Origin: a virus
Length of the DNA: 43,412 bases
Strand: one strand, 5' to 3'
Virus record (IMG/VR): IMGVR_UViG_3300033144_001559
Span: 1 to 43,412 of that record
The position numbers and the translations under genes were made by a program. How positions within the stretch are numbered: position 1 is the first letter of the stretch; the number at the start of each line of letters is the position of its first letter. The notes under the pieces were generated by a model, which was given only the letters and a program-made list of their open reading frames with translations, was not told where the DNA came from and did not search any database. Of this stretch, positions 1 through 43,412 are shown piece after piece.

Positions 1-1
1 T

Positions 2-154
2 AGGACTGATGACAGTGCGACTATGGCTCGCTTTGAGTACATGGCAGGCGAGAAACTCGGCAAGATCGAGATCAAGAAGCACAAGGTCGTCCGGCACCGG
101 ATCGATAAGCAGGATGGTAATTTCAGATTTCATAAACATGACGTAAAATATTAG
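2..154 (+). CDS. C-terminal fragment of an unknown protein (cut by window start)
   Basis: An open frame enters from the left edge and ends at TAG 152-154, giving 50 residues that begin RTDDSATMARFEYMAG and end HKHDVKY. The fragment is basic, rich in Lys, His and Arg. It sits directly before the small membrane genes and the recombination block and shares their strand, so it is probably the last part of an early gene. I do not recognise the family from this tail. Confidence 0.55.
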   Translation, partial: RTDDSATMARFEYMAGEKLGKIEIKKHKVVRHRIDKQDGNFRFHKHDVKY

Positions 155-157
155 ATT

Positions 158-352
158 ATGAGCGACGCGGTAATGATGGGAATAATGGTCGGTGCGATCC
201 TTGGAGGATTAACCCTTTTATTTTGGGGTATTAATGCCCTTATCAAACTGATAACAGGGAAGGATTACAAGCTCCATATATGGGCGGCAACCCTTTTAAG
301 TTCAGACAAGTCAGCATACGAAGAAGCAGTCAAACCTAAAACTGAGAAATAA
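158..352 (+). CDS. Small membrane protein, one or two helices
   Basis: A 64-residue protein whose first 35 residues are strongly hydrophobic (MMGIMVGAILGGLTLLFWGI then NALIKLI), followed by a charged C-terminal tail ending KPKTEK. This looks like one membrane-spanning helix, perhaps with a second short amphipathic one. Its stop codon overlaps the start of the next gene (TAATG), so the two are probably translated together. No family is recognised. A role in the host inner membrane, such as superinfection interference, is only a guess. Confidence 0.6.
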   Translation: MSDAVMMGIMVGAILGGLTLLFWGINALIKLITGKDYKLHIWAATLLSSDKSAYEEAVKPKTEK

Positions 353-570
353 TGGAAAAAGTTATTGGAGCAATCATAGGGTTTGCCCTATTAGTGGCAG
401 TCGTATCGGTCATTATGGCATTCCCCGTCATGTGGTGCTGGAACTGGGTAATGCCTGACATATTCGGTCTGGCTGAATCAAGTCCAGTTCATCGAGTAAT
501 AAGAGTGATTAAATTTGGAATTCTCGGATATTATACATATCTTTGCAGTCCGATTTTTAACTTAAATTAA
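352..570 (+). CDS. Small membrane protein with a WNWVMPDIFGL motif
   Basis: A 72-residue protein with an N-terminal helix (residues about 4-27), then the motif WNWVMPDIFGL, then a second less hydrophobic stretch. Short membrane proteins with a similar W-N-W-x-M-P-x-x-F-G-L motif occur in many unrelated phages and have no known function. It overlaps the preceding gene by one base. Its last 60 bases also carry a good promoter (514-545) for the recombination genes that follow. Confidence 0.65.
   Translation: MEKVIGAIIGFALLVAVVSVIMAFPVMWCWNWVMPDIFGLAESSPVHRVIRVIKFGILGYYTYLCSPIFNLN
514..545 (+). promoter_or_regulatory. Bacteroidota-type promoter inside the end of a membrane gene
   Basis: TTTG (514-517), exactly 20 bases, then TATCTTTG (538-545). 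This fits the known Bacteroidota pattern of TTTG near -33 and TAnnTTTG near -7. Transcription should start near 552, giving a leader of about 30 bases before the gene at 583. The site lies wholly within the coding sequence of the gene ending at 570. Confidence 0.75.
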
Positions 571-582
571 ATTCAAAAAGTA

Positions 583-1233
583 ATGGCAGAAACAAAGAAG
601 AGTAAAAGTAATCTAACCTTTTGGGACTCAGTGGCTACCACCGCTGTATCGTCCACAAAGGAAGTCAGTCACGGCAAGCGGAAGTTCACCGCCATAGACG
701 CCTACTCTCAGATCAAGACAGCTACCGACAAGTTCGGTATGTTTGGTACTGGTTGGGGTGTACGTAGGCCTGTTTTCAGCTACATCTTGGATCAACTAAT
801 CGTGTATAAGGCTGTCCTGTTCTATGTGAACGAGGATGGTAGGGAGGGTTTGGTTCCTATCGAGGCTTCCGCAAAGCTGTACATGGGTAAGGACTTCAAA
901 ACCGGAGAGCCTAAGCTGGATGATGACTGTGTGAAAAAGGTCGTTACCGACGCCCTGACTAAGGGACTGAGTAAGTTAGGATTCAATGCCGATGTATTCC
1001 TCGGTAAGTTCGACGACAACAAGTACGTCCAAGAGCTGAAGGAGAAGCAGGCTGGTGAAACCTCGGCAGACCTGAAGGGTGAGCTGATTGCTGAGCTTGG
1101 TATCACTACCGACCTTGGAAGAGTGAAGACTATTTGGGCTGGTAACCCCGGCCTGAAGACTGACGAAGAGTTCAAGGAGGCTGTGAAGGTAGCCAACAAC
1201 CGCTTAGCACCTAAGCCAGCGCCAAGTGAGTAA
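583..1233 (+). CDS. Rad52-like single-strand annealing protein
   Basis: A 216-residue protein. The stretch VVTDALTKGLSKLGFNADVF (about residues 125-145) matches the TDALKKALSxLGxxADVYLG signature of phage annealing proteins related to Rad52/Sak. Such proteins bind single-stranded DNA and anneal complementary strands during recombination-dependent replication. The gene is followed, with an 8-base overlap, by a PD-(D/E)XK nuclease, which gives the exonuclease/annealase pair typical of phage recombination modules (lambda Exo/Beta, RecE/RecT). A promoter lies just upstream. Assignment to a particular annealase subfamily is not certain. Confidence 0.72.
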   Translation: MAETKKSKSNLTFWDSVATTAVSSTKEVSHGKRKFTAIDAYSQIKTATDKFGMFGTGWGVRRPVFSYILDQLIVYKAVLFYVNEDGREGLVPIEASAKLYMGKDFKTGEPKLDDDCVKKVVTDALTKGLSKLGFNADVFLGKFDDNKYVQELKEKQAGETSADLKGELIAELGITTDLGRVKTIWAGNPGLKTDEEFKEAVKVANNRLAPKPAPSE

Positions 1234-2101
1234 GCCATCCGAAATAGATCAAATACTGGGAGTAGAGGGTGATATTATCCCTCTCTCTCAGTCTTTTGTG
1301 AAGAGGTACTGGAGCTACAAGCTCGAAGAGTACTGCGGTAAGAAGCTTCAATTGGTAGACCTTGAGAAGAAATTCAAAGAAGAAGATAAGGAGATTTGGA
1401 AGCTGGGTCACTGGTTTGAGTATTGTTGCACTAAACAGGTGAATAGGGATGGCTCTATTCCTGAGAGGCCCGTTACATCGACAGGGAAGCCAACTGCAAA
1501 AACCAAGTACGTTGAAGAGCAGGCCGAGCGGTTCAAACTGCTCGTGAAGAAGAATAAAATTGACATTCAGGAAACCGGAGAAGTACTGATCCACATCGAC
1601 AAAGACTTAGGGTTCAGACTTAAAGGTATACTGGATGTTCGCGCTATAATTGAGGGGCATATGGCTGTGCTCGATATCAAGTCCTCCGGACTTCTCGGAG
1701 ATGAATGGAAACCGTATGGGTGGCACCCCGGAACCTTCAATCAGCGTGACCAGCTAACCATTCAGGTGGTGGCATATAAGTACCTCGCATGGAAGCAGAT
1801 GGGTATACGTGATATACCGTTCTACTATGCAATTCACTCTACAACCAACGGCATCGACTCTGCCTACTGGAAAGTCAAATTGAAAGACTTCGACGTAGCT
1901 ATGAGTCACCTCGAAGATACCTTAGCTACTGTAGCTGATGGCATTAGAGATGATAAGATGCTCGGTTTTACTCCTTACCCGACGGTAAAGGAGTGTGAAC
2001 AATGCCCAGTGGAGGGGTGTGCTCACAGGATATTAACTCCAGATTTAGTAACTGTCGAGATAGATGGTATTTATCACAACGATGCAGATTTTGCCTTATG
2101 A
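1226..2101 (+). CDS. PD-(D/E)XK exonuclease, RecB/Cas4-like, recombination partner
   Basis: A 291-residue protein starting at GTG 1226, overlapping the annealase by 8 bases. The catalytic core is readable: GILDVRAI (motif D), then AVLDIKSSG (D-x-K), then QRDQLTIQVVAYKYL, the Gln/Tyr motif of RecB-family nucleases. A Cys pair near the C-terminus (CEQCPVEGC) could hold a metal or Fe-S cluster as in Cas4/AddB-like proteins, although a fourth Cys upstream is not obvious. It probably resects double-strand ends to supply the single strands used by the upstream annealing protein. Confidence 0.8.
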   Translation: MSKPSEIDQILGVEGDIIPLSQSFVKRYWSYKLEEYCGKKLQLVDLEKKFKEEDKEIWKLGHWFEYCCTKQVNRDGSIPERPVTSTGKPTAKTKYVEEQAERFKLLVKKNKIDIQETGEVLIHIDKDLGFRLKGILDVRAIIEGHMAVLDIKSSGLLGDEWKPYGWHPGTFNQRDQLTIQVVAYKYLAWKQMGIRDIPFYYAIHSTTNGIDSAYWKVKLKDFDVAMSHLEDTLATVADGIRDDKMLGFTPYPTVKECEQCPVEGCAHRILTPDLVTVEIDGIYHNDADFAL

Positions 2102-2412
2102 TGAAGCTAGGATTTTTCAGACACAATGCCGATAAGGTCAGGAAGCCACGAAAATTGACGCAAATGGACTTCTTTATTGTACTATATGTGAGCGAACAAG
2201 ATTACGCTACTAAGTACATGATTAGGAAGTACGTCACCAATTCAAATGGAACAGTGACAGAATCTCTTACATACCTCGTGAAGCAGGGCATGCTGAAGGT
2301 AGCTCGTGAAGCTAAGACGGCAAGAGGAATGTCAAGGCACTACGCCGTTGGGATAAAAGGACGACATATGGTAAGTGATTTTTATACACTCATGGAACGT
2401 CCTGTTAATTAA
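2098..2412 (+). CDS. Winged-helix DNA-binding protein, MarR-like
   Basis: I place the start at ATG 2098, where it overlaps the nuclease stop in an ATGA arrangement. A longer open frame reaching back to 2002 would lie inside the nuclease gene and is not credible. The 104-residue product has the order helix, helix-turn-helix (KYMIRKYVTNSNGTVTESLT), then YLVKQGMLKVAREAKTARG, which resembles a MarR-type recognition helix and wing. It may regulate early genes or act as a small accessory factor for replication. The target is unknown. Confidence 0.68.
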   Translation: MMKLGFFRHNADKVRKPRKLTQMDFFIVLYVSEQDYATKYMIRKYVTNSNGTVTESLTYLVKQGMLKVAREAKTARGMSRHYAVGIKGRHMVSDFYTLMERPVN

Positions 2413-2441
2413 TTATTTACACTTATAAAAAAGTCACACTT

Positions 2442-2861
2442 ATGGCAACAGGAAGTATCGCCCTTACGGGTACAGTAGTAGAAGTTCAAGATGAAGTGAA
2501 AGTTTCTGAGAGCTTCAAGAAGCGGATAATCAAGGTTGATATTGACGAAGACACTGAATACTCGCAAAGGGTTGTAATTGAGTTCGTTAATGACAAGACC
2601 TCTCTCTTGAGTAAGTATAGCGCTGGTGATAAAGTCACCGTCGATATCAATATCAGGGGTAAGGACTTCACTAAGGACGGTAAGACCAGCAACTTTACGA
2701 AGTTGAATGGTTGGAGAATCAAGGGATTCGCAGCTGGTGGTCAAGACGGTGGTCAAGATAGTGGTCAGGGTACCACTGATGACATGCCCGGAGGTAATAT
2801 ACCAGCAACCCCAGCACCCGATGCTGGTGGAGATAAAGGGCCGGATGACCTGCCGTTCTAG
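2442..2861 (+). CDS. ssb: Single-stranded DNA-binding protein, DUF3127-like
   Basis: A 139-residue protein with an OB-type core: LTGTVVEVQDE, then the KRIIKVDI strand, YSQRVVIEFVNDK, AGDKVTVDINIRGKD, and LNGWRIKGF. This order matches the DUF3127 family of Bacteroidota SSB-like proteins. The core is followed by a flexible Gly/Gln/Asp/Pro-rich linker and an acidic tip, DDLPF, the hallmark C-terminus by which SSBs recruit partner proteins. The position between the recombination and replication genes fits this role. Confidence 0.8.
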   Translation: MATGSIALTGTVVEVQDEVKVSESFKKRIIKVDIDEDTEYSQRVVIEFVNDKTSLLSKYSAGDKVTVDINIRGKDFTKDGKTSNFTKLNGWRIKGFAAGGQDGGQDSGQGTTDDMPGGNIPATPAPDAGGDKGPDDLPF

Positions 2862-2872
2862 TAACTAATGAC

Positions 2873-2981
2873 AGTGTGGCGCGGAAAACCTCCCTGTATA
2901 GCAGCAGGACGTGCGATATAAGCCTCTACACATAGTAGTAGCTGTCGGGGATACCAAGGCGGCAGTCGACCGCGCTTCACT
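2873..2981 (+). ncRNA. Candidate structured RNA, GC-rich, closed by a 12-bp stem
   Basis: The 146 bases between the SSB gene and the replisome organiser are much richer in G and C than their flanks. Bases 2873-2884 (AGTGTGGCGCGG) pair with 2970-2981 (CCGCGCTTCACT) with only one T-T mismatch and one G-T pair. Inside this closing stem are hairpins CCTG/CAGG (2893-2896 with 2905-2908), CTAC/GTAG (2926-2929 with 2935-2938, extended by AGC/GCT at 2921-2923 with 2941-2943), and an alternative CTGTC/GGCAG (2942-2946 with 2961-2965). I cannot match it to a known RNA class. It could be a small RNA, a leader element for the gene at 3008, or an origin-type DNA structure. Confidence 0.5.
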
Positions 2982-3007
2982 TTTAGTAATTAAATAACGT
3001 AATCGCA

Positions 3008-3766
3008 ATGGAAGCAAAATGGTTCAAACACAAGGTAGGCATGGCAACAGACGATAAATTCCGGAAGATACACATGAAGCATAGTGGTGACTTCTTTCCT
3101 TTCTATTGGATGTGGAACGTCATGCTGGAATCAGCTGCTAAGGATGGCGGTTGGTTCAGACAGGGTACAAATAAACCTCACGACGAAGACTCGTTATTCA
3201 TAGCATTCGAACTTGCATGCAGAAGCTTCGGGTACGAGATTGTGGATCGGTTCTTCTTCGCATTCGTTAGGGAGGGATTGATCATTGAGGATAAAGGATT
3301 CTACCACATTAAGAACTGGGAGAAGTATCAGCATGCATCACTCTCTACAGCAAGGGTACATGAACACAGGGAAAATAAGCAATTGGAAAAGGATGTAGAT
3401 TCAGTCATTCTTGCTCTAAATGAGATCACTGGTAAGAAGTTCCGAGTAAAGACAGATACGTACAGGCGTCTGATTAGAGGCCGATTCGCAGACGGTTACT
3501 CAAAGGAGAATATGCTCGCTGTGATCAGACAAAAGTTCAACACTTGGCACAACGATCCGAAGATGAAGAAGTTCATCACACCGGAAACGTTATTCAGACC
3601 CGGAAATTTTGACAGATACCTGAATGAGATACCAGAAGAACACGCGGAAGCGATGGGCACTGGCAAGCTGCTTGAGGTTGAGAATATATACGGGCACAAG
3701 AGTCATATAACTCAGGCTCAGTTTGATGCGGCAGAAAGTGATTTTTATCACATTGTAAAAAAGTAA
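3008..3766 (+). CDS. Replisome organiser / helicase loader (DUF4373 plus phage C-terminal domain)
   Basis: A 252-residue protein in two parts. Residues 1-110 resemble the Lin1244/Lin1753-like N-terminal domain (DUF4373) of phage replication proteins, a winged-helix module starting WFKHKVGMATDDKF. Residues about 130-205 match the conserved phage C-terminal domain TIGR02220 (ALNEITGKKF, YRRLIRGRFADGYSKENM, FITPETLFRPGNFDRYLNE). Proteins of this type bind the phage origin and load the replicative helicase. The helicase-primase gene follows 6 bases downstream, which supports the call. The structured element just upstream could be part of the origin. Confidence 0.8.
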   Translation: MEAKWFKHKVGMATDDKFRKIHMKHSGDFFPFYWMWNVMLESAAKDGGWFRQGTNKPHDEDSLFIAFELACRSFGYEIVDRFFFAFVREGLIIEDKGFYHIKNWEKYQHASLSTARVHEHRENKQLEKDVDSVILALNEITGKKFRVKTDTYRRLIRGRFADGYSKENMLAVIRQKFNTWHNDPKMKKFITPETLFRPGNFDRYLNEIPEEHAEAMGTGKLLEVENIYGHKSHITQAQFDAAESDFYHIVKK

Positions 3767-3772
3767 AATTGT

Positions 3773-5614
3773 ATGCACCAAAGTAAGGATGGTACGTTCG
3801 TCGCAGCGACGTTCGACGAGATGGGAATTCAAGTTCCCTATGGTAAGTCGGGGCAATTCAAGATCAAATGCCCCATGTGTAAGGATAACAGATCGAAGGC
3901 TGGCAATCAGTCTGACACTCCGTTATCTGTTGACACAAATGAGCAGATAGCGAACTGCCACAACTGCGGAGCTAAATTCGTTGTTGATAAAGGCGGCTAT
4001 CTGGAAGCCTCTAATCAGAAGCAATACAAGAAGCCTAAGCCACAAGAAACCTACGATAAGGTATCTGAGAAGGCTACAGCTTGGTTTGCTTCCCGATCTA
4101 TTACCCCCGAAACATTACGAAAGGCGAAAGTGACTGACGGGATGGTGTTTATGCCTCAAGTAAATAAGGAGGTTAATGCCATTCAATTCAATTACTTTGA
4201 CCGATTACAGCTGGAGAACGTGAAGTACCGTGATGGTGCTAAGAATTTCCGGATGTTTGGAGGGGCTAAACTGATCTTCTATAACCTCAATGCGCTGTAC
4301 GAGACTGAAGGTGATATTATCATCACTGAGGGAGAGATAGACGCGCTCAGTTACATCGAGTGTGACCGTAGTAACGTGATCTCTGTACCGAACGGAGCAT
4401 CCAAAGGATCGATGAAGCTCGAATACCTTGACAATCACTACCACCTGTTCGATAGCAAGTGGAGAGCGGAGCATAAGCTCAAGCCTTTGAACCGGATCAT
4501 CCTTGCTATGGATGATGACGAGCCGGGAAGGATGCTTAGAACCGAATTTGTGAGGCGCTTAGGTGCTCACCGATGCTGGTTTATGGACTTCAACGGCTGT
4601 AACGACCCGAATGAGCTGCTTATGAAGGATGGAGTTGTTGCGTTATCTGCAACAGCTGACAAAGCTAAGCCTGCTCCACTCACTGACGTAGTGACAGTGG
4701 ACGATATGCGGGATCAGCTCGCTAAGCTTCAGAAGGATGGACTTCAGCCCGGAGATCAGATTGGAACTTCGGAGTTTCAGCGGTTCTATAGCTTCGAGAA
4801 GCCAAGGATGACCATCATCACTGGTGTATCGACGCATGGAAAGTCTGAATTTCTGGACGATATCATTGCAAGGCTGGCTGTCAATAAGGATTGGAGCTTC
4901 GCCGTCTTTTCCCCGGAGAACTTCCCGATTGAGTATCACATCAGTAAACTGGCGAGTAAGATCATCGGTAAGGAGTTTAATGCATGCACTGCGGGTGAAT
5001 TAGAACAAGTGTATGATTTCATTGGCAAGCATTTCTACTGGATATATCCGGAAGACAACAACTACAAGCTGGATAATATCCTGCGTATCACCGACATGCT
5101 GGTGTCTCGCTACGGGATCAACGGCTTAATCATCGACCCTTGGACTGAGATTGATAAGGGCGGTCAGCATACCACTGATAACATCAATGAGTTCCTGACT
5201 GATCTGAACCAATTCAAAAGGGATCGTAACTGCCACATCTTCCTTGTGGCTCACCCTACTAAGATGCCGAAGAATGAGGACGGTACCGTAATGGTACCAG
5301 ACCTGATGAACATCTCAGGTAGCGCCAACTTCTTCAATAAGACTGATGGTGGGATTACCGTGTATAGAAACATGAGTAACAACAGCGTGAGAATTTACAT
5401 CAACAAGGTCAAGTTCAAACACTTAGGTAAGCTTGGCTATGTGGAGATGGATTACAACGTCCTGAGTGGTAGGTACGAGGATGCCAACGACGATTGGGAT
5501 GACAGTAATTGGTTGACAGCTGAGCAGCAGGATATGTTTGATCAGGCCGTCGACAACAAGGATATTGGAGTGAATAACGAGTTCGATTCTAAAGGACTTG
5601 ATGTACCATTTTAA
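3773..5614 (+). CDS. Bifunctional primase-helicase, T7 gp4-like
   Basis: A 613-residue protein with all parts of a T7 gp4-type enzyme. Zinc ribbon: C33, C36, C62, C65 (CPMC and CHNC). TOPRIM primase core around residue 185 (IITEGEIDALS), with a second acidic motif MDDDEPG. RecA/DnaB-like helicase domain: Walker A near residue 350 (GVSTHGKSEF), Walker B near 450 (GLIIDPW), and the downstream motif FLVAHPTK. It unwinds the fork and lays primers for the lagging strand. The C-terminus ends GLDVPF, similar to the SSB tip, which suggests a shared docking partner. Confidence 0.9.
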   Translation: MHQSKDGTFVAATFDEMGIQVPYGKSGQFKIKCPMCKDNRSKAGNQSDTPLSVDTNEQIANCHNCGAKFVVDKGGYLEASNQKQYKKPKPQETYDKVSEKATAWFASRSITPETLRKAKVTDGMVFMPQVNKEVNAIQFNYFDRLQLENVKYRDGAKNFRMFGGAKLIFYNLNALYETEGDIIITEGEIDALSYIECDRSNVISVPNGASKGSMKLEYLDNHYHLFDSKWRAEHKLKPLNRIILAMDDDEPGRMLRTEFVRRLGAHRCWFMDFNGCNDPNELLMKDGVVALSATADKAKPAPLTDVVTVDDMRDQLAKLQKDGLQPGDQIGTSEFQRFYSFEKPRMTIITGVSTHGKSEFLDDIIARLAVNKDWSFAVFSPENFPIEYHISKLASKIIGKEFNACTAGELEQVYDFIGKHFYWIYPEDNNYKLDNILRITDMLVSRYGINGLIIDPWTEIDKGGQHTTDNINEFLTDLNQFKRDRNCHIFLVAHPTKMPKNEDGTVMVPDLMNISGSANFFNKTDGGITVYRNMSNNSVRIYINKVKFKHLGKLGYVEMDYNVLSGRYEDANDDWDDSNWLTAEQQDMFDQAVDNKDIGVNNEFDSKGLDVPF

Positions 5615-5624
5615 ACGCAAGGAT

Positions 5625-5873
5625 ATGAGTAAAAAGATGGATTTCAGGTACTCAATAAGAACAAAAGAAGGAAAGCTGCTTGCTCAGAGGATAGTCACGT
5701 TTGGCTCTGATGACATGCCATTTCCTGACGATTGGGTTTCTGATGGTCGTGCGCAGATGGCGCTACACGACTACAAGCAGAAGATGTTTCACGATATTTT
5801 TGATATCACCGTAGAACAATCAAGTAAGTTAACCAAGGAGGCTATGAGTCTCCCAAAAGAAGTAAAGACATGA
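5625..5873 (+). CDS. Hypothetical protein
   Basis: An 82-residue protein if started at ATG 5625. The frame also has an ATG at 5601, but that start would overlap the end of the primase-helicase. It begins MSKKMDFRYSIRTKEG, contains a central acidic loop (SDDMPFPDDWVSDG), and ends in a charged helix. No family is recognised. Its stop overlaps the start of the Rha-like gene by 4 bases, so it belongs to the same operon. Confidence 0.55.
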   Translation: MSKKMDFRYSIRTKEGKLLAQRIVTFGSDDMPFPDDWVSDGRAQMALHDYKQKMFHDIFDITVEQSSKLTKEAMSLPKEVKT

Positions 5874-6673
5874 ATGAATTAGCAAAAGTAAATCAGACAA
5901 TGAGTAGTCGTGAGATTGCAGGACTATTAGGGAAGCAACATTTCCATGTGATGCGTGACATTAGGAGTATGGAGGCCGCTTATCTACAGGTATTTGGAGA
6001 CGAATCCAGATCAGGATCGGTTAAATCCGAGCCTTATCATCGCGGAGATAGGACTCAATACAAATACATCAGACCAGAGGATCAGGACATATTCTTAGGT
6101 CTTACGAATAGTGTAGACCCGAATGCATTTAAACTCAATGAATATTTAGCCGGGAATGGAGAAAAAAGACCAGAGTATCTACTCACGAAATCTCAGACCT
6201 TATTCGTTGTTTCTGGCTATGACGCCGTAGTGAGAGCGAAGATTCAGCAGAGGTGGGAATATTTGGAAGCCACAAGGAGTACTGCTAAGGTTGCCCTACC
6301 AAGCCGAACTGAATTAGCCCTGCAAGTTTATGAGGCGCTGGAAGAATTGGATCAGGCGAATGAAACTATCGCGCTTCAAGCGCCAAAGGTTGAGTTTGTC
6401 GATGAGGTATTTGAGGCTCCGGATTTGTTTACTGTTGGCACAGTTGCTAAGATGATCGGCACTGGTCAAAATAGGCTATTCAAAGAGCTTAGAGCAAGAA
6501 TGGTGCTTAAGCCTAACAATGAGCCGTACCAAACGTTTGTTGAGCGTGGTTACTTTAAAACAAAAGGGACTAAGGTCGGCAGCCCCCGCTTCCCCAAGGT
6601 TGTGTCACAAACAATGGTGACCACGAGGGGTCTTGCTTGGATCAGGCTCAATATTGTTGTACCAAATCATTAA
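5870..6673 (+). CDS. Rha/KilA-C phage antirepressor
   Basis: A 267-residue two-domain regulator. Residues 1-140 resemble the Rha family: MSSREIAGLLGKQHFHVMRDIR is a helix-turn-helix start, and YLLTKSQTLFVVSGYDAVVRAKI with QQRWEYLE is its usual end. The C-terminal part from about residue 165 (ALQAPKVEFVDEVF, then TVGTVAKMIGTGQNRLFKELR and TMVTTRGLAWI) matches the KilA-C/ANT domain of antirepressors. In other phages such proteins oppose or replace a lysogenic repressor. No repressor or integrase is visible here, so the role may be general control of early genes. Confidence 0.8.
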   Translation: MNELAKVNQTMSSREIAGLLGKQHFHVMRDIRSMEAAYLQVFGDESRSGSVKSEPYHRGDRTQYKYIRPEDQDIFLGLTNSVDPNAFKLNEYLAGNGEKRPEYLLTKSQTLFVVSGYDAVVRAKIQQRWEYLEATRSTAKVALPSRTELALQVYEALEELDQANETIALQAPKVEFVDEVFEAPDLFTVGTVAKMIGTGQNRLFKELRARMVLKPNNEPYQTFVERGYFKTKGTKVGSPRFPKVVSQTMVTTRGLAWIRLNIVVPNH

Positions 6674-6675
6674 GG

Positions 6676-7215
6676 ATGGAACAGAAGAAGAAAAAGTGGC
6701 TCTGGAAACAGTTCGCTATTATTCAGTTGATTATTGCAGTCGCAGTGACCGCAATTGTATTGATAATGAATAGTGAGACTGTCCGGAAAGAGAACGAGGC
6801 TCTGGATTTACGCAGAGAGAAGTATGAACTTGAACTTCAGAGTGATAGCTTACAGCTTGAGCTTGATAAACTTCATACTTTATCATGGGAGAATGTCGTT
6901 TATTGGATTGATACACTGGGTATTGATCATCCTGAGATCGTGATGCAACAAGTCGCTCTGGAAACCGGAATGCTTTCAAGTACCATCTGCTCGGAGAATA
7001 ATAACCTGTTTGGAATGAAGGAGCCAAGAGTCCGTGAGACTACAGCCCTTGGAACTAAACGTGGTCATGCGTACTACGAGAATTATGTTGATTCAATAAA
7101 GGATTACAAACTATGGCAGGATAATATGTATAACGGGGGTGATTACTACGCCTTCCTGAACCGCGTTGGCTATGCTGAGGCGAGACATTACATCGCTGCC
7201 CTTAAAACTATCTAA
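6676..7215 (+). CDS. Membrane-anchored glucosaminidase (GH73-like) lysin
   Basis: I choose ATG 6676, three bases after the previous stop. A longer frame to 6637 lies inside the antirepressor gene. The 179-residue product starts with a basic patch (MEQKKKKWLWKQF), a membrane helix (residues about 13-35) and a charged coiled coil (about 38-70). A GH73-type domain follows: VALETGMLSS holds the likely catalytic Glu, then NNLFGMK and the YAEARHYIAAL end, as in FlgJ/AtlA-type glucosaminidases. It would cut the glycan strand of peptidoglycan from the outer face of the inner membrane, as signal-anchor endolysins do. Its place among replication genes is unusual, because a second lysin lies in the late arm. 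Confidence 0.78.
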   Translation: MEQKKKKWLWKQFAIIQLIIAVAVTAIVLIMNSETVRKENEALDLRREKYELELQSDSLQLELDKLHTLSWENVVYWIDTLGIDHPEIVMQQVALETGMLSSTICSENNNLFGMKEPRVRETTALGTKRGHAYYENYVDSIKDYKLWQDNMYNGGDYYAFLNRVGYAEARHYIAALKTI

Positions 7216-8937
7216 ATGAGTAATGTATTCAGAACCGAGATCGCAGAGACGATCTTTAAGAGTAAGTATGCACACGACCACGCTGAGAATTGGGATGAAC
7301 TCTCAGATACACTCGTAGAGGATGTAGTCAATGGACATATAATTGGGGATGATAAGAAGAATCTGATCCAGTTCCATAAGGATATGAAGTTCATAGCCGG
7401 GGGCCGCTATTTGTATTACGCAGGAAGACCTCATAAGTTCTTCAACAACTGTTATCTGCTTAAGGCGGAGGAAGATACGAGAGAGGATTGGGCTACACTC
7501 AGCTGGAAGTCTGAGAGTTGTCTACTTACTGGTGGCGGCATTGGTGGTGATCTATCAATCTACAGGCCAGCCGGGGCGCCTATTGGTAAGACGGGTGGTA
7601 CAGCCTCCGGGCCGCTACCTAAAATGCTTATGATCAACGAGATTGGTCGGCGAGTAATGCAGGGCGGATCGAGACGGTCAGCAATCTATATGTCCCTTAA
7701 TTGGCAACACGGAGATATCCATGACTTCATGAAGATGAAAGCATGGAATGAGATGTATGTTGCTGGAGCGTTTACTGAGAAGGGTGACAAGGCTACAATA
7801 GCCTACCTGAAGGAGAAGGATTTTGACTATCCGGGGCCGCTGGACATGACAAACATCTCAGTCAACTACGACAATGCCTTCCTTGAGCAAGTGTATCAGA
7901 TAGATGATATCGATACGATCCGCCAGAATTTGCATAGAGGTACCAACCTATCCTTCATGGAGTTACCGAAGACTTACCTCGATAACGTGAGTCGTGCTCT
8001 CAGGAGTGGGGAGCCGGGGATGTCCTTCAACTTCTTTGATAAGGAGAATGAAACCCTCCGGAACGCATGCACTGAGGTTACCTCGGAAGATGACAGTGAT
8101 GTGTGCAACCTTGGCTCTGTTAACATGAGCAGGATCGATACGATTGAGGAGTTTAAGGAAGTGATCAGGCTTGCTTCACAGTTTCTACTGTGTGGTACTC
8201 TGGTCGCTAAGCTGCCCTACAAGAAGGTGTACGATGTTCGTGAAAAGAACCGTAGGCTTGGGCTTGGCTTGATGGGTGTACATGAGTGGTTGCTGAAGCG
8301 TGGGTACAAGTATGAGATGGTACCTGAGTTACGTGAATGGATGGAGGTCTACCGATCAGAGAGTGAGCGCTCAGCTAATGAGCTGGCTGACATGATGGGT
8401 ATTAACCGTCCTGTTGCATACCGCGCCATTGCTCCAACAGGGACTATTGGGATAATCGCCGGAACAACTACGGGGATTGAGCCTTTATTCGCCGTAGCCT
8501 ACAAGCGCCGTTTCCTGAAGGGGAAAGCATGGAGATATCAGTATGTGGTGGATGGCACCGCTAAGATTCTGATTGAGCAGGGAATTGATCCTGAGAACAT
8601 TGAAACGGCACTTGACCTTGCGAAAGACCCGGAGCGTAGAATAGCCTTCCAAGCTGATATTCAAGACTATGTGGATATGGGCATTTCCTCTACGATCAAT
8701 CTCCCTGAATGGGGAACCGAGTGGAATAATGAGAACCGTGTTCGAATGTTCGCAAAAACTTTACTTAAGTACGCCCATAGGTTAAGAGGCTTTACATGTT
8801 ATCCGGATGGTGCGCGTGGAGGTCAGCCTATGACAGCCGTTCCTTATGAAATGGCTACCAGTAACGCGGGAAAAGAGTTTACAGAAGAATTCATTGATGT
8901 CTGTGAATTGACGTCGAGTGGAACTTGTGGAGTATAA
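7216..8937 (+). CDS. nrdJ: Class II (B12-dependent) ribonucleotide reductase
   Basis: A 573-residue reductase that makes deoxynucleotides from ribonucleotides. The active-site set is intact: C79 in FNNCYLL, the N283-x-C285-x-E287 triad (NACTE) and C297 in VCNLGS. The substrate loops SCLLTGGGIGGD and GGSRRSAIYM, and PTGTIGIIAGTTTGIEP near the end, fit NrdJ-type enzymes. No small subunit (NrdB) or class III activase lies nearby, which supports adenosylcobalamin dependence. The C-terminus ends TSSGTCGV with Cys at 563 and 571, a wider spacing than the usual reducing pair. It lacks an N-terminal ATP cone and is short for the family. It begins right after the lysin stop. Confidence 0.88.
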   Translation: MSNVFRTEIAETIFKSKYAHDHAENWDELSDTLVEDVVNGHIIGDDKKNLIQFHKDMKFIAGGRYLYYAGRPHKFFNNCYLLKAEEDTREDWATLSWKSESCLLTGGGIGGDLSIYRPAGAPIGKTGGTASGPLPKMLMINEIGRRVMQGGSRRSAIYMSLNWQHGDIHDFMKMKAWNEMYVAGAFTEKGDKATIAYLKEKDFDYPGPLDMTNISVNYDNAFLEQVYQIDDIDTIRQNLHRGTNLSFMELPKTYLDNVSRALRSGEPGMSFNFFDKENETLRNACTEVTSEDDSDVCNLGSVNMSRIDTIEEFKEVIRLASQFLLCGTLVAKLPYKKVYDVREKNRRLGLGLMGVHEWLLKRGYKYEMVPELREWMEVYRSESERSANELADMMGINRPVAYRAIAPTGTIGIIAGTTTGIEPLFAVAYKRRFLKGKAWRYQYVVDGTAKILIEQGIDPENIETALDLAKDPERRIAFQADIQDYVDMGISSTINLPEWGTEWNNENRVRMFAKTLLKYAHRLRGFTCYPDGARGGQPMTAVPYEMATSNAGKEFTEEFIDVCELTSSGTCGV

Positions 8938-8952
8938 CTTAAATCAAATATC

Positions 8953-9306
8953 ATGAAAGTAAAAATTGGAGAAGTAATCAAAAACATCCCGATAGAGTAT
9001 TGGGATGCGGCAAAAACGATAGACGAATCGTTTATCACTGAGCCAAAGAAGATCAGGTTGAGCAATGAAGAGCGCTTCCTGCTCGCTGAAATGACATGGA
9101 GGATGAAGCAGTCTGACTTTGTAATGGAACACCTTCAGGATATGACCCCTGTTGGTGTTGAAATTCAGGTGAATCGTGTGTCGGATTCAAGATGCGTTGT
9201 TAATTACATAAGCGAGAGTGGTGTTAAGGCGCAGACAATTGTGCCAAGCACATTTAGGCATGTAGGGGTTAGACCTGTGTACAGCAACGTAAACTGGGTC
9301 AAGTAA
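8953..9306 (+). CDS. Hypothetical protein downstream of the reductase
   Basis: A 117-residue soluble protein starting MKVKIGEVIKNIPIEYWDAA. Its middle has a charged helical part (SNEERFLLAEMTWRMKQ) and its end is predicted to be beta-rich. I do not recognise a family. It follows the reductase by 15 bases and overlaps the next small gene by one base, so all three are probably cotranscribed. Confidence 0.6.
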   Translation: MKVKIGEVIKNIPIEYWDAAKTIDESFITEPKKIRLSNEERFLLAEMTWRMKQSDFVMEHLQDMTPVGVEIQVNRVSDSRCVVNYISESGVKAQTIVPSTFRHVGVRPVYSNVNWVK

Positions 9307-9452
9307 TGATCATCTACATGGAGCAAACGATAGCCCTCATAAACGACTTACCGGAAGGTGAGCTGAGGGCTTCGTGGATGGTGCTTCTGGCTGAAAGGCT
9401 TGATCATGTGTTTAGGAAGGAAATCTCTTACTACAAATTTATTGAGGAATAA
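9306..9452 (+). CDS. Small hypothetical protein, 48 residues
   Basis: ATG 9306 overlaps the upstream stop (TAATG) and the frame runs to TAA 9450-9452, giving MIIYMEQTIALINDLPEGEL followed by a helical, charged end (KEISYYKFIEE). The overlap, the same strand and the fact that it fills the space before the promoter at 9453 support it as a gene. No function can be inferred. Confidence 0.5.
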   Translation: MIIYMEQTIALINDLPEGELRASWMVLLAERLDHVFRKEISYYKFIEE

Positions 9453-9484
9453 TTTGGAATTGTCCCGAATTTTACATATATTTG
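9453..9484 (+). promoter_or_regulatory. Bacteroidota-type promoter for the ParB-like operon
   Basis: TTTG (9453-9456), 20 bases, then TATATTTG (9477-9484). This agrees with the Bacteroidota -33/-7 consensus. Transcription should start near 9491, leaving a leader of about 59 bases before ATG 9550. The -33 box starts right after the stop of the preceding small gene. The spacer closely resembles those of the promoters at 13465 and 25559. Confidence 0.8.
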
Positions 9485-9488
9485 GGAC

Positions 9489-9519
9489 TTATTGTGAAAA
9501 ACGTTTAGTTATTGTGAAA
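9489..9519 (+). promoter_or_regulatory. Possible operator: two direct repeats 20 bp apart
   Basis: TTATTGTGAAA occurs at 9489-9499 and again at 9509-9519, a centre-to-centre distance of exactly 20 bp, or about two turns of the helix. The repeats cover the expected transcription start of the promoter at 9453-9484. A regulator bound to both would block the start site. The ParB-like protein encoded just downstream, the Rha-like protein or the winged-helix protein are possible binders. None is proven. Confidence 0.45.
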
Positions 9520-9533
9520 TTTATTTAACTAAT

Positions 9534-9554
9534 TTAAACACAAACGATTATGAA
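9534..9554 (+). repeat. Leader repeat, copy 1 (over the start of the ParB-like gene)
   Basis: A 21-base block beginning TTAAACACAAACGATT and running through the ATG of the gene at 9550 is repeated without mismatch at 10310-10330 over the next start codon. In Bacteroidota, A-rich leaders rather than Shine-Dalgarno sites help start translation, so this may be a shared initiation signal. Confidence 0.6.
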
Positions 9555-10296
9555 TGCGATAACAGAAATAAAATCAACAAGGGATTATAGCTTATTTAAA
9601 CCATTACCGAACAATGTTAATCGTGATCTCTCTCAATCACACAAGAACAAAGTGAAGAGGTCGCTTGAGGAGAAGCAGCTCATTGTGCCAATACTTGTTA
9701 ACGAAAATATGGAAATTATTGACGGGCAGCACAGATATGAGGCATGTGTCCTTCTCGAACTTCCGATATACTTCTATCAGATCGATGGGTATGGTATAAA
9801 GGAAGTCAGATTAATCAATTCAACAAATAAAATATGGGGGCCGGAAGACCACATAAGATCAAGGGCAAGAGACGGAGATGAAATGTATGAGCAGATCGAA
9901 AGCTTTATGGACGATTATTCATATGGCGCTTCCACCGCTATGGGATTGCTGACGCGAAAATCAGGATTCTCTGAAATGCGTAATGACACTCTAAAGCTTG
10001 TTGATCGGGATTTTAGATCAGCACGAGTAATAGCTGATAAAATGAAAAGGGTTGCCGAGATTGTTGGCTCTGGATTTCATGAGTCTCATTTCGCTTTAGG
10101 TTTTTGTGACTTTTTAGCAGTAGATAATCTCGATTTTGATGCCTTTATAAAGAGAATAAGGAAGTCATCAACGAAAATAAGATCAGAATTAGCCGAGGGC
10201 GCGAGTAGAAAGGGATTTAAGATTGCTATACTTAGGGCTTATAACTATAATTTGCCTGAAGATAAGAAGCGCAGCTATCCAGATTTCGGAGAATAA
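9550..10296 (+). CDS. ParB/sulfiredoxin-fold protein
   Basis: A 248-residue protein. The N-terminal part matches the ParB/Srx nucleotide-binding fold: KNKVKRSLEEKQLIVPILVN, then the key motif IIDGQHRYEACVLL. ParB relatives bind CTP or cut nucleic acid, and many phages carry single-domain versions of unknown role. The C-terminal 150 residues are helical and basic and could bind DNA. The gene has its own promoter and possible operator, so it starts a new transcription unit. No partner ParA is visible, so partition is unlikely; a regulatory or nuclease role is more plausible. Confidence 0.72.
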   Translation: MNAITEIKSTRDYSLFKPLPNNVNRDLSQSHKNKVKRSLEEKQLIVPILVNENMEIIDGQHRYEACVLLELPIYFYQIDGYGIKEVRLINSTNKIWGPEDHIRSRARDGDEMYEQIESFMDDYSYGASTAMGLLTRKSGFSEMRNDTLKLVDRDFRSARVIADKMKRVAEIVGSGFHESHFALGFCDFLAVDNLDFDAFIKRIRKSSTKIRSELAEGASRKGFKIAILRAYNYNLPEDKKRSYPDFGE

Positions 10297-10309
10297 TATA
10301 AATATTAAC

Positions 10310-10330
10310 TTAAACACAAACGATTATGAA
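10310..10330 (+). repeat. Leader repeat, copy 2
   Basis: Second exact copy of the 21-base block found at 9534-9554. It covers the start codon of the gene at 10326. No promoter is seen here, so the copy probably acts in translation or is a relic of duplication. Confidence 0.6.
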
Positions 10331-10598
10331 CTTTGTAGCAATTTCAACAAGTGTACTTGAGTTTTTTACCAAGAAGTCATTGACCAAAGCCGAAGCACGT
10401 AACGCTAAGGCCGTTAAGCAGCTTCACTCAGTCAAAGGTAAGGTGGATAAATCCGCATTCGAACTGAAAAAGAAGCAGGCCGACACCCTGATCCAGCTGA
10501 CCAAGATCACCACCATGTCCAAGGATATTGGTGAGAGAGCTGTTCTTCAGGCAAGTAAGCAGGGAAAGGTTAATGCCCTGATCCAAGATATCGGATAA
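10326..10598 (+). CDS. Small helical protein of unknown function
   Basis: A 90-residue, Lys-rich, nearly all-helical protein (KSLTKAEARNAKAVKQLHSV, then AFELKKKQADTLIQLTK), likely a coiled-coil hairpin. It shares its leader and start region exactly with the ParB-like gene upstream. No family is recognised. Confidence 0.62.
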   Translation: MNFVAISTSVLEFFTKKSLTKAEARNAKAVKQLHSVKGKVDKSAFELKKKQADTLIQLTKITTMSKDIGERAVLQASKQGKVNALIQDIG

Positions 10599-10599
10599 C

Positions 10600-11004
10600 A
10601 TGATCGAAACTGTAAAGGACAGTGTGGAGCTTTCCACCGAATTTCTTGACGATCTCTTCGTCGCTATACGTGACAAGTTACCCGGAGATACATGGGTACC
10701 AATAACTAAGGATCATACGAGAGTAATCGCTGGAATCAAATACCTCATAGACTGCCGCTCATACGGAGCAAACTTTGACATCGCGCTTCATCCAAAGATG
10801 ACGCACTTCAAAAAGATATCCGGATTTGAGCCGCCACCGAATGTGTTTGAGGGATTATTCATCACGAATCACTCCGCTTCACACTGGGCTGAACAGACCG
10901 AACTAGGATTAGAAAGACAGAAGAGAGAGTATCTAAAGGCGCAACGAGCTGAAAAGCATCAGCTCCAGCGTGATAGAACACCAAGTAAAAGGAGGAAGAA
11001 ATGA
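10600..11004 (+). CDS. Hypothetical protein with a very basic tail
   Basis: A 134-residue protein starting one base after the previous stop. The first 95 residues look globular, and the tail from about residue 100 is highly basic (KAQRAEKHQLQRDRTPSKRR), so it could touch nucleic acid. Its stop overlaps the start of the dUTPase gene by 4 bases. No family is recognised. Confidence 0.6.
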   Translation: MIETVKDSVELSTEFLDDLFVAIRDKLPGDTWVPITKDHTRVIAGIKYLIDCRSYGANFDIALHPKMTHFKKISGFEPPPNVFEGLFITNHSASHWAEQTELGLERQKREYLKAQRAEKHQLQRDRTPSKRRKK

Positions 11005-11492
11005 TAAGGGAAGAGAATGGAGCAGTGCCTTGCGTAAGGATTGATGAGCCAATCAAGGTAAAGATTTTTGTGGGTGATGCCTATGATATACCTGAGTACC
11101 AGAGTGCTGGTGCGGCAGGGATGGATTTATATGCAAACAATGACGATGCTATTCTGATCCATCCGGGTGATAGGAAACTGATTCCAACTGGTATCAGGCT
11201 CCAGATTCCGGAAGGGTTTGAGGCTCAGATAAGACCACGATCCGGGTTGGTACTTAGGCATGGAATTACAGTGCTTAATACGCCCGGAACGATTGATTCT
11301 GACTACAGGGGTACGGTAGGTGTCATCCTTCAGAACGCAAGTAGTGAAAGGTTTTTTGTAAACAGGGGAGATCGCATCGCACAGATGGTATTCAAGAAGT
11401 ATGAGAGGGCTGACCTCGTGGAGGTTATGACTGTGGAAGAGCTTGAAGACAGTGATAGGGGGAGCGACGGTTTCGGATCAACAGGTAAATAA
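11001..11492 (+). CDS. dut: dUTP diphosphatase (trimeric dUTPase)
   Basis: A 163-residue enzyme that hydrolyses dUTP to dUMP, preventing uracil in phage DNA and feeding thymidylate synthesis. All five conserved motifs are present in order: AGMDLYA (1), RPRSGL (2), NTPGTIDSDYRGTVGVIL with its catalytic Asp (3), GDRIAQMVF (4) and RGSDGFGSTG (5), so it should be active. It overlaps the neighbours on both sides by 1 to 4 bases and sits with the reductase and HD-domain genes in the nucleotide-metabolism group. Confidence 0.93.
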   Translation: MIREENGAVPCVRIDEPIKVKIFVGDAYDIPEYQSAGAAGMDLYANNDDAILIHPGDRKLIPTGIRLQIPEGFEAQIRPRSGLVLRHGITVLNTPGTIDSDYRGTVGVILQNASSERFFVNRGDRIAQMVFKKYERADLVEVMTVEELEDSDRGSDGFGSTGK

Positions 11493-12073
11493 TGAAACAA
11501 TCAGAGAAATTAGATGCATTCAGGACAGAGCTTGACTTAATCAAGACGCCTGAGATCAGGGAGTACGCGGAGTGGGCTGTCAAAATCCTGCCTAATTACT
11601 TCTTCACGGTACCAGCATCCAGCACCGGAAAATACCATCCGGAGTATGCGCTTGGAGATGGTGGATTGCTCAGGCACACTAAAGCAGCCGTAGGGATTGC
11701 AATGATGCTACTGGAAACCAAGACATTTGGTGCCCAGTGGAATCAAGGACAGAAGGATGCAATTGTAACGGCACTGATCCTGCATGATGGACTCAAGCAT
11801 GGTGTACCGAAGCAGAAGTATACCATCAAGAACCATCCGAGAGCTGTATGCGCTCACCTTGAGAAAGCTATGGTAGATAGTGCCGCAACAACTGGGTTTG
11901 AGTTCTTAAAGGGTAAGCGTGAGGCTATATATGCCCTCATTTCCTCTCATATGGGTCAGTGGACAGCATCGGATGCGGACACCCCTTTACCATTGCCAGC
12001 TACGGGTGCGCAGAAGTTCATTCATCTGTGTGATTATCTGGCAAGTAGGAAGCAATTGGAGTATAAATTCTAA
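11492..12073 (+). CDS. HD-domain phosphohydrolase-like protein
   Basis: A 193-residue protein with the HD metal-binding pattern: LLRHTKAAV supplies the first His, LILHDGLKHG the His-Asp pair, and HMGQW and HLCDYLA the later ligands. HD proteins hydrolyse phosphate esters, often nucleotides. Next to dUTPase, and in the same arm as the ribonucleotide reductase, a nucleotide (5'-nucleotidase or dNTPase-like) role is the likeliest, but the substrate cannot be read from sequence. It overlaps the dUTPase stop by one base. Confidence 0.75.
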   Translation: MKQSEKLDAFRTELDLIKTPEIREYAEWAVKILPNYFFTVPASSTGKYHPEYALGDGGLLRHTKAAVGIAMMLLETKTFGAQWNQGQKDAIVTALILHDGLKHGVPKQKYTIKNHPRAVCAHLEKAMVDSAATTGFEFLKGKREAIYALISSHMGQWTASDADTPLPLPATGAQKFIHLCDYLASRKQLEYKF

Positions 12074-12082
12074 ATACATCAT

Positions 12083-12571
12083 ATGGTAATCAAGGTAGAC
12101 GTAACCAAGGAACAACTTAAGGTAGCCGAGGGGCTTTATTCCTTCGGCGCCTTAAAAAATTCGATAACTAAAGGCAAGTCAAACATATATGGGGCGATAG
12201 GTGAAGTGATAGTTCATGATTACCTCGAAGCAAGCGACAGAGTAGTTCAGTTTGAAAGCACAGCCGATTTCGATATGACCGTCAATGGTAAAACTGTAGA
12301 TGTCAAGACGAAACGGACAACTGTGCCTCCATTACCGAATTTTAACTGCTCAATCGCCGCCTTCAACACCAGCCAGAAGTGCGATCATTATATTTTTGCT
12401 CGCGTTTCCGAGGATAAACAGACAGGGTGGATTTTGGGTTATATGCCAAAGGAAGAGTACTTTAAGAAGGCTAAGTTCCGTCGTAAAGGGCAGAAAGACC
12501 CTAAGTTTCCGGCATTCAAGTTTGCAGCTGATTGTTATAATCTTGAAATAAAAAACCTGAAAAGCTTATGA
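12083..12571 (+). CDS. Putative PD-(D/E)XK nuclease
   Basis: A 162-residue protein with a plausible PD-(D/E)XK core: E41 in YGAIGEVIVHDYL, D64 in STADFDMTVNG and D73-x-K75 in KTVDVKTKRT. The order and spacing fit small restriction-like or repair nucleases. It overlaps the radical SAM gene by 4 bases, so the pair is probably coupled in translation. Its role may be host DNA breakdown, Holliday junction cutting or discrimination of modified DNA. These cannot be separated from sequence. Confidence 0.65.
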   Translation: MVIKVDVTKEQLKVAEGLYSFGALKNSITKGKSNIYGAIGEVIVHDYLEASDRVVQFESTADFDMTVNGKTVDVKTKRTTVPPLPNFNCSIAAFNTSQKCDHYIFARVSEDKQTGWILGYMPKEEYFKKAKFRRKGQKDPKFPAFKFAADCYNLEIKNLKSL

Positions 12572-13449
12572 AAATCCAGAGCCTAAGCGTGGTTGTTCCC
12601 GCTAAGAAGTGTGTGAACGACTGTAAGTTTTGTGTATCGAAGATGCATGAGTCTGAGTATGAGAACATGATGTCTGACAAAAATCTGTACTATGATCTTT
12701 ATAAATCCGACTTCATTAATAGGCTTTCCTTTGCGAGAGACAACGGTTGCAACACCGTTATGCTTACGGGAGACTGTGAGCCTTTGCAGAATCGTTCATT
12801 TTGCGCAAAGTTTGGAGACTTTAACCAAGCATTATCCAATCCTTTCAAGGTCATCGAGATTCAAACCACCGGAAATCTACTGACCCCTGACTACCTGTAC
12901 TTTCTCAGGCACCATGTAGGTGTGACTACAATCTCTCTGAGTGTATCTGATATATGGGACAGTGATAATAATGCCGCTATTATTGGGTGCAAGGAGTATT
13001 TTAACCTCGAAGCCCTCTGTGAATTGATCAAGAAGTACCGCTTCAATCTGCGGCTATCCCTGAACATGACGGATTACATGTTTAAGTTTGGCGCTGTGAA
13101 TGTGTACGACCTACTTGATCGTTGTGAGGAGATTAGAGCTGATCAGATTACATTCAGGAGGATGTATGAAAGTGGCGGGTACGGAATGGAAGAACAGTGG
13201 GTTCGTGATTACGACATCGAGGAAGGAGATTGGTCTTCGATATATAATGCCGTTAAAGGTAAGGATGGAGGGGAGTTTGTAGATAGTCTAGAATACGGCA
13301 GGAGTAAGTACGATGTTCGTGGCATGGGTATTGTGATCGATGACGATTGCATGAGTCAGAAAGGCGGGGATGTAGCTAAGTATCTGATCCTTAGACCGGA
13401 TGCTAAGCTGTATAGTAAGTGGGAAACCAAAGCGTCACTAATATTTTAA
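12568..13449 (+). CDS. Radical SAM protein of unknown reaction
   Basis: A 293-residue protein with the radical SAM cluster motif C15-x3-C19-x2-C22 (CVNDCKFC). It continues into the expected barrel: MLTGDCEPL is the GGE-like strand, EIQTTGNLLTP and TISLSVSD are later strands. There is no extra Cys-rich SPASM tail, so only one Fe-S cluster is expected. The substrate is unknown. QueE is unlikely, because that enzyme uses another Cys spacing. The overlap with a nuclease gene makes a nucleotide or DNA-modification role attractive, but this is inference. Confidence 0.78.
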   Translation: MKIQSLSVVVPAKKCVNDCKFCVSKMHESEYENMMSDKNLYYDLYKSDFINRLSFARDNGCNTVMLTGDCEPLQNRSFCAKFGDFNQALSNPFKVIEIQTTGNLLTPDYLYFLRHHVGVTTISLSVSDIWDSDNNAAIIGCKEYFNLEALCELIKKYRFNLRLSLNMTDYMFKFGAVNVYDLLDRCEEIRADQITFRRMYESGGYGMEEQWVRDYDIEEGDWSSIYNAVKGKDGGEFVDSLEYGRSKYDVRGMGIVIDDDCMSQKGGDVAKYLILRPDAKLYSKWETKASLIF

Positions 13450-13453
13450 AAAG

Positions 13454-13642
13454 ATGATGAAACGTTTGGTATTGTCAGGAATTTTACTTATATTTGCATC
13501 GTGTTCAGGTTCAAGATACATACCTCAGAATGACCTGACACCAGAACAACGGGCTGAGGTAAAGGCGAATGGGGGCTTCAATCCCTATTACGTACCCCCT
13601 AAGAACATGAAAGTATGGATGCCAAGGCGTCCTAAAAGATAA
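13454..13642 (+). CDS. Small lipoprotein
   Basis: A 62-residue protein with a basic start (MMKRL), a hydrophobic stretch (VLSGILLIFA) and a Cys at residue 17 in FASCSGS, a near-lipobox for signal peptidase II. The mature part is short, polar and ends basic (MPRRPKR). It may sit on the outer face of the inner membrane or reach the outer membrane, as an o-spanin or superinfection-blocking lipoprotein would. A strong promoter-like sequence lies inside the signal peptide codons (13465-13496). The first ATG is at 13454 and a second at 13457. Confidence 0.65.
   Translation: MMKRLVLSGILLIFASCSGSRYIPQNDLTPEQRAEVKANGGFNPYYVPPKNMKVWMPRRPKR
13465..13496 (+). promoter_or_regulatory. Promoter-like site inside the lipoprotein signal peptide
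   Basis: TTTG (13465-13468), 20 bases, TATATTTG (13489-13496). Over 36 bases it differs at only about three positions from the promoter at 25559-25590 on the other strand. A start near 13503 could transcribe only the holin-like gene at 13673, because the lipoprotein start codon would be upstream of it. Confidence 0.55.
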
Positions 13643-13672
13643 CCTTTTTTATTCACATAAACTATAAACAGT

Positions 13673-13852
13673 ATGAACGCGAAGAAATCATGGATCATTT
13701 GGGTTGTAGGCGTCGTTATTTTTGTGGGAGTCGTTGCGGCATTCGCTTATGGCGCTCAACAAACTGAAACTACCCTAAAGATTGCTTGGATGGGTGGATC
13801 ACTTGCTGTAGCTGCGTTAGGAATCTTCCTATCGTATAAACTAAGGAAGTAG
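13673..13852 (+). CDS. Two-helix membrane protein, holin-like
   Basis: ATG 13673 to TAG 13850-13852 encodes 59 residues: a short basic start (MNAKKSW), a first membrane helix (about 7-27), a polar loop (GAQQTETTLK), a second helix (about 37-54) and a basic end (YKLRK). Size and layout fit a class II holin, but many small phage membrane proteins look alike. It is the last gene of this arm, just ahead of the terminator. Confidence 0.55.
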   Translation: MNAKKSWIIWVVGVVIFVGVVAAFAYGAQQTETTLKIAWMGGSLAVAALGIFLSYKLRK

Positions 13853-13880
13853 AAGACAAGTAAAAAGAACCGAAGACAAC

Positions 13881-13914
13881 AAAGGGAAACCATTAATTTG
13901 GCTTCCCTTTTTTT
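13881..13914. terminator. Bidirectional terminator between converging arms
   Basis: AAGGGAAACC (13882-13891) and GGCTTCCCTT (13900-13909) form a stem with one imperfect pair, enclosing an 8-base loop. It is followed by a T-run to 13914 for right-going transcripts, and a short A-rich stretch before 13882 serves the left-going ones. It lies in the 84-base gap where the two gene arms converge. Confidence 0.75.
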
Positions 13915-13936
13915 ATGTCCTATTCCTTATTTTAAT

Positions 13937-14443
13937 TTAGTCTAAGTAAGCTTTATCCATGTAGCCATAGAACACGTAGACGAAATCCTGCATCCAGTTG
14001 TGAGGCGTTATCCTACGCCAGAGCCAGTATAGGTTTGGCTTACCGAGCAATGCTCTTCTCCAAGCCCACTTATCGGGCAGGAACATAAAAAAGTTAGGTT
14101 TATATTTACTAATTAGGTCTTCGCGACCTAAATGCACCGCACAACAATAAGCTAATAACCAAGGGTCTTGAGTCATATCGTATTGATCACGCCATGCTGA
14201 AGCGGGTATATGCTCTACCATGTACGTAGGCCAACGCTTACCAGCTCTAAGGCACATAAATACCTCTTCAAGCGCCACATGACACCAAGGCTCGCTCTCG
14301 TCTTTATCGATTATCCCCCTGCATGTATTGTACAATAAGTCTCCATTTCCATCTCCGAGCGAGATATAGAATGGCAGAACCCTAACCTTCTCTTTTGCTG
14401 AATGACCAGCCCTCAGTTCATTCCACTTCTCTACATTGATCAT
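13937..14443 (-). CDS. Conserved phage protein of unknown function
   Basis: A 168-residue protein, rich in Trp and Cys. Its central part (YDMTQDPWLLAYCCAVHLGR) resembles a DPW/DPY motif seen in uncharacterised proteins near the lysis genes of Bacteroidota phages. The start overlaps the stop of the gene upstream (ATGA). This is the last gene of the left-going arm. Function unknown. Confidence 0.6.
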   Translation of the reverse strand: MINVEKWNELRAGHSAKEKVRVLPFYISLGDGNGDLLYNTCRGIIDKDESEPWCHVALEEVFMCLRAGKRWPTYMVEHIPASAWRDQYDMTQDPWLLAYCCAVHLGREDLISKYKPNFFMFLPDKWAWRRALLGKPNLYWLWRRITPHNWMQDFVYVFYGYMDKAYLD

Positions 14444-15090
14444 TTAGCCATCCTCCCCGCTGCATATCCTATTGCTACACTCGCCGGAACAGTGATTAGA
14501 GGATTCTCCCACCACTTCTTTTCGTAGATGACAGTGTAAGATTGTATTCCGGTCGTCTGGATGCATGGATTGGTATTCCGGATCGTAACAATCGATTTCG
14601 TATTTTTCCACCCGCTTTTCTGCTCCCCTATGACAATATCTTGCCTGTTGTGGATAGTATAGTCATTCAGAGACAAACCTCCGTTAAACAGGCTTAAACT
14701 AGCACTGAAGCAATTGTCTGCCAAATTGACAGTAGTATCCTTGTCAATATAGATCGGGACTGACACTTTGACAGTATCGTGAATGTATTTTGTCTCATAC
14801 TTGACCACCTGAGAGAGATTCTTGTAATAAGAGATCAACTCGTCCTGTATACTGTCGTAAGCTAATGCCGCCTTAAGTGATTCGTTGGAGGCATTGAGAG
14901 TTTCCTGCCACACAATCGTTGCGCTATCAACTTCCGAAACATATGTCTCGTACTTGAATTCGTGCTGTGCGATTGTATTCAGGTGTAGATCGATCTGTTG
15001 GTTCTTCCTTCCGTTAAACCAGAAGAAAAAAGCAACAGCCATCCCCAGTACGAGGATAGCTGCTACGTTTACTTTAAATTCTGCTTTCAT
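14440..15090 (-). CDS. Membrane-anchored coiled-coil protein, i-spanin-like
   Basis: A 216-residue protein with an N-terminal membrane helix (residues about 8-25, AAILVLGMAVAFFFWF), a helical periplasmic stem (about 30-95), a beta-rich middle with YIHDTVKVSVPIYIDKDTTV, and a hydrophobic Gly/Ala-rich end (ITVPASVAIGYAAGRMA). The topology and its place near the endolysin suggest an inner-membrane spanin, or a membrane protein of the DUF6808 kind found in Bacteroides phages. The partner could be a lipoprotein such as the one at 13454. Confidence 0.55.
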   Translation of the reverse strand: MKAEFKVNVAAILVLGMAVAFFFWFNGRKNQQIDLHLNTIAQHEFKYETYVSEVDSATIVWQETLNASNESLKAALAYDSIQDELISYYKNLSQVVKYETKYIHDTVKVSVPIYIDKDTTVNLADNCFSASLSLFNGGLSLNDYTIHNRQDIVIGEQKSGWKNTKSIVTIRNTNPCIQTTGIQSYTVIYEKKWWENPLITVPASVAIGYAAGRMAK

Positions 15091-15092
15091 GT

Positions 15093-15338
15093 TTACAACT
15101 TTAAACCATCGGCAGTCGGCTCTATTTTAGTTCCGGTGGATGGGTCTTTGCTACTCGGATACGGATTCTCCGTTCCAAGGCGCTTCAAGTCCATCCCCAG
15201 CCACATGACTGCTTCCTGTAGTTTGGTAATTGAGAGTGATCTTTCCCTTGAGGGGGGCATAAACTTCACACTCTGAATAATAGAATCAATACCTTTCCTT
15301 AATTCTTTGTTTCCTGTTACTTCTTGTTCGTAAGTCAT
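15093..15338 (-). CDS. Acb2/Tad1-like hairpin protein (candidate anti-CBASS/anti-Thoeris sponge)
   Basis: An 81-residue, mostly helical protein. The core SRERSLSITKLQEAVMWLGM resembles the ERSLAxTKLEEAxMW signature of the Acb2/Tad1 hairpin family. Known members bind and sequester cyclic nucleotide signals, blocking CBASS, and Tad1 relatives block Thoeris. It continues with a Pro/Asn/Ser-rich tail ending PTADGLKL, a form frequent in Bacteroidota phages. It is small and soluble and sits in the late arm next to the lysis genes. Whether this version binds cyclic nucleotides is not shown. Confidence 0.68.
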   Translation of the reverse strand: MTYEQEVTGNKELRKGIDSIIQSVKFMPPSRERSLSITKLQEAVMWLGMDLKRLGTENPYPSSKDPSTGTKIEPTADGLKL

Positions 15339-15354
15339 TTGATTTGATTTAAGT

Positions 15355-15489
15355 TTATAATCTCATTGGTTCTAATATTGGAAGTTTCCCGTCATCCAGC
15401 ACTACGCCACATGAAAGGATTGACTTCCGGATGTTATATTTTGCATACGCCAGAGCGTAAGCCTTATCATCGATACCACAACCGATCTC
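15355..15489 (-). pseudogene. Out-of-frame C-terminal tail of the metallophosphoesterase
   Basis: In the +1 frame relative to the main gene, 44 residues read EIGCGIDDKAYALAYAK, then KSILSCGVVLDDG and PILEPMRL before the stop. This is the tail expected of phage metallophosphoesterases (VGCGID...YA...YAK...CGVV...PM). The main frame instead stops at 15467 after WYR. The tail is therefore separated from its gene by a frame change somewhere around 15485-15510. Confidence 0.7.
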
Positions 15490-16084
15490 TATCGACCTCA
15501 GATACGTTCCAGTTGATGTGATTCTGAGTGTGCCAGTGACCCTGAACGATGCTCTTCCTCTTATTGAGGGCTTTACCCATCGCTCCTGCCTGACCTCCAC
15601 CACCTTCTCCGTGAATGTACAACACTCCGTTGTATTCAAACTGCAAGTCGAAGTTCCAGTTCGGAGTTTCCAGCACCTCGTCGAATCCCTTGATCCATTT
15701 CTCTGATACGCCAGCAGAAAATGCTTTCCGTACAATGATCCGGTCATGGTTTCCGAGAACAACGTCCGCTTCCGGGAACGCCTCGTACCAACCAGCGATC
15801 TGATCAATAGCTCTTTGGAGTTCTTCTCCTGCGCTATATCCGTCAGGATCAGTGGAATGGAATGAACTGTAGTGGTTGTCGATAATGTCACCTATGAAAA
15901 TGGTGCGATTGGTTTGGTACTTCTCGGAGATATCTATGCAGTGATCTAAATATCCTTCTTTTATAAATGGTGCGTGTAAGTCACCGATAACTAGTACTCT
16001 CTCTTCTGTGTTCTCTAATCGTTTCTGTTCAATAAATGCCACTTCTGACGGTGTTAACCGCAGTCTCTTTCCGTATTCCTTCAT
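15467..16084 (-). CDS. Calcineurin-like metallophosphoesterase, C-terminus frameshifted
   Basis: A 205-residue open frame with all metal-binding motifs: D35 and H37 (GDLHAPF), D66 (GDIIDNH), N112 and H113 (GNHD), H158 (YIHGEGG) and H183/H185 (GHWHT). Such enzymes split phosphate monoesters or diesters. The phage substrate is unknown; suggested roles include nucleic-acid 3' end trimming and tRNA or nucleotide turnover. The natural end of the protein is found in another frame at 15355-15489, so the intact protein would have about 240 residues. Confidence 0.82.
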   Translation of the reverse strand: MKEYGKRLRLTPSEVAFIEQKRLENTEERVLVIGDLHAPFIKEGYLDHCIDISEKYQTNRTIFIGDIIDNHYSSFHSTDPDGYSAGEELQRAIDQIAGWYEAFPEADVVLGNHDRIIVRKAFSAGVSEKWIKGFDEVLETPNWNFDLQFEYNGVLYIHGEGGGGQAGAMGKALNKRKSIVQGHWHTQNHINWNVSEVDRDRLWYR

Positions 16085-16092
16085 GCAATCTC

Positions 16093-16395
16093 CTATTTTT
16101 TGGTTTTTTTAGCCGGAGCTTTCCTTTTTACTGGCTTTTTAGTTGACTTCCCATTAGAACCCTGACGTGCCCTGTTGTCATGCGTATTCTCATACGTAGT
16201 GGTACCATCAGACTTATGGCTTAGGTCTTTTTTCATTCCGGTAAGTTTCCCATACACACCATTTTGCCTATTGGTTGTGTTGTCCTTGGCTACCTTTCGG
16301 AGTTGAGCTGTTGTTTTTTTCGGTTGCTTCTTTCTCCCAAGCGCCTTAGTGCTTCCGGGTCTGGTGTTCTTCCCTACGACTTTGTTTCTCGGCAT
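16093..16395 (-). CDS. Very basic Lys-rich protein
   Basis: A 100-residue protein with about a third Lys and Arg and almost no hydrophobic core. It starts MPRNKVVGKNTRPGSTKALG and ends KKPVKRKAPAKKTKK, a histone-H1-like tail. It is probably disordered and could bind DNA or RNA, or neutralise packaged DNA. It lies between the amidase and the phosphoesterase in the late arm. No family is recognised. Confidence 0.65.
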   Translation of the reverse strand: MPRNKVVGKNTRPGSTKALGRKKQPKKTTAQLRKVAKDNTTNRQNGVYGKLTGMKKDLSHKSDGTTTYENTHDNRARQGSNGKSTKKPVKRKAPAKKTKK

Positions 16396-16404
16396 GGTTG
16401 TTTG

Positions 16405-16920
16405 TTATTTTGTGTGAATATTCTTTTCCGGAATCCCAACGCTACGACACCATTTCTGCACATTAAAAGAAGGGCAAGCCTTCGCTGAGAAGTCATAATG
16501 TCCAGCTACCTTAATGTCCGGGTGTCTGAGAATCATATACTTAACATAGATTTCCATCGCATGCAGCTGATTTGGCGTGCGGGTATCTGCTGCCATGTAC
16601 CCCGGCTTGTCATCATCATCAAGCGGCGTTTCGTAGTCATATTCCAAGCCACCGACATATACCATATGCCGCGACCTTGAGTTCATTCCTTTAGCGCCCC
16701 AAGTCATTTCCCAGTTATCAACCTTATTGTCCTGATTGAAAGGGGTTAAATTAACGAGAGTTCCGTCCAGATAGATCATGTCAGAGTACCCGACCCTGCT
16801 CCATCCTCTTCCACCCATACTGACAGGACTCTTATGCCATCGCTCAATATCTTCAGCGTCAACATGTCTGCCTTCCGGGGTTGCCGTACAGTGAATAATC
16901 AAATGTGTTAGTTTTCCCAT
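16405..16920 (-). CDS. N-acetylmuramoyl-L-alanine amidase endolysin (amidase_2, T7 lysozyme-like)
   Basis: A 171-residue enzyme from ATG 16920; an upstream TTG in the same frame is less likely. Zinc-site residues are visible: H10 in LIIHCTATPEGR, and the pair in GHYDFSAKACPSF with Cys eight residues after His, the same spacing as H122 and C130 of T7 lysozyme. GWSRVGYSDMI and the DxxTPNQ region fit the fold. There is no signal peptide, so it would need a holin to reach the wall. It cuts the bond between muramic acid and the stem peptide. Confidence 0.88.
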   Translation of the reverse strand: MGKLTHLIIHCTATPEGRHVDAEDIERWHKSPVSMGGRGWSRVGYSDMIYLDGTLVNLTPFNQDNKVDNWEMTWGAKGMNSRSRHMVYVGGLEYDYETPLDDDDKPGYMAADTRTPNQLHAMEIYVKYMILRHPDIKVAGHYDFSAKACPSFNVQKWCRSVGIPEKNIHTK

Positions 16921-16935
16921 ATGTCTGTTTTTTTG

Positions 16936-16967
16936 CAAAGGAAAGCAAAATTATCGAGAAATCCAAG
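16936..16967 (-). promoter_or_regulatory. Weaker promoter-like site before the amidase
   Basis: On the minus strand CTTG (16967-16964), 20 bases, then TTCCTTTG (16943-16936), one base away from TAnnTTTG. The spacer shares TTCTCGAT with the terminase promoter at 39316-39347. It lies in the 65-base gap after the giant virion gene and could raise lysis gene expression. Confidence 0.5.
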
Positions 16968-16985
16968 GAAAACAGGAGTTATTTT

Positions 16986-18872
16986 CTAATATTCGTAAGC
17001 CTCTTCAAATTCCTCGTCAACCATTGTATTAAACATGTCCAGAGCTTCCTCACTCACGACTCCGTACCCTGACCATTCCTCTACCATCTCAAAGAATTCG
17101 GGTGATTCCTGCTTAGACCTGTCGAAGAATTCCTTTGGTGATACATTCGTTCTTAACGGGCGCTTACCTTCAACCTTTTTCTTATAAAGGTCATACATGT
17201 ATCGGGCCTGCTGCTTACTGTTCTTCAGGTTATATACATAATTTACATGGGCATCATATCCACTATACTTCTCGTACAGAATATACTCAGCCTCAAGTAG
17301 CGCTTGAACCTTTTCAAAGTCAGATATCTTGTTTTCTCCAATGTATTCTTCCATCATTGAGTCGATACTTCCACCTTTCTTTTCACTATGTCTATTGATC
17401 ATAGGAAATAGATCGCTCCTATCATAATTACCCATAGAGAATTCAGAGTACCCTGCCAGCGCTCTTGGATCATCAGTTTCGCCTCTAGCGTATGCCTTAA
17501 CTCCTTTGTACATATTGATAGGCCATCCAGTTGACGCTCCCGTCGCTATTCCTAAACCCTTTAGTCCAGTAAACAAATCATCTTCCCTGAACTTGAACTC
17601 GCCCGGATCGCCGATCTCATTAACCATGTCGATTCCGCCTTCAATAACCTCCCAAATGTCACTAGCTATACCTTGACCTACCCCTATGGTTGGTTCAAAG
17701 GCATTACCAGTAATGAATTTTGACACAATTGATTCAGCAAAAGCTCCACTGATAGGGAAATACCCCAAACTACCCATTGCCCCAACAACCCCTGTCATAG
17801 GGTCTTCCCACCATGTTTCATCCTTATTGATATAGAATCCATTAGATGCCGCATGGAAAGTTTGAGGAAGAATAAAGTGGTATAGAACAAAATTCTTCAT
17901 TCCGCCAACAAACTTTGCCGGATCACGCTGACGCGCTCCCTCGTACAGGTTAGTTAATGCCGTTCTCTCGCCACGTAGGTACTGAAGTGGGGCATTCTTA
18001 AACTGAGTTATAAACTTACCTATAGTTCCCTTCTGAACATGCGCAAGGTCTTCAACCGCACCGGACTGCTGAGTTCTTCTGGTAGCGTTGATGAAATCGT
18101 TATAAGCTCTTTGTTGTGCTTCTTTTTGGCTATACCCTTTCTTTAGGTACGTCTCAAGTCTAACGCGATACATAGCCTGCCCACCCCAAAGGATAGCAGC
18201 TAAGTCACCGTACTTGGTCAGAGCCATTTTATTATCCTTAAAGTATTCTCTACGGAAAGCCTCAAGTCCTTTACCCCTTATAATCTTAGCGCGTTTACTG
18301 TTACCGGATGATGCTTTTCCATACTGAGTATCGACCAGTGCAATATCCCTATTCCACAGACTAAGCTCGTATCTCATTTTCGTATCTTGTGTTCGAGAAA
18401 GACCGTCCATTATAGCGAAATCAGGAACGGCTGCTTTAGACATAAATCTAGCAGACTCAATAGGCCCCATCTCAGCCTGAAATGCATTGAATGACATAAG
18501 CTGCTTCGGAAGTAGAAGGGGATTAACGCCAATGGCGTGACGTATGAATCTGGTTCTAACCTTATCAAATCCAATATGATCATATTCGCCTCTTCCCGCT
18601 CTACCGCGAGCCATATCGTTAATCATGGAGCTGATATGTCCGTTTGCAGATGATCCAAAGTTCTTCTCTATTACACCAGTAACGTCATCATTACGGAATA
18701 CTGAATTCAAATCCTTAATAAGTCCCTGATAATGAACATACTGCATACTTGCGTCAATGTGCCTGTATGCTAAGTCATTGAACGCCAGATCATTTACGGA
18801 TGTTTGCAATAGGATCGTTGTGCAATTTGAACGGATCGCCAGCGCTTGCTCCTTTGTCAAATTTCCTAACAA
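16986..18872 (-). CDS. C-terminal part of the giant ejection-type virion protein (separate frame)
   Basis: A 628-residue open frame, but its first 20 or so residues (MLGNLTKEQALAIRSNC) overlap conserved sequence of the upstream frame and are probably not real. Family-like sequence starts at about TSVNDLAFNDLAYRHID (near 18810), which continues the upstream protein. The middle (NATRRTQQSG, GKFITQFKNAPLQYLRGER) and a hydrophobic stretch (KNFVLYHFILPQTFHA) resemble the C-terminal region of large virion proteins ejected with the DNA in podoviruses. It is best read as one gene with 18790-23343, joined by a +1 shift. Confidence 0.7.
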   Translation of the reverse strand: MLGNLTKEQALAIRSNCTTILLQTSVNDLAFNDLAYRHIDASMQYVHYQGLIKDLNSVFRNDDVTGVIEKNFGSSANGHISSMINDMARGRAGRGEYDHIGFDKVRTRFIRHAIGVNPLLLPKQLMSFNAFQAEMGPIESARFMSKAAVPDFAIMDGLSRTQDTKMRYELSLWNRDIALVDTQYGKASSGNSKRAKIIRGKGLEAFRREYFKDNKMALTKYGDLAAILWGGQAMYRVRLETYLKKGYSQKEAQQRAYNDFINATRRTQQSGAVEDLAHVQKGTIGKFITQFKNAPLQYLRGERTALTNLYEGARQRDPAKFVGGMKNFVLYHFILPQTFHAASNGFYINKDETWWEDPMTGVVGAMGSLGYFPISGAFAESIVSKFITGNAFEPTIGVGQGIASDIWEVIEGGIDMVNEIGDPGEFKFREDDLFTGLKGLGIATGASTGWPINMYKGVKAYARGETDDPRALAGYSEFSMGNYDRSDLFPMINRHSEKKGGSIDSMMEEYIGENKISDFEKVQALLEAEYILYEKYSGYDAHVNYVYNLKNSKQQARYMYDLYKKKVEGKRPLRTNVSPKEFFDRSKQESPEFFEMVEEWSGYGVVSEEALDMFNTMVDEEFEEAYEY

Positions 18873-21800
18873 CCGGGAAGTAGTTCTCTATAAGCGATAA
18901 GTCAACACCAATATCTAATTTATACTGACCGTTCACCTCACTCCATACACCCGGAAGTATTTCATTCACAATAGCATCAGCCCATTTCATAGCTTCCTTA
19001 CCACCGAACTTCTCAATCTGAGACTCAAGTAATTTAACGCTGTCGTGATTCCAGCCTCTATTCCTAAAGGTATTCATTTGATCCGCCTGCTTTGTGTAAG
19101 CCCTGATTGTTAATGCATCCTGAATAGACATGGCTTCGGTTATGGCGCTTAGCCCTTCGCGAAGGACTTCAAAGTTATGCTCTTCTCTCCACTCTTTGAA
19201 TTTCTTCTGAGCTTCCTTTGGGCCTCCGAATAAACGAGTCTCAATATCAATCATCCTTTTAACGTGGCGTCCTACAGCAGCAGATTTGTTGTTTCCAGCC
19301 ATAAGCGCTCCGTTTGTATATCTCTCATGAAGCGGCCCCTCAAGAGTCTTACGACCCGGAGTTCTCGACTGTAACCACTCCATCATAGTTGGGAATGATT
19401 CAGTCCATGATCTACCACCCTTCCAAGCCTCACTAAACTTACCAAGACCTTTTCCTGTAGGGTCAATTATCTTCGAGCTTACATCAACTGATTTAGGATC
19501 GATCACGCTAACGGCCTCATATCTTGCGTACCTATCTCTAAGCTGCTGGTTCTCGTCACGAATATACTTCTCTGATTTGCCATATTGTTTCAGTGACTTA
19601 ATTGCGCGATGCGCCTCACTGAGTTGATAGTTAGACATCCTCTGACCGTCAGTAAAATTAAGCATCTCGTACTCAATCATCTCCCTCTCAGTCAGTGTTC
19701 TACCTTCGGCCTCAAGCCTTATCTCGGCTCTTCTTTCCAGAGCTTTCGCGTGAGTCTCACCATTCTTTATAGCGTCCTTAGCTGCTTCGTATACAGTAAA
19801 GTCCTGACCCTCTTGACCTTCCTTATCCTTACTCTTCAGCATCTCCTCGGTTTGCCTCTTAGTCATGTCAAATTCATCCAGCCTCTTTTGAAGCTTCTCG
19901 AATTTAGCCTGATCTTTTTCAGCGTAGAATTCACGATCCAACTGACTTCTATTAAACAACATATCAGCCACCTTCATTATAAAGCTGGTCTTTGAATCAA
20001 CACCGCCCGGATCAAGTCGATCACTTCCGCCAACTTCCGGAGTAGTAATCTCTTTATTGATCGCGTCCTTCATAGTGACAGTGGTGACTGCATTACGGGA
20101 GTCTGTGATACGCTTAATCAGTATATCTACATCTTTATTGCTTAAAGCCTTCTTGTTCTTCAGTGATCTTTCGAGAATTCCTTTAGCGGCATTGAGTTTT
20201 GCGATATGAATATTTCCCTCAATCATGCCTTTAACTGGGTCTTTAACCCTGACAGAAACCTTATCGAGTCCAGACTTAGCAAATAAATTCAGAGCATTAT
20301 TTACGGTTCCGAGCATTTGTTCAGTAAGAGCCTCTGCCTCAGTTCCTTCCCATTTCTCGCGAACATTCTGGTTATACTTCTCCTTCCAGTAGTCAAGGCG
20401 ATCCTTGGATGTATCCCTACGGCTACGCCTATATGACTTCATGAATTCACGCTCAACTTCAGATCGCTCGATCTGCTTGCTTTTGCGGATTGCAATTTCA
20501 GCGTCAGTGCTTTCCGCTAAACCATCTCCTATACTTTCCTTTTTCAGAGACTTCTCAATAACCTTCAATTCTTTTCTACGGGCACCTATTTCATGAAGCT
20601 CAGTTTTCCTCATGATTTTAGCGCCGTACTTCTTCGTGCGTAACTTCTGCTCATACAGTACCTCGATGTTACCCGGAGAGTGACCTTCTATATCAACCCC
20701 TGACTTCTTGAGTATCTTAGCCTTAGCCTGCATAGCTTCAAGTGATCCTTCACCTAAAATTTTATCGTATAGAGCGATATCTCCGGCAACAGCCTCATTG
20801 AATAATCGATCAATCTCAGCGATCCTTGCTCTATTGCCACTTCCCTTGATACCAGACTCCTGACTGAGGAATAATTCCTTCGCATCAACACCAACTTCTT
20901 TAATAAGATATTCAACCTTCTTCTGAATTCTGTTGGCAAACTCTTGCCCACTCAGTCCAGCATCAATCATCTTATACTTCATATTGCCAAGTTCCGCAGC
21001 AACGTCTGTTCTACCGTTTTTAAGTGCTAATATCTGAAGTTCAGTGATCCATTCAGGCGTTGCCTTAAAGATTCCTCTCTTACTAGCCTTAGCAACCTCA
21101 CCCATTCCAAACATAGCGCCCGTCATGGCTTCTATAGCTACACGCCTATGGAAACCGCTTGTGGGGCCGAATAAAGCATTCATCTCTTCAGATACAAGCT
21201 TATCATTCGCTAGAGCATGAATTGATCCCTGAGCGGCTGCAACAGCTTCCATTGAGATTGTCATTGTAAGCGGACTACGAGCCATTGCATTAACAACTCT
21301 GGCTAAGTGTTTGTTTCCTCTTGTTAGTAAAAGAGGTATCACCTTGCCGAGTCCAGCTTCAGCGTAGTGAAAGGCGGCACCATGTCCCGGATCAGCTCCA
21401 GCAGCACCAAACCTAACTTCATTCATCCCCGCCTTTATGATACTGTTTTCAAGATTATTTAGCGCCTTGATTGTAAATTGAGAACTCTTAAATGACTGCT
21501 GACCAGCTTTAATTCTTGAGAAAACCTTCCTGCTTGTGTTGAATTGCTTGACGGCGCCAGCCACACCGGACACTCCGAGTGTAGCTTCAGCAAAAGCGAC
21601 CTTAGCCACGAAGTCCAGCATGTACCCGGAACTTTCAGCCATACCCTCTTTCAGGTCGGGCTTAATGCTTTCAATCTCCTCCTTCGTCATAACCTCACCG
21701 AGGTCGTTCATTATTGACTCATACTCACCAACAACCTCTGCTTCAGTTGTCTTTTGGGTGAACATGGCGTAATTGGCATCCCTGATCGCATCAACGAACA

Positions 21801-23343
21801 CCTCACCGTAATATCCTTTTTGTGTCTTATCCTTCAGGGCTATGTTTTCGTTGGCTAATACAATACGTCCGAGTGCATCCACTCTAATCTTCTGAGCATC
21901 AAGCTGTCGGGCGAGTGTTTCAGCCGCATGTTTCTCTTTACCAAGAAGACCTCTCGGTAGGGTGAATGCGGTAACTTGTTGCTTACTGATCTTATCAGCA
22001 AATCTCTTAGCGGCAGCTTCCGACTCCCTCTTCAGGTTAAAATATACCTTAAACTCTTCGTCGTACTGAAACTCAAATCTCTGCTTATCTGATGATTGCA
22101 GGCGAAATTCACCCATCTGATCATTGATAGCTTGTTCCTTTTCAGCCATCACTTCAACTTCTGGCATACGAATCCTCTCCATATTCTCATTAAACATGGT
22201 TGGCCCCATCGCCTCCTGTTTCTTTTGCAGCTTAAGAACATTATCTTGCCAGTTGTCAGGCTTCTCTCTATAAAGCTTATCCATAGCAAGATTGATATCA
22301 TACCTGTCGAGAGTTTTTTGTGGCATATTCGCTCTGAAATGCCTATCCTTCTCGATCTCATACTCGTTCTGAACAAGGCCGAAAGACTCCTCTTCACTGT
22401 AGCCCCTCTTCATGTAATCATCAACCTTTGGCTGGATGTACTTCTCGTTCTCATTACCAATTACGGCACTATTGAGTTCACTACGAATCTCAACTTCAGC
22501 TAGATCAAGAATCTCACCGGGAACTTCACCGCGATACTTCTTTTTCCATTCATTTATGTAGTTGGGATTTCTAACAAGAGCCGTATATAAGTCAGTCTTA
22601 TCGATCTTCATTTGGGTATAAAAATCATCAACCCACTGATCCTTAAACGCAACAGCAAGCTGCTGACGCGCAATTACACGTAATGCCCTAATGTTCTTTG
22701 GGTTGGTTTCTTTGGCAATTTTTTCCTCAAGCTCATTCATAGCCTTCTTAAGGTCGGATTCTCTATCGAGTAATCTTTCTTTTCCAGTATCAACCTGAGA
22801 CGGCTTGATCCAACCTACCGCCGGAGCTATGATGTTACTAATATCATGATTAACCTGAGTAAGATTTTTGTTTACAACCTTGCGAAGCTCTTCATTCTGA
22901 GCGTCAGCGATCTCAGTGTTCTTATGGTCAGATGCGAGCTGAGCAGCTCCACCTTCCTGATAATCAGTTACATTTTGGTAGTCGTGACCGTCTAAATCAG
23001 AGTTATCTACCAGATCGGTTTCTTGAGCCTGTAAAGACTTTTCTTGAGTAGTACCAGAGCTTTTCGAAGAAGAAAGCGGCTGACCGTTTTTTTTTAGATA
23101 TTTAGTGTAGAATTCCTTCTCTGAGCCGCCAAGATTGCCTTCTGTAGCCTTACCCTTACTTATAATAGTAGCCCTCATCTTAACCAGCTGATCAATATCG
23201 CCACCAATATAATCAACAAAGCCCTGCTCGCTCCCACTTAAATTTTTAGGGGAAACGGTTCCTTTACTAATTACCTTGTTGTAGAATTCGCGTACTTTTG
23301 CTTCTTCAACTTCGTACCTTTTAGGTTCTTGCGGTTCGCTCAT
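18790..23343 (-). CDS. Giant internal virion / ejection-type protein, N-terminal 1517 residues
   Basis: A long, mostly helical protein. The N-terminal 85 residues hold two related copies of a motif (VISKGTVSPKNLSGSEQGF and IISKGKATEGNLGGSEKEF). Long charged coiled-coil regions follow, with a hydrophobic, Ala/Gly-rich part near residues 570-600 and another near 650-720, as in proteins that enter or cross the cell envelope. The end (SLIENYFPVVRKF) flows into the frame ending at 16986. Joined, the product would be about 2120 residues, comparable with the largest podovirus ejection proteins. No catalytic motif was recognised. Confidence 0.72.
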   Translation of the reverse strand: MSEPQEPKRYEVEEAKVREFYNKVISKGTVSPKNLSGSEQGFVDYIGGDIDQLVKMRATIISKGKATEGNLGGSEKEFYTKYLKKNGQPLSSSKSSGTTQEKSLQAQETDLVDNSDLDGHDYQNVTDYQEGGAAQLASDHKNTEIADAQNEELRKVVNKNLTQVNHDISNIIAPAVGWIKPSQVDTGKERLLDRESDLKKAMNELEEKIAKETNPKNIRALRVIARQQLAVAFKDQWVDDFYTQMKIDKTDLYTALVRNPNYINEWKKKYRGEVPGEILDLAEVEIRSELNSAVIGNENEKYIQPKVDDYMKRGYSEEESFGLVQNEYEIEKDRHFRANMPQKTLDRYDINLAMDKLYREKPDNWQDNVLKLQKKQEAMGPTMFNENMERIRMPEVEVMAEKEQAINDQMGEFRLQSSDKQRFEFQYDEEFKVYFNLKRESEAAAKRFADKISKQQVTAFTLPRGLLGKEKHAAETLARQLDAQKIRVDALGRIVLANENIALKDKTQKGYYGEVFVDAIRDANYAMFTQKTTEAEVVGEYESIMNDLGEVMTKEEIESIKPDLKEGMAESSGYMLDFVAKVAFAEATLGVSGVAGAVKQFNTSRKVFSRIKAGQQSFKSSQFTIKALNNLENSIIKAGMNEVRFGAAGADPGHGAAFHYAEAGLGKVIPLLLTRGNKHLARVVNAMARSPLTMTISMEAVAAAQGSIHALANDKLVSEEMNALFGPTSGFHRRVAIEAMTGAMFGMGEVAKASKRGIFKATPEWITELQILALKNGRTDVAAELGNMKYKMIDAGLSGQEFANRIQKKVEYLIKEVGVDAKELFLSQESGIKGSGNRARIAEIDRLFNEAVAGDIALYDKILGEGSLEAMQAKAKILKKSGVDIEGHSPGNIEVLYEQKLRTKKYGAKIMRKTELHEIGARRKELKVIEKSLKKESIGDGLAESTDAEIAIRKSKQIERSEVEREFMKSYRRSRRDTSKDRLDYWKEKYNQNVREKWEGTEAEALTEQMLGTVNNALNLFAKSGLDKVSVRVKDPVKGMIEGNIHIAKLNAAKGILERSLKNKKALSNKDVDILIKRITDSRNAVTTVTMKDAINKEITTPEVGGSDRLDPGGVDSKTSFIMKVADMLFNRSQLDREFYAEKDQAKFEKLQKRLDEFDMTKRQTEEMLKSKDKEGQEGQDFTVYEAAKDAIKNGETHAKALERRAEIRLEAEGRTLTEREMIEYEMLNFTDGQRMSNYQLSEAHRAIKSLKQYGKSEKYIRDENQQLRDRYARYEAVSVIDPKSVDVSSKIIDPTGKGLGKFSEAWKGGRSWTESFPTMMEWLQSRTPGRKTLEGPLHERYTNGALMAGNNKSAAVGRHVKRMIDIETRLFGGPKEAQKKFKEWREEHNFEVLREGLSAITEAMSIQDALTIRAYTKQADQMNTFRNRGWNHDSVKLLESQIEKFGGKEAMKWADAIVNEILPGVWSEVNGQYKLDIGVDLSLIENYFPVVRKFDKGASAGDPFKLHNDPIANIRK

Positions 23344-23366
23344 TTAATTTTATTTTAAACGTTTTA

Positions 23367-24869
23367 CTAATCTGTCCAATCCTCTTCCTCTAAATCACCA
23401 AGGTAGTCTTCTACGCTGTAATCCTGACCATATTTCTTCTTCATCGCTCCCTCAAATGAATTTTTGATGGTAGCATAAGGAACCGTAATGAATTCGCTCC
23501 TTGTATCAGCCATCGTGTCCTTATACTTTTGACCTTCAGCTTTATCGAAATAACCCAGTGGGGCACTTGACGCTTGAACGGTAGCTAACCTTTCCTTCCT
23601 AGAAACTCCGGGTAAAAGAAGGTCAAGATAGTAGTCTTTAGATATTGCTTCGTCGGCCCACATTTTCTTTATATCAGGAAGGGGTTCGCCTTTTTGGTAT
23701 TTTGTCTTAACCGTTCTCCCTTTTTTATCCGTGTGTACTATTTCAAGTTCCCTATCGGCAATAAATCCATCCCGTATTTCTCTTACTATCTGCTTATTGT
23801 ATTTATTCCCTTCACCAACATCAAGCATCCTGCCTTGGTTGTGTGAATATCCAACGGTTACTGGCAATAGAATTGGTACATCCTGATTAATCTGTGCTAC
23901 CTTACCTTCTGTGTAGTATCCGTATTGCATTACGGCACTAGCTTTCTTTCCGTCCGGGCCTGTTATCTTATATACAGCACCAGACTCGGTGTATAGCGTT
24001 TCCGTTCCATCGAAAGCTGATCCTTCAACGTTACTAATAGCCCCTTCACGCTCCATCTCGCGAGCAGTCTTAGCCTTTTCGGTTCCTTCTCTTGGAGCCG
24101 CTGCAAGTCCGTAGCTTGTTGGGTCGGCACTCATAGCTATCGCATCTTCTACGAATGCATCAAAGCCGCCCTTATCCTTGTATTCGTGCTGTAGGTCACC
24201 GGATTCCAATCCTTTCTTTTCCCAATTGATCCTGAGAGCTTTCTCAAGCTTCTCCCTGTCAATCATTTTATCCTTACTGTAGATATACTTTTCAGTATCC
24301 CCAAGTTGCTCTCCTGTAAGTTCAGGTGGCTGATTAACCCAAGAATTATCAACTATTTTCCGATAGGTGTTATAGTCAAGATCGGTATGCCTCTCGAAGC
24401 CTGCGGATAAATCAGCGTATGCTGTTTTGTCAGTGTATTGTTCGGCTGTTGGTGTTGCGGCATAAGCTTCAAGGGCTGCTGCATTAGCCTCAGTCATATA
24501 TCTACCGTTCTCAGCGTGGTACATGCGATTAGCCTTATCGTGCTGTTCTTTAGCGGTGATTGAGTACGTTATAGTATTTTTCACCTTAGCTTGCATGTCC
24601 TTGAATTCTCTCCAAACACCCATATGTTGAGATGAATTAGCAATCTCATTAGCATGAGTCATGGCAAAATTTTCAGTCTCCCTGACCTGACGCTGAACCT
24701 CATCAATGTCTCTTGGGAAGATTCCCTTAGTGTCGTATTCGACCAGCATGTCCTGAAGCTTCTTAGCTCTCTTCTCTTTTTGCTTTATGGCTAATGCAGC
24801 AATACCGGACGTATCGAATGATTGCGCCCAGCCTGCTTTTGTTGGAGTTGTTGCTTGGATAATCCCCAT
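23367..24869 (-). CDS. Putative internal virion protein, 500 residues
   Basis: A helical, charged protein starting MGIIQATTPTKAGWAQSFD, with a long N-terminal coiled-coil region (residues about 30-170) and an acidic end (DYLGDLEEEDWTD). It lies between a small virion protein and the giant ejection protein, and it has no enzyme motif. Position and composition suggest a minor internal virion protein. No family is firmly recognised. Confidence 0.6.
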   Translation of the reverse strand: MGIIQATTPTKAGWAQSFDTSGIAALAIKQKEKRAKKLQDMLVEYDTKGIFPRDIDEVQRQVRETENFAMTHANEIANSSQHMGVWREFKDMQAKVKNTITYSITAKEQHDKANRMYHAENGRYMTEANAAALEAYAATPTAEQYTDKTAYADLSAGFERHTDLDYNTYRKIVDNSWVNQPPELTGEQLGDTEKYIYSKDKMIDREKLEKALRINWEKKGLESGDLQHEYKDKGGFDAFVEDAIAMSADPTSYGLAAAPREGTEKAKTAREMEREGAISNVEGSAFDGTETLYTESGAVYKITGPDGKKASAVMQYGYYTEGKVAQINQDVPILLPVTVGYSHNQGRMLDVGEGNKYNKQIVREIRDGFIADRELEIVHTDKKGRTVKTKYQKGEPLPDIKKMWADEAISKDYYLDLLLPGVSRKERLATVQASSAPLGYFDKAEGQKYKDTMADTRSEFITVPYATIKNSFEGAMKKKYGQDYSVEDYLGDLEEEDWTD

Positions 24870-24935
24870 AATATTCTTTATCTTTTCTTATCTATTCTAA
24901 CCGTTTCGAAACTGTTTCAATGTAACTGGCTCTGG

Positions 24936-25535
24936 CTAAGCTAATTTCTGCTCTTTTTTCCAAGCTCTATTTGCTTGTCTGTCTTCCTTGTTCCCGAATA
25001 AGTCTTCGAAAATACCACCGGGGGAGTCAGAAGCGGAGTCGAGTCCGGCGAATGTTCCGCCTGCACCCATGATATTCTGGAGTCCGCTACCGATAAGCTC
25101 ATTAACCTCGTCGCGCTTAACCATAACTTTCTCTTTATCCATCTCGTACTTAACGCCTTTTTGCTGAGTTACCACATCTCTCGCCGCAAATAATCTATCA
25201 AGGCCACTCTTTCTCTCCTCAACATCCATCGTTAACATTTGAGTGGCATCGTCGCGCTCCTGTTGCGCAATAGATGATATGAGTCCGAGTCCACCCTTAC
25301 GGTCGGCGCTTCGTGACAGTGCGGTTGCTCCTGTGCGCTTTGACTCTTGTATGAATTTCTCTTTTGAAGCACGAGGCATCCCTTCGAGTGCCCAGTATTC
25401 AGCATCCGTCATGTTCTTATACACCTCGTCGGGTATATCATACTCAGGGATTTCCGGCTTCTTCTTAACGATTCCGGCTATCGTTTGCCCTATTCCGAGC
25501 GCTGCTTGCGCTCCAGCCATTATTGCTCCTATCAT
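24936..25535 (-). CDS. Small internal virion protein, T7 gp14-like position
   Basis: A 199-residue protein beginning with a Gly/Ala-rich hydrophobic segment (MIGAIMAGAQAALGIGQTIAGI), then a YDIPDEVYKNM motif, a long helical middle and a charged end. Small virion proteins with this N-terminal layout precede the large ejection proteins in many podoviruses. A strong promoter (25559-25590) lies directly upstream. Confidence 0.6.
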   Translation of the reverse strand: MIGAIMAGAQAALGIGQTIAGIVKKKPEIPEYDIPDEVYKNMTDAEYWALEGMPRASKEKFIQESKRTGATALSRSADRKGGLGLISSIAQQERDDATQMLTMDVEERKSGLDRLFAARDVVTQQKGVKYEMDKEKVMVKRDEVNELIGSGLQNIMGAGGTFAGLDSASDSPGGIFEDLFGNKEDRQANRAWKKEQKLA

Positions 25536-25558
25536 ATCGTATATTTTTTATATTAATG

Positions 25559-25590
25559 CAAAGATAAGTAAAATTCCTGACAATTCCAAA
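25559..25590 (-). promoter_or_regulatory. Bacteroidota-type promoter for internal virion genes
   Basis: On the minus strand TTTG (25590-25587), 20 bases, TATCTTTG (25566-25559). The predicted start near 25552 gives a leader of about 17 bases. This is the best match to consensus and is nearly identical over 36 bases to the site at 13465-13496. It separates the tail protein gene from the internal virion genes. Confidence 0.82.
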
Positions 25591-25594
25591 TTTA

Positions 25595-28500
25595 TTAACC
25601 CTTACTCACCAGCACTTTGACCATTCGTATCAGAAGGTCTTCATTGGTCTGTAAGGTTAATTCAATCTGAGCATGTTTCCCCTTCATGGTATCTCCGCTT
25701 ATCAGTGGGTACGTCACGTTCGGGGTGTTAGCATCTCTCAGGAAGGGTGCATGCCATTCTTGTTCACGCTCCGTAAAGTCAGTTACGAGCAGTGTAGACG
25801 ACTGAATAGTCTGACCGTCAAGTGCATCTGTGATAATCCCAACAGCCAAAGCGTGAGTTGAATCCAGATGAATCGCAAGATAGTTCTTCAGTAGAGTCGG
25901 CTCAATGTTGCTTGCAAATTTGATTGTTGAAACCTTAGCAGTCTCACCACCAGTAACACGCTGCAAGTTCTTCGATCCAGAGTAGTTCAATTCCCATAGA
26001 TAGTCAGTGTAGATGATGAACGTCCTGTTATTCATGTACGTTGAGAATGCCGGAAGTATAATGTCGGTGAATGTCGACCAAGCGTTGTTCTTCTCGTCAA
26101 ACACAACGGTATTCCCGGTTCCAAAATAGATCATATACATATCATTCTGAACATCGTAAGCGCCGTATGTTACCAGCTCCCCAGCTTCCATACGGGTTCT
26201 GCATATATTTGAGAACCAGCCCCTCATACCGTACTTGGAAATCTCTTCGATCCCATTAGTGCTTAATCTAACAACCACACCGCGAGCCATATCCAGCCAG
26301 TAACGTCTATTCCCGATTGCTTTAAACGATCTGAAGTCCTGAATTCCGTACACACCAGCATACGGCACTGCCTCAGACAGAACCTTTTGTTGAGTATTAA
26401 GAACGCTTGATTTTCCGACCCCATCATACATCAGTGATCTATCAACGTACACCTTTGAGGTCTTATCCTCCTGAATCATAAGGAGATGATCACCCTCATT
26501 ATGTAGATGAATGATGTTTCCGAAGGACTTATTGTACTCTTCGAAGTTCACATCCGGATAGAACCTATTCAGGTTATTGATATCTGTGTTCGGGATTATC
26601 ACCTCTGAATACATCAGGGTAGCTCTCCTACGGGTTTCATCTTGATTGATAACGGCTGTAGCTCTACCTTTATCATAGTGTTCAGACTCGATAAAGTCAG
26701 AGATGTCATATCCCTCGAAAGCAATATTTGCATAGTCGGGGGCTGCTGGTAAAGCTGTGTCTCCGTAAGGCCAATCATCACGACTCTTAAGGTAGGCGTC
26801 ACCGCTGATTATAGTTGTTGATCCTTCTATAAAGTTTGCTTCAGTATATATAGACTCAGAAGCTTCAAGTTCCTTACTCGGCCTGAATATTTCAATGATT
26901 GATGTTGTAAGAAACTCAGCCGTTTCTGATCCGGTCATCCCATCAAAGGATGGAATGGCTATTGCATATCCCTCGGTAGCAGTTCCGACTTTACCGGAAT
27001 CCGCATCAATGATCTCAGCTTCATATAATTGCTGTGTCCAGTTGGTAAGCGTTAGAGCCGGGGTAGCGTGATGCTCAGTAAGTGCGCGAATCCTATCTCC
27101 CTTTTCCCATTGGTATGCAAGGTTTCCGCCTTTAGTCGTATTCCATTCTGCAATACATCCAATATCTATCCATACATTTCCATCGACAATAGCGCCGCGA
27201 GTAGCCAGTTGCATTGACTGATCGTAAACACTCGCCCTTGAGTACACGATCTTAACGGTTTCAGCCCAACTCGGCATAGCGTTGTTGATCGTAACCTGAA
27301 TTTGAGCATGTCCAGCCCCAACATACGTGTTTGGTGTTAACCCTCTCTCCCCAATCGTTTTAATGTATACTTTAGAGTCATCCTTAATCTGAGTACCATT
27401 TGTGCGACCGTATTTATCGTAATACTGAAGACCAACATTATACCAAGCCCCGCTTTTAAATGTCTTCGAGTGAGCGCCTTCTGTCAGAGTGATAGCGAAT
27501 GCATCGTTGGCTGTTGGCACAGAATCCGGTGGAATATTATTTGTACTGATATCGTGAATATCCATAAACTCATTGATCGTGGCATGCCAAAATTCTGGAG
27601 CAATGATCTTGGCGTATACATCAGCCCAAGTATCACCATATTCAGCGTAAACAGATACGTAACCAAACGCTCCCTGTATGTAATCAATCGGTACGCCCGT
27701 CATAGCCTTTCCAGCAACAGTGATCTGATCTCCGGGTGTTGGGCTTGCTTTATATTGAGCAGCCATGTATGTCTGGAAATTCCCCGCGTTATCAATACCG
27801 AATCTTGTATTACCCGGAGTAACCGTGTCGGTGTCAGTCCTTTGCGATGTTGGGTCTGCTGAATCGTTATAGATAACCTCTAAGTCATAATCAACATCTA
27901 TATCGTCAAATCCGTTCAGATTATCACCAGTGACCACTCTATTGCTTGCAAATTCAAGCGTTTGAGCTGCCTTAGGAACGTCATTGAATAGCTGATTTGA
28001 TTCATCTAATGCAATAGGATTATATAGTCCTTCATTATGGAACCTGTACGTTTGGGTGCCGCCTCCAAGGAAGGTGCCGTCAGCGTCGACTGTCTTGACC
28101 AAGAAAAAGTCATTGTCATTTCCTGATCGCGCAGCAACTTCAATCTTTTCAACAAGTCCGTTTGAATTAGCTCCACTCATAATGATATCAATCGCATTGA
28201 TAAGCCCGTCTCTACCAGACATATATGCTGGTGAGAAGTAATCATCACTGGAATAAGCTACGTTACTGATTTGAGAGAACGTAGATCGCATCTTGTTTTT
28301 AAATACAAACCTGTATTTGAACTGGAAGAACTTCCCGGTTATATTATTTGACTTATAATCTGTATCTCCAATTAACGCTAGGATAGGCTCGGATAGAGGC
28401 GCCACTTGTGCCAGTGTAAGCATATCGGCTGTGAGTGTTCCGTATGTTATATTCTGATCAAACATGCCGATCTCATTCGTTCCGTCAGTCCAGAGTATAA

Positions 28501-28867
28501 TGTCTTCAGTGATGTTAGCCGCCTTAATGATCGTTGCTGTAGTCCAAGGAAGTACCGTTGTTGTCAGTACCGTCGCTAAAACATCCGTTGCTAACGTGTA
28601 GCTATAAATCCTTCCTGTTGTGCTGTTTGAGGCGAATACATAAAGCTTATCTTCATGCTCATCCTTGAATAACCCAAGTATAGTAAACCCCAGTGTGCTC
28701 AGTCTATTAATCGATGGGAAATTAGTCAAAGAAAGAGACGCTCCATCTTGGTAGTTGGAGGTCATAATGTTCAGAGCATCAATGTATTCACCCTGTCCAA
28801 GGAACCTTGGATCGGTGTCTTTATTCATACCCTTATTAAAGAGCTTAATGTCTGGTAGTTGCGGCAT
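25595..28867 (-). CDS. Tail stabilisation / nozzle protein
   Basis: A 1090-residue, beta-rich protein starting MPQLPDIKLFNKGMNKDTDP, an opening typical of tail 'stabilisation' proteins of podoviruses (P22 gp10 or T7 gp12 class) and of crAss-like phages. Repeated short blocks such as GLFKDEHEDKLYVFASN and ARGVVVRLSTNGIEEISKYG suggest a beta-propeller-type body. The product presumably forms the tail tube end below the neck ring. The start overlaps the next upstream gene by one base. Confidence 0.75.
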   Translation of the reverse strand: MPQLPDIKLFNKGMNKDTDPRFLGQGEYIDALNIMTSNYQDGASLSLTNFPSINRLSTLGFTILGLFKDEHEDKLYVFASNSTTGRIYSYTLATDVLATVLTTTVLPWTTATIIKAANITEDIILWTDGTNEIGMFDQNITYGTLTADMLTLAQVAPLSEPILALIGDTDYKSNNITGKFFQFKYRFVFKNKMRSTFSQISNVAYSSDDYFSPAYMSGRDGLINAIDIIMSGANSNGLVEKIEVAARSGNDNDFFLVKTVDADGTFLGGGTQTYRFHNEGLYNPIALDESNQLFNDVPKAAQTLEFASNRVVTGDNLNGFDDIDVDYDLEVIYNDSADPTSQRTDTDTVTPGNTRFGIDNAGNFQTYMAAQYKASPTPGDQITVAGKAMTGVPIDYIQGAFGYVSVYAEYGDTWADVYAKIIAPEFWHATINEFMDIHDISTNNIPPDSVPTANDAFAITLTEGAHSKTFKSGAWYNVGLQYYDKYGRTNGTQIKDDSKVYIKTIGERGLTPNTYVGAGHAQIQVTINNAMPSWAETVKIVYSRASVYDQSMQLATRGAIVDGNVWIDIGCIAEWNTTKGGNLAYQWEKGDRIRALTEHHATPALTLTNWTQQLYEAEIIDADSGKVGTATEGYAIAIPSFDGMTGSETAEFLTTSIIEIFRPSKELEASESIYTEANFIEGSTTIISGDAYLKSRDDWPYGDTALPAAPDYANIAFEGYDISDFIESEHYDKGRATAVINQDETRRRATLMYSEVIIPNTDINNLNRFYPDVNFEEYNKSFGNIIHLHNEGDHLLMIQEDKTSKVYVDRSLMYDGVGKSSVLNTQQKVLSEAVPYAGVYGIQDFRSFKAIGNRRYWLDMARGVVVRLSTNGIEEISKYGMRGWFSNICRTRMEAGELVTYGAYDVQNDMYMIYFGTGNTVVFDEKNNAWSTFTDIILPAFSTYMNNRTFIIYTDYLWELNYSGSKNLQRVTGGETAKVSTIKFASNIEPTLLKNYLAIHLDSTHALAVGIITDALDGQTIQSSTLLVTDFTEREQEWHAPFLRDANTPNVTYPLISGDTMKGKHAQIELTLQTNEDLLIRMVKVLVSKG

Positions 28868-29565
28868 TATAATTTCGGGCTAAGTTTGAATCCTTTTCTC
28901 ATTGACTGTAGAGCCTCGTCTTTGGTGAAGCTACAGACTCTTGCTCTGGCTAATCTCTTCTGATTGTAGTACATCTTCTCTGCCAGCTGTTTTTCCATCA
29001 GTGGTATACCTCTTCTGCGCAGTATAGACCTCCAGTAAACAAAAGCCATCAGCGCCTCTTCAGCATATTCAGGGATTAAAGTCTCGTTATCGGTAGCCCT
29101 ACCGTCTGAAACGTACTCAAGATATACAATAGCATCAGATTCGGTAGCGGCAAATATCATTTCATTGTTCTCGCGATCAATGTCCGGCTGGTAATATCCG
29201 TTTGAGTTCTGACCTCCACCAGCTCCAAATACTCCACCATACTGATTTGCGTAGAACGATTCTTTAACAATCGTAGCGTTTGCGGCACCCAGCTTAGGAA
29301 TATCTCTTGCGGCTCCGAGAGGATGAAGTTTTCCATCATTACCTACAAGCCCAACAAATGAGTGACTTATAAATCCTACTGGAAGTTCGGCTCTTAGGGT
29401 GTCATTATCTACAGCAAGCAAGGTAACCTGAGTGTCACCAACTACATCCATAGTTAATTCCTTCAAGCCGCTATTGGCAATCTGCATGTATCGAGCGTAT
29501 TCATGGGTCGTATTCTGCCCCATTTCACTCATTACGTTTCGTACTATTGTATCAAGATTGATCAT
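28867..29565 (-). CDS. Neck / tail adaptor protein
   Basis: A 232-residue protein. It opens with a helical motif (YARYMQIANSGLKELTMD) and has a beta-rich middle with a Gly-rich loop (GGVFGAGGGQNSNGYY) and a helical basic end (WRSILRRRGIPLMEKQLAEK). This pattern fits tail tubular A / head-tail adaptor proteins of podoviruses. It sits between two other connector genes and the tail nozzle. Confidence 0.6.
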   Translation of the reverse strand: MINLDTIVRNVMSEMGQNTTHEYARYMQIANSGLKELTMDVVGDTQVTLLAVDNDTLRAELPVGFISHSFVGLVGNDGKLHPLGAARDIPKLGAANATIVKESFYANQYGGVFGAGGGQNSNGYYQPDIDRENNEMIFAATESDAIVYLEYVSDGRATDNETLIPEYAEEALMAFVYWRSILRRRGIPLMEKQLAEKMYYNQKRLARARVCSFTKDEALQSMRKGFKLSPKL

Positions 29566-29571
29566 GCTCTA

Positions 29572-30186
29572 TTATTTTTGTCCGTCCTCAAGTTCATCAT
29601 GTGGCGCTTGTTGCTGAATGCCAAACATTTGGACTAATTGTTGTAGTAATTCTGCCTCAACATCTGGTGGTACCGGATAGTCGGCGTCTTCCGCGATATC
29701 CTTTGATGTGGGAATATACAGAGCTGTAACAGCCAACGCATTAGCAACATTCTTGAAGTATATCTTCCCGCCTATCAGCCAGCAATATCCCTTCGCCGTT
29801 CTCTCCATTGCGGCTCCTCCAGCTATCAATGCATTATGTCCGGGTGTAACTATAGCGTATGCATCCTCAAAATCATCTGTTGGGTTAACCTGATACAAGC
29901 CAAGTCCGTAAGGAAGATTGAGTACTGCGCTTGGGAGGGTAATGGATTCCTGTCCGGTTACCGCGTCTGCGTCTGTAGTTAGTCCAGAAGTGTACACCAT
30001 ATAGTCTTCCGCCACTGAATAGTCACCAGCCTTTACGTTTTGGAACGTGTCGAGTCTACAGCGAGCGTCTCTAAGCTGATCTAAGTGCAACATGACCTCA
30101 CGTATGTCTATAGTGCGATCGGGCTTTAAATGACCTCCTGAGACGATTCTCATGCATTGCTCTGCTATTTGTTTTTTCGTGCTCAT
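29572..30186 (-). CDS. Neck / connector protein
   Basis: A 204-residue protein. A helical N-terminal region (KKQIAEQCMRIVSGGHLKPD, then VMLHLDQLRDARCRLDTF) is followed by a beta-rich middle and an acidic helical C-terminus rich in Gln. It overlaps the upstream gene by one base and lies 6 bases before the next. Context says head-tail connector. No exact family is recognised. Confidence 0.58.
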   Translation of the reverse strand: MSTKKQIAEQCMRIVSGGHLKPDRTIDIREVMLHLDQLRDARCRLDTFQNVKAGDYSVAEDYMVYTSGLTTDADAVTGQESITLPSAVLNLPYGLGLYQVNPTDDFEDAYAIVTPGHNALIAGGAAMERTAKGYCWLIGGKIYFKNVANALAVTALYIPTSKDIAEDADYPVPPDVEAELLQQLVQMFGIQQQAPHDELEDGQK

Positions 30187-30815
30187 TATTTTTGCTGATT
30201 AAATGCCATTCCATACTGTGCTATATTCTCCATTCCGAGATTAATGCCAACGTTCGCAAGTACGAGCATAGCAATTTCAAGGAAGAGAATTTCATCGAAC
30301 CCGAAGTCTGTCGATCCTGAGTCGTCATATACTGGTCTATTACTTGCAACCGTGTAATCCCATAGCGGAGCAATGGGTGCTGCAAGGTACTCCATTTCAA
30401 CGTTTACAGTTGCCGGGGAAACCTCTAATCCATTTTCTCTTTGCACACAGCCCGGATATTCCGCTGTGGGAGGGATGATTGTACTACCGATCGCCAGCTT
30501 CCACTCGGCCTGAGTGTATTCGTTGATTGACGTTGTTCCAGTTACGTACCATCCTGAGATAAAATGTCTCATATCGGCTGGATACGTGATGATTCCTGCT
30601 GCCGGGGTTAAGGTTGTGCTGTTCTTCATGAACGGCCTCATGTCATTGAGGATTTGTTTCGATGCAAGGAATGCTGCTTCTCGCTTACTGTACGCTGCGA
30701 TTTGAGATATCTCTGCGGCAATATTGAATTCCTCCGGGGCAATCCAGCCTCGTGATTCTTTGTTCGATACAAACTGTACGAAGCGATATACCTTGTCTAC
30801 TCCTAATGCTGCCAT
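30186..30815 (-). CDS. Head-tail connector protein
   Basis: Started at ATG 30815 (MAALGVDKVYRF), one base after the upstream stop. A longer frame to 30863 would lie inside the upstream gene. The 209-residue product has a helical first third (FVQFVSNKESRGWIAPEEFN) and a beta-rich rest with a Pro-rich loop (SPATVNVEMEYLAAPIAPLW). A similar layout is common for the first adaptor bound to the portal. Family call is by context. Confidence 0.58.
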   Translation of the reverse strand: MAALGVDKVYRFVQFVSNKESRGWIAPEEFNIAAEISQIAAYSKREAAFLASKQILNDMRPFMKNSTTLTPAAGIITYPADMRHFISGWYVTGTTSINEYTQAEWKLAIGSTIIPPTAEYPGCVQRENGLEVSPATVNVEMEYLAAPIAPLWDYTVASNRPVYDDSGSTDFGFDEILFLEIAMLVLANVGINLGMENIAQYGMAFNQQK

Positions 30816-30816
30816 C

Positions 30817-31026
30817 TTATTTAAGTTTTTGTTCCATTGGTTTTTGACCGAGCTTAAGACCAATCAACACACCCTGAATTGTACCATATACGGCAATCAG
30901 AATAGTAGGTTGCATGTCACCGAATATCACTAAGTACGAACACAGCAACATATTCCAGAATGATCCTACAATGAAAATCAATCTCGTACCGCTTCGTTCT
31001 CCGTTGTCTTCGGTTAAATATCCCAT
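30817..31026 (-). CDS. Two-helix membrane protein, candidate holin
   Basis: A 69-residue protein with a charged N-terminus (MGYLTEDNGERSGTR), a first helix (LIFIVGSFWNMLLCSYLVIF), a short loop, a second helix (TILIAVYGTIQGVLIGLKL) and a basic end. This is the layout of a small class II holin. The gene overlaps its upstream neighbour by one base and the pair is served by the promoter at 31342-31373. Confidence 0.6.
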   Translation of the reverse strand: MGYLTEDNGERSGTRLIFIVGSFWNMLLCSYLVIFGDMQPTILIAVYGTIQGVLIGLKLGQKPMEQKLK

Positions 31027-31307
31027 TAGTCGTGCTTCATGTGTTCGTCAAGCTTCCCCTCGATCCTTAAAACTATATCGTATGTCATATCGACCTTCTC
31101 TTTGCTCGCCTTATCTTTTAGGGCATCATTCATTTCTTTATCGTGCCTCTCGATGTTATTTGCATTCGTTTGAATGTTGTCTTTCATTTTCTGATTCCCG
31201 GCAATAGCGCTGATTCCAAACGACATTAATGCTAAGATAACAGTAAATATAATCGACCATGCCCACTTGGGCATTCCTGATCTCGCTATTAGTTCTCCCA
31301 TAGTCAA
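31026..31307 (-). CDS. Membrane protein with coiled-coil tail
   Basis: A 93-residue protein: a membrane helix at about 15-37 (WAWSIIFTVILALMSFGI) and then a charged coiled coil (KDNIQTNANNIERHDKEMND). It could be an i-spanin or holin accessory protein. ATG codons at 31307 and 31301 are both possible. It is first in the unit behind the promoter at 31342-31373 and is followed by a candidate holin, so a lysis cassette inside the structural region is plausible. Confidence 0.6.
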   Translation of the reverse strand: MTMGELIARSGMPKWAWSIIFTVILALMSFGISAIAGNQKMKDNIQTNANNIERHDKEMNDALKDKASKEKVDMTYDIVLRIEGKLDEHMKHD

Positions 31308-31341
31308 TTTTAAGAGTGTTAGTAAAAAGTTGAATCCGTGT

Positions 31342-31373
31342 CAAAAGTACGAAAAAAAAACGAGAAAAACAAA
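31342..31373 (-). promoter_or_regulatory. Bacteroidota-type promoter sharing its -33 box with a terminator
   Basis: On the minus strand TTTG (31373-31370), 20 bases, TACTTTTG (31349-31342). The expected start is near 31335, about 28 bases before the first ATG. The -33 box is built from the last bases of the T-run of the terminator upstream. Confidence 0.75.
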
Positions 31374-31398
31374 AAAAAGGGGAACAAAATTGCTCCCC
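31371..31398 (-). terminator. Terminator after the gene at 31421-32227
   Basis: On the minus strand GGGGAGCAA pairs with TTGTTCCCC (31398-31379), one G-T pair included, and is followed by eight T residues (31378-31371). It is a standard intrinsic terminator 23 bases after the stop codon. Confidence 0.82.
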
Positions 31399-31420
31399 TC
31401 TGTAAAATAGGTGTAACCTA

Positions 31421-32227
31421 CTATGCCATAAGTGCTTCGGTCTTCTTCGCGATCTCCTTAAAGACTTCCTTTCCGTCTTCATTGGTCATTGTCCATTCAG
31501 CGAACCAAAGAACGCCGTCTTGTCCGGCGGGAATAGGTGTAATCAGATTCTTCGCATCTCCATGTTTCCAGAAGGCTCCTTTGCCACTGATCTCAAGGAC
31601 GCTGACTGAGCAGGCATCCATGATCACTTGCTGCCTCTTTGTAAGAGGATCATCAAGTCCAGCCATGAAACCTTTTGGGTCTTTACCCGCGAGGGTAACC
31701 ATGTCGTGCTTGATCTCAGCTGCGCTTCTCTTCACATTGACACCACATACCCTTGCGTAACCTCTGATCTCCTCGAAAGGCAGAGTAAATACGAGAGCCT
31801 TAGCTCTTGCTACTGACTCTTCAGATTCGAGAGCTTGTTCAGCATCTTTAGCTGGGTTCAGCTCTATAAACATAATCCGCTTCTCTGATCTCCTATGAGG
31901 ATTTTCGGCGTTATGATTTGATAGAGTAAGGAACTCAATCAGTGATGGGTTTGTGTATGCAACGATTATTGAACCGTTCTGGAATATGATTTCAGACTTA
32001 ACCACTACCAGTGGTTGTTCGTCCTTATAGATACTCGACTCGCCAACCGCATATCGGATTGTACGGGTCTTATTTGTTTTGGGATCGTAAATCTCTTCTT
32101 GATTAGGAAGCACTTTTATTGACGGGTAATGCCTGCCTGTAAGGGCGGGTTTTTGGTTGCGCTTCGTTAATTTGAAGTGTCGTGCCTTCAGCATGCTACC
32201 CAGAGGGGCATTTTCTTTTTCTCTCAT
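31421..32227 (-). CDS. Unknown protein between capsid and lysis/neck genes
   Basis: A 268-residue protein with a basic N-terminus (MLKARHFKLTKRNQK), a beta-rich middle and a helical, acidic stretch (ELNPAKDAEQALESEESVAR). It is bounded on both sides by intrinsic terminators, so it is expressed as its own unit by readthrough or an unseen promoter. The position after the capsid gene suggests a head-associated protein such as a decoration or head-closure protein, but no family is recognised. Confidence 0.55.
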   Translation of the reverse strand: MREKENAPLGSMLKARHFKLTKRNQKPALTGRHYPSIKVLPNQEEIYDPKTNKTRTIRYAVGESSIYKDEQPLVVVKSEIIFQNGSIIVAYTNPSLIEFLTLSNHNAENPHRRSEKRIMFIELNPAKDAEQALESEESVARAKALVFTLPFEEIRGYARVCGVNVKRSAAEIKHDMVTLAGKDPKGFMAGLDDPLTKRQQVIMDACSVSVLEISGKGAFWKHGDAKNLITPIPAGQDGVLWFAEWTMTNEDGKEVFKEIAKKTEALMA

Positions 32228-32246
32228 GTCTATAATATTATAAAAT

Positions 32247-32278
32247 TAAAAAAAGCAGAAGGGCCGAAGCCCCCCTGC
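32247..32278 (-). terminator. Terminator after the capsid gene
   Basis: On the minus strand GCAGGGGGGC, a TTCG tetraloop, then GCCCTTCTGC (32278-32255; ten base pairs with two G-T), followed by a T-run (32254-32247). A strong intrinsic terminator 17 bases downstream of the capsid stop, fitting high-level capsid transcripts. Confidence 0.85.
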
Positions 32279-32294
32279 GTATATAAAAAAGAAC

Positions 32295-32969
32295 CTAGTT
32301 CTTAGTAATCAGTGCAAACCTGTTTGGTGCGAATCCTTCGAATCCACGCTCAGTACGGTAGTTACACTTCAGTTCATCAATCCCATTTGTCTTTTGGGCA
32401 AGAACTGCACCACCAGTTAACCAGTGTTCCATCTCACGGCTGTATCCACCAGCTTCCTTATACCTGACTTGCAGGGAAGGGATGCTTTCGCGTGATACAG
32501 GGTCGATTTGGCTGTCACCGGGAATAACCAACGCCATTGTACGGTACTTACTGTCGGCAGAACCTACAGTCGTGTAACCTAACATTTGCGTGTAGTTAAA
32601 CGCATCGTATGGCTTCTTGTGGTAAGTATAACCAGCATAGTTGAATGAACGGAAGCCCATTGCAACAGCTTTTTCACCACTACCTTCGAAAGTACCGAAG
32701 CTGGCACCACCAGCGTCAAAGTAATCGAAGAAGTTGTCATCGATGTCAACAGATAGAGTAAGACCACACCACATGCTGTTCTCTTTCGCTCCCCTGTTCT
32801 TATCCAGAGTGATTGTAGTAGAACGGAAATCGTCTTTGTCGTAAGATACGGCATATCCGATATCGTTTCCGCCTTCTGCGAAAGTGATCAGTCCTTCAGT
32901 ACCGGACATTCCGAGTCCAGAAAGAACGGTTGCTCCAGCAGCTACTTGCTCCCCAACTAACATTTGCAT
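32295..32969 (-). CDS. Major capsid protein, C-terminal part (separate frame)
   Basis: A 224-residue open frame that continues the capsid protein. The true frame can be read back past its ATG: the sequence NQREGDTYQRFNDYAEM lies just upstream in this same frame and merges with the end of the N-terminal frame. Content (LVGEQVAAGATVLSG, KRGAKENSMWCGL-like beta stretches, GYSREMEHWLTGG) fits the second half of a HK97-type capsid protein. It probably is not translated alone; see the N-terminal part at 32957-33697. Confidence 0.72.
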   Translation of the reverse strand: MQMLVGEQVAAGATVLSGLGMSGTEGLITFAEGGNDIGYAVSYDKDDFRSTTITLDKNRGAKENSMWCGLTLSVDIDDNFFDYFDAGGASFGTFEGSGEKAVAMGFRSFNYAGYTYHKKPYDAFNYTQMLGYTTVGSADSKYRTMALVIPGDSQIDPVSRESIPSLQVRYKEAGGYSREMEHWLTGGAVLAQKTNGIDELKCNYRTERGFEGFAPNRFALITKN

Positions 32970-33697
32970 TTCTGCATAGTCGTTGAAACGCTGGTAGGTA
33001 TCGCCTTCGCGTTGGTTGCTTCAGAACCAGTAACTTCATAAGCTTCCTTGATGATCATCACGGTATTCAGATATTTGATCACGTTAGGAGTAAGTCCGTC
33101 AGGCTGGTCTGTTCCTTCACCAAATTCGAAACCAGTGATAATTGCTTTACCGTTAACGATATTAGCAACAGTCGCGTTAGTTCCGTCATAAGGAAGAACA
33201 AGGATTAAACATTGGTTAGCAGCAGAAACACTTTCTGCGGTAGTGTAACCAGAAACAAGACTCCAAGCGCCAGCGTTAACAGATACACCAGCTACAAGAG
33301 CTACTGTTCCATCTTCGAATTCAACTACGTTGTTCGGGCGAACAATTGTGTAGTCCTGCTCGTCTTGAGAAGTGTCAGCATCATCAGCAGCAGATACATC
33401 AAGGATGTAACCACCAGTAATGGTACCGTCAGAAGAAGCACCTTGGGTTGCATCATCCGCTACAGTTAGCGTTTGGTGAAGCCAATCTTCCTCAAAATGG
33501 ATGTATTCATAAGCCGCTACGGGCTGCTTTCCACCAACCATATCAATGAAACCAGTAAGCGACTGAGTTCCATAACGTTTAACGAGCTTCTCGCCTACGT
33601 CTGGTTTGTGAATTAAGTCCAAGAAGTCGATAGAACTAACGTAGTTCTGAGTCGTTGCTGCTTGAGCTACAGAGGGTACTGCATTAAAAAAAGCCAT
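32957..33697 (-). CDS. Major capsid protein, N-terminal part (frameshifted)
   Basis: A 246-residue open frame starting MAFFNAVPSVAQAATTQNYV, with family-like sequence up to about EVTGSEA and then an unlikely end (TSVSTTMQKCKC). The -1 frame at that point continues NQREGDTYQRFNDYAEMQML and runs to 32295. Adding one A to the AA at 33016-33017 (minus strand) restores a single protein of about 466 residues. Gene position, right after the scaffold gene and before a strong terminator, fits the major capsid protein. The exact fold is inferred from context. Confidence 0.75.
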   Translation of the reverse strand: MAFFNAVPSVAQAATTQNYVSSIDFLDLIHKPDVGEKLVKRYGTQSLTGFIDMVGGKQPVAAYEYIHFEEDWLHQTLTVADDATQGASSDGTITGGYILDVSAADDADTSQDEQDYTIVRPNNVVEFEDGTVALVAGVSVNAGAWSLVSGYTTAESVSAANQCLILVLPYDGTNATVANIVNGKAIITGFEFGEGTDQPDGLTPNVIKYLNTVMIIKEAYEVTGSEATNAKAIPTSVSTTMQKCKC

Positions 33698-33724
33698 ATT
33701 TATTAAGTTTTTGAGTGTTAAAAA

Positions 33725-34828
33725 TTATTTTCCCAATATCACTGCCGCTGCTTGATCTATTACAGATGCGGCTGGATCAACAGGTGGTCTTGAACCCGGA
33801 GCTACGAAATTAGGATTATTGAGGTCTTTGAGTACGCCGTCCTTTCCTTCAGTCTTACCATAAGCGGCTAATGCTGGGCCTATGTTATCGATGTTCTCAA
33901 GTATTGCCATGTCACGAACGAATGCTGCAACGTTATCGCTGCCGTCTGCGTTCTTGTAACGATCAAAGAATTTCCTCGGATCAGCATAGTTCTCCTTAAT
34001 AGAAGCTTTTGCTTTGTCATCCAAATTGAAGTCGAAAGAAACATCGTCCGTGATCTTGATGACAACCTTTTCGGTTCCATCTACACCTTTAGATAAGTCT
34101 CCACTCCATTTTTCGAGTCCGGCCTGTTGAGTCGCTATGGCATCCTGTTCGGAAGATTGCGGCACTGACCATTTCTGTTGATGCTCAAGGAGCGCTTTCC
34201 GCGCTTGTCCGGCGTCTTGCTTCAGGGAAATTTGTGCGAGTCTTTTCGCATCCTCCGAAGCGTCTTTAGCAACGCCGTACTTTTGAGTTAACAGAAACTT
34301 TATATCATCTTGTGAGAGTCCGTCGTCATTAAAAGTCTGCATCTTTGCTGCGAGAATGTCCACATCGGACATCTGGCTATAATCTACAGTCTGAGTAGTA
34401 ACGAAGTCCTCAAACTTTCCACCTCCGGAAACATATTCATTCAGCTTTGCAATCTGTTCGTTTGCGTATGCTGAAGTTGATACTTCCTTCAGTGCGGCAT
34501 CAAGTTCCTCGATGCTCTTAAATCTTCCCCCGGTCTTCTCTGATAACAGCGTCCCGAAATCTCCAGAAGGCTTAGGGTCAGTTTGTATTGTCTTTGTTGG
34601 ATCAACAGGAGGGTCAACCGGAGGATCAACCGGAGGGTCAACCGGGGGTACCGGAGGATCAACTGGTGGATCAACTGGAGGAGTCGGTGGATCAACTGGG
34701 GGATCAACTGGTGGATCAACTGGTGGTACCGGAGGATCAACTGGTGGATCGGTAGGCGGATCGGTTACTAAATTTACTCCTGCTGCATCTGCCATAGCTT
34801 GCGCTACGGGGTCTAAGTCTTTTGGCAT
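33725..34828 (-). CDS. Scaffold-like protein with a PPVD repeat
   Basis: A 367-residue acidic protein just ahead of the capsid gene. Residues about 24-78 are a low-complexity block built from PPVD/PPVPPVD units. The rest is helical and charged (LDAALKEVSTSAYANEQIAK, then AQISLKQDAGQARKALLEHQ), as in phage scaffolding proteins that guide capsid assembly and are later removed. It has its own strong promoter (34865-34896). Scaffold is a context call; no protease was seen. Confidence 0.7.
   Translation of the reverse strand: MPKDLDPVAQAMADAAGVNLVTDPPTDPPVDPPVPPVDPPVDPPVDPPTPPVDPPVDPPVPPVDPPVDPPVDPPVDPTKTIQTDPKPSGDFGTLLSEKTGGRFKSIEELDAALKEVSTSAYANEQIAKLNEYVSGGGKFEDFVTTQTVDYSQMSDVDILAAKMQTFNDDGLSQDDIKFLLTQKYGVAKDASEDAKRLAQISLKQDAGQARKALLEHQQKWSVPQSSEQDAIATQQAGLEKWSGDLSKGVDGTEKVVIKITDDVSFDFNLDDKAKASIKENYADPRKFFDRYKNADGSDNVAAFVRDMAILENIDNIGPALAAYGKTEGKDGVLKDLNNPNFVAPGSRPPVDPAASVIDQAAAVILGK
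34598..34770. repeat. 12-bp tandem repeat coding PPVD
   Basis: Units of about 12 bases reading GGATCAACTGGT or GGGTCAACCGGA on the plus strand (CCxCCxGTTGAT in coding sense) repeat about twelve times with shorter GGTACC or GGAGTC interruptions. The two unit variants alternate in blocks, which suggests growth by slippage. It lies wholly in the scaffold-like gene. Confidence 0.9.
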
Positions 34829-34864
34829 AACATTAAATTTAAGTTGTGATTATAAAATCGGTTA

Positions 34865-34896
34865 CAAAGATACGGAAAAAAATCCACATCTCCAAA
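34865..34896 (-). promoter_or_regulatory. Bacteroidota-type promoter for scaffold and capsid genes
   Basis: On the minus strand TTTG (34896-34893), 20 bases, TATCTTTG (34872-34865). The expected start near 34858 leaves about 30 bases of A/T-rich leader before ATG 34828. It occupies the 105-base gap between the portal stop and the scaffold start. Confidence 0.82.
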
Positions 34897-34933
34897 TTAT
34901 TTAGAATAATTCTTAATAATACTTTTCACATAA

Positions 34934-37189
34934 CTAGCTCTTCTGCTCGTTATTAACCTGAGCTACATCAACCTTTCCTACATTAGTCTCCTTGATTTCA
35001 CGCATTTTACGGATGTGTTGGTTCTGCTCAAAGTCTTCCTTCAGCTTGTATTCAGCTGCTATCTTTTCGGTTTCAAACTGGATATCCATCTGCTTAAACT
35101 TCATCTCAGATTCAAACTTTTGCTGAATTTGGATTTGATTCTCTTGAGTCCTCGCCTGAGCAGCTCTTTGTTCTGCTTCAGCCTTATCTTCAGAGTACTT
35201 CTTTCTTCTCAGAGTAAGCAGCTGGTTAGCAAGTTTTACGTTCTTGACATCACGGATCATCTGCGCGTCCTCGATACGTAACTCCTTCTCAGCAAGCGAC
35301 TGCTGGATGTTTTGTTCAAGATGGGCTTTATCCTCTTCGTTAGGCTCAACTTGGATTGCTAGACCGAACTCGTGCAGGCTAACGTCTCGCGTTACCTCTA
35401 TTGCGGTCATATTCTGCTCACCAATTGCATGCACGTATCCTTGATATGGCTTGTGATATTTAACCAAGTCCTGAATCATAAGTACGGCAGACTCAGCTGT
35501 GCGCCTATATATATTAAGGTAGGCATCGTTTATCGATCTGGTCGCGTTGTTTGAAGCAAGTAGATTAAGCTTCGCAACACCAACAACAGAATCCTTGCTT
35601 GGAACGTTACCGTCCCTTGCTTCATTGACACCAGTAGTGTCGCGGAGACTCTGCATGTAATTATCTTTCAATGCCAGAAGCTCCCCAAGCGATCTTCCTA
35701 ATCCACCTTCAAGTTCTGAAACTGGACGTGTGCTACTTGGATTCCCCTCGTCATCGAGAGTCCTATAATAATAGTTACCCGTCTGGTCGTAAATCTCCTG
35801 TAGCTCCAACGGCGTGAACGATACGCCTTTACCTTTTGGTACATTCTCAAGTGAACCAACTTCCAGAGCCATACCCTTTGGACGGGCTTTAGCTACAAGG
35901 TGCTGAATCTTAAGGTGAACCAACTGGATTTGATTGGCAACTGGGATCATCCTCTCAGTCAGAGATTGGTTTCTCATGAAATCCAAGTCCGGTGAGTAGA
36001 TAATATAATCGAGTTTCGTTTTATGTAGAGAAGATTTAGCCCTTACCTGATTTTCTGCTTTCTTATAATCCCACATAATTCCACTACTAACAATCCACTT
36101 GCCACTGTACTTGCATTCATAGTCAGTGATAATGAGTTCGCGCTTATACTTGCTTTTCTTCGGTAGGATATATCCTTCCGGGCGCTTATTCATTGAATAT
36201 CCACCGAACTTATTGTACTTCTTCTCGTCCGTTCTTGAGTTCGGCACAATGAATTGAGCGTCCATTACGTCGACCAAGAAGCTATCGAACTCGTAATACT
36301 CATATCCTGAGTTCGTTATGATTGGTATAGTTCTAAATTTCTTTGCATTACCATGCTTCCCAGCGAATTGGGTCGCAATGTATTCATACTCTTCCGGACT
36401 GATCTGGTTTCCCGCTTCAGCTTTCAGGGCCGAAATAGTGATGCGTTTGATCTCTCCAGCATGAGTGATGTTGCTGTAATCGTTGTCGTCAGAATATGTG
36501 GTAACCATAAACATCGGATCGACATAGCGTATGATAATACCACGATGATCAAGTTCGGTTTTTACTGCGCCAGTGCCGATAACAACCAAGTCACGGATAA
36601 CACGCTTCGCAACTTCTCTCCATTCATTGATGGTCATTGCGAGCTTAAGTCCTTGTTCTATAGCGATTTCACACGCTTGCTTATAGGTAAGCTGCATGTA
36701 AAGTTCAAGATCGTCTTGATCTACTGGTTCATAAGTAGAATCCTGAGAGAGAGGCATTCCGGTCATGTTCTCGATATCCTTCAGGAAATCCTTCATAACC
36801 ATCTTTGTCCTGATCTTCAACTCGTCTTGCTTCTTCTTGTCTACTGCAACCGGATCGATTGCATCAGCCTTAATGTGGTAGTCTGCATTTGTCAGACTGT
36901 TCACTACAATGTCCACGAATTTAGGGAGGATAGGCACTATAGACCAATCGAGATTGATATAGGACTGATCACCATTAGCGGCAATTAAGTCCTTGTATTG
37001 TTGAACACCCTGCTTTCCCCCAGCGTAGTCCCTCGCTGTCTGCCAGCGTAGGCGCCTTGAGTCCAGAAGGACGTTATTTTCTCCAGCCCAATCGTGGTAT
37101 AGGCTTCTGAAGTACTGTAATCCGTACTCTAATGTTGCTTTTTCCGCTTCTGATGCGAGCGGATTTGGGTATCCGTGATGATTTTCCAT
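34934..37189 (-). CDS. Portal protein
   Basis: A 751-residue protein. The N-terminal part (RRLRWQTARDYAGGKQGVQQYKDL, then LDWSIVPILPKFVDIVVNSL) matches portal proteins of Bacteroidota podovirus-like phages, including crAss-like ones, where a Y-A-x-G-x-Q motif is followed by a P-K-F stretch. The C-terminal 130 residues are a long charged, Gln-rich coiled coil (ENQIQIQQKFESEMKFKQMD), as in portals with a barrel extension. Twelve copies would form the ring at the capsid vertex. It starts two bases after the terminase stop. Confidence 0.82.
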   Translation of the reverse strand: MENHHGYPNPLASEAEKATLEYGLQYFRSLYHDWAGENNVLLDSRRLRWQTARDYAGGKQGVQQYKDLIAANGDQSYINLDWSIVPILPKFVDIVVNSLTNADYHIKADAIDPVAVDKKKQDELKIRTKMVMKDFLKDIENMTGMPLSQDSTYEPVDQDDLELYMQLTYKQACEIAIEQGLKLAMTINEWREVAKRVIRDLVVIGTGAVKTELDHRGIIIRYVDPMFMVTTYSDDNDYSNITHAGEIKRITISALKAEAGNQISPEEYEYIATQFAGKHGNAKKFRTIPIITNSGYEYYEFDSFLVDVMDAQFIVPNSRTDEKKYNKFGGYSMNKRPEGYILPKKSKYKRELIITDYECKYSGKWIVSSGIMWDYKKAENQVRAKSSLHKTKLDYIIYSPDLDFMRNQSLTERMIPVANQIQLVHLKIQHLVAKARPKGMALEVGSLENVPKGKGVSFTPLELQEIYDQTGNYYYRTLDDEGNPSSTRPVSELEGGLGRSLGELLALKDNYMQSLRDTTGVNEARDGNVPSKDSVVGVAKLNLLASNNATRSINDAYLNIYRRTAESAVLMIQDLVKYHKPYQGYVHAIGEQNMTAIEVTRDVSLHEFGLAIQVEPNEEDKAHLEQNIQQSLAEKELRIEDAQMIRDVKNVKLANQLLTLRRKKYSEDKAEAEQRAAQARTQENQIQIQQKFESEMKFKQMDIQFETEKIAAEYKLKEDFEQNQHIRKMREIKETNVGKVDVAQVNNEQKS

Positions 37190-37191
37190 GC

Positions 37192-39309
37192 TTAACTCGT
37201 TCTAACTGATCGTTTTCCTGAATTGTTAAATGTTGCTACTAATTGATAATTGTCCTGAATCTCAACCTTCTTCCTCACGGCTTTCTGTGTCGCGAGCAAT
37301 GTTAGTCCGGCTGCTACAGTGGCATCATACTTCTGCCAATCCCAAGCTTCGAAGATCAGCAGATCATCAACCAACTCGTTGAAGAACATAGTGCCGCCTT
37401 CTCCAGACTCCAAATCGTAACCGCAGCAGTCGTAAACATACTTCTCTAAGTTGTTTATCAGCCCGTCCCTTACCACGTCTCCGGAGGTGGGAATACCGAG
37501 CGTCGTCTGGCGCTTACTTGATTGTGTGTGCGTTGATTCCGGGCGTTTCATGAGGTAATGCTTGTAGCCTTTATCCTCGAACCAATTAATCATACCGATC
37601 TTGTTGTTCTCGACAAGTATCTGGCACCCATAGAAAATGCACTGTCTTAAAATATCTTCGTAGAACTCAAACACAGTCGATGGTCGGTGAACGTACTGAC
37701 ACACAAACTGATATGTCCCTTCTACAGCGGGATTATACGTTCTGAAAACGTATGATGCACCCTTCGAACCCCTTGGATCAGTGGTCTTTGAGTGGTCGTA
37801 TGGGTCAGCTCCAGAGACAAGCGTTGTGATATTTCCGGGCATAAGCTTTCCCATTTGCCCTGCCGATATCGAATTCTGCTGCTCAAGATCGGGCCACCAC
37901 GTAGCCTTCCATCTTCCTGTCCTTGAAGGAACCCAGTTCACTTCGCTACCAAACCCGTTCTTCCAGATGAAGTTACCCGGAGTAACAAGTCTACTTGCGT
38001 ATAAGTCGTTCCATTCTCTTTGCTGATACAGTCTCTCTGCATCAAATGCGCAGTTATTTGTCTGAACCCTGAAAGCCTCTTCCGGAGTCCAAGGGAACTG
38101 CCTCTTGTGTTCTGCGAGAGCGTTGGTGTTGTTCATGAGAGAATCCCTAATGTTCTGAAGGAATTCTTTAGCTCCAATTGTAACCCATTGATCATTGATT
38201 CCCATTACTGGTTTCTCCGGAGTCTCTATTATTGAGTTTCCGTATTCGTCAATGAACACCTCGTTTCCCATTTCCAGCCCATCATAAGCTGGTGTAAAAT
38301 ATCTGTATAACCCCTCTGTAGTGCGGTCGTTAGCTGGCCTGATGTTAGGATCGCTACCGTCCCAGAGAACCTTAAAGTTCTCACCACCCTTACGGGTCAT
38401 CTCATTCACTGTTGACGGGAAGAATGCTTTTCCAATAATCCTATTAGATAGCGTTGGCTTAACAACTTGCCAGTTCTTGTAGACGTTTGCTTCTTCCCAC
38501 TTTCCGCCTTCATCACATACGAATCTCGCCAGCTTATACGAGTCAAACGAGTTCTCCGCAGTGTTACCCCATTCTACTTTACTCTCCAGAGCGTCAGACA
38601 GTTGTACTGTTCTAACCTGTTTCGTAATTCTTTCTCCCGGCTTATCGAATTCCAATACGGTCTTCGGGTTATCCGTTCCAGCGATCATCGGCTGATAAAA
38701 GGCGGGTAGTGAACGGAACATCTTCACAAGCTTGTAGAAGAATTCCTTAGCGTCTCTACCAGTTTTACTTAACAGCGCACCGTTCGCATTACGTGTTCTG
38801 GTGACGTATTCCAGTACAATAGCAGCGCCCTTAAAGGTAGCTCCTTCTCGCCTGTGCTTCACCATGATCATGCCATAACACTTTGGATCGATCACGCATG
38901 CTTGCCAGTATGTGAAAAATCTCCTATCTCTATCCCTGTATTCAGGGTACCCAATATCAATCTTACACCACTGGATGTAGAAATAATGAAGTCCCGTAAT
39001 ATAGGTCGGAACTCCGTTGTTCATAAACCACGTTCCATTCAGTCGTCGATCAGCATCAGCCATGATCCAATCGACCTCTTCATCAGTGTATTCCTCTTGC
39101 GGTTTATCCCATCTGAATCCCTCCGGAAGTTCAAGCCTTTCCCACTTCTGATTCTTCTTTACCTTATTGGAGAAGAGAATCTTTAGCTTCCCCGGCTTCT
39201 TAGGCAGGGTGATTTCTATGTCCGATAACGTCTCAACAGCTCCCTTGTTCTTAGGGAATAGTGAAATGGAATAGAGTAGATTAGCTTGACTTTCTTGAAG
39301 TGAATTCAT
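37192..39309 (-). CDS. terL: Terminase large subunit
   Basis: A 705-residue motor/nuclease from ATG 39309; a TTG three codons upstream is in frame but lies inside the promoter. The ATPase part shows KHRREGATFKGAAIVLEY, a Walker A-like loop of the crAss/T4-like form, and a Walker B at RFVCDEGGKWEE. The C-terminal nuclease starts at VSGADPYDHSKTT, with its first metal-binding Asp, and continues to a later acidic region (NNLEKYVYDCCGYDLES). It packages DNA through the portal encoded next. Confidence 0.85.
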   Translation of the reverse strand: MNSLQESQANLLYSISLFPKNKGAVETLSDIEITLPKKPGKLKILFSNKVKKNQKWERLELPEGFRWDKPQEEYTDEEVDWIMADADRRLNGTWFMNNGVPTYITGLHYFYIQWCKIDIGYPEYRDRDRRFFTYWQACVIDPKCYGMIMVKHRREGATFKGAAIVLEYVTRTRNANGALLSKTGRDAKEFFYKLVKMFRSLPAFYQPMIAGTDNPKTVLEFDKPGERITKQVRTVQLSDALESKVEWGNTAENSFDSYKLARFVCDEGGKWEEANVYKNWQVVKPTLSNRIIGKAFFPSTVNEMTRKGGENFKVLWDGSDPNIRPANDRTTEGLYRYFTPAYDGLEMGNEVFIDEYGNSIIETPEKPVMGINDQWVTIGAKEFLQNIRDSLMNNTNALAEHKRQFPWTPEEAFRVQTNNCAFDAERLYQQREWNDLYASRLVTPGNFIWKNGFGSEVNWVPSRTGRWKATWWPDLEQQNSISAGQMGKLMPGNITTLVSGADPYDHSKTTDPRGSKGASYVFRTYNPAVEGTYQFVCQYVHRPSTVFEFYEDILRQCIFYGCQILVENNKIGMINWFEDKGYKHYLMKRPESTHTQSSKRQTTLGIPTSGDVVRDGLINNLEKYVYDCCGYDLESGEGGTMFFNELVDDLLIFEAWDWQKYDATVAAGLTLLATQKAVRKKVEIQDNYQLVATFNNSGKRSVRTS

Positions 39310-39315
39310 AAGCTG

Positions 39316-39347
39316 CAAAGATACAAAAAATAATCGAGAATTGCAAG
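39316..39347 (-). promoter_or_regulatory. Promoter almost touching the terminase start codon
   Basis: On the minus strand CTTG (39347-39344), 20 bases, TATCTTTG (39323-39316). The last base of the -7 box is only six bases before ATG 39309, so the message would start at, or within a few bases of, the start codon. Confidence 0.68.
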
Positions 39348-39938
39348 TTAGCCTGCCATTTTTTCCGCAAACCCACCCTTAAATATAGACTTTTTGACAG
39401 CATCGGCTGCATCCTCAGACATTTCGCTCAGGTCTTTCAGCATCATTCGGATTTCGCTCATGATGTATTTGGCATCATCGAAGCACTCTCTCTTGGCTTT
39501 AACGGCATTTCTCTCCTTGTCATCTTGAAGGTGAGTGTTGATGGGCTTCCGGACAACTTCCAGTAGGGTTATAAGCGCCTCTTTACCAGAGATCAGTAGC
39601 TCATAATCAAAGTCTTCATATACCCGGAAGAACCGCGTCAGCATATCGCCGATCATCGGGTTCTCATTCGTAAGGATTTTTTTGTGGAATTGCTTCGGAA
39701 CTTTCGCCTTTTTGAGTGCAAGTTCTTTGCGTTCACTCATATCCTTGATCCCTGAGAACTCCGAATCCGGCCCATATGTCAATATCAAGTAACTGAAAGC
39801 TACCTTAGTATCGAAAGTAAAGTTCGGCTCAACGTTCATTGGCTCTCCCGCCTCGTTCTCTCCCGCCTGTTCGGTGTGCTTCTCCCTGATCTCATCGATA
39901 TTAAACTCAGGATACTTAAGTAGTTCAGAATAATCCAT
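39348..39938 (-). CDS. Unknown protein, candidate terminase small subunit
   Basis: A 196-residue helical, charged protein (EIREKHTEQAGENEAGEP, KAKVPKQFHKKILTNENPMI, YIMSEIRMMLKDLSEMSEDA). It lies directly before the large terminase gene, the usual place of the small subunit. No helix-turn-helix is obvious, so this is a position-based guess. It overlaps the GroES-like gene by one base. Confidence 0.5.
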   Translation of the reverse strand: MDYSELLKYPEFNIDEIREKHTEQAGENEAGEPMNVEPNFTFDTKVAFSYLILTYGPDSEFSGIKDMSERKELALKKAKVPKQFHKKILTNENPMIGDMLTRFFRVYEDFDYELLISGKEALITLLEVVRKPINTHLQDDKERNAVKAKRECFDDAKYIMSEIRMMLKDLSEMSEDAADAVKKSIFKGGFAEKMAG

Positions 39939-40513
39939 TAGACATTTATTTTTTGATCTGGATCAACGGTGCAAATGATGTCTCTCAACTCCATCCGGTA
40001 GTAAACCTTTCCGTCAACCTCGATTTCATATTCGCAATTCTTGTTAAACAGTACACGATCCCCGTCCACGAGTCCAGCATCTTTGGCTTTATCGCTCAGG
40101 AGCCGAGCAATGCCGATCTTCTCAGCATTATCAGTATCGTTTTTGGTCGATAGTCTGATTCCGGACTCAGATCGGGTCATTCCCAATTCCCCGTAGGTAA
40201 TAGGCTCTACGAGGATAAAGTTCCCAAGTGTCTCCAATTTCTTTCCTCTCTTTCTACAGTAAATTTGATTGTATTCCACAAAGCTCATGTTCTTCCCGAC
40301 GGGGATTTCCTGATCATCAACGAAGTGATGAACCCACACGAGGTCACCTACTTCGACGTCATCCCTTCCAGTGGAACGAACCATAGCCATTTGAACGGTG
40401 TGCCAGTAAGTACGAAAGGCGGTATCCAACTGTAAAGTCAGATGACCCACCTCTATCGTATTATTGGAGCGCTTCTGCCGCTCTACGATTGTCCTTCCAT
40501 TAAACGAGTTCAT
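39938..40513 (-). CDS. GroES-like co-chaperonin with N-terminal extension
   Basis: The C-terminal 100 residues read as a GroES fold: LGNFILVEPITYGE, a mobile-loop region with TRSESGIRL, then GLVDGDRVLFNKNCEYEIEV and RDIICTV. The first 90 residues (with VGDLVWVHHFVDD) look like a second, degenerate GroES-type barrel, as in doubled co-chaperonins. The start is uncertain: ATG 40513 gives 191 residues, ATG 40552 gives 204. It would cap the phage GroEL two genes upstream to fold capsid or tail proteins, like T4 gp31 with host GroEL. Confidence 0.7.
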   Translation of the reverse strand: MNSFNGRTIVERQKRSNNTIEVGHLTLQLDTAFRTYWHTVQMAMVRSTGRDDVEVGDLVWVHHFVDDQEIPVGKNMSFVEYNQIYCRKRGKKLETLGNFILVEPITYGELGMTRSESGIRLSTKNDTDNAEKIGIARLLSDKAKDAGLVDGDRVLFNKNCEYEIEVDGKVYYRMELRDIICTVDPDQKINV

Positions 40514-40766
40514 CTCCGACTTGGATATCGTATTCGACAGTGATTTGCCCATTCATGAATGACTTCCAGACCTTTATCACATCAGCGTTTTCCTCCCTGA
40601 CATAAACATCATACTTGTTAATGCCATAGTCAGCAAGGTAACTGGTGTCGTGTAGAATCTGAACAATGATCATCCGCCCTCTGTTCTGGGCTTGACCGAC
40701 TACATAGGTTAATCCCTCCTTGAGGTCACCTATGGATATCTTTCTTATAATTCCTTGTGCTTCCAT
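40500..40766 (-). CDS. Small protein between GroEL and GroES genes
   Basis: An 88-residue protein from ATG 40766 (MEAQGIIRKISIGDLKEGLT). A longer frame to 40853 would overlap the next gene. It has alternating strands, VGQAQNRGRMIIVQI and YDVYVREENADVI, and ends VEYDIQVGDELV. It overlaps the GroES-like gene by 14 bases, so the two are probably coupled. No family is recognised. Confidence 0.58.
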   Translation of the reverse strand: MEAQGIIRKISIGDLKEGLTYVVGQAQNRGRMIIVQILHDTSYLADYGINKYDVYVREENADVIKVWKSFMNGQITVEYDIQVGDELV

Positions 40767-40767
40767 T

Positions 40768-40953
40768 TTATTGTCTTTTAAATCCAAGTGTTTCTTTTTC
40801 CGCTTCAATGTCGGCTTCGAAGGCCATCCCTCTATCCAACACCGGAATCCCAAAAACGTGGATTGTTACTCCTGAATCTTGTTTCTTTATGAGGCCCGAC
40901 TCCTTGTCGAAATAAGTCCTCTTGTCTTTATATCTTCTTTTCCAAATCGCCAT
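40768..40953 (-). CDS. Small basic protein after GroEL
   Basis: A 61-residue protein starting MAIWKRRYKDKRTYFDKESG, with a basic first half and a charged end (EAEKETLGFKRQ). It overlaps the GroEL stop by one base and is one base from the next gene. No family is recognised. Very close spacing supports a single operon. Confidence 0.55.
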   Translation of the reverse strand: MAIWKRRYKDKRTYFDKESGLIKKQDSGVTIHVFGIPVLDRGMAFEADIEAEKETLGFKRQ

Positions 40954-42554
40954 TATGCTCTCTTATCAACTATAACACAATTGGTTGTGATGATCATCCC
41001 CGCCACCGAAACCGAGTTCTTCACTGCTGACTTGATCACCTTTGCGGGATCGATTATGCCAGCCTTATACAGGCTTTCAAAGCTGTCAGTCAAGGCGTTG
41101 TAGCCATAGCTGATATCTTTGGTTACAAACGTGCTCCGCTTTACTGCCTTAATAACGCTCTCTCCATCAATTCCGCAGTTCTGAGCCATCACCCTGAGAG
41201 GCTCCTCCATTGAATCCATAACAATGTTATATCCATCCCTATGATCCTCGCTTACATGCTTCTCACGCCCTCGCATGCACCTTATGTATGCAATCCCTCC
41301 ACCCGGAACGTATCCGTCCTCTAACGACGACTTAGTGGCATGTACGGCATCCTCAATCCGGAAGTAGTTCTCCTTCATTTCGGCTTCTGAGTTTCCGCCT
41401 GCATAAATCACACCTATTCCAGCCGTGAGATTTGCAATACGCTTAGATAGCTTCCAAGCCTTTGTTCCGTCATGATCCTGCTTCTGTTCGTCCTTAATCA
41501 CCGCAACCTGATCAAAGATATCCTCCGGTGCTCCATGCCTACCGATTATAGTAGTGCTTTGCTCGTCGACCACAATACGATCAGCTGAGCCAAGATGCGC
41601 CATTGTAACATCGGTTAATCCGACTTCCCCTACCTCTGAAATTACCGTTGCGCCAGTAAGAATTGCCAAATCCTTCAGTGCATCGGTACGATCTGACCCA
41701 AAATCAGGTGCAGTTACCGCTACAACGGGAAGACCCTCTTTCGTCTTGTTCTGAAGCAGTGTACCAAGTGACTCACCCTCAATGCCGCCACAGATAATCA
41801 GGAGAGGGACTTGCTTCCCTTTATTCCTCATTTCTTCTACTACGCAGTTCAATGCGGGTACCATATCAGTGAAAGGCCCATCGAATACCTTATCGGTAAT
41901 CATAATCTTGACGTCTGAATATTCGGCGGTTTTTCGACCTTCGTTGGTAATGAACCCCGGATGAATCATCCCGGAATTGATCTGACAACCATCCACAACA
42001 CTAACGGAGTTAGACCCAGCCTGTGTTTCCTCAATCCTGATTGCTCCATTCTCACCGACAGAATCAAACAGGTCAGCAATCATTTTACCGATTTTTGGAT
42101 CATTGTTTGAGGCGACGGTGGCAATCTGTTTGGTAGTCTCCTTGTCGGTAACCAGTTTCTTAAGAAACTCAACCTCTTCAGCTAAGTCCTCGGCAGCTAA
42201 ATCCATACCACGCTTTAAGTCCATTGGGTTCGCCCCGGCTTGAACGTACTTCATTGCCGTATTGATCATGAATCGAGCTAGAACTGTAGAAGTGGTTGTT
42301 CCGTCTCCTGCTTCTCTGGCTGTCCTTTTTGCTGCATCACGAACGATATTGATTCCCGCCTGAGCGATTGAATCTACTGAATGTACCTGTGCGGCTACGG
42401 TTACCCCGTCCTTTGTTACTACGTGTTCGCGACCCACATTGAAGATCACGTTACGTCCTTTTGCTCCCAGAGTAGAACCTACGGCGTCTGCGAGAATATT
42501 CACACCAGACATTAATCGATCCCTTGACTCTTCGTTAAATTTGATTTCCTTCAT
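40953..42554 (-). CDS. groEL: Phage chaperonin GroEL
   Basis: A 533-residue group I chaperonin subunit. Equatorial-domain ATP motifs are intact: ADAVGSTLGAKGRNVIF, VTKDGVTVA and GDGTTTSTVLA, with the distal NYFRIEDAVHATKSSLEDG and VPGGGIAY. The catalytic Asp (IEDAVHA) is in place, so it should hydrolyse ATP. The C-terminus ends VIVDKRA, without the Gly-Gly-Met tail common in host GroEL. It overlaps the upstream RepL-like gene by 20 bases. It is probably a late-function chaperone for capsid or tail folding. Confidence 0.93.
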   Translation of the reverse strand: MKEIKFNEESRDRLMSGVNILADAVGSTLGAKGRNVIFNVGREHVVTKDGVTVAAQVHSVDSIAQAGINIVRDAAKRTAREAGDGTTTSTVLARFMINTAMKYVQAGANPMDLKRGMDLAAEDLAEEVEFLKKLVTDKETTKQIATVASNNDPKIGKMIADLFDSVGENGAIRIEETQAGSNSVSVVDGCQINSGMIHPGFITNEGRKTAEYSDVKIMITDKVFDGPFTDMVPALNCVVEEMRNKGKQVPLLIICGGIEGESLGTLLQNKTKEGLPVVAVTAPDFGSDRTDALKDLAILTGATVISEVGEVGLTDVTMAHLGSADRIVVDEQSTTIIGRHGAPEDIFDQVAVIKDEQKQDHDGTKAWKLSKRIANLTAGIGVIYAGGNSEAEMKENYFRIEDAVHATKSSLEDGYVPGGGIAYIRCMRGREKHVSEDHRDGYNIVMDSMEEPLRVMAQNCGIDGESVIKAVKRSTFVTKDISYGYNALTDSFESLYKAGIIDPAKVIKSAVKNSVSVAGMIITTNCVIVDKRA

Positions 42555-42987
42555 TTTCTTTGAGTATATTTATGTAAGCTTTAATTGATTCGTACCTGTC
42601 TGTCTTCGATTTAGTCTTCCAGACAAAATACGGATTGATCATATACGTCGACTCTCTTTTGCCGTCGTCACTCATTGACACCATTGCACCGCACCGTAGT
42701 AGCTCACCGACCGCTTTTTTAATTGTCACGTCAGCATATCTTTCGTTCGATGCTATAAAGTGAGCGGCATTAAATGATGCACGACCGTTCTTATTCAGTG
42801 AAACCCTATTCCATTTGTCCATATCGTTGATCGCCCAAAGAAACAGGTTTTTTGCGCAAGGCGTCGATATCTGCGCAAATATTGTAAATACCCCCTTATA
42901 TAGCTGAGAGAAAGACTTCTCAACAACCACATTATCGTGCTTCTTCCATCGAGAAGTCCTCCCAGTGTCTATATAGAGGTGCTTCAC
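42535..42987 (-). CDS. RepL-like winged-helix protein
   Basis: A 150-residue protein resembling the RepL-type replication or regulatory proteins: CAKNLFLWAINDMDKWNRVS, then SNERYADVTIKKAVGELLRC (helix-turn-helix) and MINPYFVWKTKSKTD, the usual end of the domain. In phages such proteins may start replication or regulate late genes. It overlaps the GroEL start by 20 bases and starts two bases after the dNMP kinase-like gene. Confidence 0.65.
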   Translation of the reverse strand: MKHLYIDTGRTSRWKKHDNVVVEKSFSQLYKGVFTIFAQISTPCAKNLFLWAINDMDKWNRVSLNKNGRASFNAAHFIASNERYADVTIKKAVGELLRCGAMVSMSDDGKRESTYMINPYFVWKTKSKTDRYESIKAYINILKENEGNQI

Positions 42988-42989
42988 GA

Positions 42990-43412
42990 TTATCTGATAT
43001 CTCGCACATACAGGTCTTTGAGTTTTTGCTCAAGGTCTTTAATGGTTCCGAAATTCTTGATAATGGACAGGAATGCTCTCGTCTCAGCTGCATACTCAAG
43101 GCATACGTGCGTCAGATAATCCTTATCAGACTCAGCTCCCTCACGATGAACCACAAACATCACTGGTTCCCAGATACTACGAGCCTTTTCCAGCTCCTTA
43201 AACTGACCAAGCTTGTAATGCTTCATCCACATTACTTCCTCGGTACGCCTCATATCGGTAACAATGATATGCGGGATAGCCATCTCCTTCTCGTATTCCT
43301 TAAATAGAACAGGGTCTAATGCCCTCTTAGTCCAGTAATTCTGACCATTCTCTAGTTTTTTACCTTCAGCGTACCTGATGATGCCTTCGCGATTAGCATC
43401 CTTCCATTCACG
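42990..43412 (-). CDS. Deoxynucleoside monophosphate kinase-like protein (cut by window end)
   Basis: The frame is open to the right edge, giving the last 140 residues. The motifs LENGQNYWTKRAL, then AIPHIIVTDMRRTEEV (the Asp-Met-Arg/Arg-x-x-E stretch) resemble the C-terminal part of phage dNMP kinases, in which an R-x-x-x-G-x-x-x-W region is followed by I-x-D-x-R-x-x-E. The P-loop would lie outside the window. It would convert dNMPs from host DNA breakdown into dNDPs and so complements the reductase and dUTPase. Confidence 0.6.
   Translation of the reverse strand, partial: REWKDANREGIIRYAEGKKLENGQNYWTKRALDPVLFKEYEKEMAIPHIIVTDMRRTEEVMWMKHYKLGQFKELEKARSIWEPVMFVVHREGAESDKDYLTHVCLEYAAETRAFLSIIKNFGTIKDLEQKLKDLYVRDIR

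Follow-up and report, generated by a model that had tools for sequence, protein, structure and literature searches.

The junction between the single-strand DNA binding protein (SSB) and replisome-organiser (RO) genes of the phage studied here carries a real element that is clade-limited, RNA-like and of a known general kind. The source is virus DNA (IMGVR_UViG_3300033144_001559) of 43,412 nucleotides, and this whole stretch is referred to below as the window. Our preferred, though tentative, reading is that the element is an operon-internal structure of the early mRNA, which may act as a partial attenuator and/or message protector keeping SSB high and the initiator low.

The gap, its genes and its fold

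The 146-base gap reported by the first-pass annotation is real, extending from 2862 to 3007 between the SSB stop at 2861 and the RO start at 3008. The features in and around it are as follows.

514 to 545, plus strand: Bacteroidetes-type promoter TTTGG-N-TATCTTTG (pattern scan), at the head of the element's operon; the same promoter stands before the same gene at L003:526
2442 to 2861, plus strand: ssb gene of the DUF3127 (PF11325) type (Pfam E 2.4e-16; PHROG 4932, single strand DNA binding protein)
2868 to 2876, plus strand: 5' flank ATGACAGTG, the 3' portion of which lies within the closing stem; invariant in the window, L001, L003 and L032
2873 to 2884, plus strand: 5' arm of closing stem P1, pairing with 2970-2981 at 11 of 12 positions; stem retained in relatives
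2885 to 2969, plus strand: variable interior of 85 nt, with predicted hairpins at 2893-2908, 2926-2938 and 2941-2963 that are not conserved (predicted fold; alignment)
2970 to 2981, plus strand: 3' arm of closing stem P1, pairing with 2873-2884; covariance-model match
2976 to 2987, plus strand: U-rich tail starting inside the outer stem, TTCACTTTTAGT, with 7 T of 12 (5-9 T of 12 in relatives)
2982 to 3007, plus strand: A+T-rich leader immediately 5' of the RO start codon, GC 23%; the spacer between stem and ATG is 23-34 nt in five phages
3008 to 3766, plus strand: RO/replication-initiation gene, Phg_2220_C (Pfam E 2.9e-22; PHROG 428, replication initiation protein)
3773 to 5614, plus strand: primase/helicase gene (PHROG 239, E 1.4e-88)

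The promoter type, the DUF3127 SSB and matches to Flavobacterium phages indicate that the host probably belongs to the Bacteroidetes, whose promoter consensus is TTTGG...TAnnTTTG. From translations, we take the gene at 40953-42554 to encode a GroEL-like chaperonin, and the phage presumably also has a dUTPase-like gene; a ribonucleotide reductase gene (searched against PHROG-type profiles) is present in the same phage. A copy of TGATGACAGTG, the sequence that relatives conserve on the 5' side of the element, lies at 7-17, the very start of the contig, and is absent from the corresponding region of L003.

The closing stem proposed from the first reading stands, AGUGUGGCGCGG (2873-2884) and CCGCGCUUCACU (2970-2981) pairing at 11 of 12 positions with 10 Watson-Crick pairs, one G.U and one U.U. 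Its description as GC-rich holds for the core at 2873-2981 (56%) but not for the gap overall (47.9%, against 44.2% for the window), since 2982-3007 has just 23%. By itself the fold in the window is marginal: when the gap is shuffled, 22 of 200 sequences fold equally well, as do 13 of 500 shuffles of a 124-nt cut and 5.5% of 866 stretches of 146 nt, and the plus strand of the 43 kb holds 25 comparable 12-bp stems with a span of 80-130 (overlapping hits counted). Support for the element comes from its relatives. The internal hairpins that had been described, at least three in number, are present in the predicted minimum-energy fold, but none is recognisable in any relative; two of them had been proposed as alternatives that could switch, but those at 2926-2938 and 2941-2963 coexist in that fold and, as the interior is not conserved, the switch is unsupported. 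The statement that the element matches no RNA class agrees with our search of the whole window against Rfam 15, models which include STAXI, as no match reached the gathering threshold; up to E 10, the region 2800-3050 gave two chance-level matches, both on the minus strand. ARAGORN identified no tRNA or tmRNA genes in the window.

Re-formation of the stem in related phages

Relatives were sought by scans with RO, SSB, primase and a ribonucleotide reductase segment (best 80 of 513). Besides the window, the matches listed include five distinct phages with similar RO and primase, namely L001 (the same record as L012, L031 and L034), L003 (the same as L033), L032 (the same as L035), L051 and L037. 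L002 reads identically to L003 at the element, and the contig of a further relative, L036/L050, stops short of the junction. The order SSB-stem-RO is found in the window, L003, L032 and L051; L001 has the order stem-HNH-RO, and its contig starts 12 bases before ATGACAGTG. The gaps of L001, L003 and L032 have ATGACAGTG near the start and a C/U-rich arm, then an A+T-rich leader, at the end. Between these flanks, alignment of the three with the window indicates that length and letters are almost wholly different. Conservation in related phages is borne out by the flanks and the re-formed stem in three further phage types. Endonuclease genes were observed nearby in two relatives: an HNH gene (L001:113-655), which follows the A+T-rich leader and precedes RO, with a 26-base overlap at the RO start, and a GIY-YIG/NUMOD-like gene (L003:3771-4346) inserted between RO and primase.

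In the 12-pair register, the window and L003 each have 10 Watson-Crick pairs, one G.U and one other mismatch, and L001 has nine Watson-Crick pairs, three G.U and no other mismatch. Read on the sense strand, the wobble cells of these three stems comprise five G.U and no A.C, which favours a stem acting as RNA. The proposed check for covariation yielded little data: in the closing stem a single pair differs on both sides, being C-G in the window but G-C in L001, and an inner stem has one such change (L001 versus L003), the remaining differences between paired stem cells being one-sided or involving a mismatch. L032 was excluded from the count because its arms do not fit the 12-pair register; its ACAGU(G) pairs with (C)ACUGU, and an insertion on the 5' side is followed by another stem, GCGGGAUGC/GCAUCCCCGC (read from sequence; fold). 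Shuffling of the 3' arm gave equal or better pairing 20, 1, 20 and 36 times per 2000 for the window, L001, L003 and L032, respectively. Cross-pairing of arms was mixed: for the 5' arms of the window, L003 and L032 the best partner is the 3' arm of the same phage, the L001 5' arm prefers the 3' arms of L003 and the window over its own, and judged by 3' arm the own partner is best for L001 only. Compensation is thus not proven by cross-pairing alone.

At the same junction, L051 (RO 38% and primase 54% identical) has a plain 11-bp hairpin, AGCCCUUCUCU/AGAGAGGGGCU, with UAUUUAACUUAU, and one of 200 shuffles folds equally well. L037 (primase 52% identical) has a 34-base gap with no fold and no element. 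A stem is present at the junction in five of the six phages (the window, L001, L003, L032 and L051; not L037), and in all five the distance from stem end to the next start codon is 23-34 nt, the next start in L001 being that of the inserted HNH gene.

A covariance model (R1) built from L001 and L003 alone found the window element with E 0.0011, the sole significant non-training match in 26 chosen sources (286,262 bases). In the same sources it matched L032 at the right place with a non-significant E of 1.7 and gave nothing further up to E 5; L032 was missed in a search of six records at E <= 1. No match to R1 was obtained in 296 genomes of the phylum, a sample without a positive control, and no DNA similarity was detected in 50,697 phage records. 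A stem-arm DNA pattern occurred in 13 stretches, with the element only in L012 (= L001), L002 and L003, and a pattern of the L001/L003 joining segments likewise occurred in 13 stretches, with the element again only in L001, L002 and L003. Against genome contigs, the RO alignment matched 0 of 144 and the primase segment matched one locus at 41%; in 295 genomes of the class, the RO alignment gave one match (E 1.9e-7, C-terminal part). The element is not named in those parts of the literature that our search reached, which falls short of proof that it is unpublished, and a term search of PMC7077304 gave no occurrence of noncoding, non-coding, pseudoknot, small RNA, terminator or promoter.

Transcription signals and proposed role

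A pattern scan of the window identified two Bacteroidetes-type promoters, at 514 and 9453, plus a similar sequence at 13465, which sits in the start of a small lipoprotein-like ORF (13454-13642); each of the three starts with TTTGG and finishes with TTTG. A 400-nt non-coding RNA after the site at 13465 was considered and rejected because small ORFs fill the region. The scan found no such promoter in or near the gap (2862), and sigma-70-type sites occurred at shuffled level with none in the gap on the plus strand, suggesting that the element is most likely read within the operon mRNA. Among the 12 bases of the U-rich tail, T accounts for 7 in the window, 9 in L001 and 5 in L003, while 26% of window 12-mers have five or more T and 0.2% have nine or more. 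There is no long U-run 3' of the stem in the window or L003, unlike the clear terminator of this phage near 13881-13910, after which TTTTTTT stands, so termination at the element would be partial at best. A terminator scan of the window, L032 and L051 listed the junction element only for L051, where the hairpin ranks first of eight terminator-like sites (both strands, 3 kb; 1.4 expected); the window and L032 elements were missed partly because the scan allows loops of 3-8 only.

In Flavobacterium phages of the Lillamyvirus/Muminvirus type, the region behind ssb contains a hairpin resembling a terminator, with T8, as well as a promoter and an H-type pseudoknot RNA whose end is a U-run.

L029:3440 to 3552: pseudoknot RNA of Flavobacterium phage filifjonk9-1 (NC_048831.1), preceded by a Bacteroidetes-type promoter of its own at approximately L029:3406-3435; also in L042-L045

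In an alignment of five phages (four distinct sequences) chosen from 46 records having the sequence, all 72 cells pair, two-sided changes occur in five of 18 pairs and none of 500 shuffles scores as high in covariation; this pseudoknot RNA has stronger support than the window element. No Rfam family matches it credibly, and its model (R2) gave no match in 295 genomes of one Bacteroidetes class, again a sample without a positive control. Several records annotate a short hypothetical protein across the region. The gaps of FPSV-S2 and FL-1 contain promoter-like TTTG...TTTGC (by eye) which, together with the T8 hairpin and promoter of the Flavobacterium phages, suggests that the junction is often a transcription-unit boundary.

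A stem with a U-rich stretch, located where other Bacteroidetes phages carry a terminator or promoter, suggests partial termination or 3'-end protection. We propose that the promoter at 514-545 would drive an early operon mRNA spanning the element and surrounding genes, and that the GC-rich closing stem and U-rich stretch after ssb may end a fraction of transcripts. The same stem could alternatively or additionally protect the 3' end of the upstream ssb message. The expected outcome would be plentiful SSB, for which the need is stoichiometric, and scarce initiator and primase/helicase, for which it is catalytic, with selection presumably holding the stem while the interior varies freely. Such an arrangement would show how a Bacteroidetes phage sets different outputs for genes crowded into a single operon (bulk SSB, trace initiator). 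Further points speak against this reading: an interior of 48-85 nt is unusual as a terminator loop, L001/L003 would have no need of their conserved joining segments or of a pseudoknot, which is possible there, and L037 manages without the element.

Alternative readings and known systems

The main rival is an RO leader, in which a folded domain, possibly pseudoknotted in L001/L003, would be bound by SSB, RO or a ligand and control RO translation or read-through; we regard this as possible but rather unlikely. A regulatory leader was among the roles first suggested for the gap, and it fits an RNA-like stem in four phage types and a plain hairpin in a fifth, always 23-34 nt 5' of the downstream start codon (5/5). 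Also in its favour, the interiors of L001 and L003 (the inner arms enclosing 48 and 51 nt, respectively) align with few gaps and have a common inner stem of six positions, CGCUAC/GUAGCG versus CCCGAC/GGAGGG (tandem G.A), in which one pair is changed on both sides, as well as 9-nt loops and common unpaired stretches, UAAACAGA and AACACGG. L001 additionally has a possible 6-bp pseudoknot, AGUCAU/AUGACU, but this is unsupported in L003, where the aligned register pairs in 7 of 12 cells only and a shifted register gives four pairs plus a mismatch at most (by eye). In the two-row L001/L003 alignment 264 of 500 shuffles reach the covariation score, shuffles being uninformative at two rows. Counting further against a leader, this inner architecture was not seen in the window or L032 interiors, and in L051, which is more distantly related, the hairpin is a plain one. 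The window and L032 interiors both contain AAGGCGGC-AGTCGA, though not in corresponding positions (4 of 2000 shuffles equally good); a shifted homology was considered and dropped. A leader peptide from ATGACAGTG was also rejected, as the frames of approximately 11, 32, 9 and 6 codons (window, L001, L003 and L032; by reading) are not conserved. Directly 5' of the start codon, the leaders of L001 (99-111), L003 (3005-3017) and L032 (1276-1288) contain a near-palindrome, TTACAAAWTGTAA, that is a possible regulator site and is not found in the window.

It is improbable that the element represents a new leader-RNA class, its closing stem enclosing an interchangeable domain, folded or pseudoknotted, through which SSB or the initiator would set RO supply; if true, this would let the phage gauge single-stranded DNA coverage before starting more forks. 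Also improbable is a mere spacer whose chance stem was retained through close relationship. The window fold energy barely beyond shuffles, the few relatives and arm cross-pairing that does not consistently favour own arms are consistent with a spacer, but the arms are complementary in four types despite almost complete turnover of the interior. A stable small RNA processed from the operon mRNA and acting in trans, another role first suggested, could account for the compact, GC-rich closing stem and has a parallel in the promoter-driven structured RNA at the same junction of Flavobacterium phages. We consider it quite improbable, as the window has no promoter inside or just 5' of the element, no Bacteroidetes-type promoter near it and no strong terminator, the interior, expected seat of the target-binding part, is not conserved, and R2 has no match in the window, L001, L003, L032 or L051 up to E 5. 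Finally, a structured single-stranded DNA site (the origin hairpin first suggested, or a primosome-assembly hairpin) recognised by adjacent replication proteins is very improbable since, despite a location between ssb and the initiator gene adjoining an A+T-rich stretch, sense-strand wobbles are G.U with none A.C, the single-stranded DNA fold is weak (20 of 200 shuffles equally good) and there are no iterons nearby, the sole direct repeat in 2400-3800 being one within the ssb coding tail.

Intrinsic terminators, intercistronic attenuators and 3'-protecting stem-loops occur in bacterial and phage operons, and the window element resembles them in its GC-rich stem, U-rich stretch and position between high- and low-demand genes, differing in its long folded interior and in the weak U-tract of the window and L003. 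The T4 gene 32 mRNA pseudoknot likewise links a structure in phage mRNA with an SSB gene, but it occupies the 5' end of the message for ssb, where SSB binds it, whereas the window element is a predicted structure 3' of ssb for which SSB binding is putative. The STAXI motif comprises two or three tandem pseudoknots, often with UUCG loops (Weinberg et al., 2010; PMC2864571). It is similar in being a structured RNA, possibly with a pseudoknot, close to ssb and to genes for DNA handling. The window element differs in being a single unit, with no repeat in the gap and no Rfam match. The Lillamyvirus/Muminvirus pseudoknot RNA is also a structured RNA behind a DUF3127 ssb gene, but has its own promoter, a U-run and a different topology, and neither R1 nor R2 finds the other's family. 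This comparison suggests a tendency, in several phage groups, for regulatory structure to occur at the junction behind the DUF3127 ssb gene.

Follow-up and report, generated by a model that had tools for sequence, protein, structure and literature searches.

A tailed member of the Acb2/Tad1 hairpin family in a Bacteroidota phage, a candidate counter-defence sponge

The virus record IMGVR_UViG_3300033144_001559, analysed here as one stretch of 43,412 nucleotides (the window), carries a short gene whose 81-residue product belongs to the Acb2/Tad1 hairpin superfamily and is probably a counter-defence sponge of some kind. The protein is not simply an Acb2, nor is it a Tad1, and it reads as a new tailed form of the hairpin family. 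Should the sponge reading hold, a clade of Bacteroidota-phage proteins that is widespread and has no name as yet would consist of counter-defence sponges. The missing pocket parts and the invariant tail make the mode of ligand binding directly testable in a protein of only 81 residues.

A preliminary description of the window, made from the letters without database searches, had proposed this open-reading frame with its exact position and length, leaving the strand unstated (Table 1). It is a real coding gene under strong purifying selection: pN/pS lies between 0.11 and 0.25 in all nine comparisons with relatives, with synonymous sites near saturation, and in a frame control (window against relative L001) all five other frames exceeded the true frame, the lowest of them, an antisense frame, giving 0.19. 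The profile search that had been suggested as a check placed the protein in the Acb2/Tad1 hairpin family: PF24729 matches residues 11–47 with 31.7 bits, above the cut-off of 27 (E 1.8e-7), it is the single Pfam match of the protein, and a DNA search of the window's own record recovered it at 31.2 bits. The motif by which the family had been recognised, given as ERSLAxTKLxEAxMW, is present as ERSLSITKLQEAVMW, the fifth letter being S and not A (A, S or T in relatives), and the tail ends in PTADGLKL as described. Amongst PHROGs the protein matches two families of unknown function, and it has no match in PADLOC, a library of defence proteins.

Table 1. Coordinates of the hairpin-family gene, its parts and neighbours in the window, and of fusions and a hairpin gene in related loci.
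Feature	Sequence	Coordinates	Strand	Description
Hairpin-family gene (Acb2/Tad1)	Window	15093..15338	(-)	81 aa, ATG start, TAA stop; PF24729
Predicted helical hairpin	Window	15177..15332	(-)	Residues 3-54, motif RERSLSITKLQEAVMWLGMDLKR; AlphaFold2 and PF24729 match
Conserved C-terminal tail	Window	15096..15167	(-)	Residues 58-81, NPYPSSKDPSTGTKIEPTADGLKL; clade alignment
Downstream gene	Window	14440..15090	(-)	216 aa; hydrophobic at its N-terminus, spanin-like in appearance alone; no Pfam family above cut-off
Upstream gene, calcineurin-like metallophosphoesterase	Window	15467..16084	(-)	PF00149 E 9e-6; phrog_221 E 2.6e-36
Amidase endolysin	Window	16405..16938	(-)	PF01510; phrog_822 E 8.4e-39
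RyR-hairpin fusion	L047	4608-5249		PF02026 + hairpin + tail
RyR-hairpin fusion	L060	4557-5228		PF02026 + hairpin + tail; hairpin 25.2 bits, just below PF24729 cut-off
RyR-hairpin fusion	L067	4569-5237		PF02026 + hairpin + tail
RyR-hairpin fusion	L076	3079-3750		PF02026 + hairpin + tail
RyR-hairpin fusion	L095	5058-5726		PF02026 + hairpin + tail
RyR-Tad2 fusion	L176	2989-3648		PF11195 81.9 bits, PF02026 45.1 bits
Separate PF24729 gene	L176	1798-2121		About 0.9 kb upstream of RyR-Tad2 fusion

Searches against PDB sequences lead to Tad1. With the single protein as query, phmmer returned Tad1 8kbb as the sole match (E 0.023), and a profile of 42 clade sequences placed the same chain first (E 7.4e-7), followed by other Tad1 chains at about 0.05 and by two weak matches to unrelated proteins (E 0.73 and 1.7); Acb2 chains matched in neither of these searches. 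Alignment by hhalign of a 54-sequence clade profile with T4 Vs.4, Paenibacillus phage Sitara and Mycobacterium prophage prophiGD43A-5 gave a probability of 96.9% (E 1.9e-10). AlphaFold2 predicts two helices, residues 3–26 and 31–53, with mean pLDDT of 92–98 in 10-residue blocks over residues 1–50, in keeping with the helical protein of the preliminary description. In the 54 aligned sequences at least 90% of residues are identical in 6 of 16 columns of helix 1 and in 17 of 23 columns of helix 2, and the helix 2 motif reads RENAMAITKLQECLMWLG in Tad1 8kbb against RERSLSITKLQEAVMWLG in the window protein. The fold itself says little: residues 1–56 of the model superpose on Vs.4 17–80 (7uq2, cGAMP-bound) over 56 residues with rmsd 2.2 and Z 7.7, at rank 28 among unrelated hairpins (VIA-align), none of 245 Foldseek matches in the PDB has an E-value of 0.001 or better, and no Tad1 entry is among the best 50 fold matches listed. 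The fold of a two-helix hairpin has too little detail to discriminate, so it is sequence matching that carries the family claim.

Acb2 and Tad1 are described as hexamers in which trinucleotides are bound at trimer interfaces in a central channel, whilst the dinucleotide pockets of Acb2 combine N-terminal and C-terminal portions from two protomers (PMC12043709, PMC10419184); in Tad1, a beta-sheet domain N-terminal to the hairpin lines the gcADPR pocket together with a C-terminal tail (PMC12043709). An N-terminal tyrosine segment before helix 1 is common to Vs.4 (Y8), Sitara and prophiGD43A-5 (F-x-Y-H in the latter two), and the window protein, whose start lies after that point, has none. In Pseudomonas Acb2 we take Tyr11 and Lys26 to be dinucleotide contacts. 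The Tyr3 of the window protein is unconserved (6 of 30), and none of the first ten alignment columns has a residue at 90% across 54 relatives. The N-terminal beta-sheet domain of the Tad1 type is likewise absent from the 81 residues, and because the whole open frame is 89 aa long there is no room for a further N-terminal domain. With both the tyrosine segment and the beta domain missing, the known dinucleotide and gcADPR pockets could not be built in the known way.

Set beside the known proteins, the window protein has its nearest solved sequence in Tad1 (8kbb) and shares the helix 2 motif with it, but it has no beta-sheet domain and the clade tail does not align with Tad1. The Acb2 proteins (T4 Vs.4, 7uq2; Pseudomonas phage p26, 8h2j/8ixz) are stand-alone hairpins of similar size, and Vs.4 belongs to PF24729 as well, yet the tyrosine segment sets them apart and the conserved tail of the clade is absent from Vs.4. 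Sitara and prophiGD43A-5 share the hairpin motif (PF24729 at 89 and 78 bits), whereas both have the F-x-Y-H segment and neither has the NPYP...PTADGLKL tail, Sitara ending directly after helix 2. The Acb2/Tad1-like sponge put forward in the preliminary description is partly supported. The profile match, the predicted hairpin and the Bacteroidota-phage setting speak for it, and the RyR and Tad2 partners of relatives (see below) are a better basis than the one given there; the absence of the N-terminal tyrosine segment and of the Tad1 beta domain speaks against it and bears on the missing pocket residues that the description had named as a ground for refutation.

The tail extends over about 24 residues with the clade consensus NPYPxS..P....IxPTADGLKL; 13 of its 24 columns have one residue in at least 90% of 54 sequences, and P59, Y60 and P61 are invariant. 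In the AlphaFold2 model of the lone chain its pLDDT is low, with block means of 79, 60 and 40 from residue 61. Being conserved yet poorly folded alone, the tail probably contacts another chain or a ligand. A two-helix hairpin brings the C-terminus of helix 2 next to the N-terminus of helix 1, and from this geometry we infer that the tail exits the hairpin on the side that the tyrosine segment would occupy. Its conservation is in part a product of the locus search, two of the six IMG/VR search patterns falling in the tail; as a control, 57 proteins that carry MWLGMDLK but match neither of these two patterns were screened with a fixed pattern, which detected the tail in 56. In L067, the one IMG/VR locus that the fixed pattern missed, the tail is present by eye; L042, outside the hairpin pattern, has it too, and amongst the genome loci it was found by the fixed pattern in 7 of 12 and by eye, with changes, in the other five. 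A tblastn search with the bridging relative L050 returned 51 phage records, the six with at least 80% cover being Bacteroidota phages; nearly all of the remaining listed records match only residues ~7–58, with the tail unmatched. None of the other hairpin proteins examined showed the clade tail, among them T4 Vs.4, Sitara, prophiGD43A-5 and three further viral-contig proteins (L208–L210).

Some relatives stand next to, or are fused to, domains that act on immune signals. In Tenacibaculum phage Gundel_1 a Tad2-like gene (PF11195) lies directly downstream of the hairpin relative, and in L040 a Tad2-like gene directly follows the hairpin gene on the same strand; Tad2 itself is a separate Pfam family with no match in the window record. 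These two are the only ones of 53 records with Tad2, whilst RyR (PF02026) was found in 5 of 54, four of them fusions and the fifth (L042) a separate RyR gene about 6 kb from the hairpin gene. The records are the window, four named phages and, for the two counts respectively, 48 and 49 of 80 IMG/VR loci, those left out being near copies or short contigs and many of those counted being fragments; as the counts come without a proper background set, we claim adjacency and fusion and not enrichment.

The RyR fusions comprise four distinct proteins, 54–64% identical, on six contigs (L046 and L047, which are identical; L060; L067 and L095, 99% identical; L076), with an RyR domain as the N-terminal half followed by the hairpin and the tail in one uninterrupted frame. 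Phage RyR proteins are described as cleaving or sequestering 2'/3'cADPR and so defeating Thoeris (PMC13232231, a 2026 preprint), and this family, named RyDEP there, differs from the window protein in that neither the protein nor its record has an RyR match. The fusions (L047, L060, L067, L076) have His, Trp, His and Asp at the spacing of RyDEP His75, Trp78, His100 and Asp117, a match of spacing taken from the residue numbers in that preprint and not from an alignment to the RyDEP sequence. At the position of RyDEP Gln54, 21 residues before the catalytic His, one of the four has Gln, a conserved Gln lying about two residues earlier, so we claim four active-site positions and not five. Most RyR homologues tested are described as binding without cleaving (PMC13232231), so the kept residues do not show catalysis. 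The main text of the preprint makes no mention of Acb2, Tad1 or the hairpin and uses 'fusion' for tags only.

An RyR domain is also fused to Tad2, in locus L176, where a hairpin gene is encoded separately (Table 1), so that anti-signal genes form a small group there; in the reverse direction, a hairpin was found in 1 of 20 RyR loci examined (20 of the 26 loci L176–L201). From the RyR–hairpin and RyR–Tad2 fusions it seems that phages bring anti-signal modules together within a single chain, and the Tad2 adjacency and RyR fusion in relatives favour a function directed against immune signals made of nucleotides. In L041 (4776–5219) a DUF1508 domain (PF07411) precedes the hairpin in one open frame. 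A model of the L076 fusion built without an alignment was discarded (mean pLDDT 44).

The hairpin gene shares its minus-strand block with genes for the terminase large subunit, virion proteins and an amidase endolysin and is placed towards the end of that block, a position that agrees with the late arm to which it had been assigned. Genes for replication and nucleotide metabolism make up the plus-strand block that faces it. The downstream gene starts 2 bases past the hairpin stop codon and adjoins the hairpin in L001 and L002 also. Upstream, the metallophosphoesterase frame (15355–16084) is broken near its end relative to L001 and L002, where it runs on, reflecting either a real loss or a sequencing error. 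The window terminase is nearest to those of Flavobacterium, Cellulophaga, Maribacter, Tenacibaculum and uncultured phages, all at <60% identity.

Homologues covering most of the hairpin protein were found in 6 of 50,697 phage records, representing four phages, all Bacteroidota or crAss-like. In IMG/VR, 159 stretches matched the search pattern, of which 146 encode a relative and 80 were kept, and 12 genome contigs carry a relative, ten of them under titles of Bacteroidota groups and the other two under titles of an Acholeplasmatales and a Nitrospirae MAG. Homologues, genome contigs and terminase relatives all point to the Bacteroidota-phage setting proposed at the outset. A plasmid search with L050 gave one weak Deinococcus match. 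Hosts of Acb2 are given as proteobacterial 'and others' (PMC12043709), and Acb2 has been called rare and confined to specific phage groups (PMC11722364, a 2024 preprint). A literature search at title and abstract level, its scope excluding the main Acb2/Tad1 papers, found no published report of the tailed clade or of an RyR–Acb2/Tad1 fusion, which is consistent with the earlier remark that this variant had not been tested biochemically.

Neighbourhoods were compared in 92 of 96 loci, those with a hairpin by pattern (L044, L050, L091 and L097, where the pattern missed the hairpin, were dropped), and these form 63 groups of near-identical neighbourhoods. The commonest neighbour family within 2.5 kb occurs in 5 of the 63, and the phosphoesterase, 216-aa and 168-aa neighbours seen in the window were found together in two of the 92 loci only, L001 and L002; other relatives adjoin DNA-metabolism genes, terminase-like genes and others. 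Having no constant neighbour across loci, the hairpin gene seems to travel alone, like accessory genes.

As a sponge, the protein would be made in the infected Bacteroidota cell, where its helical hairpins would oligomerise in the manner of Acb2 and Tad1. This oligomer would trap the nucleotide signal of an immune system such as CBASS or Thoeris, the effector would stay off, and the cell would survive until the phage completes its cycle. The C-terminal tail may close the pocket in place of the tyrosine segment of Acb2 or the beta domain of Tad1. For a trinucleotide site in the trimer channel the hairpin alone should suffice, which makes cyclic trinucleotides the first-choice ligand and a tail-built pocket the second choice. 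The end of the structural and lysis block may be a late position for a counter-defence gene; Thoeris is described as able to sense a capsid protein (PMC12043709). Counting against a sponge, in most relatives no known anti-defence gene is fused to the hairpin or stands next to it, and the window has neither arrangement. The fuller proposal, a third hairpin-sponge architecture whose invariant C-terminal tail rebuilds the pocket, plus two-headed RyR fusions directed against cADPR signals and cyclic oligonucleotides, is put forward tentatively and with some doubt.

A sponge with a changed target is a reading to be taken seriously, if short of the favoured one, and as a sub-case it overlaps with it: the tail would make a site for another Bacteroidota defence signal (for example a different cADPR isomer, a cyclic tetranucleotide or a linear signal), and CBASS and gcADPR signals would no longer be bound in the known sites. 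The loss of the known pocket parts and the clade's own invariant tail would fit such a change, and having Tad2 and RyR as partners suggests signals of the ADPR type (PMC13232231), but the closeness of the helix 2 motif to that of Tad1 8kbb argues that the core site is kept. The partners could also mean that the hairpin is the accessory half of a two-part inhibitor, its oligomer mainly a scaffold that multimerises or positions RyR or Tad2, so that the free form would need a separate partner. The RyR–hairpin fusions, the hairpin–Tad2 neighbours and the occurrence of an RyR domain fused to either module agree with this, yet we consider it unlikely, with no RyR match in 49 of 54 records and no Tad2 in 51 of 53 (many of them fragments), and neither in the window.

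Least probable in our judgement is a function outside anti-defence, in which a small helical late protein with a structural, assembly or lysis-accessory role has kept the hairpin fold. Its place downstream of the endolysin gene and immediately upstream of one whose product has a hydrophobic N-terminus would suit such a role, as would the resemblance of the lone-chain fold to many unrelated hairpins; against it stand the PF24729 match above cut-off, the relatives fused to RyR, and the relatives that have no constant neighbour and lie beside DNA-metabolism, terminase-like and other genes. The counter-defence sponge is our preferred reading.

Elsewhere in the window, the plus-strand block encodes a ribonucleotide reductase large subunit (7216–8937), a dUTPase (11001–11492) and, by a weak match, a QueE-like radical SAM protein (12568–13449). 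Between the two facing blocks lies a likely two-way terminator, recognised by eye (13885–13920; AAGGGAA...TTCCCTT, then a T run). The phage also encodes a GroEL-type chaperonin of its own (40953–42554; phrog_5725, E 5e-126).
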